From the NCBI GenBank assembly GCA_947172415.1, contig OX359195.1, positions 4,687,501 to 4,751,500 on the forward strand: a DNA stretch of 64,000 bases, read 5' to 3'. Of this stretch, positions 1-64,000 are shown in pieces; within the stretch, counting starts at the first letter, position 1, and each line of letters opens with the position of its first letter. The notes beneath the pieces are model-generated. The model was not told the origin of the DNA. It ran no database searches and saw nothing but the letters and a program-made list of their open reading frames with translations. The DNA comes from Chondrosia reniformis (lineage: Eukaryota; Porifera; Demospongiae; Chondrillida; Chondrillidae). The translations under genes were made by a program, and so were the position numbers.

Positions 1-137
1 TCAAAATGGAAATCTTTAATTGAAGTGCAACTATCAAAAAGTATCTACGTAACAATTAAAAACAGAGAATATAGTAAAATGTATATATTTCCAAATGCGT
101 ATATTAAAGTTCCATTTATATACATGTATATGCAGTT

Positions 138-2039
138 CTACTGCTCAGCCAACTGAATCAGACACTGTAATTTCGTAGCTAACCTTATTGGTTTCATACT
201 TTTGATAAGAAACTGTGAAATATCATCATGCTCTTCTAGAATGGCAATTTCTAGAGCTGTTCTGTTTTTGCTGTCTTTGGCACCCAAGTATGCACCATAT
301 TCAACCAGTTTATATGCCACTCTAGTCCAACCTTTAGTGGCCACCAAATGAAGTGGCGTCTTTTTATCATTTGAATCATAATGAGAAGGATTTGCACCTC
401 TGTCAAGGAGCCTTGTAATGAAAATTAACACCTGCAGAAAAAAGACAGCGCTTCCAATGATGTACATATCAGATAAAGGTAGCTACAACTTAAAAGATAT
501 AACTCACAGAGTATTCAGTTATTTTTTCCTGATTTAGTATCCAGAGCAAAGTATTACTGATATCTCCTTTGAAATTCGCTACAAATTGATCAGTATATAC
601 TTCCAGGATAGCATCTGACTTTGTCAAGTTCAATTGCTGGGTTTTTTCAACGATCTAACAAAGGTAAGGTGATATAATCTAATCTCAAAAATTGTAAATT
701 TCAAATATTGTAGTAATCCAGTAATCAAATGTACTATAATTATATTCACAATCCATTCTATTGTGAATATTGTTAAAACTGGCTTATATGTATATTATAC
801 AGATAAGAAGATGCTATATAGTTTCCTCTTGTCAGATATTCAAGTGAAGCTACTTGAGCCCTTACTCTAGCATTTAACTCAAACTAACTATATAACAGCC
901 TGTGTGCTTCTGATTATTTAAGATTTCTGTACAAATCATTTACAGAAAATGGACATTGCTGTCTGCTGGGGTTGTTAAGTGAGACACAATTATTTAATTT
1001 TGTAGTATAGTAGGTAACTGATAGCCATATAAAGTAAATAAGTAATAATTAAATACTCCATTGCAAACATCAAAAATAGAAAACTGAAAACAGTAGTCAA
1101 ACCGTAGTCAGGTATAGTCTGACCTATATACCCCATAAGCAATAGGGTCAGATAACTTCATATAAAGTGACTTGCTGCTTTGGAATGCTAGGCTAACATA
1201 ACTATAAACAGATCACTGCTAATAAAGTATAAATATAAACTATGTAGTATGTACAACAGGAAAGCATTAAGGGAGCATTACTGCAACTGTTCATTAGTGG
1301 TATCCACCAAATGCTTCTTTTGTGTTTTTCCTTCACAATGTTTAATTGAGATTGTTTGCGGTTTGATTAGCATTTAAGTGAAACCACAAAGTGGAAGCCT
1401 GCACTCAATGAGAGGAGTACTCACAATATCCCTTTTCATTATAAATATACAATATAATGTTTGCATTACAGAGGAGTGTATTCATGAGGGCAAGCATATC
1501 CTGCCACGCCCACATAGCATTAGCATTTGTATAGCAGAAGTACTGTGCATATATATTGTCGCTTGTGGAAGGTTCAGTTAAATTTTTGATAGTTTTCAGG
1601 CGATCGGTAATCACAGACTCTTTGTCTCTAATTCTTCCGTTTTATCTACATAGGTATAATGGATTACCTTTCTTAAAACTTCTTCCTTTTCGTCTCTAGT
1701 ACAAACGTGCAGTTGTTCCTCCAATGTCGCTTCTAGTAGTTCTCTCATATCCTGCGGGACAACTCTAATGTATTCTGGACTATTCTCAAGTTCTTGACCT
1801 TCGTAACTTAGATTTTGCCTCTGGCGAAAGCCTTTTCGGATTATGTCCAGAATTTCTTCGTCTGCGCGATCACCTACTTCGTTGGGAGGTTGTAAGAGAG
1901 CTAGTGACTGTGGAAAATCGTTTGCCGGGTCCTTTATTTGAGGCAAATCCATTGTGGCTCCATCTTCATTCTTTGAGACAGCGCTTGGTTCATCAGTACT
2001 GTTTAGAGCTACTGACTGTTCACAAAGTTCAATTTCCAT
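138..2039 (-). CDS. Small ankyrin-repeat protein, exon join partly unresolved
   Basis: Three coding blocks are seen. The 3' block (138-431) encodes a clear ankyrin unit (KKTPLHLVATKGW, then NRTALEIAI) and ends at TAG. It joins in phase 0, through a CTGCAG acceptor, to an exon at 508-654 (donor GTGAGT) encoding IVEKTQQLNLTKS. An acidic 5' exon (about 1615-2039, starting MEIELCEQSVAL) probably supplies the N-terminus. Its best donors (GTGATT or GTCTGT near 1614-1618) do not give the phase 0 needed by the 508-654 exon. Either the weaker in-frame donor GTAGAT after HYTY is used, or a further exon lies in 660-1610, or there are two genes. Ankyrin repeats mediate protein binding; no catalytic domain or membrane segment is visible and the partner is unknown. 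Confidence 0.6.
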
Positions 2040-2389
2040 AGTAGTAGAGTCTATTCTTTGGGCTTATACGGAGTGGTATAGACTCAGAAGTATACGTACG
2101 TCAACCTGCCAACGATCTGTATTTATTGAGCTTCTTCAGTGGTAAGTACTTTTATTGCCACGCCCCGCCCCTAGCCTTGTTAGACCAATCTCTCATGTAC
2201 TAATAAGGTGAGTAAATATACATGTGAATAATAAATTTAAAACGTATACATATGTATAAAACAAGGGTGATATGCAGGTGAGGTAGCCATGGGTTAATTG
2301 CCAGGGTAGGTACCACATTGTCAACAGTAATAAATCAATTCTTTTATTTTTACAGGCCTCTCTTAATACACTAATAATTTCTCTTCATA
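2040..2389. other. Intergenic, no feature recognised
   Basis: Between the ankyrin gene start and a LINE remnant. Presumably it holds the promoter of the minus-strand ankyrin gene. I see no ORF or clear repeat. Confidence 0.4.
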
Positions 2390-3826
2390 CATTTTACTGT
2401 CAAAACTATTATCTACTTCTTTTAACTCTTCAAGCAGACCATCTCTTACATTTCTGAGGCTAGCTAGCTAGGTTTTCCACACCTATAAAGATAAAATGGG
2501 CACATGCAGTCTTCCACTTCTATTAAGTTACAATTTTGGCATATTCTATCTTCCCTTTCTATCTGTAACCACCTTCCCTCCTCAATCCTTAGTCTTGCTG
2601 TATCACCTCTCAGTTTGACTACCAGACTTCTAACCTCACTATTTCTAATTTCAGTACTATAACTTGGTTTCTCACTATCCATCAGACTAGCTATAGGTCC
2701 TTTAGCTTGCTACTACCATTCATACTATCATTCCATTCCTTCTTAAGTTCTCTTGTAAGACAACTACATATTACTAATTTTTACTAAGGGGGTGCTGGTG
2801 GCCTGGAAGCTATGTGTGAAGATTACAGATTACAAAGCAATGGGATGGTCAGGGCTCACCTCCAGGGCAGTAAAGAAAAAGTGGCACCCCCTACCATCAA
2901 CATTTGCCCAAACTGATTACTGACTGATTACTAACTGATTTACAATTATATGTATGATGTTTGTATGATGTTTGTAATTACAGGACTCCCTGGTAGACCA
3001 GCTGTGAGCTGAAGGGACATTCCTGAGTAAAATAATAATAAAAAATAATAATAATATTACTGACTTGAATTCGTTCCCAGATAGGCTTTTACAATCAAGA
3101 ATATTCAGTTCCCTAGTAACTTTAACTTTTCAAAGATGTCTTTTATCTTAAGAATCCATCCCACCTTTATGTCCCGGGCTAGTATATGGTTAATTATCTT
3201 TTTAATCACTATGGTATCTGGCATAATCAATACATTAATACTTTAAGTCTCACTCTCTGCCTATATAGTTGGTATCCAGCCACATTCAGTTTCTAAGGCT
3301 GTAATAGGATGATGGATACCTACCCCTAGAAATCATCTAATAGCCCTATTCTGTACCCTGTCTACTGACCTATCCACTGCCCTTGTCCCCCACACTTCTG
3401 CTCCATAGTCTATGACTGTGGCTACCCCAGTTTGCTAAACAACAAAAATTGAGGGTAAAAATCTCTGGACTTGCAGATTAGAGCATTAAGGGCTCTATTA
3501 CCTTTTGTCAGCCAATCCTCCATCATCGCTCTAGTATCCAAATGCTAAGTAATAGGAATGCCTAGGGAGGTATATGAGTCTCTAATTTCAACTGGTAATC
3601 CGTTGATGGTGAATACTTTGGTGGTTCTCGGTACCTTTTTAGGTCTAACATGTAATACTCCTGATTTGTTATTGTTAATTATCAAGGAGTTAGCATCACA
3701 CCAAGAGCCTACTACGTCCAAACTCTTCTGCAGATCGTCTCCGTTGGCTTCCAAATGTACTAAGTCATCAGCATATAGTAGATGGGACATTATAAGCCTG
3801 TGTAGACAATAAACTTCAATGCACAA
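2390..3826 (-). pseudogene. Decayed non-LTR retrotransposon (RT and C-terminal zinc motif)
   Basis: Read on the minus strand, 3826-3545 encodes the RT catalytic segment SHLLYADDLVHLEANG, with the YADD box, followed by a thumb-like region (KSLDVVGSWCDANSL, then KSGVLHVRPKK). Around 3430-3330 there is LINE-typical text (YGAEVWGTRAVDRSVDRVQ), and 2682-2464 carries a C-terminal cysteine cluster (ICQNCNLIEVEDCMC). Frames are broken between these pieces and the endonuclease and 5' end are missing, so it is a dead, 5'-truncated copy. It lies downstream of PERK in the same orientation. Confidence 0.8.
2785..3058 (+). mobile_element. Possible SINE-like insertion
   Basis: A non-coding block interrupts the LINE remnant. 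It begins near a G-run (gggggtgctggtggcct) and ends in a TAA-rich tail (aataataataaaaaataata) just after ctgagtaaa. The simple-repeat tail and the position inside an older element suggest a short retroposon. No tRNA promoter boxes were firmly identified. Confidence 0.3.
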
Positions 3827-4281
3827 AATATTCAGTACATCTAGTGCAGGTATTACCTCACAAACATTTAGTATGTATAAAATTTAATATCTGTATTACA
3901 TCTATATATAGAAATCTTAGTTTCATTACAAAAATTTATGACTTATTTACATGATAGAAGTTTGTTGACAAAGGTGGTGCGGTAGCCTTTACCCTCATCA
4001 AGATGGATGATGAAGAAAATGAGATGAACACTAAAGATGCACAGAAGTAGAAGACTTGCAATTGTAAGAGGTGTGCAAGTGGATAGACAACCAGCTATAA
4101 TAGGCCTAATACTATAGCCATTGACACTTTTGGACTTTTTATTAAATGCTTTTTCTTGTCTGTGTATGTATTTCTCATATTATTTTCTGTATAATGCTGG
4201 GCTCCCATGAAAATTAACCTAATATATGGTTAATGGGTAAATACAAATACAAAAATAAACAAAGACAAAATTCATCATTGA
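3827..4281. other. PERK 3' flank, no gene
   Basis: AT-rich sequence between the LINE remnant and the PERK stop codon. It presumably contains the PERK 3' UTR. No coding potential seen. Confidence 0.4.
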
Positions 4282-7200
4282 CTAAAAAGTTGGTAGAATA
4301 TCTTCAAATGTGTCTAAATCTACAGAATTTGCCTTGTCTTTGTACTTTAAGTACTTCTCATTAATTCTTATTTGCTCAACACTTGGTCTTCCTTTTGGAT
4401 CAGCTGATAGCAACCAACGTGCTAAATCCAACTAAATAAAACAGGCAGTGAGGCAAATGCACTTAAATTTACAGTAAAAAGAATACACAAACCTCTAATT
4501 GTAAATATTGCTCCACATTTTCAGGTATTTTTCTGTTTCTGACTGCTTCTAATGTCTAATTAAAAAAATCATTAAATTTCATACAAACTGTCCAGATCAT
4601 CCTACATTTTATTTTAAGGATATAGAGATTTGATACTATTATTAATTGGTAATCTGTACTTCCTTACTTTAAGGACTCTATGTATTCTGTGAATTTTAGA
4701 AGTACACATTAGTTGTTTAAAGTTAGAATATAATTTTAAAACACTCTAAAGCAGGCTGCTTTCAATGAAGATAAATTCCAGGCTGTTTTAAATCAAGATA
4801 TTATATTACTTATATTTAAGGCACTTTAGAGAGCAAAATCAATTTTGCGTTTATTATACATTAGTGATTCAGAAATTCTATTTCCACAAATAATCTACAT
4901 ATTCCAAAAAACTATGGTCATTATGTCTATGAAGCTAAGAAAACAAGGGGAATAGTCAAAAATTCCTTGGACTAATGACTTAGGGCAAACCTACTGATCT
5001 TTGAGCTATGCAACCTGTTAATTGCATATGTACATAAATACCTTAATTCTTTCCATTTCTGTGAAGAAGGGATGATGCAGTTCATACAGAATAACACCCA
5101 ATGAAAAGATATCCACTTTGTTATCATATCTCGATCCCTCCACCTATAACAACATTATGAGAAAAGAAATGACATCATTCAGTGGTAATCACTACTTCTG
5201 AATGATTACTGCTACTGCGTGTATATCTTCAGCTGTAAGAGATAGCTGTGGTGACTGCATCATACAACAGTCTATTCTAACCTGTTCTGGGCTCATGTAA
5301 AGATGAGTACCTATGTTACCAGTCAGGCTCCTCTGTTGTAATGACCCCTGACCTACAATTAAAGACCGGATACACACTAAACACAAAGTGTACAAATAAA
5401 TACACAGAATTGGAAAATTTATTACAAATGGTGTTTATGTTAACTATTTAGGAAATATAGAATATATAGAATGCTGCTCTATTCATTGTAGTCATTGAAA
5501 ATAGGTACATTCATTACATTGATATATGCATGAATCTATACCTGGGCTTGATGTGCCACCAGTGTTTTCCTCAAAATTACCGGCAACCAGTCCAAAGTCA
5601 CCAATTTTGATGTTACCATTGGAGGAGAAGAATATGTTTGAAGGCTATAAAGTATAAAAACCAATATGAACCAAGCATAAAACCAGTAGGGTATGTACTT
5701 CAATAAGTGGATTGACAGCTTTGTAACTCTATTCCATGACGGAATCATATCTACAAACTTAGTTGCTTAAATTCCTACAATTATAACATAGCAGCTTGAG
5801 AGAAGTATGTATAGTAGTAATTAGTACATTCGTAAAGAATCTTTATAGAATCCAGAATAATATAATTACTGTGGTTTGCATACACCAACATAAATGTTAA
5901 ACTGACCTTTAGGTCCCTGTGCATCATGTCATTTTGGTGAACGTAGCACACGGCATTCAGTATCTACAGGATATCATTCATTCAATTGTTAGATGCCTTG
6001 GGTGCCACACTCGAATAATTTGTCACATGATATAAATAAAAATTCGTATAGGATACACAGCTACTTATACGTACATACATCATACAGCATATCACGGTTC
6101 CACCCTTTTGCTCATTGCGCTCCTCAGGAGACAAGAGTGGATGGGGTAAAATTCAGAGTCAAATAATGAGACATCATAGCTTGGCTACAGATTTTAAAGT
6201 TCCCTATTTTTTCAAATATGCATCCATTGTGAAAGTTAGAGATGGTAATTTGTTAACAAACCGAGATTCCCAAATGTAAGAGCATTGTTTATAAATCAAG
6301 AAACGACAGCCCTTGCTTTAAAATTACTATATCCATGTAGTAGGTAATCAATATTACAATCTCTTCGATTGTGCAAATTGGTGAAATCAAAAATAAACAA
6401 TTAAATACTTAGCTACTACCATAAGGTATACCTGTTCAAAGTAACTGAAAACAATCTTTCTAGATCTTGCAGTCACATTAGTTCTCAGCCAGTCTTTTAG
6501 GCTATCCTTCTGACACAGCTCCATCTGTATGTATAGGTAGGTTGAAAATGGCCCCATGGAGAGGGAGAGGGAATTTGACATTCCTGCACTAGCAGACTTT
6601 TCATCAAATTTGGATAGAACAGAATCATTTCCAGTGATATCTCCTAGCATGTTATACCTAGACAGCTGGTTGCTCAAGTCCCTACTATGAACAGAATTTC
6701 TAAACTCCACTTTGAATGAGTCACTTATTTCTGGTCTTTCAAGAAAGGCAATTTTATCAAATGTAGATTTGGAGGCAGCTGAAAACACCCTGCAAAGAAA
6801 AAAATGAATAAAAAGAGGTCGGAAAAAAAAATATTTCAATGAATATTGCAGATACCACACAGGGAAATAGTATACATATATAAACACTACACTCTTTCAA
6901 CAGTCCCTTTGTTTAATACAAACAGCCTTGCAATTTATGAAGTCATTATTAGAAAATGGCATTTTAGTCTATTCTCTCTATTATTTCCTTTTAAAGCTTC
7001 ACGGGCATGATAAACATAGTTTTGGAATATGGTGATTTAGATAATTCATATGTATGTATATCAAAACAGTTCAACAAAACTGGTTGTTTTATTAAATATA
7101 ATATTATATAGTTTGGATAAGTGCAATTTATGAAGACAATGTCTACAATGGCTACTTCAAGGTGACTTTTGGGAGATGTTACCTAAACAGTATAGATCCT

Positions 7201-10200
7201 ATTACTCTGTAGAAATCTCAGTACACTAAGCAAATTGCTTATTTCAGGTATGTACTACATCAAGTTTCAGGTTATATGCAGTTCCTTCCTTGTCAACCTA
7301 CATGCCACTGCTGGTGTTACTTTCCCAATCATCTTCTTGCTCCAGATCCGAAGACTCGCAAGACACATCAACAGCACTTCCACTCTCTACCCAGGCACTA
7401 AAGTACCTAACAATCCCAATGTGGTCTAAATGAGCCAAAGCTTTCACCTCTCTCATCACCCTCTCTCTAGCACTATCTCTAAATGAAGTAAAGTGGTAAA
7501 ATAAAATGTACATTAAAGATGAAAGATACGTACCTATGTTCATTACATGCTTACATTACATTACAGGCTATTTTACAGAATAGGCATAGCATGTAGGAAA
7601 ATGGTATCTTAGATTTTTCATGTGACTGTTATAGTATTCAAAATATATTTACCTTTGTGGTAGGCAAATTCTCTTGATGGCATAACCTCTGCCATCCACC
7701 TTATTGATGCAGCGGTACACTACACCGAAACCTCCTTTCCCAAGTGACTCAAATTGATGAAAATCTTCAGAAAATCTTAGAGTAAAAAGTACATATTTGC
7801 ACTGTTAGTACAACACAGGATTACTGAAGCAAGTGATTTGAGATCTAGATATCACTACATTATTGCACATACGTACGTATGCTCACGAAGTGATCATATT
7901 TTTATGTTTTTATGAAAATCATCATTTGCTCAGGTTCCGTATTACAATCTTCGTATATAATGAGATAAAGAACTAACGGTCAAACACACATATTCAAGTT
8001 CTAAGTAGGATCTCATGGCTCATCCAATTAAATGAATGCATTCTTATATTATTTCAAAATTCCAGGTTCTTGATCATAATATTTGATGAGAATTTTCTTA
8101 TTCAATCTTTTGCTCTATTCAAAGGTTTAAATATTCATCCATAGTTAAATGCCTATATAGGTAGATCTTAAATAGGAGGTTGATAGCATATCCTATTATA
8201 CAAATAATCTTATTCTACAACTATTGTCCTATTATTCTACATATATAGGTACTGAAGTGTAGGCAAAAGCTTACCTGGATCTGTTGGATTCACTTCTTTC
8301 AATACCCTGCATAATGAATGATACTATTAATGGATGAACTAGGGGAGTAATTGCACTGAGTCATGCAAAGACTACAATGATAAGCAACCAGCCAAGTGAC
8401 CACAGTCTAATCTTGGCTGGGGGACCAAAGTCCTATTAAATTGGAAATCAATGATCACCTCCCAGTTATCCAAGATGGAAAAAAATCATCAAAGGACCAC
8501 GGACAGCTGTTTTGCCCTCATTCAGGTTCATCATTGTTGTACACATCAATGATTGTGAGTTTGGATGACTGCCTTCAATTATAAATCAACCACAAGTAAA
8601 ACACTTGTGATTTCATAATAAGTGAAGGTGGAGGCTACAGTTTAAACGAGACTGAGTGCTCACAATGAAATAATGGAATTAATTGCACTGAGCTGCATAC
8701 AGGCTATGATGATAACCAAAATAATCACTGCAACATAATGAATGTTAATTGCAAAAGTAAGATAAGTCCCTGTTACAAATGACTAATTCTTAGGAGAATA
8801 ATTCATTGGGAAAGAATATTCTATAAATAATAACTACAGTACACTGGCAATTGGTAATTTAGCTACACTACGATTTCCTCCCTCAATCACGATAGTACTC
8901 CAAGTTCAGTATATAACTTACATAGGACTCTGAGAAACTTTTTGTCCTTGAACTACTAGTTTTGTTATCTGTCACCTCCTTAACAACAGAAGGTTCACCG
9001 AGGTTAGGAATCTCCGGAGAACTGTCTCTACTGACACTGCACTCTCGTTGTCTCTGAAGGTGCTGTATTTCCTCCTTTAATTGTCTTCTCTTGATGGCTG
9101 ACCTTACCATCAGCCCAAGCAATATTAATATGATTGCAGACAGTGTAGTAGGATTTTGAAATATACTTGTGAATCTAAAAATAGGAAAGTATTCCCTAAT
9201 ATATTGAAGCTATTATAAGGTACTGTAACTATTATAAAAAACAGTATAGAAAACTGTATAGGTTCTGCCACGGCTAACTAAGATTGTCAAAAATGAATTC
9301 AAAAATACAGAAGCATAGTTTGGTCTAATTGTATAGTACCATGTACCCTCTGCCAAATGAATGAAAACACGAACAAACCACATTAATCCTGGTGGGGGAG
9401 GGGGGCAGTTTATTATGTTCTAATTTTACATTCATTAATAGAAAAATAGTGCCAAACATTTAGGCTCAGGATTAGGGAAGCTGAATTAAACAATCTTACA
9501 CTTTCATGATCCTTGCAACTGGTCCAGAAGTGGAAACTTCACAGCTTTCATCATTATATCCATCTTGTGTGCAGATATCTCTGACTGGGTGGATGTACTT
9601 CATAATGGCTCTGCTGTCAATCTTATCATTTACACAAAAGTACACTCCCTTTCCAACTGGACCTTCTGTTTTATATTCTTTCCACTGATCAAGCTGTTCC
9701 AAAAGGTTTAAGTCTCTATAGATGGCTAACTGATAGTTATTACTTGTACTTGGGGTACTACATTCAGGCTGGATCATGGTGTACTCTTTCAGCGACTCTA
9801 TGTCCTCAAAAAGTACAGATTCCTCCGGGTATTCTGCTTCTATGAGTTGTAATCGTGAACTAGAAGCTTCTGGAAGAGTAGGATGGATGTAAATTTGGCC
9901 CTCATAGGAACCTAGCAGTAGAGATGGGTGAACAGATGCTGTGTTAGTTGGAAATACTATCTTCTTCAGTTGTCCTCCGTTCAACCACCAAACGTCCAAT
10001 ATAGGAGAGTTAAACTGCAAAAACACAAAGAAGAGTTCAAAGATGGATCAAATCACAATTATAAAAGCATTACTTAGAAATTTAAACTCAGCAAGCAGGG
10101 ACCACCAATTTAGAACAAAAGATTAGTACAGAATTAAACACACAGTAGGAATGCTATACACCCAACTGAAAGTTTCTGTTAGAGACTATAAGTGGTTTGT

Positions 10201-13200
10201 GCTTATGTGCACTTTGTAATTTATAACAAAGTTAAGGCCTTATTAAGGGATCCCTTCAAACTATTCAATTCTCCCTTTAAAGTTTGGTATGGTCAATATT
10301 TTCTTAAAGAAATTCTGAATCACATCATACAATTAGTGTGCGTACAGTAGTCATATACAATATCTTAAGTTTCACACGTGTGCACATGCTCTCATACCTT
10401 GTGTGACCACTCCACTAAGTTGTCCTTTGAAAAGGCATGCATTTGACCTGACAGAGCATCAATCTCAAGATTCAAACCTACATCCCCCATTCCTCCTTTG
10501 AGACAAGGAGTAGAATGGCCTTGCTCATCAAGGAGAGCTAACTTCAGACTACCTATTGAAAAGTTCCATTGCTCAATTCCAGTGACCTCATTAGCACTAC
10601 GTATCTGAGTATAGTCTTGAGTTAGTTTCAGAATTGTATCATTATTTTGTGTGTTAGTTGTGGAACAACTATTGGCTGAGCAGGAGTATAGCATCTAAAA
10701 GTAAAAAAAGCAATATAAGTGCATGTATGGTTTGAACAGTATAAACTTTCGCATAGATACAATTAGTAATACTGACAAGGAATATAGCGATTTTGAGATG
10801 CAAAGAAATAGAAAATTGGAAAACGATCACCATTTGACCGATTAAGAAATTGATGACCTGAATATAATTGATTTTTGCTCAGTAAACCTACTAGTGACCA
10901 ATTTCCTTCTGTCATCCTCTGATATTAGTAGTGAAGGCAAAGTCAATTTGGATTTTTCGTCTTTGATGTTGCTAGTTCAGAGGAATTTGGGGATATGTTT
11001 CAAGAAAACAGCTCCATTATCAACAGCTTGGCTATAGTTTTAGTCATTGGATTCGCCATTTACAGAAGCCAGCATATCCAACAAGATTGTCTGTTTCCGG
11101 AGATGTACATTCCACCATGCAAACTATTCCAACTGAAGAGACTGATGAGATTCTGAAGGTGATCAGGACTAAGGAGCACCCAAAGAAGCCAGGGTTTGTT
11201 TGCACAACACGGATAAGTGGAGGATGCTCAGAGTCCTTTCTAATGAGAAGGAACTTGCTGAGTGGATTGCCCAGCAGTTCTCGAAGGACTGGTGCTGTCA
11301 ATTTATACTGAAGGACAAGAAGAAGATGCCAGCTAAAGGGAAGCCAAGCTCCTTTATCATTGCTGCATTTCAGAAGCAGTACAGTGACTTATCCAGCCAG
11401 TACAGCCAGTTACACAGTTTTGATGATTGGATTGGAGGAGTTCATACTATTTAATGTACCAGCTGATCATTAATGTCTCTTTCATAGCATTGAGGGAGTT
11501 TGAGGCCATTGTACACTGAAACCCTTGCTCCAAGCTTTCAGGACATCAGAAGAGTTTCTAGAAAAAGAATGGCCGGGTGTGACAACAATGGAAAGAAGAG
11601 CAGAAGAACTTGAGAGGTCTAGTACCGAATGGGGTGAACATATGGATATTCAAGCAGCAGCAGTTTATTATAATGTTAACCAACAGGTGGTCACTGAGAC
11701 CGGAAAGGTCAGGTGTATACGTCGAAGATGTTCATTCACTTAGCAGGGATGGTAGAAGGTCAGGAGGGGCAGTAAAATGCATGTTATATACAGGTCCATT
11801 CATCCACCCTGTAACTTAACATTCATGAGATGAAGGTTAAACCAGTGAGTCATGTGCAAAGGACTAACCTCTCCAGTTTCTCCACTAAGGCCAAACACCA
11901 TTCTCTCTTTTGACCCCACTATCACATTTCCATCAAATGTCAGCTCATCTTCTAGCAGAATGTCTATGTTAAAAGGAAATTGGTAAAGCTTGTCTCCATC
12001 CAACATGTACAACCTTCTGTCCAGTCCAGGAAGCAGTTGAGGAGATGCCTGTGAAACAAAGGAACAGATGTATATATATATATGTATACACTTAGCTGAC
12101 AGCTTTTGTCTCTTAAACTAGCATTTCCATATCATAATTGAACTACCAATGAGATCAAGACAACTCGTTCCCTATGCATAATACAAAAGAATTGCCACTT
12201 TCAATAGGCAAATTTCACAATGACGTCATCATAAAAACGGAAGTTATCTCAAAGGGTGTTTCTTATACACGAAGTGTATAAGAACCCTAAGTTCTTTTTT
12301 TGGCAGTTTCTAGCTTCTATCAATTCGCCATCGCAATGCTGCATCACTGTACTGTTCCTGGATGTACCTCCAACAGTAAGACGGCCATTTCCTGACAATA
12401 ATTCTCTTTGTCGTTCATGGATAAAGAATATACATAGCGACGAGTGCAAAGGAGTTTGGATTATCAACAATTCTACTCGTGTGTGCAGTTTCCACTTCAC
12501 AGAATAAGCTTACCATGTTTTAAAGGGGAAAAGGAAGCGAAAGACCGTATGGACAAGTAGAATTTTGAGAAAGGATGCAGTCCCAACAATCTTGTGTGTG
12601 GAGGCTCTTTATCAAGATGTAGAAGAGCTCAAGAGGGAAAGGCACATTTATTATGCAAGGGAGGAGCAGCTGTTACACAGCCTGGAAGAGGAGAAAGGAA
12701 GACGTGACTTTTGCTTAGACCCCTTCAAAGGTAATGACTGGAAGATCTGTTATTATACAGGTTTCGTGACTTTTGGCATGTTTGAAGCATGCTTCAATAA
12801 CCTGTCACCATCAGCAATGGAAATGAGGACTTGACAAGGAAAACGTACTAGTACCCGAGACAGGACTTCTGACAAACCTGGGTCCAAATCTAAGCTGCCA
12901 CTTATGGAACACTTTTTTATGGTTATGGTACGTTTGAGACTGGGCTTGACGGTCAAAGATGTAGCAGACTGCTTTTACATTAGTCCGACAACTGTAAGCA
13001 AGACCTTCATTATGAGGATTAATCTTATGTACATCAAATTTATTGAATTGCCTATGTGGATGGATTTTTTGTCGAGAAACGGTCATCTCTAGCAAGGCAG
13101 GGTGCAACATAGTCTTCATACAGAAAAACATAATACTTTTAAGGTTTTAGTCGCCATGTTGTGGGAATTGGAGGCTGTGGTTCCGAGCTGACAAGAGGAT

Positions 13201-16200
13201 GGGTATTGTCCAGTTCAACCCCCCGACGGAGCAGGGTGCTTAGCCCTTCATGTGGCATCCTGTGGCTAAATCAGCCTCCCTGTCAGTATGGGCTAACCCC
13301 CCGTCTGGCAGCTACACTGGGTTACGTTACGTCATGAGAATAACAATTTTCAAGACAGGCTGTGGCCTAGGTGCACCAGTGGAGAAGAAAACCCTGGGTC
13401 AACCAGAATAGGCGATTCCACTGGTGCCTCACAGGTAGATGTACCTGAATGTAATAACCCTTCTTCGGTCCCCGTGACGGGCCAACCAGCCCTATGGACC
13501 GAGGAAATGGTTAGGGCACTAATTGATTGCTTTGAGCGATCTGAACCCAAAAGAGGTGGCTATCAGAAGCGTTTAGAGCGGGAATGGCTGAGCAAATACC
13601 CACATTTGCCTCAGACCGGTCGAACCCTTGCCTTCCAAGCCAAAAGGAGCTTGGTAGGAGACGGAGTACTGCAAGTAACGGGTAGCCGAGATTTAGATTT
13701 GGTCAATGATGCACCGCAAGGTGCCTCTAGAAGGAGAAGGATCCAAGGGGTGATCTGGAACCTTCAGAGGGATAATATCCTCATGGAGCTCTACCGAGAA
13801 AGTAAGCCCATGGAAAAGGGGTATGCCGAGCGGTTGTACCAGGCTTGGAATGCTGCAATGCCAGACCATAAAACCACAAAGGTAGCGCTAACTACAAGAC
13901 TTAGTAGAATCCGCAGAGGTCAAGGTCTCTCAAGACTAAACCTTGTGGAACCTGACTCTTGTGGTGTAGCCACCCTAACTGGGACTGTGGAGGAAGGTGT
14001 GGGAGCCCAGGGACAGGAGGAGCTTCACCAAGTTCAGGCTGGGACTGAACAAAATGGTGAGCAGCCTGCAGTCCCTGTTGAAACTCCTGCACATGATCAT
14101 CCCAGACCCAGGACTAGTGGCAATGATAATCTGATGCAACTTTTAGGCAAAGCAAAAGATGCCTGTCTCCGAAAGAAACCTGGAGATTTCTCTGGAAGAA
14201 AACCCTGTGGGGCAGTGTGGTTCAACCATGTTGATACGGCACTGCTTCAGGAGGCCAATGATTGGGTGGAGAAAGAGTGGCAGGAAGGCCCTAGGTCGGC
14301 CTGGCACCTGAACTGCCTGGTCTACTCTGTTGCTATGGCTGTGAGGGGAAAAACAACCAACGAATCGCAGCCATGCAACCAGGGAAGGAAATCAGATAAT
14401 CAGAAGGGAAGTAAGAGACAGGAAGGTCACATAAGTGACAGGAAGGCCAAGGGCCTTAGGTTTAGAAGACTGCTTGCCTGGTTGGATGTGGAAATAGCGC
14501 GTCAACAGAATAATAATCCTATGACCAAACGCCAGAAAGTACTCCGAAGAAAGCTTAGGAGGGAGTTCCATTCATTAAACCTGAATGTGCTGATCAGAGC
14601 TCGGGAACAGACACTGGGGAAACTCAGGGTCTGGACCCTACAAGAGCGAAGATCGGCTGAACGCAGGAAATTCCAGGAACAAAACCACCTTTGGAATACC
14701 CAAAGGAAGTTCCGGATGAATGGCAATGTTCCAACCTCCAATGAAGCTCCCTCAATTGAGGTAGTAAGAGACTTTTGGACAAAGATTGTAGGTACTGTTG
14801 GTAAGGTCAACAAAGACGACCCAGGGGTGAAAGAATGGCTAAAGGAAACCAAAAAGAGGGTGGGTAGAACCTCCTCTGAAGGTCCCGATAGCATTGATGA
14901 GACCAAACTGAGGAAGGCCTTGAAAAAGGCAAAAAGCTGGTCTGCCCCTGGGCCGGATGGCATCCACACTTTTTGGTGGAAAGCACTCCCCTCTGCACAG
15001 TCTGCCTTGGCAGATGTACTACGGAGGGTGGTGAGCGGAGATCTGTCAGTCCCAGACTGGCTTACAAGGGGTCGCACTCTACTCATCCCCAAAAAGGGTG
15101 ACCCGAAAAGTGCGGCCAACTACCGACCTATTGCGTGTCTCAACACAATGTACAAGGCTGTCACAGCATACATTGCATCAGAACTACTCACTTACACCTA
15201 CACTAATGATCTTTTGCCTATGGCCCAAAGGGCCATGAGGAAAGGGAGGTGGGGCTGTGTGGACTGTCTACTGCTGGATCAATCAATCGGTCTAGACGCC
15301 AAAATTATGGGTAAGCCCCTTAGTGTGGCATGGATCGATTATGAGAAGGCATATGACAGAGTCCCTCACAAGTGGGTGATGAAGGTGCTAAAAACCATCA
15401 AGTGCCCAGATTGGATCAGGAGGTCTATAGAGCTCTTCTCCAAACACTGGGCTACTGTGCTTGAGTTGAGGACTGCGGGGAAGGTGGTTAGGAGCACCCC
15501 TGTTAAATATAACAGGGGACTCTTCCAAGGAGACTCCTTATCGCCACTCCTCTTTTGTCTGGCCATAGCTCCCATATCCCAAGTTCTTAACAGAACCAAG
15601 GGATATGCCCTCTGGCATAATGGGGAAAGGAACACCATGTCACACTTGTTGTACATGGATGACCTTAAGATATATGCTGGAGGGCCTGATAAACTCAGGG
15701 AAGCCATGGAATGTGTGGAGAAAACCTCAAATGCCATTGGCATGAGGTTTGGAGTGAGAAAGTGTGGAACAGCTCACATGCAAAAGGGGAAAGTTCTGGC
15801 TGGCCCAGACAACCCTGAACGCAGTGAAGAATCCATAAGGAGCCTTGAAAAAGGTACTACTTATAAGTACCTAGGGCTAGAACAACTGTTTGAGGTAGAT
15901 GACAGCAAGGTCAAAGCTTGCTTGATCAACGAATTGAGGAGGAGACTCCACAAGGTGTGGGGCTCTCACCTCAATGGTAAGAATGCTGCAGAAGCCTCTA
16001 ACATGTTGTGTGCCTCTCTATTGAGATACTCTTACCCAGTTTTGAAGTGGACTCAAAGTGAGCTTCCAAAACTGGACCGAATGGTGAGAAAGATCATGAG
16101 AAAGTACCAGTGTCATCACTATAACTCTGCCATTGAGAGAGTGAACTTGCCTCGCTCTCAAGGTGGTAGAGGGCTCTGTAGTTTTCCTTTGGATCACGAC

Positions 16201-19200
16201 AGGGCTGTTGTGAATCTGGCAAGATACCTCCATACTGCCAATGATCCACTCATAGCTGTTGTGGTTAAACACCAAAAGTGGCTAGAGTGCTCAAAGCAGA
16301 GGAGGACTGTCTTGAAAGAAGCCAGATTGATACTGAGAAGCCACGGAATAGAACTAGAACCGGAAATGTGGCTGAAGACAGATCCCTCACAAAATAGTGT
16401 AAGAGAATGGAGGAGAGTGGCACGTGAGCTCCGGGAGGCTCAGACTGAAAGGTTAAAAAGTAACCTAGCCGAAAAGTCTCATCAGGGCTCATACCACAGA
16501 CAAGTCACAAATAGGGAGTCTTATGTGTGGCTTTCTGAGGGGAGACTCAGACCTCAAACTGAGGCTCTGATTCTCGCAGCCCAAGATGATGTGCTGCACA
16601 CTAGGTGGTACCAAAATAGGATTCTGAAGAATTCTAGCCTCCTAATGTGCAGAGAATGTGGCAAGGCTATGGAAACGGTCAAACACATACTAAACATGTG
16701 TGAGCCCAAGGGATTTTCTCTCTACAAAGAGAGACATGACCGGGCAATACTGATAGTGTTGTGGAGACTGTTGAAAGAATATGGATTCAGGCAGGAAGAG
16801 CCCTGGTACAAACTAGAAGCAAAACCAGTCTATGAGAATAGGTCTGTCAAAATCTTGTGGGATCCTAGTATCCCTACAGATGATGAAATGACAGAAAGAA
16901 GGCCAGACTTAGTGGTTGAGGATCGGCTAAGTAAGTCCATCTTCATTATTGAGATGTCAGTTCCTACTGACAGAAATATTAATGGAAGATGGCAAGAGAA
17001 GTTCCAAAAGTACCAGAAGCTGGCAGCTGATATGAGGAAACAATTTAGGGGCTACCGAATTAAGGTAGCCCCGATGATAATTGGTGCTTTGGGGACAGTG
17101 GACACGCTCCTGGAAGACCTTAGGGGAATTCCAAAGCTGTCAAAAAGTGCAGTAGAAGTGATGAGAGCGATGCAGAGAACTGTTCTCTGTTCGGCTGTGA
17201 GGATATTGAGGCGACATCTATCTGTTGAGGGATTGGGGCCTGGACGATAAGTAGTCCTGTCCCAGTCCTTGCCTGTCGACCTCTGGAAAGCAGTGGTGGA
17301 TTGGTGTATGGAGGTACTCCCTCCTATTATGACGGTCAACTTTGGCCCGACGTGCACCCGTCTGCTGCTGTCGGAAGGAGGAAAAGCCGAGGCTTCTGGC
17401 TAAAAACCCAAAGAAAGGAAAACATAACTGACTGAGGGTTGTCCAAGCCAGATACTCCTTGCCTTAGCACACTAAGGCAAGAAGTAACAAGGTTCTCCGT
17501 TAAGGCTTTTGTTTTTGAAGTTAGTCGCCATATCACCTGGTGGTACACTAGTGTACATTAACCCTTTGTATGAAGGTTCCATATCCGATGTTGATCTAGT
17601 TGAGCAATGTGGCATTCTTAGTCTGCTGGAGCATGGTGATAGTGTAACCAATTAACCAAATCAAACAATATTAGTGGTGTCATTCCCAATAGTACGTATG
17701 TGGGACCTAGCTGATCAACTGGTGTTCGTTTCTGGATGCTTGACAAATTTTGAACCTGGATTAGCTGCATAGGAATTGACTTATATTTTTAATGAAAGTA
17801 ATATATTACCTCTTTGTTTCTGGACATGCGTGCAAGCATTGTGTCTTGAAAATAAAATGTTTTCAGTTTTGGTACAATAGTCTGCAAAAAATCATTATCT
17901 ATAACACACTCTGATGAAAGACATCAAATTCTGTTTTAAGGATTTTTAGTGTGTTTAATGTTCATTTTGCATAATAATAGGAAGGAAAAGATGAGAATCG
18001 TGCCATGTGTAGATGTTATGTTAATTGTATATAGTAATGTGTGTCATTTGTCACAAAATTAATTTATCATAATATTCCATGATGTAGTCGTTTATTGAAG
18101 TTCATTAAACTGTGTCATGATAATTAACTTAAATGTGATTATAGAATATAATGAAAATGAATAAATTATGATTTTTCTTCTTCAATGCTTGTGTATGTGG
18201 ATTTAATATGGTTAATAGTTTGCTTTCTTAAGTGTCCATTTGGCGTTAAGTCAAAGTCATACAAAAATATTGAAAAATATTAAATTACTGCATCAATATT
18301 ATCCATTCTGAATGGCAATATAACGATTAGGCTTCATGAAATCCTCTGACCAAGTACCGATTACGCGATGCCTTCTGTCCTGAACAGTCACACTTCAGCA
18401 CATGTTCAGTCGATGTCGGCCATTTTTAATTGGTAAAATGGCCGCTTAAAAAAATTTGTACTTCGATTCTCATAAGTAATACATAAATATTACGGGTGTA
18501 TAAGCAACTATTATAACAATTTTATAGGGTCAATACATACACTGAAAAACTAAATTTGGGTTTTTATGGTTCCAAAAAGCCAAATTTGGGTTTTTACATA
18601 TCCAAAAAGCCAAATTTGGGTTTTTACATATCCAAAAAGCCAAATTTGGGTTTTTACATATCCAAAAAGCGAAATTTGTTTTTTTTTAATTCCAAAAAGC
18701 CAAATTTGGGTTTTAATACACTAGACATAGCCTAATTTCAATTTATTGAGCATCCAAGAAAATCTGTAATGATAAAACATTTTGGTTTGCTTAAATTTCA
18801 CCAAATACTGTATATTCTGTAGGAGCTGTTGCATCTGCAGCATTGAAATTAGGAAGGCAGTCTATAACTTTGTATGAAGAGGAAGCAGTTCTATCAGAAC
18901 TACAACTACTATCTATAACTCCACATTTAGTAGAAGACATTTAGTATATATGTATATTATTTAGTATTTACTACTAATGTACTTCAACAAATCATGATAT
19001 TCTCATAAAGCATAAAATGACATTCCTAAAATTAAGCTATTCAAAAGGAATTATCAAGGTATTGCCAACAATTGGTGTAACTAAATAACATTTTCATCCA
19101 ATTTTAAATAAAACAGAATTTAATATCATACTACAGAACATGTTCTATAAACATCTGGCAGTTAGACATAACCTGACAGCATATCTTTTTGTCTTCACCA

Positions 19201-21799
19201 TTGAGGGTAAGACTTGGGCACGAACACAACAAAGGCCAGGACTACTTGGTAATGGATGAAATTGAATTGCCTGCACATGACCATCCTTAAAGATCTATAA
19301 TCCTTTCCAAGCCCATGAAATGAGGTCATGCACTCATCATCTGTTGAAATCTCATCAGCTGACTGTACATCTTCTGTATCTTCTGACCACAAGATTGTGC
19401 CAACTGGCCTCTCTAGAAAGTGCTTATACAAGCCGGCAATTCCCCTAAGTTAGATGACCAACCATCATCTGGTGCTTTGGGTGCTGCTCATAAGTTGGGA
19501 TGTACTATTCATTAATGCCTGCTTTGTGAATAAGTTCCAGCTTCTGTGTTACGTATGTAACATGTAATAATCCCTGTATGGATCAATAATGTTCTTGTCT
19601 AAACCTAGACAAATGTAGTCTTTTACCCTAACAGCAAGTGAGAACGACAAAACGGTATATACTTACACATGGTATAGTAGTATGCTGAGCTAAATAGTCG
19701 TTTACTGCTGAAATAATTCGGCCTTTTTTCCAGACCTACGTGCTCCTTGGCATGCTAGCCAACGTTTCAGCTGTTCCATGTTCGAATCGTCGGGTAATCA
19801 CTCTCCAAGGCTTGCTCCAGGAATGTCTTTTTTGAGAGACGATATAAATCGGCCACATTCTCATCCATAGCTACGTACGTAACACCTCAGCGAACACCCT
19901 TCACAACACCTTCCGTTTTCGCTGATATCATGCATGACGTCATTGCAAAATTGGCCTATTACTGAGACACTCTGGCAGTCCTAATAAACACATGTTTACT
20001 TTAGAGACAAAACATTTAAGTTGCTTTACCTATTTCATTTAACATTCGTTGCAGATACATGCATTTGTGATTAGAAATTATCCTAAAAATAAGTACTTAA
20101 CATAAGGATGTCTGTACTCACTGGGTTGGGCTTCTAGTCTTGGATACTGCCCTACTTTTTTCTTTATTTACATAGTACATAAAATTAGTCTGTTGATCAC
20201 AATAGCTACCTAGTTAACTAAATGGACGTCTGGAGTTTGACATCAATTTACTTGACCTATCCTATGCATGGTGGTAGCCATTTAAAAAGGAGGACTGGGT
20301 GCAAGATTACTCACTCACCATTGTAACAATAGCAGACCATGTGCTCCCATTGTCTAGACTATAATAATTTTCACTATAACTTATTGTCAAATGACAAACT
20401 TCAGCTATGAAAGGTCAACCAGTAATTTGGTCCAGTAAATACAGACAGCCCTTAATATGGACTTAGTACACAGTGAATAAACTACAGCCTGTAATATGAT
20501 GAGTGGTTGTTGCAGCCATAATAGTCAGCTAAGTATGTAGACAAGGTCACCCATTCTTTGTAATTTGCATGTTTACATGCTGAATTACTGTTGAGTGTCT
20601 TACTATAAAAACATATGATTAATGGATGGTATGTTAAGGTTTAGCCCTAAAAACTTGAGTGATGAGTAACCTTAGTCTCGCATAGCCCACACCGCTATTT
20701 TGCCTCCATATTTTCTTGATGACGTCACACGGTCGGCGAAATAGGGTCTGGTGAATAGCCTACATCGTTTTTGTTCTGAGCCACCAGAACTTGGTGGCTC
20801 ATTAATATTCAGTTACCATGGTAATAATGATATTCATACCTTATAACGCATTGTAACCAAGAAAGGCTTCGCGAATTAGAACTTGCCGGCTGTAGACAGC
20901 AGTGTGATGGAGCTTTGTTGCTTCGAAATTGTTGCCAAACTTTACGACACCACACATGACTCTGCTAATCAATCAACCTGCAAAGCGCCGACTTTCCACT
21001 GTTTGTAGAGTGATTTTGTTTCTAACCGTTTTGTTAAAGGAAGTTACTAATTAGTTACCCCCTAGAACAAAAATGGTATAGGCTGTTCTCCAGAACCTAT
21101 ATCGCTGACCGTGTGACATCATCAAGTAAATATGGAGGTGAAATAGTGGTCTGGGCTACGCGAGACTAGAGTAACCTTACTACATTATTAACCTCAGTCC
21201 GCTTATGCAAGTGAATGGTCCAGAGATCACCCACTTCCTCTGTACCATTCACTTACATAAGCGGAGGGCTCAAAAAGAATTCGGTTACAATTGGAACACA
21301 ATCCTACATGGCTCATATGTTATTTACTCACATTCATAACACACATGAATACAAAATGTGGTTATCCCTCCTATTGAGTGAATGTGGAAGAAAAAGAGTT
21401 GTCAAATTTACCTTTTTATGAAATGTAGATGAAACGAGGGGTCCTCTTCCGGAGTTGAACTCCCAGAGAACATGTCCAGATGTATCCAAGGATGTTAAAG
21501 CTCCATCAATCGTACTAACTACTACACTCCTACAGCAACATAGGGAGATCATTACTTAAGACTACCTTCCATCTTTCTCTACTACCCGGTATACGTGCGC
21601 TACTTAAGATGGAATGTTCTAGATTAGAACTTACGAGGAAGTACTACATACGGGATACTCTTACATACATACACGCTTACCTTGGACTGTGATCTCTGTA
21701 ACAGAGTACTCCACTATCTTTGGAGGCTGATGGATCACTGTTAGTTAGAGATGACAAAAGTTGAAGATAGAAAGAAAATTGTGCCAACCCGGAGGCCAT
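4282..21799 (-). CDS. EIF2AK3: PERK: ER-stress eIF2-alpha kinase, complete 16-exon gene
   Basis: Type I ER membrane kinase that senses unfolded proteins with a luminal beta-propeller and phosphorylates eIF2-alpha. Exons (minus): 21681-21799, 21412-21529, 11869-12048, 10398-10694, 9500-10014, 8922-9174, 8275-8306, 7653-7775, 7302-7478, 6432-6789, 5907-5963, 5542-5644, 5282-5352, 5042-5143, 4493-4555, 4282-4431. They total 2718 nt (905 aa) and all phases close. Seen: hydrophobic N-terminus ([18 protein letters not shown]), luminal motif [17 protein letters not shown] near residue 40, TM helix about 418-434, glycine loop GKGGFGVV (517-524), AIK Lys539, alpha-C Glu556, a long acidic/serine kinase insert typical of eIF2 kinases, HRD 739-741, DFG 759-761, activation loop [10 protein letters not shown]. 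Length is somewhat short of vertebrate PERK (about 1100 aa), mostly in linkers. Exon 7 is a 32-bp microexon. Intron 2 is 9.4 kb and holds a nested transposon. Confidence 0.93.
7557..7622 (-). repeat. Dispersed repeat, copy 1 of 3
   Basis: This segment in a PERK intron is the reverse complement of a repeat also found at 55947-56022 and 63687-63763. Shared core: catgaaaaatctaagatacc, then cctacatgctatatgcct. Three copies at unrelated sites indicate a short mobile repeat or MITE end. Confidence 0.7.
8336..8560 (+). repeat. MITE-like repeat, copy 1
   Basis: Begins gaactaggggagtaattgca. It contains ccagccaagtgaccacagtc and taatcttggctggg, which recur at 29140-29190. The left end is the inverted counterpart of the right end of the other copy (29285-29320). 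The right terminus is unclear. It lies in a PERK intron. Confidence 0.6.
10900..11745 (+). pseudogene. Unidentified coding remnant inside PERK intron 3
   Basis: Opposite in strand to PERK, between its exons 4 and 3. Overlapping short frames carry protein-like, non-repetitive text: [18 protein letters not shown] (11150-11200), then [20 protein letters not shown] and [13 protein letters not shown] (11220-11330), then [20 protein letters not shown] (11612-11671). The last piece faintly resembles the WG-h-ElqAla block of OTU cysteine proteases, but no Cys/His pair could be assigned. Frame changes between blocks mean it is broken or spliced. Probably part of a mobile element or captured gene. Confidence 0.4.
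12259..12284. repeat. Perfect short palindrome near transposon end
   Basis: ttcttatacac, a gaa loop, then gtgtataagaa: 11-bp arms with a 3-nt loop. It lies just inside the left end of the THAP transposon, a typical place for a transposase-binding or structural site. Confidence 0.6.
12336..13157 (+). pseudogene. THAP-domain transposase, 5' portion (broken)
   Basis: Starts [15 protein letters not shown], the N-terminal Cys pair of a THAP zinc finger. After a frame slip it continues [15 protein letters not shown] and ends the finger with VCSFHF. 12565-12700 gives LRKDAVPTI and a charged coiled coil ([20 protein letters not shown]). 12904-13060 gives the HTH that precedes DDE_4 nucleases ([20 protein letters not shown], then PTTVSKTF). 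Several stops or slips interrupt it. The reading frame TFKVLVA at 13137-13157 is cut by the retrotransposon and resumes at 17521. Confidence 0.8.
13147..13157 (+). repeat. Target-site duplication, left copy
   Basis: ttagtcgccat; an identical copy at 17521-17531 flanks the retrotransposon. The transposase reading frame is continuous when one copy is removed, which confirms the insertion point. Confidence 0.85.
13158..17520 (+). mobile_element. Full-length RLE-type non-LTR retrotransposon
   Basis: About 4.36 kb between the two copies of ttagtcgccat. It has a 5' leader, one long ORF and a 3' UTR of about 270 bp ending in gtttttgaag without a long poly(A). A restriction-like endonuclease at the C-terminus rather than an N-terminal AP endonuclease places it among early-branching LINEs (R2, R4/Dong, NeSL, Hero, Utopia groups). 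The intact ORF and clean duplication suggest a recent insertion. Confidence 0.88.
13297..17250 (+). CDS. Retrotransposon ORF: Myb-like DNA-binding, RT, zinc knuckle, RLE nuclease
   Basis: Target-primed reverse transcription protein. Counting from 13474 it has 1258 residues. Two Myb/homeodomain-like modules open it ([19 protein letters not shown] near residue 10; [19 protein letters not shown] near 95). RT motifs follow: [12 protein letters not shown] (about 620), [13 protein letters not shown], and the catalytic [10 protein letters not shown] (about 726). A C-x2-C-x8-H-x4-C knuckle ([13 protein letters not shown]) sits near 1060. The endonuclease PD-(D/E)xK core (RPDLVV, then IIEMSVPTD) is near 1143-1160. 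The frame is open from 13297 (after TAA at 13294). The first in-frame ATG is at 13507, inside the first Myb module, so translation probably begins at a non-AUG codon upstream, as known for R2-like elements. Intact and possibly active. Confidence 0.9.
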   Translation, partial: PPVWQLHWVTLRHENNNFQDRLWPRCTSGEENPGSTRIGDSTGASQVDVPECNNPSSVPVTGQPALWTEEMVRALIDCFERSEPKRGGYQKRLEREWLSKYPHLPQTGRTLAFQAKRSLVGDGVLQVTGSRDLDLVNDAPQGASRRRRIQGVIWNLQRDNILMELYRESKPMEKGYAERLYQAWNAAMPDHKTTKVALTTRLSRIRRGQGLSRLNLVEPDSCGVATLTGTVEEGVGAQGQEELHQVQAGTEQNGEQPAVPVETPAHDHPRPRTSGNDNLMQLLGKAKDACLRKKPGDFSGRKPCGAVWFNHVDTALLQEANDWVEKEWQEGPRSAWHLNCLVYSVAMAVRGKTTNESQPCNQGRKSDNQKGSKRQEGHISDRKAKGLRFRRLLAWLDVEIARQQNNNPMTKRQKVLRRKLRREFHSLNLNVLIRAREQTLGKLRVWTLQERRSAERRKFQEQNHLWNTQRKFRMNGNVPTSNEAPSIEVVRDFWTKIVGTVGKVNKDDPGVKEWLKETKKRVGRTSSEGPDSIDETKLRKALKKAKSWSAPGPDGIHTFWWKALPSAQSALADVLRRVVSGDLSVPDWLTRGRTLLIPKKGDPKSAANYRPIACLNTMYKAVTAYIASELLTYTYTNDLLPMAQRAMRKGRWGCVDCLLLDQSIGLDAKIMGKPLSVAWIDYEKAYDRVPHKWVMKVLKTIKCPDWIRRSIELFSKHWATVLELRTAGKVVRSTPVKYNRGLFQGDSLSPLLFCLAIAPISQVLNRTKGYALWHNGERNTMSHLLYMDDLKIYAGGPDKLREAMECVEKTSNAIGMRFGVRKCGTAHMQKGKVLAGPDNPERSEESIRSLEKGTTYKYLGLEQLFEVDDSKVKACLINELRRRLHKVWGSHLNGKNAAEASNMLCASLLRYSYPVLKWTQSELPKLDRMVRKIMRKYQCHHYNSAIERVNLPRSQGGRGLCSFPLDHDRAVVNLARYLHTANDPLIAVVVKHQKWLECSKQRRTVLKEARLILRSHGIELEPEMWLKTDPSQNSVREWRRVARELREAQTERLKSNLAEKSHQGSYHRQVTNRESYVWLSEGRLRPQTEALILAAQDDVLHTRWYQNRILKNSSLLMCRECGKAMETVKHILNMCEPKGFSLYKERHDRAILIVLWRLLKEYGFRQEEPWYKLEAKPVYENRSVKILWDPSIPTDDEMTERRPDLVVEDRLSKSIFIIEMSVPTDRNINGRWQEKFQKYQKLAADMRKQFRGYRIKVAPMIIGALGTVDTLLEDLRGIPKLSKSAVEVMRAMQRTVLCSAVRILRRHLSVEGLGPGR
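17521..17531 (+). repeat. Target-site duplication, right copy
   Basis: ttagtcgccat, identical to 13147-13157. Confidence 0.85.
17532..17650 (+). pseudogene. THAP transposase, part distal to the LINE insertion
   Basis: In the frame interrupted at 13157, this reads [20 protein letters not shown] then [15 protein letters not shown]. It matches the conserved DDE_4 (HARBI1/ISL2EU) block that spans the second catalytic region. It stops at about 17650, where coding text ends and non-coding AT-rich DNA begins, so the C-terminal part of the nuclease is missing. Confidence 0.8.
18541..18720 (+). repeat. Six-copy 30-bp minisatellite
   Basis: Exact 30-bp period: tccaaaaagccaaatttggg followed by tttttacata or a close variant. 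The three central copies are nearly identical and the outer ones have diverged. It lies within the THAP transposon, in a non-coding stretch (17651-19194) that shows no other coding sequence. Confidence 0.92.
19195..19868 (-). pseudogene. Decayed SAP-domain second ORF of the THAP transposon
   Basis: From ATG at 19868 the minus strand reads [20 protein letters not shown]. After a one-base slip it gives [20 protein letters not shown], which fits the SAP motif (L-x2-WL-x-RG-x5-GKK-x-EL). Further fragments follow ([14 protein letters not shown]; the 19195-19431 frame [17 protein letters not shown]). SAP plus a YqaJ-type nuclease is the known second gene of ISL2EU elements. The nuclease itself is not recognisable here. 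Confidence 0.5.
19966..20661. other. PERK intron 2, no feature recognised
   Basis: AT-rich intronic DNA between the THAP transposon and a MITE. No coding sequence or repeat identified. Confidence 0.4.
20662..21180. mobile_element. MITE with about 110-bp terminal inverted repeats
   Basis: The left end (gtctcgcatagcccacaccg, ctattttgcctccatatttt, cttgatgacgtcacacggtc) reappears inverted at the right end (gaccgtgtgacatcatcaag, aaatatggaggtgaaatagt, gtctgggctacgcgagac) with roughly 85% identity. Both flanks read gagtaacctta (about 20659 and 21168), a probable target-site duplication. No ORF. Located in PERK intron 2 near exon 2. Confidence 0.85.
21192..21267. repeat. Hairpin-forming inverted repeat
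   Basis: cctcagtccgcttatgcaag and tgaatggt pair with accattcacttacataagcg and gagg across a short loop. Perhaps a tiny foldback MITE; it lies 145 bp from PERK exon 2. Confidence 0.65.
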
Positions 21800-22554
21800 T
21801 TTGATTAAATTGATACTATATTTATGCATTCAAAATTACATCATAGGGGGTTGGGCTTAGACGTGATTTATGATGACATTTTGTTCGCTAATTGAAGTCG
21901 TATCAGGCACCCAAGGAGGTCCTTAGCGTCTACACAAGTTTACAACTACACTAGTGGTACAACAAGCTAGCTTCCACAGTATGTGGTTGCAGGTATCCAG
22001 AATAAACGTATGCTCTGAGTTGTTGCAGCAAATTAAAAGTATTTGTTTTTATGTTTCCATGTAATTCAATAAAAATGAACCAACCTTTAGGTGGTGAAGG
22101 ATTAATTACTACATACTATTCATATGTAATACTGCCAAGCATGAGATTAATATATACCTATACCATTACTGTGATGGACTGAATTTCAAAATTCAATTGA
22201 AGACAGCAACTGAAGATCATTCAAATGGGCATTCCAACAAAGCAGACTGAATATGCAATGTTCAAAGTAACATTTGTAGAGGCTTTTCACAGTTAATGGC
22301 TAATGTAACACTCGTAAAGGTTTTTATCAGCTTTAAACTTTATATAAAACGTACACACAAACAAAACTACAAAACTACATATGTATCAGTGAAAAGTAGT
22401 TAAGATGATAAAATTCAGAAGCAAACCATGGAAGTCATGATATGAAAAAGGTACATGATGAGGTTACAAAAAGCATTGGTATTTTTAGCAGATCATTACA
22501 CCATTACACAGTAGTCCTACACTGTTTAAAGTGAGTAATGTCAATAAAACCAAA
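21800..22554. other. PERK promoter side and 3' flank of the next gene
   Basis: Upstream of the PERK start codon and downstream of the 22555 stop. Both genes are on minus, so the PERK promoter must lie here. No ORF or definite regulatory motif recognised. Confidence 0.4.
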
Positions 22555-25500
22555 CTAAAAGTTAGGTGCACTTTTATGTGTTTCTTCTAAAAGAGCAGTA
22601 GGTAAGCTACTTTGTTGCTTGCTAGTAATGGATCCTTTCTCTGGATTCACTTGCTGTGCCCCAGTACTTTCAACTGACGGCATCCTCTTTGGAGCCATAA
22701 AGGATGGACCTATTGTGGGTTGATTGTGAATGAGTGACGATTGGATGCGTAGGCGTGCAGCTTGTCCTGATTGCAACCATGAGGGATCCGAATAAGGCTG
22801 AAAGTGATGAGCTCCATAGGGTAGCATTGAGATGTTTTGTTCCTGTCGGTAGGGTATTTGTGGAAAATTAGGAGTACAGTAGGGAGAGGGATAGAATTGA
22901 GGCATTGGCAGAAATGGATTCCGGGTTGCAGAACTAGTATAAGTCATTTGACTTTGGTTCAGTGCACTCTGTGGCCTAATCATTGGGAAGGCACCTTGAG
23001 ATGATTGCTGACCTTCAACCTGCATGGGATTGCTTGTTATATGAGATGCTGGATACATTTGGGGGGGTGCTGGGTATGACGTAGGGGCTTGTATTGGTGC
23101 CCACATTGACCCCTGTGTAACTCCCACTTTACCTGGCTGTAAGTGTTGTGGAACTGGAGCCTGATTCTGGGAGTTAGGTGGCTTTGAGCTGGTTGTGGTG
23201 TCCACTAGTGAACCTTTTGCTGGGTCGTCAGTACCACTTACTGAAACTGCAGGACTGGATGACTTAGTAGTCATTGACTTGAGGCGTGGGCTTTGAAGGG
23301 TAGGTGATATCAATGGTGACTCTTGTAAGGTTGGTGAAGTAAGAGGAGGAGATTCTAGGTTATCTGCACTTCTAGGCAGAGATGGTTTCACATTGTATGG
23401 CATATCACTCTCTGATTCTCTTGCACTATCATTCTCATAATCGTCCTTATCACATTCTTCTAAATCATCAGACTTGGAACTGTGGGCTATTTCTGCTGCA
23501 AGAAGCAATTGCTTTGCACCATATCTGAAGGCACTCTTTGGTGACAACTGTTTTTTTCTAAATTCCTTTGGTGTCATTTGTGGTTTTGTTTCCCCTTCTT
23601 CCTCTTCACTGGAGCTTTCCTTTTCATCTGAGGACAGGTCATTCTTGCGCTTTACCCTCTTGGCTGCCAATTGTTTCCTACGTTGCCCTCTTCTGCGGTA
23701 TTTTGAAGCAATTGAACCTCTCCTAGCAGCAGATGATGAGACTTCAGCCTTCAAATAAACACCAACAAATGTTTGTGAAGCATGCCAGGGAATGATAGAC
23801 TTAAATTGCTTATCAGACACAGCTTTTGCAGCCAAATTAGCCATTTTGGATGTAAAAATGTGAATTGTGTTTGGTGGCACTTCCACATCCTTTTCCTCAG
23901 AGTCTATGAAAGTGTATTAAGGCAATTAACATCACATCAATGCACTCAAACACAGGTGACTACCTACGAATGTACATACGTACGTATATTCTATATTATT
24001 AAGGGAAACTACATAATAAGGCAACTTGATGCATAAGAGCTGAAGGATAAAAATTGCGTAACCGTGTATACACAAACATACGTACGTACATACATATGTA
24101 GATAGGTATAGATGTAAAACCTAACTCATTATATACGTATATAATTTTCACCTGAAGAATTGTGGCTTTTCTCTTCCTCTTTAGCAGATGACAAGCTATT
24201 CTTTTTCTGGGGTGTTCTAACAGTTGACTTGGACCTTGTCATTCTTCCTTCTACTTGTAAGAGTGATTCATCTTCCCCTAGAATTTTCTGCAATTTTGCG
24301 ATTTCTTCTCTTATAGCTACACATCGTCGTTTAGCTCTTGGCTTGTCATACAAATTAGCAAGCTCTTTATTACCAGTAATTTCAGTTAAAGTTAAGAGAT
24401 CAACTTCATCCAGGGGTAGCACACCCTCTCCCTTTTTTCTCTTTTCATCTTCTGGGGTTTCATCTGCAGAAACTGCATTGGCCTCCTAAGGTTAAGGAAA
24501 AGGGTGTCTGTGAGCCAAGACTAAAATTAACATTTGGTAAAACTTCTACATATCTACGTACGTATGTAAATGGCAATTTTAGCTTGTGGCTGAGGACTCA
24601 TGGATAAAACCAGCTATCCTGGGTTTAATTCCCAGTGACTGCTCCATGTCTTCCCCGGTAATATGATGGCATAGGGTTTAGTACGTAGTTGCAATTTGAT
24701 TGTTATTACTTAGATTACATTTAGTTAAGATTCTCTCTCGCACTATAATTGGGCTGTGCTAGTGAACTGCCAGTTTGATCTGGATTCAATTAAAAAGCTC
24801 ATTTGTATAATATAAAGATAACTTAGTAATTGGGATAAGAGGAACGCATGGTTGAAAGTATCATAGTGGCAAATTGTACGTAGCTCATTAGTAGAATGCT
24901 GGTGGTTAGTCGTGGATTGAATATCACTTAAATTATGCTACCTAAATGTTATATACATACTTGTCAGTATACGTACATACGTACGTACAAACGTATTTAC
25001 AGAATAAGGAGTGTTTGTTGCAATCATTATGAGAATAAAGTCTTATTTAGCGTCAGCAACATGAATTTACTAATTCAGCCCAGAGGTCTTCATCAGCAAT
25101 ATACGTACATATGAGGAATGGGAATACAAGCCAGTTTAAATAGGAAAGGGTGATGTCCAGAATTAGTAAATTCATGTTGCAGAGGCTCAATTAGACTTTA
25201 TTCTCACACATCCTACGTACGTACATACACAGTCAATATGACTGTACATATGTACGTACGTACTTAATCTACCCACAAAGGTACTAAATTATGTTCATAT
25301 GCAAGTGTATTCTTACATCTTCACTACTGCTTTCATCCCTTGATGATAACAACTTTCGTGGGATTTTTATAAGTAGCTCTTGTACTGTCCTTACACCAAC
25401 TTTGGACTCCCTTCTATTTGCCCTCTTTGATGGCAATTTGCTTTTCTTAGACACCTTTGTAACAGAAGACTTGTCTTCCTTTAATTTTTTTAAGGGTTTC

Positions 25501-28500
25501 TTAGGTGGTTCAGAATTCATACATGTTGAAATGTTTTCATCCACTTTGGGAGTAGGTGCAGCTTCCTTTTTCTTTGTAGAGAGCTCTTCATGATTAGAAG
25601 ATTGCAACACTTTTGGAGTGCTCTTTGTGGGAGCCAAGGATGAAATTTTATTAGTATCAGGTATCTGCAATACAGGATCACTGCTTAGACTAGTTCGTTT
25701 TTCAGAAATCAAGCCATGGGGACTTGGAGCAGTATTTCGTCTAATTTCTTGAATCACTATATCAGGAGAAGGTGAGTGTGATTTTACAGGATGTGGCTTT
25801 CTCCTACGATGTAAGCCACCCTTCTTTAGTTGAGTCCTCGGCTGGGGTTCTTTTTCAGGTGTTGTTTGTGAAGAAGATTGCTTACTGTCAGCAGTTACTT
25901 TACCATCTGACTGTAAACTTAGATCTGGCAATGTGTCATGGCTTTGAATGGCTTCATCATCACATTTAGACTTAGTAAGGAAGTCTTTAGATTTAGGATG
26001 TTGATTTTCCTTAGAATTTAAGGAGAATGCGGGGTTAGTTTCTTGTGTAATGGCGGAAGGAGACACATTCAAGCTGTCACCAGCCTCCTGGGCTGCTTTA
26101 ACTGTATAGGATTGAGGAGCACTTATTGGCTGTACTGCTGCACCAGGAGCCACTTCATCACATTTACCACCTGCAGTATCTATGGGCTGTGATAACATAG
26201 GAGCTACAACTTTGAGGTCCGCTGCCCCTTTAGCTGGTGTAGTGCTAATGGTCAGATTATGAACATTTTCAGCTGATGATCCAATGACTGGATTCGGATG
26301 CTTCTGCTGTTTGAGAACTGGTACGGTGGAAGAGGTCTTCGGAAGGGCTTCCTGTGGCATCATTGACATTGGTACTTGGACCATTCTTCCGTCCTGAAGC
26401 TTTAATAGTACTATACCTACGTACCATAAAGATAGAAAAAATCACAGACACAATAGCATGAACCACTAGGCCCTATGTATGTAAGACATCAAGATATGTA
26501 TAAATCAGTTTAATACCGCAATAAATGTAATCACGTTCACAATTGAATTTGATCACGTTTAGCTTACAAAATAAGGTTTTTAAGCATAGTAAATTGTGGC
26601 AAGAAAGAACTATGTACGTACATTACACAGGAGCAGACTAAGATTTTACTAGGTAGATTAAATCAGTCTCAAAATACATATGGAGTTCACTGTAATTTAA
26701 AAGTGAAATTAATAAGACTGTGTAAGTTATTTATACGTTAGTGACATAATGGCTTACCCTGATTGGGTGGTACAAAATACGACTGGCCACTCTTTGGATC
26801 AGTGTGCACATTAAAAGGCATGTTGGGATAATAATACTGGGAAGGCAATGGATAGGACATGGGGGCACTTTTGTTGATAGGCGTGATTGAAGATGAGACA
26901 TTGGGAGAACCACTGGGTAGCGTACTAGCTTCAGAGGGCTTTGAGTGAGGGGACAGAGTGTGTGGAGGAGCCACTTTATTCTTGTCAGGCACATCCTCAA
27001 CTGAAGGCTTATTGTTTTTGGGTATGTCATTAGAGTCATTGTTCTTAGCATCAGTTTTGATTGATTTAGCCTTCTTCTGACTATCAGCCTTTCTAACATG
27101 TTGCTGTTTACTTTTCGCTTTCTCACTGCTGATTTGGTCAGCACTAGGCAAAGATTTGGGTTGCTGCTTGGGTACTGGCAGAGGAGACACCATTGGAAGT
27201 AGGGCATTGGCAGACATCTGACTAGCTAGCATTGGATTGGTAGACAAAACCATTTGTGGGCCCATGGGAGTTTGAACCATCATGTAGTATGGTTGAGTTG
27301 GAAGGGAGTTTTGAAGGATGCTTGTTGGTGTTGACATGGAAGCACTTGTGGTTAATGGTTTCGGCTTAGCTTCTGTTACAGATGAAACACTTGAAGATGC
27401 AACAGAAACAGCATCATCACTTTGACGAGGACTCTTTATTAATCCCCTCTTCTCCTTCTAAGAAAAGAGAAATAATAAGACTTTTTACACTTACCATGAT
27501 GATATACGTACGTACGTACCTGCCTATGAACACATGTATGTATGTGCCTAAACACTTAAGTACACATGTTCAACCACCATGTACATAATGCCACAAAATG
27601 AATCTTTAACAAAAATTATATAATGGTAGGAACCTGTTAACACCTTTAACTACAGTGAAACCTGTGCACCTCTGAATAGAGCCATCTCATCCAAATTACT
27701 GTTGGCTTTTTAAAATCCCATCAAAACTGGTATATATAGGGGCTACCCTAATTGACTACATTAGCCAGACTTCATCGTATCATGTTTGTAAAGCCTTTTA
27801 AATTTACCTGTGAAGTTGCCTTCTTGACCAGTGGCATACACTTATTCTTTAAGTGCTGCAAAAGAGCGGCATCCACATCACTTGTACTTGTACTTAATTC
27901 CCTGTAGATATCACAATTTGTAGCCAGGGTTAAATACAATACAAATCACTTGATAAAGACACCTTGGAAACAAGGAAAATGCTCTGATTACCGTAAATCA
28001 AGAAATTCATGCAGTTTTAGTTTAAAGATGATTCCTAGAAAAGTGATTTAAATTATGCGAATTTGCATATCAGTATTGGGTGGTCACATAATTGGGTATT
28101 TATAACACTGACAATCATACACAAGATTTATATAACTCAAGTAAAGTGATACACAGGCTCTTCTTGGGTGGAAGGGCAGTTATGTCGCTAAAATTGTCAC
28201 TTTTAGCATGCGCAGAAATCTCCTTTTCGTACAATTGTTTGTACTTCCAAACAGTACTTTCAGGAAGATCTCCTAGCTCCTTTAAGAAATGCGTTACAGT
28301 AATTATGTAGGGAAATTCCGTGCGATGTTATTTGTGCGCGCTGAGGCGCCTCGCACGAATACGCACAAATTAGATGCATGTATGAATTTCTTGATTTACG
28401 GTAACAAACCATCTTGTCTACCAATTACATGAAATCTAACACTGTTGGAGCACATGATGTGAAAATTCCTAATTAAAAGTGCATGCAATGAAATTTGTGA

Positions 28501-31500
28501 GTTTCTATATCACAAATGAAGATGAAAACTTGCCATAGATTACTATGTACGTATCTATGAACTATACCTTCTTAATTAAATTCTTAAATGCTTCAAATTA
28601 TCAGAACTAATTTGTGTGTATTATATGAAAAAAATCCATTCCCCTGTAAAATCTCTCATAAACCATAAACCAGTTATCTGACATACGTACATACGTATAT
28701 ACGTACATATACAGTGTACAGTTATACGTATATACATTTATAGTATGTAAAAACACATGCAACCTACTTGCACTTAAATGTCCACTGTCTGTAAGATTTG
28801 CAGATAAGTGTAACTTTGTTATTACTAGAAAGAATAAAATACAATATTACTATTAAGTACGTATGTAGCATATTAGTACCAGCATGAATATGTATGTATG
28901 TACGTACATATACATATCTATGGTACAAGTACATACGTATGTATACCAGTGTTGATATACGTACGTACGTATACAGTTAACTCTTGCTTTGGCTATGTAC
29001 ATATGTACGTACGTATGTATCCCCGTTGTGTGGTCATTTTGCTATTACTCTTATCTTTCCAAAAATGTATGAGCATTATCTCTGGAAAGTAGACCTCATA
29101 TGTATAAATATGATAAGCAAAATAATCACTGAAACCTACTACACCAAGCCAGCCAAGTGACCACAGTCTAATCTTGGCTGGGGACCAGTGATCGCCTCCC
29201 ACTCATCCAAGAAATCATCAAAGAACCACCTACCTAAGATTAGACTTGGCTGGTTTGGCAGAAAATTTACTTATCATCATTGCTTTACATGGTTCAGTGC
29301 AATTAACTCCCCTAGTTCATATATATATGTACTTAAGTACATACGTACGTAGGTAAAAAACAATCAATCTTAAGGATGTCCAGGTTAAGGAACTTTCACT
29401 GTAACTGAGTTGTGTAGTTGTGTAGTGTGACTGAATACTACCATATAATAAACATGGTCTAAATTGAAAACAAATATCTGTAATATGTAGGCTATACAAA
29501 ATATAACAATTATTACGTATGTACGTACATACATACCTGCTATCTTCGATTAAAAGTGGCTTCTTACTGTACAGACATTTCTCTGTATTGTAGAAAAAAT
29601 ACATAAGTACGTACGTATCTACATACGTATGTATGTACGTATTTGCAGTTCAACTGTAAGTGCTACTAGCACAATTCATTACTTAAGGTGATTTCATGTA
29701 GTTTGTGAACTTGTATACATATATAGTCAGTTGCAAACAAACTATAAGTACTTTAGTTTACAACAAATATACGTAGTACATACGTATATATTAGTTAGGC
29801 AATTAAGAAAGACACCAAAAAAACTAACACTAGGATAGCTCAAAAATCGACAAAGATTGAACATACGTACATACGTATTTGAGTGGTAACTTACCTCCAT
29901 CAAACCAATACTTGGTGCCTTGACTGTCTTCTCCAAGAAACTGAAAGTAATCCTAGCAAGAAAGTGAAAGGAAATCAGTTATGCTTGAAAAATAACGACG
30001 AGACAAATGGACATTAACATAGAGGGCAAAAAAATGGAGCTGCTGGGAATCGATCCCAGTACCTCTCACATGCTACGACAGCCCCTCTCGCTTCTGTTTT
30101 GTGGGTAGATATACATATATAAACAGACAAAATTGACATTAATCATATAAGTGCAAGCCCCGATAAAAGGTTGCATCAAGGGACTTCCCATGACATGCTA
30201 CTTAACCACTGTCCGGGCACTGCTTTCAAGGGAAGAATACAGTGTACTCAGTAAAACATTGGATATTGCCTATTTTATTATGCAAAATTCATTCAAATCT
30301 GATATAGGCGGCTAAATGCAACATCTAAAGATAATAGGATGACAGTTATATCCAACCAAAAAGCGGTTGGCCAATCAATATTTGATTTGCTTGTACAAAT
30401 GTCCACTCCAGTCCTAATTCTTGTTATAAGCACACTGGATTAGCATTAAATTTTGTAGCTATGAATAACAGAATGTAAGTACAGTAACCTGTGCAGTGGT
30501 TACCTGAATACAGTGGTCACCACCAAATTAAGATTAGTTCTTAAAATTCCTGCAAAATCATATATGCAAGGGAGTTTCTACGTATATTGCAGCCACCTAC
30601 ATATGTACGTATCTAATATAAGCTGCCCCCAAGCTTTCACTGTATTATGCAGTAGTACATAGGGCTGTATGCTGAACTTGGGACCAGACAGGGCAAAATA
30701 AAAATTTAGGGGGGGAGGCAATGGTATGAGGGTGTCAAAGCAGTTTAGTGGGTTCCCAAAAGTCTATAGGGGGAGGCAAATGTCCCCCTCTATGCAGCCC
30801 TGGTGCAGTATAGGTATGTAAAGTACTTGCATAAGAATGTACATCACAAACAATAAATAAAAAGATATTCTGATACATTGAAACTGTGATGGATACTTTA
30901 TGTCATATCCATAGAGCAACTAAGTAGTATACAAATACGTAGAAGACCCAATGAAAGTACTATTACGAGGACTATGTAATGCAGACTTACGTACTACGTA
31001 CATGATAACATCATTACTACAGTAAACACTTCCTCTTAGCACAATTTCATCATCCTCATCACTAAGCATAACTAATTTACATAAATACGTAATCCTCATT
31101 TCATATTCACATCTCCAATCAAAATGACATGCAAGAGTCATTGATTAGGTGTTAAGGGATCCCTTGTCCCTCTGGAATAAGCTAAACTCTATTTGAATTG
31201 TATGTATATTTAGCACTAATTTACAAGACTTTTAAGTTGAAAATACCTACTGCAGAACATTTCACACCTCAGCATTGATGAGACATTGGTATGGCTGCAA
31301 ATATTTTGCTATAACTCCAAGTTTACACACATCTCTCCTTAAGCAATGAAGGTATACTACTGGTGCCATAAGTGGATTAACAGAGCATGCACCCATGTGT
31401 GTTAATGATCTTAATTTATTAGATGTACTGACAGTCATACTTGAGTGATGCAAGAGCAATTCCTACATTGGCCAACTAATCTATTTCAGATAACAATCTA

Positions 31501-32333
31501 CAAATGCTTGGCACCGAGCAAACAATTTTGGTGCAGCAGTAGTTCAACTTACACAACTCAAAGTCTAAAATATAATCAGTGTAACTATTACTGCTACACA
31601 GAAAGGACCCAATATATATTATTAAGTACATTTTATATAATAGTATACGTAACTGAGTGGATTAATCAAGTTATACAGTAATGTAATGGGACCTCTTCTA
31701 CTTAAATAACTAGGGGAAGAAAATAAGCTGATTCTATAGCTGATTGAAACCTTTACTACAGTGGCAACATATGGTGGTAATGAGTCTTAGAGTTTGAGTA
31801 CGGTAGGTTAATGACTTACCACAGACATAGAGTGCAGCACCAAGTACGCAATTTAAACTAGTTATTACGAAAAATTATGTATATTTGTGTACCTTAAGAG
31901 TTGTTTCTACTGAAGCAGAGGGTTTTCGCGGTGTTCCACGCGGCGAGAGTAAACTCTGCGTACTACCTCGAGAGTCGGGACTCATTAGAGGGTCCACATC
32001 GACCTTTTGATTGGCGGAAACCTTCTTCTCTTCGTTTTGTATGGTCGAATTACCAAACCTCTTTATCGTGGATGGCTTTGAAGCTATTTCAATTGACGCA
32101 CTTTCCAACAAGTGACTCTTTTCTTGAGATTTTGGGAAGTTCGGATGTTGTTCATTATCATCGCTTCTCTTCGGTAAACCGTTGTGCGGTGTTGGTTTGA
32201 ATGTTTTATCACTACAATCACTGTCAAGTGATCGCTCCTTTTGATTCGCCTCTTCGATAGCAGTATCCTTTGGCAATGTTTTCTCGAGAGCTATCTCTTG
32301 AGTTGTTGCGTCTACAGTAGTCGACTCCGCCAT
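22555..32333 (-). CDS. Large low-complexity nuclear protein, possible WHIM-like segment
   Basis: Exons in agreement by phase: 31893-32333 (ATG, MAESTTVDATTQEI), [candidate 31268-31462], gap, 29895-29952, 29537-29582, 27808-27901, 26758-27457, 25317-26416, 24152-24485, 22555-23903. The 29952-29537 join reads FLGEDSQGTKYWFDGEK, like the (D/N)-x-G-x2-YW block of WHIM/CECR2/BAZ-type chromatin proteins. The remainder is Ser/Pro/Lys/Gln rich, with basic clusters (RRGQRRKQLAAKRVKRK; KPKKPLKKLK-type), acidic serine runs (SSSEEEEGE) and a short helical region (IREEIAKLQKILGED) near 24300. This suggests a nuclear or chromatin-associated scaffold; no enzyme domain is visible. Exons between 29953 and 31267 are unresolved, and a coding-like stretch at about 30980-31105 (YLCKLVMLSDEDDEIVLRGS) may belong. 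The family is not recognised. Confidence 0.7.
24575..24650 (+). repeat. tRNA-like sequence in intron
   Basis: Contains an A-box-like stretch (tagcttgtggctgaggac) and a B-box/T-arm (cctgggtttaattcccag). The acceptor stem does not close, so this is probably a SINE head or tRNA pseudogene, not a functional tRNA. Confidence 0.4.
25010..25212. mobile_element. MITE family A, copy 1
   Basis: The ends are inverted: gagaataaagtctta and caacatgaatttactaattc on the left versus gaattagtaaattcatgttg and gactttattctcac on the right. A second copy lies at 54166-54365. The centre (cagaggtcttcatcagcaat, gaatgggaatacaa) is shared. Non-coding; in an intron of the nuclear-protein gene. Confidence 0.8.
27992..28403. 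mobile_element. MITE with 23-bp terminal inverted repeats
   Basis: Starts ttaccgtaaatcaagaaatt(catgca) and ends aatttcttgatttacggtaa. About 412 bp, no meaningful ORF, inside an intron of the nuclear-protein gene. Confidence 0.8.
29120..29322. repeat. MITE-like repeat, copy 2
   Basis: Shares ccagccaagtgaccacagtc with 8390-8410, and ends with cagtgcaattaactccccta, the inverse of the left end of copy 1. Its internal inverted pair (tctaatcttggctgg / taagattagacttggctgg) gives a stem. Intronic. Confidence 0.6.
30031..30090 (-). repeat. tRNA-like 3' half
   Basis: Reverse complement shows a T-arm with perfect 5-bp stem (ctgggatcgattcccag) followed by cagctccA. No matching 5' half was found, so this is a fragment or SINE piece. 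Confidence 0.45.
30662..30805. mobile_element. G-run MITE family, copy 1
   Basis: Starts tagggctgtatgctg and ends ctatgcagccctgg (imperfect inverted ends), with internal tttaggggggga and atagggggaggcaaatgtcc. A related copy lies at 59989-60201. Confidence 0.6.
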
Positions 32334-32979
32334 GGTAATTCAGCTTTCATCTGAAGCTTTTTAAACGACTAAATTAGTTTAGTAGTACAACTTAACAAAT
32401 TGTACTTCCAAAAACAATAGAAATCAGTGAAAGGGAGCCAAAAATTCAAAGTAGGGGGTAGGAATTTTCAGAACTGTCGGCCATTTTTCTAATCAAAAAT
32501 CCAAAAATGCATCATACTAAGGTGTCAACAAAGAGAATGTTCCGATCACTAATAAACACATTAAGTACGCAATTAAAACTTGGCAACCTTTTAAGTATAT
32601 ACGTATATGATATATAAGGAAAGAGTCGATTTTGATTCAATGAAAGTGGGCATTATCGTTTGAAAGGATCATCTCTAGACTTTTAGAGTGTCTAAAGACA
32701 CAGTTTTGTTGCCTCTCTCTTGATCGTCTGTCTTCTGGTGTTGGTCTACAGCTGTCTACAAGTTGGCTTTTGGGCGATCTCGTACAAGTGTGGCTGTTAA
32801 TGGAGAGAATTTCAATGTAGAGTAGCTATATCTGTTGAATTGATTACTGGAGGGAACTCAAAAATACATCCAGCGACGCACTCGCAGGCGATACAAGTAT
32901 CTAGCTATATCACTTTCAAAGTTCGATTCGTTACAGTACCAGGAAATGGAAAGAACACAGTTTACCGATTCCTACTCCA
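32334..32979. other. 5' flank of the nuclear-protein gene
   Basis: Intergenic; presumably contains the promoter of the minus-strand gene that starts at 32333. No feature recognised before DIRS-like coding text begins around 32980. Confidence 0.4.
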
Positions 32980-34505
32980 CTTAGGAGTGCTCATCATCGA
33001 CGGTGTACCTGTCCGTGAAGTACTGAAGGATAAGCACCCACCTGCTCAACCGGCAAACCCTCCTATACCTACCTCAGCGTGCACAGTGGAGTTCCGCCTA
33101 GTGCTGTTTGAACAAGTCAATGGGACATGATATGGTCAGCCGCCCTTCAGGTCAATGTTCTGGCTCCTCCGAAGTGGACGTTATGGGATGGCTCCCTTCA
33201 GGTCAACCTCCGGAGTGGACGCTATGGGATGGCGCCCTTCAGGTCAACCTCCGGAGTGGACGCTATGGGATGGCTCCCTTCAGGTCAATGTGCTGGCCCC
33301 TTCGGAGTGAACGCTATGGGATGGTGCCACATGTGCACAGTATCCCAGGGTGCATTCAAGGACCTGTGCGATGCTCTAGCTGCAGTTGCAAGATGTATCA
33401 GTACCACATTCATCAACCCGTCAGGCCTTACGGCTTTCATCACCTGCAGGCTGATCTCGCTCGGGGAACACAGAGGTGCATGTTCTGCTGGTTGATGCAA
33501 AAATGTGTTTTAACAGTCTGAACTGCAGATGCAGCCATGGCTATATGTATGCCCTGGGCGTCACACCACTGATCAGCGCTATGCACCCCAGGTGCAGAGC
33601 AAGTGTGGTTCACTGACAGTGCTACCACTGGGGGCACCTAGCCTGGTGCATGTGACCAGGTGGCTGATTAGGGCCCAGCATTCAGTTATTATGCAATAGC
33701 TCCAAATCCTGGCTGGTGGTAAAGGAAGAACACCTCAAACTCCCCAAGGCTGAGAGTAGCTTTGCAGAGACAGGTGTCCTCATTATCTGCATGGGCAAGC
33801 AGCACCTGGGTGGTGCAACTCTTGGAACACAACTCTTGGAACACAAATCTTGGAACACAAACCTTTGTTGAAGAGTTTGTAATGGAGAAGGTCTCGGTCT
33901 GGAAAACCAAGCTCAAATGCCTCTCACTCATTGCAAAATCTGAGCCCTATGTTGCCTTCTCAGCCTTTACCCATGGTCTTATTGGCCATTGGATGTACCG
34001 TTTGAGAACTGTCGAAGAACTCCCATCATTGAAGCAGCCCCTCAAGGGCACCATCAGGCATGCAGTTTCTGCCAGCCCTGACCATGGGCCTGCAGCCCAT
34101 CCAACATGGAGTGTGAACTCTTAGCACTCCCAGCTTGCCACAGGTGCTTGGCACTGGTTAACCAAGCAACATTGGAGGAGGAGCACACCTTCTCACTACG
34201 ACTGACATGTATCACCACTGACCGAACGTATAGTGCAGGAGAATGGTGATCTGGGTGACACAGGCCAACTGTAAAAAGCAATCTATCGAGACAACCCTGA
34301 GAGCAGAAAGACACCCTTTTCACTGCCAAGTGTTCTTTGTAAGCATTGGGGCAGTCTGACCTTAATTCACTTCAGTTACAACTTCTTCCTTTCTTCTGTG
34401 CCCATAGCTGGGTGACAGTACTACCGATCACAACCACTGCACAAGGATGCATTCCATGATGCACTCTGCCTCATGATCAGGTATATACAACTTGACCCCA
34501 CCTGA
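32980..34505 (+). pseudogene. Decayed DIRS-like reverse transcriptase, 5' segment
   Basis: Translated blocks in several frames match, in order, the RT protein of DIRS-type elements common in marine invertebrates: VREVLKDKHPPAQPANPPIP (33013-33072), VLFEQVNGT, a repeated SGVDAMGW motif, FKDLCDALAAVARCISTTFI then NPSGLTAFITCRLISL (33350-33460), VLLVDAKMCFNSLN, then FVMEKVSVWKTKLKCLSLIA (33878-33940) with AFSAFTHGLIGHWMYRLRTV, and finally DALCLMIRYIQL near 34465-34500. Many stops and shifts: a dead copy. The protein continues at 41336. The family placement is from memory of the protein pattern and needs a search. Confidence 0.65.
33150..33325 (+). repeat. Coding minisatellite, about four 42-48 bp units
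   Basis: Units built on ccttcaggtcaacctccgga and gtggacgctatgggatggc repeat about four times. They arise by reiteration of the RT motif that reads SGVDAMGW in the DIRS-like gene. Confidence 0.8.
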
Positions 34506-34525
34506 CCTTCCCAGAGAGTGTATAT

Positions 34526-34909
34526 ATACAAGTAAATAAAAAACATTTACAAAAATGATGTTAGAAGTAGGAATGGTAGTGTTCACTAATACATCTGCAA
34601 AAAGTATCGAAACAAGACACTGATTATATGATAAGGCTAATCATACAGAAGTTGCATATATACTGAAATTTAAGTAAATTAACCATACACTTCTGTGTTT
34701 GGGCGCACTAACCTTAAATAGGAATGGTGCGCCCAAACACAGAAGTGTATGGTTAATTTACTTAAATTTCAGTATATATGCAACTTCTGTATGATTAGCC
34801 TTATCATATAATCAGTGTCTTGTTTCGATACTTTTTGCAGATGTATTAGTGAACACTACCATTCCTACTTCTAACATCATTTTTGTAAATGTTTTTTATT
34901 TACTTGTAT
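34526..34909. repeat. Perfect foldback: 183-bp arms, 18-bp spacer
   Basis: Left arm 34526-34708 starts atacaagtaaataaaaaaca and ends tgtttgggcgcac. Right arm 34727-34909 is its exact reverse complement. The whole is about 384 bp. No mismatch was seen along the arms, implying very recent formation, active homogenisation or an assembly fold-over. No ORF. Confidence 0.9.
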
Positions 34910-35436
34910 TCCCCCTTTTTTCCTCTTAATATTACTAGTTTTAAATTAATTTGAAAGTTTTCTTGGCGAAGATCTCAAAATAACGTCTTAGACAAGAGAA
35001 ATATGCCGAAAACCATGATCTCTTAATTAAAAAATGGCGTCCGAGAAGACCACAATTTTCGCTCTTCACAATTAACATGCTTATTGTAGAGCGCATTCAG
35101 ATTTAGGGCTGTCTATTCCCTAGTTCCGAAATATTTATGACGATTTATAACTAGTACGTGCCCGCACAAGTTCGCATATTAGCGCTAGTCTATTCAATAA
35201 AAGAAGAAGAAGAAGAAAAAATGAATTTTGGAAGTGGGTCTATTCCTAGTTAGCCGCTTTTTGAACGCTATAGAGCGTGTAGAGCGTCGAAACATGTTTT
35301 GGCATTTAGGAAAGCGTGCATTAATCGCTGCAAATAACCGAATATAACCGAAAATCGCTTCGTTGGCGATTTATGAGGTGTTGATTGCTAATACATTGGA
35401 TAGGGCGGCCATTTTTTTTTCCGGCCATTCCTACTT
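34910..35436. other. Spacer between foldback and 5.9-kb element
   Basis: AT-rich, with a short agaagaagaag run near 35203 and a T-run near 35412. Not matched to the DIRS gene; no coding sequence seen. Confidence 0.35.
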
Positions 35437-35912
35437 AGAGAGTACTAGAGTAAGTGATTGAAATTCGGACACCAGGTTAAATCGGACACTTGTACAACTG
35501 CCTCTAAAGCCTAAACGAGGTTTCTTGTGCATGATCTCATACCCCGTGGTCCTGCTAATTTGCCGACCAACTTTGGTACGCTGAGCTTTAGCAACACGGG
35601 AGCAAAGCACCATTAACGACGATGTCCGGATATAGGGAACATCGGACATATTAACTAAGCGTCGGACAAAAGCGATTTTATTCTACTTAAGACTCACAAA
35701 TTGCTCTCCTTACACTTAAAACTTATTCGAGAGCTTTACAAAGGTTTTGGAAACCAATTTAACGCCACGTGGGCGGTTAAGGTTGACTAGATGACGTCAT
35801 TAAAATGGAGGGCGAAAATTGTCGATTAGGTTTCTAAGCTGAAAATTACCCTTTGACCTGTACATGTACCGAAGTTTCTTCGAGCATTTACTACGCATGC
35901 GCAAAAGATTTG
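35437..35912 (+). repeat. Left long TIR with clustered TCGGAC motifs
   Basis: Carries five spaced motifs (attcggacac, atcggacact, tgtccggata, catcggacat, cgtcggacaa) between 35463 and 35670, likely subterminal transposase-binding sites. A 72-codon frame (starting MSDVPYIRTSS on minus) is present here and, mirrored, in the right TIR. Its coding status is doubtful. Confidence 0.75.
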
Positions 35913-35954
35913 CATGCCTCCCTTGCGGTTTTTAAAGTTTTTCATATGAAGATT

Positions 35955-36410
35955 TTCTGCTTGGTAGGTTAGTCCCAATTTTCTCACACTGCCTCTAATC
36001 ATTTTGTTTAAATTGTCTAACTGTAGATCCTAAAGGCTGTTTGTTGCTGTTTGTCACAAGTTAAGTCAGAGGTGTCTTTACTTGGTAGGTTAAAAAATTA
36101 GTCCTATAATTTGTTCTTCACGCTGCCTCTAATCATTTTGTTTAAATTGTCTAAATGTAGATCCTAAAGGCTGTTTGTTGCTGTTTGTCACAAGTTAAGT
36201 CAGAGGTGTCTTTACTTGGTAGGTTAAAAGATTAGTCCTATAATTTGTTCTTCACACTGCCTCTAATCATTTTGTTTAATATATCTAAATGTAGATCCTA
36301 TAAAGACTGTTTGTTGCTGTTTGTCACAAGTTCAAATTTGAGTCAGAGGTTTCGTTTGCTTGGTAGGTTAAAAAAGTTAGTCCTAATTGGTTCTTAACAC
36401 TGCCTCTAAT
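35955..36410 (+). repeat. Tandem repeat, units of about 121-145 bp
   Basis: cttggtaggtta recurs at 35960, 36081, 36215 and 36360. The units share ctgcctctaatcattttgtt and gctgtttgtcacaagtt. It adjoins the left TIR of the 5.9-kb element. Confidence 0.88.
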
Positions 36411-36461
36411 CACTAAACTTCACAACCCTTTTGTTCAAGCATAGAAAGATTTTATATATAC

Positions 36462-36742
36462 AGTGAATCCTCGATTATCCAGATCACAAAATTACCTTGC
36501 ACGTGACACGTGGATCACACAATTATGATACCAACATATGCAAATGTGACACGTTTCAGTCGCGCTAATGTTTTTTACTCGATCAAGGATGGCGGAGTCT
36601 ACTAGTACTGCGAAGCCTAAGTGAAAGAGAACAAATAAGAAATCGTTCTACTGTTCTACATATTTGATTGTATTTCACTTATCCGAACAAAATTTTTGTG
36701 CCATTTGACCAATGGGGTTCGGATAACCGAGGATTCACTGTA
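36462..36742. mobile_element. pogo/Tigger-like MITE with TA duplication
   Basis: Ends cagtgaatcctcgattatcc and ggataaccgaggattcactg are inverted repeats flanked by TA on both sides. The CAGTG...CCTCG-type terminus with a TA target is characteristic of pogo/Tigger elements. About 281 bp, non-coding, nested in the 5.9-kb element 550 bp upstream of its transposase. Confidence 0.85.
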
Positions 36743-37290
36743 GGTTAATTCACAGCTCTTGATTGAAGGATAAAAAGAATTTTTATTTTATGCATGCACT
36801 GCAACCTCAAATTAAGCTTCACAATCAGTCTTTACATATTTGCATTGTGGGAAAACTAGCTGCCTGATATATTATATATATTGCTAATTGTTGATCAGCT
36901 AGGGTCAAGAAACATCCATAAATATATATCAATGAAATCACCTTTTTAGTATAATTTCATAGTATAATGCTTCTAAACACAATTTATTCCAAAAAAAAGT
37001 AATAAATATGCATAGAACTCATTCTGTGAAAATTAAGTCCCTTGAAATTAAGGAAGTACATGATATTACTATGACTACAAAGCATGCATAAATGTCATAT
37101 GGTTGTGACAACAGAAACACAGGTGTTAAGGTTAATTCCCAGTCTGCGATTATCTTATTAATTTTACCAATATTCCATGCAGTGCATGCACTATCTGGTC
37201 ATCCCTATATTATACTAATCATTGATAATTAAAACTCTGCCAAGGACTACTGCATGCACTTTCATTTTTTGTTAAACATTTGTTTTTTAG

Positions 37291-38586
37291 ATGTTACCTC
37301 TTAGCCAAAGAGTGCTGTATTCCAATTCAGCATGTGAAGTAGAGCATAAGCCTCTAAATGTGTTGCCATCTAGGCAAGGACGTTATAAAGCATGGGATTC
37401 CGAAAAGCTAGAAAGAGCAGTTAAGGCTGTTTGTTGCGATGGAGCCACTATACGACAAGCTGCCGAAGCTTATGGTATCCCCAAGAGTACGCTTGGAGAC
37501 CGAATTAGTGGAAAGATACTTGGTGGTGGTACAAATTCAAGGTACCTAACTGATGATGAAGAACAGGAACTTGTGTCCTTTATCATTGGTTGTGCCACTA
37601 TTGGGTATGCAAAGACGGTGAAGGAGATTCTTGCGGTAGTTCAGCGGATTCTGGCAGCTCGAGGAACTTATCGTCCTATTTCTTATGGTTGGTGGGAAGC
37701 CTTCAAAAAGAGGCACCCTAATCTCTCCCTTAGGATCCCTGCTTCCTTATCAAAACCAAGGGCAATGGCCTCAAACAGGGCTGTATTAGATCATTATTTT
37801 GATCTTTTAGAAGAAACATTAGTAGAAAATAATCTGAAAGACAGTCCTTGCCAAATCTATAACATGGATGAAAGCGGTATGCCTCTTGCGCCTAAGCCTT
37901 TAAAGACGATTCATGAAAAAGGAACAAAAAACGCATTTGCCATGACATCTTCAATGAAGACCCAAATTACCATTGTAGCATGCGTAAACGCTGCAGGGCA
38001 ATGTTTGCCCCCCATGGTGATTTGGGATCGGAAGCAACTGAGACCTGAACTAACAATAGGAGAAGTACCTGGAACCATATATGGTCTTTCAGGGAAAGGT
38101 TGGATGGACCAACATCTCTTTGAGAAGTGGTTCAAGAGGCATTTTTTGCGTTATGCACCACCTGTAAGGCCATTACTCATCTTACTTGATGGCCATACCT
38201 CTCATTATTCCCCCGAGGCCATTACAATGGCCGCTGAGGAGCAGGTGCTGTTATTTGTCCTGCCTCCAAATACTACCCACTTGAGCCAACCATTGGATAA
38301 GGGGATATTTGGTCCATTAAAGATGGCTTGGAGGAAGGTATGTCATGACTACATGGCCAGTAACCCTGGACAAATTATTCATCGCTACATATTCTCAAAG
38401 TTGTTCAACAAATCCTGGACTGAGGCTATGACTATTCGGAATATAGTGTCAGGCTTTCGTACAACTGGAGTGTATCCAGTAAACAGAGATGCCATTAGTT
38501 TGCCTGGAGTACCAGAAACAAGGCTTTCGCTGTCTGAGAGGACACGCCTTTCATTTATTCCACTCTATACTCCGTCTAAGCCCTGA
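37291..38586 (+). CDS. pogo/Tigger-type DDE transposase (431 aa)
   Basis: Cuts and joins transposon ends. An N-terminal psq-type HTH (residues about 34-75: AVCCDGATIRQAAEAYGIPK then STLGDRI) is followed by a CENP-B-like region (YLTDDEEQELVSFI; GWWEAFKKRHPNLSLRIP), then the DDE_1 nuclease: D193 in IYNMDESG, D300 in LLDGHTSH and D336 in LSQPLDKGIFGPLK, a DD35D triad. The frame is uninterrupted. The ATG follows directly on a ttttttag acceptor, so an upstream exon is possible. It ends YTPSKP-stop. Right after, in the +2 frame, LRQKKGGTG (38583-38607) leads to a GTAAGG donor and resembles the ends of the downstream linker exons. One extra base in the C-run at 38581-38583 would fuse the two. Confidence 0.9.
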   Translation: MLPLSQRVLYSNSACEVEHKPLNVLPSRQGRYKAWDSEKLERAVKAVCCDGATIRQAAEAYGIPKSTLGDRISGKILGGGTNSRYLTDDEEQELVSFIIGCATIGYAKTVKEILAVVQRILAARGTYRPISYGWWEAFKKRHPNLSLRIPASLSKPRAMASNRAVLDHYFDLLEETLVENNLKDSPCQIYNMDESGMPLAPKPLKTIHEKGTKNAFAMTSSMKTQITIVACVNAAGQCLPPMVIWDRKQLRPELTIGEVPGTIYGLSGKGWMDQHLFEKWFKRHFLRYAPPVRPLLILLDGHTSHYSPEAITMAAEEQVLLFVLPPNTTHLSQPLDKGIFGPLKMAWRKVCHDYMASNPGQIIHRYIFSKLFNKSWTEAMTIRNIVSGFRTTGVYPVNRDAISLPGVPETRLSLSERTRLSFIPLYTPSKP

Positions 38587-40492
38587 GGCAGAAGAAAGGT
38601 GGCACTGGTAAGGAAAAATCTATTAGATGCATGCATTGTGTAGATTGTGCATGCATATAGCTTAAGTATGATATTCCTGTTCCATTTTATATACACAGAT
38701 GTTGCAATTGGAATTACTAATGTGAAAAAGGAAGCATCCAGCCCATGTGATGAAGTGGAAATCAAATCAAGAGGTAAACAACGCCTGAAACAGAAGACTG
38801 GTGACATTGGTAAGGAATACTGGGATGTAATATATATAACTTGCTTATATATATGGAAATCCTTTCATTGTTACCTTTGCAGATGGTCGAGTAACTGAAG
38901 TGAGAAATGAGACATCCATCTCTCTCCCGAGCTCAAATAAATTGAAAGCGAAGTCTGGAAGTAAACAAGACCTGAAACAGATGAGTGGTAAGGAAAATTT
39001 GCACGGTGCTTAATGGCTTGCATGCTTGAATGGAAAAGCATTCCTGTTTTATGCATGCAGATGTTGGAGTGACTGATCTGAGAAAGAAAGTGTCCATCTC
39101 ACCCACCAACCCAAGTGGCGATGTGAAGGTCAAATCAAGTAAGCAGAGCCTGAAACAAGAGAATGGTGTGACTAGCTATAGGAAAAGGCTGCATGGTGCA
39201 TGTTAACTATACATGTGCATGTACATATATATCTATAGTATGTCTTTGTAACTCCTTTTTGTAGTTACTACAGAATCTGATGTTGGCCTGATGGGTGTGA
39301 CAAAGAAAAAGGCTCCTTCCACCACCCTTAGGGGTGGGCGAAATATCTCCACCAGAGGTGTCCTAAAACAGAAGAATGGTGTTGCCGGTAAGGAGAAAAC
39401 CTGCTTGCATATATATAAAGCATACAAAGCTTTTGTTTATATAATTGGATCGTGATCAAGTGATCAGTTCTTGGATGTATATATATACAATTTAGGTTTA
39501 GTGAGTTTTGTATAAAATGACCAGTTTCTGATAAATAATATAGATGTTGACCAGGAGGGTGAACTATATAAGGCTACAGCAATCGAGGTTTCATCTGAAA
39601 CTGATGAATCTGAATATACATCAGCAACATGGTGGCAAAAGGATTTAGATTTGACATCACAGGAGCGAGAAATACTGCTTTCTGGGAAAGAATTAAATGA
39701 TCGTATCATTAATGCAGGACAGAAGCTGTTGAAAAATCAGTTCAATCATATTCATGGGTTCCAAAGCACTCTTTTAGGATATCGGCTGAAATTTGAGCCA
39801 ATATCAGTAAAGTTTGACAGTGTTCAGATATTTCATACAGGTATATTATTGACTGTATATATGTGACATTGTGTATACTCATGCATGCAGTCCTGCATTT
39901 TGTGTTATATATATTTTATATAGGAAGTACAAATCACTGGATTTGCATCTCAACAGTTGGTAGTAGAGGAATGATCCATGTTATGGACAGTCTAGGAACT
40001 TCTCTGCCCCTGAACAGAAAGACAGTTTTGCAAATTTGCAAAGCCTATTCTGTTGCTCCATCAAGTTCTCTGAAGGTCAAAAAGCTCTCAGTTCAGCAAC
40101 AACAAGGTGCAGTGGACTGTGGGGTGTACTGCATGGTATATGCAACCGAAACCTGCCTTGGAAATGATGTCACAAGTGTTGCTTTTGATCAAAAGAGAGC
40201 ACGTAAACATTTGTTCCAGTGTTTTCAAGATGGCAAAATGAGTGCATTTCCTAGAAGCTCCAGAACTGTGCAGCGAACTGTTAGCAAAATACAGAGTTTC
40301 AAACTCTACTGTGTATGCAGAATGCCTGCAGACTACGATACTGAAATGGTACAATGCAGTGGATGTTGTAAACGCTGGTATCACTTTTCATGTGTGGGTG
40401 TGAAGTATCCAGTCCCTGAGATGTGGAAGTGCTCAAAATGCTTAACAGGAGATGATATTGTTTCTTTCTGCAAGCCTGCTGAATTTTTATGA
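38583..40492 (+). CDS. Linker repeats, Ulp1/SENP-like cysteine protease and PHD finger
   Basis: Exons 38583-38607 (partial), 38699-38809, 38883-38987, 39061-39165, 39265-39387, 39544-39840, 39924-40492. All junctions are phase 1 and the frame stays open to TGA. Four linker exons are related (start DV-G-T-V-K, end LKQ-x2-G). The last two exons encode a Ulp1 (C48) fold: LDLTSQEREILLSGKELNDR at the N-terminal side, His in NHWICIS, Asp in HVMDSLG, Gln and Cys in QQQGAVDCGVYC, so the whole catalytic set is present. A C4HC3 PHD finger follows (YCVC, VQCSGCCKRWYHFSC, WKCSKC). Ulp1 enzymes cleave SUMO or SUMO-like tags; PHD fingers often read histone H3 tails. No start codon of its own is evident, so it is probably the 3' part of the transposase gene. 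Confidence 0.82.
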
Positions 40493-40862
40493 CTTAACCT
40501 TTCAATAGTAGACTGTTTTTGCTTAGCTATAACAAACAGAAGCTATTATGTAAACTTATACTTTCTTACTTAATTTTGGACTTTGACAGTGGCCAAAATT
40601 GCTTTTTAGTAATTGTGAGTGCCGCCAGCACTGCGATTTTTACTGGCGGCGCTCACAATTGTGTGTCTGCAAAGATTGAAAATGTTTAGCTATATTCCTT
40701 TCCTATCAGTGCAAAATAAGCATGAATTAAATTATTCACAGTCCAAACTGGATAGAAATGCAGTGTATTATATATCAACTGTAGTTTTTTCCTCTCTAGC
40801 AAAATAACTTATATATATACATGACTGTTGCGAAACCTAAAACTGCTATTATAATCTTTTGG

Positions 40863-41332
40863 AAATCTTTTGCGCATGCGTAGTAAATGCTCGAAGAAAC
40901 TTCGGTACAGGTCAAAGGGTAATTTTCAGCTTAGAAACCTAATCGACAATTTTTGCCCTCCATTTTAATGACGTCATCAGTCAACCTTAACCGCCCACGT
41001 GGCGTTAAATTGGTTTCCAAAACCTTTGTAAAGCTCTCGAATAAGTTTTAAGTGTAAGGAGAGCAATTTGTGAGTCTTAAGTAGAATAAAATCGCTTTTG
41101 TCCGACGCTTAGTTAATATGTCCGATGTTCCCTATATCCGGACATCGTCGTTAATGGTGCTTTGCTCCCGTGTTGCTAAAGCTCAGCGTACCAAAGTTGG
41201 TCGGCAAATTAGCAGGACCACGGGGTATGAGATCATGCACAAGAAACCTCGTTTAGGCTTTAGAAGCAGTTGTACAAGTGTCCGATTTAACCTGGTGTCC
41301 GAATTTCAATCACTTACTCTACCGTACTCTCT
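40863..41332 (-). repeat. Right long TIR
   Basis: Inverse of 35437-35912, with the same spaced gtccga motifs (gtccgacgc, gtccgatgtt, ccggacatcg, gtccgattta, gtccgaattt). Between 40493 and 40863 is the 3' UTR region of the protease gene, with a small hairpin (gtgagtgccgccag / ctggcggcgctcac, 40615-40652). Confidence 0.78.
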
Positions 41333-41335
41333 GAT

Positions 41336-41700
41336 ATGTGGTATCACCTCCACCATGGAACATACCCTCTCGTGTCCCACTGCATGGTGGAGCTACCACA
41401 AGTCAACACAATGAGGTTCGTAACCTAATGGCCGATCTCCTTAGAGATGAGAGGGTACACTCAACCCAGTTGACCCTTCAAACCAGACACCACAGATGAC
41501 CACTTGCTACCGACGCGCCACGAGTGTAAGAAGAGATGTAAGTACAAGCGATCTATGAGTTTGAGAAGTTGAACATGCTTCCTTTGTCCCATGCACTGGT
41601 GATGTCCTGTATTGGAGGAGCGGGCCCCTGTATATAACTGTGTTCCTCATAAGGCATGCAGCACTGTTGACTGAGAGGCACAACTCCGGATCCAACTATA
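41336..41700 (+). pseudogene. DIRS-like gene, 3' segment beyond the insertions
   Basis: Reads ICGITSTMEHTLSCPTAWWS at once after the right TIR, matching the C-x-H-TLSCP-x-GG block that follows the RT in DIRS-like proteins. After slips come EVRNLMADLLRDERVHSTQL and PLSHALVMSCIGGAGP-like text. It picks up where the copy at 32980-34505 stops, so both belong to one ancestral gene. Confidence 0.6.
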
Positions 41701-41726
41701 GTACAGTCATGGACCGGAGCCAAACT

Positions 41727-42136
41727 CATGCGATTACCCTATGTTCAGTGTTCACTCTGTAGTATAGTAGTTCGAACAGGTTCAGTTGGATTGAACCATC
41801 TCAAACCCATGTTGTAGTACCTTATAGTTAGTATTCCCTTTGTATTACAGTATATCAAACAGGTTCAGAAGCATTAAATCACCCGAACTCATGTAGTCAG
41901 TGTTCTGTTTGAAATAGAGTGGTTCAACAAGGTTGTGTGGGGTTGAACTACCTCAACTCATGTGAAATTACCCTATATTCAGTGTACTTTACGTTCACAC
42001 TGTAGTACTGTAGTTCAAACAGGTTTGTTTGGGTTGAACACTGTTAAAATATCCTGTAGTCAGTGTTCATTTGTACAGGTTCAGAAGCATTAAACCACCT
42101 CAAACTCATGTAAAACTGCCCTATATATAGTCAATG
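41727..42136 (+). repeat. Degenerate tandem repeat, period about 80-95 bp
   Basis: Recurring pieces: ttcaaacaggttcag, gttgaaccatctcaaaccca, tcatgtaaaactgccctata, cagtgttc. Four to five diverged units. Confidence 0.7.
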
Positions 42137-42247
42137 TTGCATGCCTATGAAGTTTATATTTATATATATACGTACATGCTTGAGATAAAGGCCAGAGATC
42201 TAGCAGTATATACGTACATGTATGCATATTATGTGTGTAGATATGAT

Positions 42248-42347
42248 AGACAAGTTTATTGGAGCTATATATGTATCTACAATGAAAATCGAGCTAGATT
42301 ATCTAGGTCAATTTTTGTTGCATATAGCTCCAATAAACTTCTCTATC
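42248..42347. repeat. Inverted repeat (hairpin)
   Basis: gacaagtttattggagctat pairs with atagctccaataaacttctc across about 55 bp. Confidence 0.65.
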
Positions 42348-42442
42348 ATAATGAATGCAACTAAAATTACGGCAGATGAATTACGGCCTATTACTTCATG
42401 TGTAGATATGGACTTCCCTTGCGAGTATACATATATATTATT

Positions 42443-42447
<5 letters not shown>

Positions 42448-42485
<38 letters not shown>
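42448..42485 (+). repeat. (ATT)n microsatellite
   Basis: Twelve to thirteen uninterrupted TTA/ATT units. The remaining DNA to 42781 shows no gene. Confidence 0.9.
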
Positions 42486-42486
<1 letters not shown>

Positions 42487-42781
42487 TGTGACCGAGGCAA
42501 ATCAAAAGAACTAACCAACCACTATTGGATTATAAGCCATCACCGCTTGCAAGGCTACCAAGACCATCCACCCCCTGTTTACACATGGCTGTTGGCATAG
42601 CTAGTTCTCTCTGTATGCTTGAGACTTTGAAAACCTATACATGCTATTTTAGACTGCATGTAAGCCACATTTTTAGCAGGTAGACCACTGAAATCAATTA
42701 ATATTATATTATAACGTAATACACTGAGAAAATACAAAAAAGAAATACATTGGTTCAAAAGTGCGTAATTTCTTCAAAATA

Positions 42782-45700
42782 TTAGACCATTTTAGAGGTG
42801 TCTGTTTCTGACTCAGCACCAGTAAGAGGCAAATCTGACTCATCCTTATCGTCCTTATCAGAAACTGTGTCATTTCTGACATTATCAGCAACATCATTGT
42901 GTAATGGATCATGAGAGGATTTAGCTGGTCCCATTACATCATCAGTAGCTGTAGCTGAATTAACACTATTGGTCTGGGCTTTTCCATCATCACACTGTGA
43001 CGTTGTCTCCTTCAGATCAGCAGGGATCCCCTCTTCCTTTGGATCAGCAGAAATTGTCTCCTTCATATCAGCAGGGAATCCCTTAGAGTTTGTTACAAGC
43101 TGCGGAAAAGTAGCGGACACTTCATCAAAAAGTTCCATGGAGGGTACAATATCATTGCCACTTGAGTTAGGTTTCACACTGCTACTAGTTAGCTGCTCGT
43201 CCTCAGAATATGCCAAATCCTACAATAATATGTATATGCATTATGTACTGTATAAAAGTGTAAAGAAAAGTATTAGATGGTTATATAGTAGTTTTACCTA
43301 GCTTTTGCCAGATGAAATTATAATTAATGTCAAATATTAAAAATCATGAATAAATCATATTTCAGTGCTACCAACATTTATAGCAATTACTACATGCATG
43401 CACTTTACAAATCCATCGCTGACACTAAACAAATGGTTCACACACCTTGATGTCTAGGTGAGGTGTCTTCTTCCCAGATGAAGCAGTTGCTACAGTGTCC
43501 TCCTCCTTGATGGCATGAGGAATAATCACAGGTCTTGAGAGGAATTGAACTTGCCTACGGAAGAGACCATGCAAGACCACTGTGTGACACCAAGGTAATA
43601 TGTAGCTCATAAACTTAAACAAAGGAAATTGCATATGCAATGTATACAATTTCATATGCCTAGGGCTTGGTTCAGGGATGTTTTGCTACACATTGGGGTG
43701 AGTATCAGATTCTTTTGGAAAGGCACATGTACATCTGCAAGTGTACATCATTAGTTACCTTTGCTGAGCTGCTGTTATATTAGTGCTGGAAGATGACCTT
43801 CTATTGATGGAAAAGGCAGTGTCAGTACTATCTGATGACTTAATACTTGAAGGACTGTGGTGAACTTTTTCCACCCATGCTTGTCTCTTTTTCTCAAAGT
43901 CTTGTTTCCATTTCTCAACCTCCTTACATTTTTTATCCTTCGCTTGGCGCTCAAGTTTATCAGCCTCGCATTTGAACTCTGTCATATGCCGATGGTTTTC
44001 TTCTATCATTTTATCATGCTTCCCTATAATAAATTTAACAACATCTCTTTCTATGGTAGCCTTAGGTAGCAAGGGCAAAGAATGGAAAATTTGTAGGCAA
44101 TTTATCCATGCAACAAGCTTATATAGAACTTATATATATATTATCAAATTTAAAATTGGAAAATGCAAACTATCGATATCAATTCCTAATTGTTATGTAA
44201 TACAGAAATTCTTATTGAATCACTTCAGAATTAACTTACTTTCTTGACTTTGTTGCAAGATCTTGAAAATTTTTTCCCTTCGCAACATTTTCCTCTTCTT
44301 TTCTTCCTCCTGTTTCCTCATCTTTTCCTCTGCTTCAAGTTTAGCTTGTACACTGTGATTCTCCCATCTCTGCCATTTTTCTTCCATCTTTATAAACCAA
44401 GATAGAAAGTAATTACAAATTGATTATGTTTATAGTATATATACATGTTAATTACATATTCATAGAAGAGAATTTAAAAGACTTAGGAAAATGTAAGGGT
44501 ATATATACGTACAAGAGCATTAACAAAAAAACAAAAGACTAAAGATTTAAAGTTTGTTTCTGAAGTACTTTAAAACCTGCATTAATTGCTTAATACCAAG
44601 AAAAAGCCAAAATGCATGATTACCTCCTTAGCATGTTTTAATCTTTCTTGCTGTCGCATTTCTTGAAGAAGCAGCAATCTCTCAGTCTCCATCTGACTTG
44701 TACGCCGCAAAGCTTTCTTCTTCTTTAATTCTTCCTATTATCCAAAGAGAGGTAGTATTGTACTAGATAACATAAATCATCTTGATATGTACATATTAGA
44801 TGATATGGCAATGCTCACAGCCAGCTCGTTTCTATATTGAAGAAGCTTTCGTTTCTCTCTTTCTGCTTCCCTTTGAATCTCAAACTGCTCCTTACGAAGA
44901 AGCTGCTGGGCTTCCTTTCTTTGGTGTAGCAAGAATTCTTCTTTCTCTAATTTCCTTAATTTTCGCTGCTTTGATCTTAACTTAGCTTCTTGCTGCCGGA
45001 AAAATTGATTTCGCTTCTCCTGTATTTAAAACATGCAGTTATTTCAATCTCTAAGAAAAGTATCTCATAAAACACTCTTTGAACTATGTATATACAGTCG
45101 AACCCAGTCAATGGGACCATCTTTTGTCTTAAAAGAAATTTCATCCTAACAGAACTACATAATTTTTCTAGTATATAAATGATGCTAAATGATGCTAATT
45201 AAAAGACCATTGAAACAAAAAACTATGTCGTTTTTTTACATTCATAAAAAGTCTTGTGAAAATATTTCACATTAATGAAATACAGAAGCTATATGGTAAA
45301 AATCGGGACTGCAAGGAAATTTTATCTTCAGCTAATTCATCTTAAGCGGGTTCAACTGCTAAACCAAATCTACCCTTAAGGTATTAAAGATAATTAGAGA
45401 TACAGTTTTCCCAAGGGTGTACATCTAGATTATGCAGTTTCCTATGTATATAGTGGTCATACATAGTATAGTACGTAAATGGTTTTTAAACAAAATGCAA
45501 ATGTATTAAAAATATCATAATTGGAGTGTTATATCTTATATAGTGCTTGTAAAACATATGGGTAATAGAGATTACCTCTCTTGCTTTCTCAGCCTTTGTT
45601 TTCTCTTTTGAATGGTGTTTCACACTCTTCTTTGCCATGACATCATCTTCTTCACGCCTTCTAATTTTCATAAATTCATTCTCGAGAAATCTCCTATATA

Positions 45701-46865
45701 TATATACAATCAAGAAGAGTGTTTCAGTAATTGATGGTTATCAAATGAAATTATGAGGTGATTAAAGGAGAAATATTATTATCTTCACTGGCTAGTGTTG
45801 GTTAAAGGATAACCCAGGCCTATATAGGTAGGTCTCTCTGTAGTTGTTAATTCAGACATATAATATATATACATCCAATGAAGATGATGTACTGAATGCA
45901 TATATACTCACAAGAATGTACAGTGTTCTCCCTCTTAGAGGGTATATACGTAGGGGTATTCACAGTCACGAATTACTTTAAATCATTAAGGCAATATTTA
46001 TAGATGTCTGCATGTTATTAATGTACCTATAAGTTTAATCATATAGAGGTTACATAATGCAAACGAAGCGAGCAGAAATATTTGGAGTATTTTACTACAT
46101 ATGAAAAGGATGGAAATCACTGTAACGTGCAGATGAGGTTAACTAAATAACATTTCCGTACTTATATCCGTTCGGCGTACGCGATTTGAAAAGAAAGAAT
46201 ATCGGGGAATTGAGCCTACTGCTGGTTAACCACTTGAAAACACTAAATTGGACTCTAATACTACGCCGATAATCAAATTACGGTATATTGAGTTGCTCAT
46301 ATAAACATGATTACTGGTAAGGTGCATACATAGAGATTTGTGGGCGCTATATGTATATAGAAGCAGACCATGCTATATATACAACTGCCTTACCTGTATT
46401 CATTGTATTCCTTCAGTGAACAGATTACATGTTTGTCCTCAGTGATAAATCCTTTACTGGAGAGTTTCTTGATCATGTTTGGACTTGTAAAGTAGTCACA
46501 TAGATGCGGATCGTGAAGGCTGTTGTACTCTGAAGAGAAGGAAACATACTCTTGCGGAAATGAGAGATCAAATAGCCCATTAGTCGACTTCAATTTCTAG
46601 AAAGGAAAAAAATAAATAACTTAAGGACATGGTTAATAAATCTTCATATACATGTCAACCATTTCTATAGGAAAACGGCCGCTGAAATATTTTACAAATA
46701 ATCAGATATTTGCACCAAGAATATAGGGCAATGCCTTACCGTCTCACACAGCCGACTAGTCACAAGTGTGCATTTTCCTCGAAGTTTAGGCAAGGCTGGA
46801 ACCTGAATTTCAATTTGTTTTTGTGACTTTTGCCTAGAGGCATCCTCCTGCTTTGTTGTGCTCAT
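42782..46865 (-). CDS. FSIP2-like coiled-coil protein (572 aa, nine exons)
   Basis: Exons (minus): 46740-46865, 46394-46596, 45576-45693, 44819-45019, 44624-44734, 44240-44387, 43759-44023, 43446-43554, 42782-43219. All phases close, 1719 nt. Residues about 28-110 carry the segment known from fibrous sheath-interacting protein 2 and its invertebrate relatives: PALPKLRGK, SSEYNSLHDPHLCDYFTSPN, GFITEDKHVICSLKEYNEYR. Next is a long, highly charged coiled coil (RRREEDDVMAKKS to KILQQSQE), then a Ser/Thr-rich and acidic tail. Vertebrate FSIP2 sits in the sperm-tail fibrous sheath and is much longer (thousands of residues). This short form keeps the N-terminal module and probably acts in a flagellum or cilium. 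No enzyme motif. Confidence 0.75.
45102..45358. mobile_element. Tigger-like MITE in FSIP2-like intron
   Basis: Starts cagtcgaacccagtcaatgg after TA and ends taagcgggttcaactg; the ends are imperfect inverted repeats. About 256 bp, non-coding. Confidence 0.55.
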
Positions 46866-48580
46866 GTTTGAACAGGCTTAATTAAATGCAGCCGTTTCCA
46901 TTGGTTGAAACAATTACGCAATTTTTATTATTTAAAAAAAGATATATTAGTCTGATGTAATCAGACCCTAAACTTTCGCAATTGACAGCTACAGACGCTT
47001 TCCTATGTATGGATGGACCAGACCAACATCAGTATTTTCTAAAAGATTTGTTTGGCGTATTAATATTCAGTTAAAGGATTTACGTATACGTGTATTGTAA
47101 TTCATTAAATTGGCAGCTATATAGCCTACTTCTTTGCTATATTTGTTGCTCCATTTAAATTGTCAATGTGTGTACCGTATACGTCCTGATAGAAGCCGGG
47201 CTCAAATAGAGGCCGGGGGTGCCGAGGCCAATTCTTTATTAGAGGCCTCTCGATCGATACGGTTTGTGCTCCGTGGGCAACTGTGAGGTGTGACAACCGC
47301 TACGCATGAGCTTCTTGCTGCAAGCGAACGATGTCTAAGAGGAAGTCGTACGATGTCTCCTTCAAATTGAAAGCCAACAACGCTCTCTTTCACGACAGAA
47401 GTAGGCGCTTACGAATCCGGACTGGCGGCCATGCTCCTCCCCACGCGCGAAGAGACGCTGATTTTATATTGGAAACAAGGCTAGGTATCAGACGAATATT
47501 CAGGTAATTTTATAGAAGCCTGGCTCGAATAGAGGCCGGGTCAAAACTGCCTGGAAAGAAATAGAGGCCCAGCCATATAACTATTGCTTTGACTCTAATT
47601 CCTTCCTCTTGGGATAACACCTTAATATGCCCTATATATACCTAAAAATCAAAAGATCTAAAATTATATTTACATGCAGTATGTACAATCATCGTAAATC
47701 TCATTCATTCTCATTAATTTTTGATCCATTGTAATTAATGCACACACACTCCCTGATGGCCCTGCACCCTACCAGTGATTTGTAAACCCACCATGGGTTG
47801 CGCTATTCTTTACTGATCATTTCAGTTATAGCATGCATGTCACATTAACATTATTATTATTATTATTATAGGTGATAGGTATTATAGGTGAGTGAATCCC
47901 TCTTGGTCTGCAGTTCCTTCTTCTGATGTTTGGTTGCTTCACCTTGCAGTTTTCTCCTCTTGATGTAGTTGAATTGGCAAATAATTGCAGTTAAACAGGC
48001 CCTGTATACCTTTATAGCTAAAATTGTCCTATATATCTACCTGGACTGCAGCTGGACCAGGGTCTGTATATATACATACAGGTGGGATTGGGCAAGTTAT
48101 GTATAGAGATAACGATTTTGACGATTTTCGTAAATTTATTTAGTATTGAATTGAATTAATCAGGATGAGCAAAATTAATTACATAATCGTAGTTAGCTAT
48201 ATATAGATTAAGCATAAAGAGATACATATGATACATGTATATGGGTTAATTGTCATCAATTCAACTTGACATTAGATTAACCTGTAGTATAGTTTTCTTT
48301 TTTATAGTGCATGACTCATGGGCCCAAATTTGGCCTTGTGCTTTTTTGCTTGTGCATGTCACCTTAAAAAATATTATTAATTTATATTATTGTATAGATC
48401 ATATATGTATATGTATATAGATTAACCATAATATGTAGGTGACTGTAATTGTTGCAACATGCACTTGTACAAAGTATAGTGTAAAATGGCTATCACACAG
48501 CAAAGTTCAAATTCTACAATGGTTTTACAAAAATACAAAATTTGAAATGACCATATGCATACTACTGCAGTTTCACAATG
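46866..48580. other. Intergenic with transposon debris
   Basis: Holds the FSIP2-like promoter side, a pogo-type element fragment (47175-47570), a short (ATT)n run near 47852 and AT-rich DNA. No host gene recognised. Confidence 0.45.
47175..47570 (+). mobile_element. pogo-type transposon fragment, copy 1
   Basis: Starts with tagaagccgggctcaaatag then aggccggg, and carries an ATG at 47331 with MSKRKSYDVSFKLKA, the N-terminus of a Brinker/CENP-B-type HTH found in pogo-like transposases. A second end (tagaagcctggctcgaatag then aggccggg) is at 47515. The coding sequence is lost after about 20 codons. Related to 51295-51583. Confidence 0.65.
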
Positions 48581-51167
48581 TCAGATAATTGAGTAAACTT
48601 TGAAACATACTAACACTATAAGTGAAAACATACAGAAAACTATAAAAATAATTTTTAGAGCATCATTCCTTTCATTAAATAGAAAACTAAAATTAGCAAG
48701 CATGTGTCCATGAATTACCAACTTGAAACAGATACTGTTGAAGAGGTAATTTCCAATTTTGGGAGTATAGCATTGTGCATTTGCCCATTCTATCAATGAT
48801 CGTCGAATACTTTGTCTATCTTCATCAGAGCCATTTTTAAGAAGCCAAAATCCTGTATTTACAAAGTATTCTGACTTAAGCAGACCATCTTGTGGCTGAC
48901 AAGGGTGATAAGCATAAACCTCATTCAGGTTTGGAATGTTCTTGTTGGTGCAATCACGTCTGCAAACGTGAAATGGTGCTAGGATGACTACTTTTAATTC
49001 TTCTTTATCAGTGGAGCCATAATACATTGTGGTGTTAGCTACATCAATGTTTATCCAAGTGGGATGGACAGCCTCCAAAGCTTTGTTAATCCGTATCTGA
49101 TCATCTAACAGGCTATCTGGCAGTTTTAGTACTGCTTCCATCAACAGAGCTGTATATAATATATGCATATTATACTACAAGACAGTGAAACAATATATAA
49201 ATGGTCTATTATATATATAGCTAATGAATTAACACTTGGCAATGCATGAATCTGTACATGTTTATCTATACAGATAGCATACAGTATTTTGGGTCCAGGT
49301 TGTCCAGACAAGACATTCCAATCAGTAACTTACAACACAGGATCAAATGTCAGGTTCAGACGGCATGAACCCCTTTGAACAACCACGTTTCACAAGGTTC
49401 AAAGTATGTATAAACTTGGAAAGGGGCCCAGGTTAAAAGTATGAAACCCGTGAAATTAATCTATTAGCACACACTTGAGCACCCTAGGGCTGTTCAAGAA
49501 GTTTCTAATATGTTTCATGCCATATGAATCTGAAATTTATTCCTGTGCAACATTTACATCACCATGCATATGCATTGGTATAACCTTTTACCGATTGCAA
49601 TGTTCTGGACAAGTGACCCAAAAGTACTGTATATATATGTGCCATGAATTAAGATTAAGATTTCAATGTATGTAGTGCACATTTTTATGTATTATAGAGG
49701 GCTAGTACAAGACATATATATATACCACCTGAGCCAAAGGTACGTGGTATATAATACCTTGTATATACAGTATGAGATAGCCTAAGGGCATAATTAATTT
49801 TATTAACAAATTATAGCCAACTAATTTAAAATCACTAATGAATCAGATGTGCCCTAAACACATTTTTGTGCATATTTGTGTTGCTATAGGTATATGAAGT
49901 ACCACGATCATGACTCTGCTTTAAGTTATATTATAGGATGGAGCCTTGGCTGCCTGCATGCATGCACAGCTGAATGGCATGTCAATTAAAAACAGTTACA
50001 GCCCCTCACCTCTATAGGCTATAACTAAATACATGGTTTGCAATTGATCATGATGTGTGTATATTACTAAATGCATGAGATATACACAATTAAGCCTATA
50101 TTGAATGTAATCTGATCCAAAGTATGTAAGATTCTTACGTACAAGAACCATTTGTCCCATTGAACAAGACCATTCCCATTCCAATTGTCTGTTTCCATGT
50201 AAAAAATCCCAAATCAAGTGGATACCTGTCATATGCAGCAACAATGTCTACACCAAGTCTAAACATTGTAGCAATTCTATCAAAAAGTATGGAAGGATCC
50301 TTTAATGGAAGACTATCAACATCGTATAGTAACACATTATATTTTAAATCAACAAGATTCTTGATAACTAAGAGTCGGAGCATCCAAATCTGATCCTTTG
50401 GCTGTATGTTGTGATTACTAAAGACACTACTGTAAAGAATAAGGGGGTAGAAAACATCTTAGTATTTATGTTGTGTTATACTGATCATCATGAGATATGC
50501 ACATGTACATTTTCTAATTTACATGCATGTCATTGAGACACATTAAGGTATATATACTATCATTAGTTAAAATATTTCCCACATTAAGACATCATGTAGG
50601 AAATTTTCAATTTTATATTAAATTGTTGACAATGCATTGCATGAAATCCTTATATATTATATAGACAATTCGTCCCACAAACTCCAGCTACAGAGTGCAT
50701 ATAGGCTGCATGATGGAATGTGCATATATAACTCACTCTAAATTAACATATAAATTTCGAACCGATATACTATCCAAGAACGTCTGTGTCCTTACGTCTG
50801 TAGTGAGAACGAAATACTCATTCCAAGGTGGCTTCAAATTTTTAGAAGCGTAGCAGAACCAGTTAAACATGAGATCCGTGTACCTTCCACCACTACTGAA
50901 TAATAGTATAATATTCTTGTGCGGTAGAGAAGACAGAGACAAATTAACTGCCTCTAAAAGGCTACGAGGAATCCATGCCTTGTTCATTATCGAACTGTCA
51001 AAGGTCGCTGGTACGACGTGTAGCTTATTTTGTGCCAAATCATTCAAATCCATCGAGAATTTCCGAAAGGGTCGCGTAAAACAGACCGTTTCTATTAAGA
51101 GAATAACTCCGATTGCAACTAACAATTTTTTGTAAGTCGATCTAATCCTGAGAGCCTGAATCATCAT
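48581..51167 (-). CDS. Type II membrane glycosyltransferase (nucleotide-diphospho-sugar transferase fold), 428 aa
   Basis: Exons 50737-51167, 50143-50429 and 48581-49149; phases close (1287 nt) using GTACGT as second donor. A signal anchor (LLVAIGVILLIETVCF, residues 15-30) puts the catalytic part in the Golgi lumen. Conserved text: IILLFSSGGRYTDLMFNWFC, YNVLLYDVDSLPLKDPSILF with the metal/nucleotide-binding DVD at 180-182, and GMGMVLFNGTNGS. The pattern fits the DxD-containing Nucleotid_trans (GT77-like) family; donor and acceptor sugars cannot be told. Unusual: a second hydrophobic helix near the C-terminus (IIFIVFCMFSLIVLVCF). Two Met codons (51167, 51164) are possible starts. The frame is open to 51539 upstream, but that part is transposon sequence. 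Confidence 0.82.
49150..50142. other. Glycosyltransferase intron 2
   Basis: AT-rich intron. The part next to exon 3 (49150-49690) is shared with the duplicated segment at 52149-52540 and, inverted, with 55150-55440. No coding sequence. Confidence 0.6.
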
Positions 51168-51294
51168 ACTAGACTGCACACTCCACCGTGTGATTACCGT
51201 GTTGGTTGGCGGCTTATATAACTTTTTCTTTCGTGATGTTTGTGAGGAAATCCGTCCTCGCTTAGTGCTCCAAACCGCATAATCCCTACTTACC

Positions 51295-51583
51295 GTATAT
51301 GGCCGTCTAGAAGCCGGGGCTTCCGAGGCCAATTCTTTAATAGAGCCCGGGTCTCGAATAGTGACCGGGTTCGCCGGATCGATACGCAAGGCCTCTCGAT
51401 CGACACGGTTTGTGCTCCGTGGGCAACTGTGAGGTGCGACAATCGCTATACGCGTGAGCAAGCGAACGATGTCTAAGAGGAAGTCGTACGATGTCTCCTT
51501 CAAATTGAAAGCCGTTAAGTGCGGAGAGAAGAAGAGCAAGGAAGTGGCTGCTCATCGTGTTCATTGTTGTCTTCAGCTGTCAG
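51295..51583 (+). mobile_element. pogo-type transposon fragment, copy 2
   Basis: tagaagccggggcttccgag marks the end. ATG at 51469 begins MSKRKSYDVSFKLKAVKCGE then KKSKEVAAHRVHC, and a GTAATG donor-like site lies at 51584. It is directly upstream of the glycosyltransferase start and abuts the duplicated exon 3, so it may be involved in the duplication or supply promoter sequence. Confidence 0.7.
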
Positions 51584-52148
51584 GTAATGGAGTAAACTTT
51601 GAAACATACTAACAATATAAGTGAAAACATACAGAAAACTATAAAAATAATTTTTAGAGCATCATTCCTTTCATTAAATAGAAAACTAAAATTAGCAAGC
51701 ATGTGTCCACGAATTGCAAACTTGAAACAGATACTGTTGAAGAGGTAATTTCCAATTTTGGGAGTATAGCATTGTGCATTTGCCCATTCTATCAATGATT
51801 GTCGAATACTTTGTCTATCTTCATCAGAGCCATTTTTAAGAAGCCAAAATCCTGTATTTACAAAGTATTCTGACTTAAGCAGACCATCTTGTGGCTGACA
51901 AGGGTGATAAGCATAAACCTCATTCAGGTTTGGAATGTTCTTGTTGGTGCAATCACGTCTGCAAACGTGAAATGGTGCTAGGATGACTACTTTTAATTCT
52001 TCTTTATCAGTGGAGCCATAATGCATTGTGGTGTTAGCTACATCAATGTTTATCCAAGTGGGATGGACAGCCTCCAAAGCTTTGTTAATCCGTATCTGAT
52101 AATCTAACAGGCTATCTGGCAGTTTTAGTACTGCTTCCATCAACAGAG
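51580..52148 (-). pseudogene. Duplicated last exon of the glycosyltransferase
   Basis: About 97% identical in protein to 48581-49149 (differences such as LLDDQIR to LLDYQIR, IRRSLIE to IRQSLIE, KLVIHGH to KFAIRGH), with the same TATACAG acceptor and stop. The homology runs on into intron 2 sequence to about 52540, so it is a DNA duplication, not a retrocopy. It lies upstream of the parent gene with no upstream exons of its own. Still open, so it could serve as an alternative last exon only if another gene splices to it. Confidence 0.85.
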
Positions 52149-52540
52149 CTGTATATAATATATGCATATTATATTACAAAACAGTGAAACAATATTAATA
52201 GTCTATTTTATAGAAAGTATGTATAAATTGGAAAGGGGGTTAAAATATTAAACCTGTGAAATTAATCTATATTAGCACACACTTGAGCACCCTAGGGCTG
52301 TTCAAGAAGTTTCTAATATGTTTCATGCCATATGTAATCTGAAATTTAATCCTTACAGTGTGCAACTTTCATTAGAATGACATCACCATGCATTGGTATA
52401 ACCTTTTATGATTACCAATTGCAATGTTCTGGACAACTGACCCAAAAGTACTGTTATTTGTGCCATGAAAATTAAGATTTCAATGTATGTACATAGTGAG
52501 GGATACCACCTGAGCCAAAGGTATATATATTGACTGAGGC

Positions 52541-53038
52541 TTGCAGGAGTATTTAAATCGGGTTTTTAATACTAAAAATGTGGAAAAGACAAAACTACGT
52601 TGGATAATAACCCCATGGCTCCCTCCCCTGTATATATTTCATATTTTCATATATCTCCTGGATATCTTATTTGCTTTCTTTTATTACCTTTATTGTATAC
52701 ATACATCTATATTATCTATATAACCCACATCATCCCACTCTGTAAATCACCCTTCATCCTTTATTTCACTTGAACTATAATATAATGCACCACCTTCGAA
52801 CTCAGTGCTTGTGTATGTGACTGTCTGGGAAGTGCGGCCTGGTAGCCTTAAGTGGCGATGGCTTAATGCGCCCAGGCAGTCGGGCTATGTACCTGGGCGT
52901 ACAACCTGGTAGCCTTAAGTGGCGATGGTTTATACGTGTCCAGGTATAGCCCTGTGCCACCTTCGGTTTGCATTTTATACATCAGTTGTATATATGCATG
53001 GGCACTATAATAATAATAATATATATATATATATATAT
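52541..53038. other. Intergenic with a short direct repeat
   Basis: Contains two copies of cctggtagccttaagtggcg then atgg about 60 bp apart (52840 and 52899), each with nearby agg-cag-type flanks, and a TA microsatellite at 53018-53040. No gene. Confidence 0.5.
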
Positions 53039-54016
53039 AATCAAGTACTACACAGTACAAGTTACAAATTTAAGAGATCCAAGTGACTATGTAATATTAA
53101 AATTACAATCAAGTACTAGCTACACAGTGCAAGTTACAAATTTAAAGAGATCCAAGTGACCCCTAGGATAATCAGTATTTTAAACAGTACAAGACTTTAG
53201 TCACACTAGTACTGTTGCAGGCTTTGAAATCCTCAACTACTGCATAGAGAGTAGTAGTTGATACAGATCATCCAATTGCAAGGTAGAACACATGGCCTAC
53301 CAATTACCTTTTCACACCTTAGTATAGACTGAAGATGATGCATCTGCATGCCATATATCAACAAAGGCTTCAGTATTAAAGGGGTCTCAGCTAATAACCA
53401 CAGCAGATTTGATTTGCCTTGTGAGGGAGCTAAGAACACCGACGGTTGGTTGCATGCATTGGCATAATCAACAGGGTTAGAGACCATTTTGTAACTTGTA
53501 CACAAGGGACATCATATACGTATATAAAGGCCTTGGCCTTTTATGTCCCTTGTGTACAAGTTACAAAATGGTCTCTAACCCTGTTGATTATGCCAATGCA
53601 TGCAACCAACCGTCGGTGTTCTTAGCTCCCTCACAAGGCAAATCAAATCTGCTGTGGTTATTAGCTGAGACCCCTTTAATACTGAAGCCTTTGTTGATAT
53701 ATGGCATGCAGATGCATCATCTTCAGTCTATACTAAGGTGTGAAAAGGTAATTGGTAGGCCATGTGTTCTACCTTGCAATTGGATGATCTGTATCAACTA
53801 CTACTCTCTATGCAGTAGTTGAGGATTTCAAAGCCTGCAACAGTACTAGTGTGACTAAAGTCTTGTACTGTTTAAAATACTGATTATCCTAGGGGTCACT
53901 TGGATCTCTTTAAATTTGTAACTTGCACTGTGTAGCTAGTACTTGATTGTAATTTTAATATTACATAGTCACTTGGATCTCTTAAATTTGTAACTTGTAC
54001 TGTGTAGTACTTGATT
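53039..54016. repeat. Very long perfect palindrome: 474-bp arms, 30-bp spacer
   Basis: Left arm about 53039-53512, right arm about 53543-54016, exact reverse complements wherever compared. Inner edge aagggacat / atgtccctt, outer edge aatcaagtactacacagtac / gtactgtgtagtacttgatt. Each arm contains direct repeats of caagttacaaatttaa(a)ga then gatccaagtgac. An identical 90-codon frame (MCTSYKMVSNPVDYANACNQ start) appears on both strands simply because the arms mirror. Outside the right arm a diverged unit of the same repeats continues to about 54080. Confidence 0.9.
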
Positions 54017-54165
54017 GTAATTTAATATTTTATATATTTGCTAGTAACTTGCACTGTGTAGTGTACTTGAGTGTAATTAGCTAACAAAGTATTTCACTAT
54101 ACTTATAGACATTCGCTATAAGCAATTTCGTTACTGTATGTAGTACACATGGAAAACGTACTAAC

Positions 54166-54365
54166 ATGGATAAGAATAAAGCCTAGTTGAAAGTCAGCAA
54201 TATGAATTTACTAATTCTGGACGTTTCGACCCAGAGGTCTTCATGCATCAGCAATATATGAGGAGTGGGAATACAATTCAGTATAAATAGGAAATTAGTA
54301 AATTCATGTTGCTGACACTCAACAAAGCTTTATTCTCGTAATGATCGCAACAAACACTCCTAATT
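54166..54365. mobile_element. MITE family A, copy 2
   Basis: Same ends and centre as 25010-25212 (gaatttactaattctgg, cagaggtcttcat, ttagtaaattcatgttgctg, gctttattctcgt). Non-coding. Confidence 0.8.
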
Positions 54366-55149
54366 CCTACACATGGACAAGTAAAAATATTAACAGATAA
54401 CGTAAGAAGAGAAGGCAGAGCTTAAATTACCAAAGTAATACGGTCGACCAAACGAATCCAGTCTTTCGCATCAATATAGGAACAACTCTGCCTCAAACTT
54501 GACGGGAACGTATACAAAAACGCTTTATCTAACCTTCGCTACAACTCGCCTGTTCGGTAGCTCCTTCTCGTAGGAGAGCGTCGACTTGTCATAGCCGTTC
54601 TCGAAGGATGATCTTCTTTAGCAACGAGTCGGTGACGTTGACGCAACGTCACATGATTCACAAAATGTGTGTACGGAGCGACATACGAAGGTGTTGGTGA
54701 CGCATTAGAAAAACATCACAATACATCACCAGCTTGCGCAATCGTAACTTTGAATTCTTCATTATATCTTGATTATTTTGCTCATTTAATTAAGCAAAAC
54801 TTCGTCAGACGTTTCTTATACACATGTACCATGATATATGTTGATTTCACAGTTATCTGACAAATTGAAATTTTTTTATCAATATAACACATTGTTTGCA
54901 TATAAATTTCCCATAGGTTTTCTATAGTCCTATGGCCTTTTATATGCAGACTTTGTCCTCTGTTTTCTAACAAACGGAGGCCTAAATTAAAAATTCCTTA
55001 ATTTAAAATGAGTTTTATACCCTAAACTTTATGATGATATGCCCATTTTGTTTCTAAGTGCTTTCTTGGAGCCATATGAATTAATTATATTATATTATAT
55101 TATATTATATTAGATTAGATTACCTTAGTATATTGTAACTTGTACTGTA
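54366..55149. other. Intergenic, no gene recognised
   Basis: A less AT-rich patch at 54440-54700 shows no extended frame. 55085-55115 is a (TATAT/TTATA) run. No feature assigned. Confidence 0.4.
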
Positions 55150-55583
55150 TATATTACCTTGTATATATATACGGCATGAGATAGCCTAAGGGCCTAATTA
55201 ATTTTATTAACAAAATTTTGTTTGAAACCTGCCTATTCAAAGAGTTTCAAATAGGTTTCTGAAACCTGACATTTGATCCTGTGTTGTGAGTTACTGATTG
55301 CAATGTCCCGTCAGGACAACCGACCCAAAATACTGTATGTTATCTCTACAGATTAACATGTACAGATTCATGCAAGTGTTAATTCATTAGCTATAATAGA
55401 CCATTAATATATTGTTTCATTGTCTTGTAGTATAATATGCATATATTATGTACAGCTCTGTTGATGGAAGCAGTACTATATAAAACTGCCAGATAGACTG
55501 TTAGATGATCAGATTCGGATTAACAAAGCTTTGGAGGCTGTCCATCCCACTTGGATAAACATTGATGTAGCTAACACCACAAT
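55150..55583 (+). pseudogene. Inverted third copy of glycosyltransferase exon 3 start and intron
   Basis: 55150-55440 matches the intron 2 end in inverse orientation. 55451-55583 then repeats the beginning of exon 3 (gctctgttgatggaagcagt, ttggaggctgtccatcccac, ttggataaacattgatgtag) with a small insertion (tata) that breaks the frame. It stops at the insertion point of a MITE at about 55590. Confidence 0.85.
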
Positions 55584-55596
55584 GTATGCATGCATT

Positions 55597-55950
55597 CATG
55601 GTTTTATAAATTTGTCAAATCTGTCCATTTACGTGAACTGAAGTTGCTGTAAACTCTTGTTGCGGATTAATTACCGTATATGTCCAAATAGAAGCCTGGG
55701 TCTCTATTTCTTTACAGAGAGTTTTGACCCTAGGTAATTTAGCATGGGGTATAAAATAGACTAGGAAATGTTGCACCCAGGATGCAACATTTCCTGACTT
55801 TATATAGGGGGTGCCAAATAGTCTGTGACACCGGCCTCTATTCGAGCCCGGCTTCTATCTGAATTTTTGTCTGATACCTAGCCTTGCTTCCAATATATAA
55901 TCAGTTCACCTAAATGGACAGATTTGACAAATTTATAAAACCATACATGA
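55597..55950. mobile_element. MITE with about 45-bp TIRs, pogo-like debris inside
   Basis: catggttttataaatttgtc, aaatctgtccattta pairs with taaatggacagatttgacaa, atttataaaaccatacatg at the other end. The interior contains agaagcctgggtctctattt and ggcctctattcgagcccggc, the termini of the pogo-type fragments at 47175 and 51295. It interrupts the exon 3 copy. Confidence 0.7.
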
Positions 55951-56022
55951 AAAATCTAAGATACCATTTTCCTACATGCTATATGCCTAATCTGTAAAAG
56001 AGCCTATAGGGGAACTAAACCA
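55947..56022 (+). repeat. Dispersed repeat, copy 2 of 3
   Basis: catgaaaaatctaagatacc to taggggaactaaacc; see 7557-7622 and 63687-63763. Confidence 0.75.
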
Positions 56023-56456
56023 TGCATGCATGCATGCATAATTGCAGTCCGAATTACCCCAAGTGACTGAAGACGCGTTGAACTTCCGGTTAGGGTAATA
56101 GATACGTAACACTTTTATAATCCCATTTGCTACCTCCCAGAGTCTAGGACTGTACCAAAGAGTATGGTACCATAGTACTCTCTATATTTATGTAGGGACA
56201 GGTGTCATAGTCATTAATGACTCCCCCACTGAGGGACTCCCCAGTATGTTACGGTACTGGTTGTCTCGTTCCAAAATAGACTGAAAAACGCCGCAACAAG
56301 GCTATGTAGAATTAAATAACACTTGAAGGCAAGCGACCGTGTTACGCTGGTAGCTACATGAACGAACTTTAAGTGTCTGGTTTTCGTGAGAGTAGCTACA
56401 TACTACGAGTACTACCCATGTAGAATTAGAAGAGGGTGTGGACAGCTGAATTGCAA
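56023..56456. other. Promoter region of the acyl-CoA synthetase gene
   Basis: Contains a (catg)n palindrome at 56022-56040. Presumed 5' UTR/promoter; no other motif assigned. Confidence 0.35.
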
Positions 56457-58397
56457 ATGGCGTCATTACGTTTGCTCAGATCTCCTCAGAGACCTTTTAG
56501 CTATCTAGACAAGGCTATAAGAGAATATTCTTGTGCAGCATATGGGAGGCGTCGCTGTCAGTTTTACTCAACCGCTGGCATTAGAAGGAGCTCCTTCCCA
56601 GATGTAGATCTTGCAAACACTGCCTCTCAAAGCCTTTACAAGTTTGTCTTTCAACCTTTCGAAAAGTATGGATCTAAAACAGCATTAGTCGATGTTGTAG
56701 AAGGAAAAGAATATTCCTTTACGCAGGTTCACGAAATGGTTTCCAGAGTAGGTTCGTCACTGCTAGAAAAAGGCTTCCAAAGGGGAGATGTTCTAGCACT
56801 CGTAGCTCCCAATTCGGTTTCATTTGTCGTTCAATACTTTGCAGCGGTTGCTATAGGTGGAACTATCAGCACGTTCAACCCATCATTTACTGCTAAGGAG
56901 ATTGCGCATCAGTTGAAGGACTGTCAAGCCAAATATATCGCAACAGTATCTCCACTTTTATCAAATGTACGCGAAGCTGCCAAAATTGCCAACGTGAACT
57001 TTAAGAATATAATTGTGTTTGATCATGAGAGCGACAAGGAGCACCTATCTCTGAAGAGCCTCTTAGCTAACAGTGGCTCCTCCTTTCCCGTTGATGGTGT
57101 CAAAGTCGATCCAGAGGAGACTATGGCGTTACCGTATTCCAGTGGAACCACTGGCCTTCCTAAGGGTGTAATGCTTTCTCATCGTAACCTAATTTCCAAT
57201 ATATGCCAAATTGATCATGAGCAGTTGCTTGATCTCCGAGCACCCAATGCCTCGATTTTAGGGATCCTACCCTTTTTTCACATCTACGGCCTTACTGTTG
57301 TCATGGCAATGAGCATGTGGCAGGGTAACAAGGTGGTTATTCTACCCAAATTCGAACCAAAAATGTTTCTCAGTGCCATAGACAAGCACGCAGTAAATTT
57401 TGCGTTTGTTGCTCCCCCACTAGCAGTGTTCCTAGCAAAACATCCCTTGGTGCAGCAGTATAACATAAATTCATTGGAGTGTGTGTTTTCTGGTGCTGCA
57501 CCCCTAAGTGGAGAAGTTGCACAATCTGTAAGAGATAGGCTTGGCCTCAAGTCGGTTCGACAAGGTTATGGACTTTCAGAGACCAGTCCAATTGTGCATG
57601 TATGTCCTAAAAGTATACATAACCCAAGCAGTATTGGGGAGCCAGTACTGAATACTGAAGTTTGTATACAAAATGTAGAAACTGGCCAATTTTTGGGAGC
57701 AAATCAAACTGGTGAATTATTCATTCGCGGTCCACAGGTTATGAAGGGCTACCTAAACAATCCTAAAGCTACTCTTAGCTCCATTACAGAGGATGGATGG
57801 TTCAAGACAGGTGATGTTGGTAGGTTTATCTTGTGAAATAATCAATACTGTGAATTTTACAGTTAATTTCTTAACTGTACAGTCCTTAGCTAATGCAATT
57901 TTATAATGAATACAGTACCTACCACTTGGTATATGTAGGAGGCTATACTTATTCAATAAGAAATTTATTCTTCAGGATGTTTACATGAATGGTGCTAATG
58001 TATGTAATGTGGTAATGTAACACATTCAGTTAAGTGTTTTTCTATATTATCCTCTACAGCTTACTATGATGAAAATGGCCACTTCTACATAGTTGATCGT
58101 GTGAAGGAGCTGATCAAGGTGAAAGGGCTGCAGGTTGCACCTGCAGAATTGGAGGGACACCTTTTGACGCATCCCGATATTGCTGATGTGGCTGTAGTGG
58201 GTGTGCCTTCTGAGTGGGAAGGGGAAACCCCTAAAGCGTTTGTGGTTAGAAAGTCTTCATCACTCTCAGAAGATGATGTGAAAAGGTTTATAGCTGGAAG
58301 GGTTGCTAAACATAAGCATCTGAGTGAGGTAGTCTTTACTGAAGCTATCCCAAAATCTCCCTCCGGAAAGATACTGAGAAGATTACTTAGAGAATAG
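56457..58397 (+). CDS. Acyl-CoA synthetase / 4-coumarate-CoA-ligase-like enzyme (566 aa)
   Basis: ANL-superfamily ligase: activates a carboxylic acid with ATP, then transfers it to CoA. Exons 56457-57819 and 58060-58397, phase 1 join (1701 nt). The ATG at 56457 is used; an in-frame GTG at 56436 precedes it. The N-terminus is basic and Ser/Arg-rich without acids (MASLRLLRSPQRPFSYL, later AAYGRRRCQFYST), suggesting a mitochondrial presequence. Motifs: P-loop PYSSGTTGLPKGVMLSHRN (about 226-244), PFFHIYGLTV, adenine motif GYGLSETSP (about 369), GEL-x-RGPQVMKGY, GWFKTGDVG, hinge VDRVKELIKVKGLQVAPAEL and catalytic Lys557 in SPSGKILRR. Length and motifs are normal for 4CL-like enzymes. Substrate unknown; no peroxisomal SKL end. 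Confidence 0.93.
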
Positions 58398-59988
58398 ACA
58401 ATAAACATGAAGATGTCAAGTTTACATAGGTATATTTGTAGTGCTTTATTAAGGTTTTACTATAAAATAGAATTTTGTATAGGACTGTTTCAAACATAAT
58501 ATATAACTATTCATTATAGTACTTACTGTGTGCAGTAACTTAGTGACTTTATTATTTTCTTAAAAGCCTCTGTGGAACGCCATTTGCATGAAACTGTAAG
58601 CTTCACATAAACAATTACAGTGTACTGTAGTTATCAAAATATGTAAATGAAGAAAATCATTCAATTACTGTAAGTCCATGGAAGATGCTGTGAACGTTTC
58701 GGGTAATAGATGAACATGTGAATATGTATGCACAGTTTGGAGTGTAAGTTGAAACATTTAAATTGCCACTCTACCAACAGCCACCACTGATCCTCCAAGC
58801 AGTGATGTGTGGAGTCATTCAGGGTCAAGTTCTTGTATCTTCTGATAGCTAATACAACCATGGTAAGAAGGGATTAAAATATTATATACAGACGGAGTAT
58901 ACATGTGAATAGACAAGGATTAACAAAATACATGTAGCTTACTTTAAACAACTTGAGATGAAGTATTTTTATAGGTTGTTCAAGAGCCACATTTTTATTG
59001 TGCTAAAAATTTGTGAAGGTTGCTCCAAATCTCTGTTTGCTTGGGCCAGATATTCTACATGAAAGTGAAAGGGTTCTTTAAAAACTAAGAATAGTTCAGT
59101 GATAAAGAATACATAACACCCAAGTGTACCCACCCACTTGTGACACTATAGTACCTGTAATTTGATAGATACTGTTCAAAATGAATTGACTATTCTACTT
59201 TTAAATGAAGTAGTGGAAGATTAATATAATGAGTAAACGTCACATCATGTCACATGAAGGTAAAATTGTTACAAATAAATCATGTTATATACATACTGTA
59301 TGTTGAACTCTGCTCCTTTGAAGTATATATCAATTGACTGTACCATCCACTAGCCAGACACAATTTGGAGTGACTTTTATTAACAAAGACCTTTCAATGA
59401 CTTATCTAGGCAAGAACTTTTAGCACACATACACACACACACACCTACACACACGGGGCTCTGGGTAGACCTCTTACATAACTTGGTCAGAAGGGCATGA
59501 CAATTAAGCGAAGAGTTAATATACGTACGTATAATATGTAGCTAAATATAAACCACCATGCCCTAGCTGTGTGTTGTATATGTAGTACATATAATATTTC
59601 AAATAATTTGCCTTTGCTAAATATTATAGCTTAAAATTGCATATACAGTACATGCACCAATAATACAGAAATATAATAATTACTTTTAAAAATTACTTCG
59701 ATTTAAATAATAAAACCATAAAAACAAAATAAGTTAGATTGTAGGTAAAAGTTTCAAATGTGAATTTCTTTCATCAGGATAGAGAGTATAATAAAACTCT
59801 AGCTCATCGTTATAAACTGAAAGCAGCATCTTCAATACTTGAACTTGAAGACTGTGAAAACGATAAAGGAACGCAACACAAAAATGAACTAATAAGTCAC
59901 ATTAATTAATGCATCATATGTTTTGTATTAGCAGGGTTTCACTGTACATTTGACGCAATACTTTCTTAAAACAAAGCAATACCTATCA
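58398..59988. other. Intergenic, microsatellite only
   Basis: 3' flank of the synthetase. A CA/AC run lies at about 59426-59455 (acacacacacac). No ORF with family resemblance. Confidence 0.45.
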
Positions 59989-60201
59989 GGGCTGTATTTA
60001 GAAAATTCTTCAGGGGGGGCAAAACTGAGGTTCCAAGAAATAAGGGGGGGGGACAAGCATGGAAATGAAATCTTTGCATTCTTCTTATACAATATTGACA
60101 TACATAAGGCTTGATAAATTTCCAAGGGGGGGGGGGAGAATATTGCAAAGGGGGGCAAATGCAAATGCCCCCCACTCCCCCCTAAATGCACCCCTGCCTA
60201 T
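59989..60201. mobile_element. G-run MITE family, copy 2
   Basis: Ends cagggctgtatttag and ctaaatgcacccctg are imperfect inverted repeats. The interior has G-runs of 7 to 12 and the paired gcaaatgcaaatgcccccca. Related to 30662-30805. The G-runs may form quadruplexes. Confidence 0.65.
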
Positions 60202-60347
60202 GTCACATGTAGACTGTTTGTCCTGACCTCTGGGTAGGGCTCACCTTAATGGGAAAAGGTCATCACATTAGCATGAATTAAAGGTGTCAGGTTTATTCAA
60301 GGGCAGAAATTAAACAAATTGTTACAATTTTTAAGTGTAGCAACTAT

Positions 60348-63006
60348 TCAAGAGCTGAAATTTTTAAAGGAAATATGGTATATAGATATGCTAAATTGGG
60401 TAGAAACCTCATTCCTTATAAATTCATATACAGGAGTGTGTTCATTATATATGCATGGCACATGTATGCATGTACATAGTAAATACCTTGATTTAGGAAG
60501 GCTTTTCTCTATGGACTTAAAGCCTGTTTTATTTTGTAGATTTTGTATCAAATGCCACCTCTCCTGTGATTGCAAATATTTATAGTGGAGCTCCAATAGA
60601 TCTGCAGTGGATACTCCCGGATGGTTGTCCACATTACGATAATAATGATGAGGAATTTGAAATTTATCCATGATTCGAAAGGCATCATCAGGCAGATACT
60701 TAAAATTTGCATAAAAGTCATACTTCACATGGCAAGGAAAACACAGGTTAATTTGCTTGGTAAAATGCTCATTAGCAGGACTACATATATTACAGAATAG
60801 GAAAAGAAACATGAATAAAGTAAGGTGTGTACAGTGAATGGCTGAAAAGACTTAACAAAAATAACTCACATATTTCGTGTAGCAATTAGAAATTTAACAA
60901 AACTCTCAAAGGCTGGAGTAATGTTTAACAAAATTCCTGTCTTTTTAACCACCTGTAGCGATTTCTTTTCAAATTTCTTAAGCATAAACAACTTTTCTCT
61001 GTTAGGAAAGGCACGCCTTTCTTTCAAATTGATTGGTGATACTATCTGTAAAAAATACAATGTACAATATCGACACACAAGCTGTAATGATTGGTAAACA
61101 ATGAAAAATCCCACAGAAATTAAGAGGTTATTGTTACAAGATTTTAAAGCAACAGAGGTATTACAGAGAGCTAGATAAAAACAGTAAAAATGATTAGAAT
61201 AGTAAAGTAGAGTAAATCGAGAAGAGAATTACATGTACCAGAGATCTTCCTCTATGTATAATTGGGCATATGAGTGTTAGAGTATTTCAATGAAATACCC
61301 AGCTCATTCAAAGTTACAACATAGAGATGTTCAAACACGTGATTAACCACTCCATGTATAGGTAACTGACAGCATATGCCATTTATGTATGGGTATGTAC
61401 TGGAATAACTGTAGTGATAAACCACCACAATCATTATCAAACATTATATGCGGTTATGACTACCAGTACTCTGGCAATGAGTTACAATTGCCACAGCAAT
61501 GCTCCATTCATGTTTCCCTCTTAAACTAACTATATATATACAAGGAAGTAGATGGTCTTAATTAACTAATTAGTGGTGATTGAGGTGATACTCAGACCAC
61601 AAACATATAATAATTCTCAAACACCATGAATAAGGAAAAACATGAAAGAAGCAATTGCCAGGAATGGAACCCAGGACAGCTGGTTATCACCACCAGTGCT
61701 CTGCCATTGAACTACAATTGCCACAACCATGCTCCACTTCATACCTTACTTCTGTATATAGATACTATCCTTTCCAAAGGATGTCTGATCATTATAACCT
61801 TGAAGTATGTCTCTAGTCTCCATTTTCTTTCTTCTGGCGAAAGATCAAACAAGTTTTTAGCCAATTTTAAAATTTCCTCTTGTGGTCTTTCTGAGGATTC
61901 AGTTGGAGGAAGTATGTTATTCAAAACAACAAACATTCTCTTCCAGTTTGAACAACCAACTATAAAAGGAAACAATTACCAATGAGCTATTAAACTCTGT
62001 CTATCGCTATCATGTACAGTATGTTAATATGACAGCATATACATACATACATATGAAGAATACTTGTACAATCTACAAGATATTACTAATCAATTTAAGA
62101 AATTAAGTGAGTATAAAGTAAGAGGTATATAAATATGATAACATCTGCTATTTCTTCTCAATGGATAAGTTACACTTAAGTGTTCCCTATTCATATCAAA
62201 TATATCACAACTCTTCATTAGTTGTTAATGTCTCTTTGAATCTAGAGTAACTTTCAGAGTCAAATGATTATGATAATTAAAGATTTAAAGTTCAATCCAT
62301 ATATGCATGTTATGCTCTAATCTTACAGGCCAAAATGGTATATATACGTACGCACATACGTACCAGGTAATGTAAATATTTGTCACCTACTAATTCATAA
62401 ACTACAACTGCTTGAATTACCTTTTGGAATGTAGCAAAATACTATTCTTTTCTTATCGTCATAGAGCAAGTGCTTATACAAGCTCTCCTTTGAATGCTCC
62501 TCATCAGGAGGAGATTTTAAAGAGGGGTACCGCGAGCAGAATTCATCGATAGCTTTCCTCTGAAACTACACAGAGAGCCATTACACATCACAGGTAGGAA
62601 CTAAATGTACATTGTGTAAATTTTACATATAATATGTACGTACCTGTCCCCTTTCATCAACTGATGAGGAGTTGAAAGCCTGACTCAAATCTTTATATAT
62701 TGCTATATTTGCCTTTGAATTAAGTAAGTTATCTTTAACGTTCTCTTCCTTCAATTTAAAGGCAAATGTCTCATGTACTTCATCTTTGCTCTTTCCATGA
62801 GATTGGAGTTGGCTGTGCAACAAGTGAGTTGTGACCATATCAGGGTCCATATCATTATATTGTTTAACAAGATCAGTTGGTTCCTTAAGGGATGACTCCA
62901 TCTTGTGCATCGCTTTACTTAACCTACCTGCATAATAAATTAGAAGATTGTATATAAACAGATCAATGACAGAACCACCATGATCATAACTCAATGTGTT
63001 TTTCAT
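60348..63006 (-). CDS. Carbohydrate sulfotransferase (HNK-1ST/CHST family)
   Basis: Golgi enzyme moving sulfate from PAPS to glycans. Exons (minus): 62644-62927 (or to 63006), 62421-62565, 61745-61959, 60870-61045, 60348-60780; joins are in phase. The PAPS 5'-phosphosulfate loop spans a junction (FCYIPKVGCSNWKRM). The 3'-phosphate site is RHPLERIVSIYRSK. The C-terminal signature is NEHFTKQINLCFPCHVKYDF, then LPDDAF. The N-terminal exon has a stem-like acidic/basic region (AMHKMESSLKEPTDLVKQYN). The Met at 63006 gives a weak hydrophobic stretch (VIDLFIYNLLIYYAG) that may be the anchor; otherwise the true first exon, joined at the TATGCAG acceptor (62927), lies beyond the window. The C-terminal tail after YLQSQERWHLI is longer than usual. 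Confidence 0.85.
61455..61500 (-). repeat. tRNA-like 5' half
   Basis: Reverse complement reads tggcaattgtaactcattgc then cagagtactggt, close to the first half of the sequence at 61649-61721. The shared flank (atgctcca) beyond the tRNA part points to a SINE family. Confidence 0.5.
61649..61721 (-). tRNA. tRNA-like cloverleaf, probably pseudogene or SINE head
   Basis: 73 nt folding well: acceptor GCAATTG/CAATTGC (7 perfect pairs), D-stem GTTC/GAGC, anticodon stem CTGGT/ACCAG, T-stem CTGGG/CCTGG with loop ttccatt. The anticodon loop is GGTGATA: it would read TGA (Ser), but it has G instead of T at position 33 and lacks the long variable arm of tRNA-Ser. Probably not a functional tRNA. It lies in a sulfotransferase intron. 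Confidence 0.4.
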
Positions 63007-63686
63007 TGCTTTTCATAGTGCTTCAAACAAGGCCTAAAATAGTTTTATGCAGAGCTTAAGTAAGTCAAGGCTCCTCAATGGGCAAGCAGTTACCATGACA
63101 ATGATATCCATAAAGGATGAAGTGCATTGATAACAGGAAGGTTGGCAGAACAATTCTTAAAACTGTGAAAACCTTTAAGGATCTTATACAAGTGCTATCC
63201 AATAGGGTTTCATCTTGCTTGTCCTAAAAGTTAGTGTTCCCTAAAAACCCAACAACATCCGTCTACATGCACTAATAGTGGATCCTAAAACATCATCACA
63301 GTTATCTTGAGAACAAAATAAGGGATATATAGAGAGGGAAAGGAAGGCAGCCAAGAAGAGAGGGATTTAAAGGAATACAGCTGCAAAGAGAGGAATTTAA
63401 AGGAATACAGCTGCAAAGAGAGGAAAAGGACTGCTGTTGATGTGTTGTGATTGGTTTACTCTAACCACATTGTAACCGTTTGAATTTGAATACAAAACAC
63501 AATTATTGAACTCGCAATTGGTCCTGGAAGTAAATAACGCAATTATTTGACCCCTCAATTAAAACCGATTCTATGGTATATAGGTTAACGACCATACCCT
63601 ATCTAGCTGATTAGGACAAATAAAATGGATACAAGTAGCAGTCTGTGCTGTACATACTAGCCTGAAATACATAGCTTCTATTGATA
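63007..63686. other. Sulfotransferase 5' side with a 30-bp tandem repeat
   Basis: 63357-63425 holds two and a half copies of gaggaatttaaaggaataca then gctgcaaaga. Otherwise no gene recognised; it could be intron of the sulfotransferase gene. Confidence 0.6.
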
Positions 63687-63763
63687 CATGAAAAATCTAA
63701 GATACCACTTTCCTACATGCTATATGCCTATTCTGTAAAAGAGCCTATAGGGGAACTAAACCT
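63687..63763 (+). repeat. Dispersed repeat, copy 3 of 3
   Basis: catgaaaaatctaagatacc to taggggaactaaacc, as at 55947-56022. The remaining bases to 64000 are pyrimidine-rich and show no supported gene. Confidence 0.75.
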
Positions 63764-64000
63764 GAAGAGAGCTTTGGATGAAGATACAGGAGTCTTTTCT
63801 TCCTTCTTTTCCCTTCTTTCATCTTCTTCTCCACTGGGTCAGACAGCTGTTTCTGGGAATTCCACCTTTCATCAGTGATCCTGGGAGTCTTTGTCTTTAT
63901 CTTTATCTTGATCTTCTGTGAATCCTTGGCTCTCTATGCTAAATCTAGGGGGCTTATAAACACTATTTTGGAGCCAAAAGTTAAATAAGGTGTTAACTAA

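Follow-up and report, generated by a model that had tools for sequence, protein, structure and literature searches.

A pogo-type transposon with coding sequence for a Ulp1-like protease and a PHD finger was located at positions 35448–41319 (5,872 bp) of the window, the 64,000-nucleotide stretch of Chondrosia reniformis chromosome 7 (odChoReni1.1) that was analysed, which confirms the observation recorded in an earlier note. The Ulp1-like and PHD parts look like downstream exons of the transposase gene, judging from the exon chain of a sister copy. To our knowledge, no pogo element with Ulp1 or PHD has been described in the literature searched, mostly without full-text check.

Limits and architecture of the element

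The terminal inverted repeats (TIRs) were delimited by arm-versus-arm complementarity within the window, which placed the arms at 35446–35914 and 40860–41321. At about 465 bp they agree with the earlier estimate of about 470 bp, and they pair in blocks of 343 nt (100%), 74 nt (99%) and 53 nt (96%). Both arms start with TAGAGTAAG, whose TA is the target duplication, and the element therefore extends from 35448 to 41319. The limits first proposed (35437..41332) do enclose it but include a surplus of about 10 bp of palindromic target on each side. The left TIR (35448–35914, plus strand, about 467 bp) carries two subterminal TCGGACAC motifs, the right TIR (40860–41319, minus strand) measures about 460 bp, and the TA duplications occupy 35446–35447 and 41320–41321. 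Comparison of the copies' ends yielded TA-GAGTAAG as the end motif across the family. The flanks, joined with a single TA, matched unoccupied copies of a host repeat through the junction at 40 scored places, 37 with equal length and three one base shorter. Upstream of the gene, the element contains a tandem repeat (35984–36412, plus strand; repeat families D1–D4) of about three copies of a 134-bp unit, followed by a nested MITE (36461–36740, plus strand) that has ends CAGTGAATCCTCG..CGAGGATTCACTG with TA on both sides. This MITE, presumably Tigger-like, is present in the window copy and in the chromosome 8 copy (C8), and is skipped in the alignments of the C11, C9, C12, C1 and C5 copies.

Transposase, protease and PHD finger

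The exon 1 frame (37291–38586, plus strand) encodes 431 residues of transposase, its stop being contributed by a deletion. Pfam searches returned DDE_1 (residues 224–389; 6.6e-25), HTH_psq (38–75; 2.2e-8, above cut-off) and HTH_Tnp_Tc5 (88–148; 0.012, below cut-off). The catalytic triad comprises D193, D300 and D336; the 35 residues that separate D300 from D336 make it DD35D, so that the psq-type DD35D transposase read previously from the letters was recovered. The window element thus combines TIRs and a TA target duplication with a DDE_1 catalytic domain bearing a DDxD triad and a DNA-binding HTH of the psq, Tc5 or CENP-B kind, as in the pogo superfamily. The Gypsy-type integrase domains H2C2 and rve, a hallmark of Ginger1, were reported for none of the three window proteins tested, and no transposase relatives were found among prokaryote and viral contigs.

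Downstream on the same strand, exon 7 (39544–39840; N-terminal half of the Ulp1-like domain, open in the window copy) and exon 8 (39924–40492; Ulp1-like catalytic residues, then PHD finger and stop) were spliced and matched Peptidase_C48 at 5.1e-5, above the Pfam cut-off, in a partial alignment covering profile positions 90–203 of 217. A genome scan with Peptidase_C48 returned three places, one at locus L064 and none at the window. The catalytic codons start at 39935 (His), 39986 (Asp) and 40118 (Cys), and those of a QQQQ run at 40094–40103, among which we take 40100, six residues ahead of Cys in keeping with Ulp1 spacing, as the most likely catalytic Gln. The His-Asp-Gln-Cys set of Ulp1/C48 cysteine proteases is therefore present within the C48 domain, and the PHD finger (about 40307–40441) matched its profile at 2.6e-6, both as the earlier note had it, which gave the finger as C4HC3. 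The best PDB matches of the finger were PHF2, EBS, PHF8 and BPTF, which are readers of H3K4 methylation, and all 52 PDB matches fell on the PHD part. Structure prediction of exon 8 gave a pLDDT of 36 and a model too poor for use.

The C8 copy has a predicted chain of eight exons and seven phase-1 GT-AG introns (1,013 codons; edges chosen by eye), and this chain is open in one phase except for one nonsense codon in the protease. Relative to C8, the window copy lacks 481 bp directly after the transposase core (deletion point 38581–38582), which removes the transposase tail, intron 1 and most of exon 2. A remnant of exon 2 (38582–38607) persists, followed by four short repeat exons with edges set by eye: exons 3 (38699–38809), 4 (38883–38987), 5 (39061–39165, with a weaker GTGTGA donor) and 6 (39265–39387), all on the plus strand. 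At a distant locus, L065, a single 692-aa frame contains DDE_1 (2.5e-14), Peptidase_C48 (9.9e-5) and PHD (1.5e-4, below the Pfam cut-off); no TIRs were found around it within the 3 kb examined. The first reading had assumed two genes, of which both parts are indeed present, but because of the C8 exon chain and the single L065 frame we prefer one spliced gene, and an element with one fused gene is very probable.

Family copies and diverged loci

The C8 copy (6.35 kb) is 99.2% and 99.6% identical to the window in two blocks and lies in unrelated flanking sequence. Besides these two, TIRs were found, whole or partial, at six further loci of this genome; seven of the eight TIR loci hold both transposase and Ulp1–PHD sequence, and the C5 copy ends before the PHD. 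The search for further copies suggested at the outset was thus productive, and since a near-identical copy sits in an unrelated flank and six more TIR loci exist, the set of TIRs and domains exceeds chance. The family has moved recently. In every copy seen the fusion is broken, by the deletion in the window, by the nonsense codon in C8, and by deletions and stops elsewhere. The C1, C9, C11 and C12 copies have one inversion plus deletion in common and probably moved in trans. Within the family, dN/dS amounted to 0.26–0.81 for exon 7 and 0.30–0.70 for the transposase. For exon 8 it was 0 against C8 (two changes only), and 0.61, 1.27, 1.27 and 3.3 against L025, L027, L029 and L030, with few substitutions except for L025; these within-family values do not point to selection acting on the protease.

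The order transposase then Ulp1–PHD is kept at diverged loci, and a second, diverged element has its own 388-nt TIRs and an end motif equal to that of the window family. Of 79 merged Ulp1–PHD loci, 15 have a DDE_1 or transposase match no more than 8 kb upstream on the same strand, compared with a random expectation of 0.51 (maximum 5 in 2,000 draws) and with 1.2 (maximum 6) after shifting the loci by 10–60 kb; the count was built on all 94, 103 and 150 rows of the underlying match lists. The other three arrangements accounted for eight pairings, three of which correspond to the inverted block inside family copies. Chance juxtaposition of transposase and Ulp1–PHD was rejected in view of the copies, the diverged loci and this count. 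In the relatives, which share 31–42% identity with the window, His, Asp, Gln and Cys are kept wherever the region aligns. The N-terminal Ulp1 half was matched in L062, L035, L064, L065, L068 and L069, with no match in L063, L067 and L046, and one PHD ligand is missing in each of L035, L066 and L069. The mobile ancestor of the family likely possessed an active Ulp1-type protease.

Five Ulp1–PHD loci without a psq-pogo transposase were examined (L064, L065, L066, L068 and L069). L068 and L069 each follow a Ginger1-like integrase (rve 1e-6 and 2.1e-4, neither reaching the cut-off; H2C2 1.4e-13), whereas a DDE_1 transposase is found in fusion with L065 and near L064. A lone host protease–PHD gene, which the earlier note had named as counter-evidence, was seen at none of the five, the L066 piece being too short to tell.

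Known systems and proposed mechanism

Of 19 loci with Ginger1-like integrases in this genome, 10 have Ulp1–PHD downstream, and the pair of two such loci is 31–32% identical to that of the window. Hydra Ginger1 elements with Ulp1 and PHD, such as Ginger1-9_HM, are already on record (excerpt of PMC2836005). For these two reasons, the element is, on sequence grounds, a pogo lineage with a Ulp1–PHD cassette common to another transposon class. Its earlier designation as a distinct lineage stands as regards the copies and the diverged loci of the same order, but the pair itself is not unique and is related to the Ginger1-like one. As in Ginger1, Ulp1 and PHD are C-terminal to the transposase of a TIR-flanked DNA transposon; Ginger1, however, has a Gypsy-integrase-type transposase instead of a pogo-type one (HTH_psq, DDE_1, DD35D), and its Ulp1-bearing families have TIRs of 44–120 bp, where given, versus about 465 bp here (same excerpt). 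In plants, hydra and lancelet, Mutator elements with a Ulp1 domain are known as well, although their transposase belongs to another superfamily (same excerpt). Oomycete CryptonF and CryptonS also carry a Ulp1-family peptidase (C48), but are tyrosine-recombinase elements for which the excerpt of PMC3212892 mentions no PHD; domain shuffling between two Crypton groups was already suggested there.

Within the pogo superfamily, the window element resembles Fot/Fot-like members by domain signature (HTH_psq plus HTH_Tnp_Tc5, DDE_1, DD35D, TA duplication and TIRs; excerpted parts of PMC7386202). Described pogo elements span 1.2–5.2 kb, a descriptive range and no criterion, with one or two transposase ORFs for DNA-binding and DDE domains (PMC7386202 section 8). 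The window element (5.9 kb; C8 6.35 kb) exceeds this range and, unlike them, bears Ulp1 and PHD; the word "protease" has zero occurrences in the main text of that paper. The premise that pogo TIRs are normally short needs some adjustment, as certain insect elements have very long type 4 TIRs of 392–856 bp, similar to ours; those elements are unclassified and added domains are unmentioned for them (PMC7386202 section 8).

In one genome, Ulp1–PHD is combined with psq-pogo transposases (an intron being shared), with an intronless DDE_1 frame and with Ginger1-like integrases, and the module of the intronless distant locus groups with a Ginger1-like one. The pair was probably passed between transposon classes. 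Backbone support in a transposase tree of sequences of this genome only was 53–57, too low to order cassette gain and loss. Descent of the finger from the older one of transposase–PHD pogo elements was disfavoured, with scores of 103–104 versus two Ginger1-type PHDs and 55–73 versus three fingers of those pogo elements.

Our best overall explanation, which we favour with some reserve, is a long-TIR pogo cut-and-paste element that inserts at TA and has one spliced gene including protease and PHD. This gene would yield one protein comprising transposase, Lys-rich tail, the row of short repeat exons, Ulp1/C48-like cysteine protease and PHD finger. The protein would bind TTCGGAC-type subterminal motifs, its finger may tether the complex to methylated H3 tails and favour open chromatin, and the protease may take SUMO or another ubiquitin-like modifier off chromatin or repair proteins at the donor or target site, which would oppose SUMO-dependent silencing or ease repair. 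For the window proteins, an active protease, its specificity for SUMO and the recognition of histones are predictions. That the finger would read H3K4 methylation is an evenly balanced proposition, and that SUMO is the substrate, in a role against silencing or in repair, is held with slightly more doubt. Tentatively, Ulp1–PHD might be an accessory module traded between, or converged on by, unrelated transposons, which would recognise histone tails and remove SUMO, so as to choose open targets and resist SUMO-dependent silencing. By analogy only, and by description with no sequence compared, the H3K4me3-reading PHD finger of RAG2 serves a transposase-derived recombinase; unlike here, RAG2 is a separate protein without a protease (excerpt of PMC8355894).

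A stand-alone transposase plus a separate Ulp1–PHD accessory protein acting in trans, produced by intron retention or from an own promoter, is improbable in view of the open C8 chain and the common L065 frame; it would fit the C8 transposase frame, which enters intron 1 for 13 codons and stops (555 aa if the intron is kept), the parts of the window copy, which are no longer joinable, and the C13 locus (L064), where transposase (417 aa) and Ulp1–PHD (383 aa) occupy separate frames about 1.6 kb apart. Far less credible is a host Ulp1–PHD gene that was overrun by, or once captured in, a transposon without function there, or was a chance neighbour: PHD and C48 also occur as host protein domains, the gene of the window copy is broken, and dN/dS is uninformative to neutral, but diverged loci repeat the same order, the pair also follows a second class of transposase, and the catalytic residues are kept. 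As to the substrate, it is somewhat unlikely that, instead of SUMO, the protease targets ubiquitin or a different ubiquitin-like protein, or serves to mature the protein of the element itself. Peptidase_C48 is the top Pfam protease family for the window; pointing the other way, the window also has a weak match to RickCE_cat (0.0028), and L068, a relative of the Ginger type, has one to YopJ acetyltransferase (6.2e-6), both families being of the same broad kind. Some Ginger1 elements contain OTU and others Ulp1 (excerpt of PMC2836005), which suggests interchangeable roles.

If one spliced gene with this mechanism is correct, a transposase equipped with a protease and a chromatin reader of its own would provide a compact natural system to relate SUMO removal and histone reading to transposition rate and target choice. 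The related Ulp1–PHD pair in pogo and Ginger1-like elements of one genome makes module exchange across transposon superfamilies testable, and the sponge host places a Ulp1–PHD-bearing pogo element in an early-branching animal.

Element boundaries, family copies and target site

The host of the element is a demosponge, the genome of which comprises 15 contigs (C1–C15; 117,379,552 bases), with the window located at C7:4687501–4751500. The accessible sections of PMC12181767 provide the chromosome table of Chondrosia reniformis odChoReni1.1, along with its 17.45-kb mitochondrial genome. The earlier note had placed a pogo-type transposon between long inverted repeats at 35437–41332. These repeats were confirmed as near-perfect blocks of 343 nt (100%), 74 nt (99%) and 53 nt (96%), and the element is real, but the TA target duplication narrowed its limits to 35448–41319. 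This duplication was assessed with a query in which 150 bp from either side of the window copy were fused around one TA; 40 of 1,458 candidates were scored. At least 41 matches were obtained, 40 of which span position 1 to 165–171 at 99–100% identity, crossing the junction at 150; 37 of these are of equal length, three are shorter by one base, and the forty-first match covers positions 5–109 only, at 84%. The junction-crossing matches represent a host repeat in its unoccupied form and, as they match the joined flanks with one TA, the insertion duplicated the TA. The host repeat around the element (approximately 35298–35447 and 41322–41337) has at least 40 other copies at 99–100% identity, and the target site is a near-palindrome centred on TA. 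Left of the element, a perfect inverted repeat (34526–34909; 183-nt arms, 18-nt spacer) is probably a separate hairpin-type repeat.

A genome search revealed the terminal inverted repeats (TIRs) at eight loci, namely the window copy on C7, copies on C8, C11, C9, C12, C1 and C5, and a fragment on C2. The copies have TAGAGTAAGTGATTGAAATTCGGACACC in common at either outer end, with at most one difference (right end of C5); the C2 fragment, compared at its left end only, differs by a few letters. The flanks of the copies are unrelated to one another. Transposase and Ulp1–PHD sequences are both present at seven of the eight loci, which answers the earlier call for further copies with TIRs and both parts. 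Matches in the C5 copy end at window position 40172, short of the PHD finger, and the C2 fragment holds 40074–40855 plus TIR parts and nothing else of the element. In the C1, C9, C11 and C12 copies, window 38019–38282 is inverted and 38283–39206 is missing, features by which they look like a non-autonomous subfamily. A nested MITE (36461–36740), the ends of which we take to be Tigger-like, is present in the C8 copy as well as the window copy, and the alignments of the other five pass over it; its further full-length matches are related at 72–79%. Five short stretches on C3, C11 and C1 (85-bp matches) cover TIR positions 226–310 only, at 94–95%, and perhaps belong to another element with this TIR part in common.

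Gene structure and the Ulp1–PHD region

The window copy encodes a 431-aa transposase frame with DDE_1, HTH_psq and weak HTH_Tnp_Tc5 matches and a DD35D catalytic triad, in agreement with the DD35D transposase with psq HTH initially proposed. According to the alignment blocks, the C8 copy is longer by 481 bp at the end of this frame, where its transposase continues into a Lys-rich tail. As this tail resembles the C-termini of the transposase-only relatives L042–L044 (compared by eye), the shorter window version is a deletion. The C8 gene was modelled as eight exons and seven GT–AG introns; the joined exons run to 1,013 codons, interrupted by a single nonsense codon in exon 7. All introns are of phase 1, which is partly by construction because exon edges were set by eye so that the frame holds. 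Five exons are short (105–123 nt) and mutually similar, and an additional exon may precede the first ATG. None of the family copies examined encodes the whole fusion unbroken.

Exons 7 and 8 encode a Ulp1-like domain (Peptidase_C48, 5.1e-5, over the cut-off), a partial match of modest score covering profile positions 90–203 of 217; a PHD finger (5.1e-6) lies C-terminal to it. All 52 matches of exon 8 in the PDB fall on the PHD part, the best being PHF2, EBS, PHF8 and BPTF. Wherever the region aligns, His, Asp, Gln and Cys are retained; the exceptions are two family copies, L025 with its frame shifted at these positions and L027 with its frame shifted at the first two, His and Asp. Domain scores and residue alignment thus uphold the complete Ulp1 catalytic set and PHD finger first read from the sequence. 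PHD ligands are mostly retained across loci, with one absent in each of the related loci L035, L066 and L069. The N-terminal Ulp1 half is present in L062, L035, L064, L065, L068 and L069, and a search for it in L063, L067 and L046 gave no match. When the genome was scanned for the C48 family, three places were reported, the window not among them, and dN/dS within the family gave no sign of selection on the protease.

Proposed roles of the encoded parts

In this family, which inserts at TA and maintains its gene order and active-site residues, the transposase part would cut and paste, the PHD finger would tether to H3 tails like its relatives, and the Ulp1 part would strip SUMO or a similar modifier, by analogy with established families. 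The broken state of the copies, the modest partial C48 scores, the outcome of the C48 scan and the dN/dS values weigh against this scheme. According to the consulted part of PMC8131101, SUMO favours the silent state of chromatin across yeast, plants and animals, so that a protease brought into chromatin could oppose silencing. A repair role for such proteases is suggested in the sections seen of the Ginger paper (PMC2836005), the only paper found to combine pogo, Ulp1, transposon and PHD in a search run without Repbase and most subscription journals, and judged on the text available. The words "protease" and "PHD" are absent from the main text of PMC7325037, as is "protease" from that of PMC7386202. 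As outlined in the available text of PMC8355894, RAG2 illustrates that a PHD finger can link a transposase-like recombinase to H3K4me3 chromatin. Like the present family, some Crypton elements carry a C48 peptidase, for which domain shuffling has been suggested (PMC3212892, in excerpt).

Diverged loci, Ginger1-like integrases and relatives without the protease

Genome matches comprised at least 103 stretches for the transposase (97 of 348 candidates scored), 94 for Ulp1–PHD and at least 150 for DDE_1 (150 of 319 scored), which were merged into 79 Ulp1–PHD and 184 transposase loci. At 15 of the 79 loci, a same-strand transposase precedes Ulp1–PHD by no more than 8 kb, against 0.51 expected from random placement (maximum 5 in 2,000 draws) and 1.2 from local shifts of 10–60 kb (maximum 6). 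The other arrangements comprise four pairings upstream on the other strand (three being the inverted block inside family copies), two downstream on the other strand and two downstream on the same strand. Seven of the 15 pairings are this pogo family; among the remaining eight, two, with 5–7 kb between the parts, are less certain, and in one (L064, on C13) the transposase is more distantly related. A second element, L063 (C1:3720300), has TIRs of 388 nt that are 98% complementary, and its ends read TAGAGTAAG; its transposase, the frame of which is broken, is 40–47% identical to that of the present family, and its Ulp1–PHD 39%. L065 (C6) fuses DDE_1 (2.5e-14), Peptidase_C48 (9.9e-5) and PHD (1.5e-4; 22.2 bits, cut-off 24) in one 692-aa frame preceded by a stop, with no HTH found in the frame and no TIRs within the 3 kb examined. 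A second locus on C12 matches L065 residues 2–461 at 79%, with stops, and falls short of the protease core.

Loci L068 and L069, examined over 4–4.5 kb, have integrase domains upstream of Ulp1–PHD (rve 1e-6, under the cut-off, at L068; Integrase_H2C2 1.4e-13 and rve 2.1e-4, the latter under the cut-off, at L069). Peptidase_C48 was reported at L068 (1.6e-4) and not by the domain search at L069, where alignment is the basis for the protease part. A genome query with the L068 integrase gave 45 rows, of which the 27 with E up to 1e-7 make up 19 Ginger1-like loci; in ten of these, Ulp1–PHD follows in the same orientation at a distance of up to 6 kb (one at 4.8 kb; counted without a random control), and none has a match on the other strand. 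In a tree of 11 Ulp1–PHD sequences, a split at 95.8/96 sets the psq-pogo modules apart from those of the Ginger1-like loci, L064/L066 and L065; within the tree, L065 lies next to L068 at 74.6/69. In the window copy an intron precedes the catalytic His, where L035 has a similar-sized gap between its Ulp1 halves; in L062 the halves are approximately 1 kb apart, with AG at the intron point. L067 and L046 likewise have AG at this point, and reading is continuous across it in L064, L065, L068 and L069. The window PHD scores 103–104 against Ginger1-type PHDs and 55–73 against the transposase–PHD kind. Judging by the Ginger1 linkage, module tree, intron point and PHD scores, the Ulp1–PHD pair apparently moves as a single unit.

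L042, L043 and L044 are elements of approximately 3.4 kb, with TIRs of 389–390 nt, a transposase of 585–587 aa, the TTCGGAC-type subterminal motif at their ends and no Ulp1–PHD match found. A tree built from 27 transposases of this genome, including several broken ones, puts the psq lineages bearing the Ulp1–PHD pair outside the L042–L044 group, with backbone values of 53–57 that are compatible with either gain or loss of the pair. Eleven pogo transposase loci, picked by eye (L055, L056, L058 and eight more), have a PHD match 0.3–0.75 kb downstream; L055 and L056 encode transposase and a PHD-like finger in a single 663-aa frame that has no Ulp1 match. The transposase frame of L034 (C7:3168510) spans 894 aa, with a tail segment duplicated.
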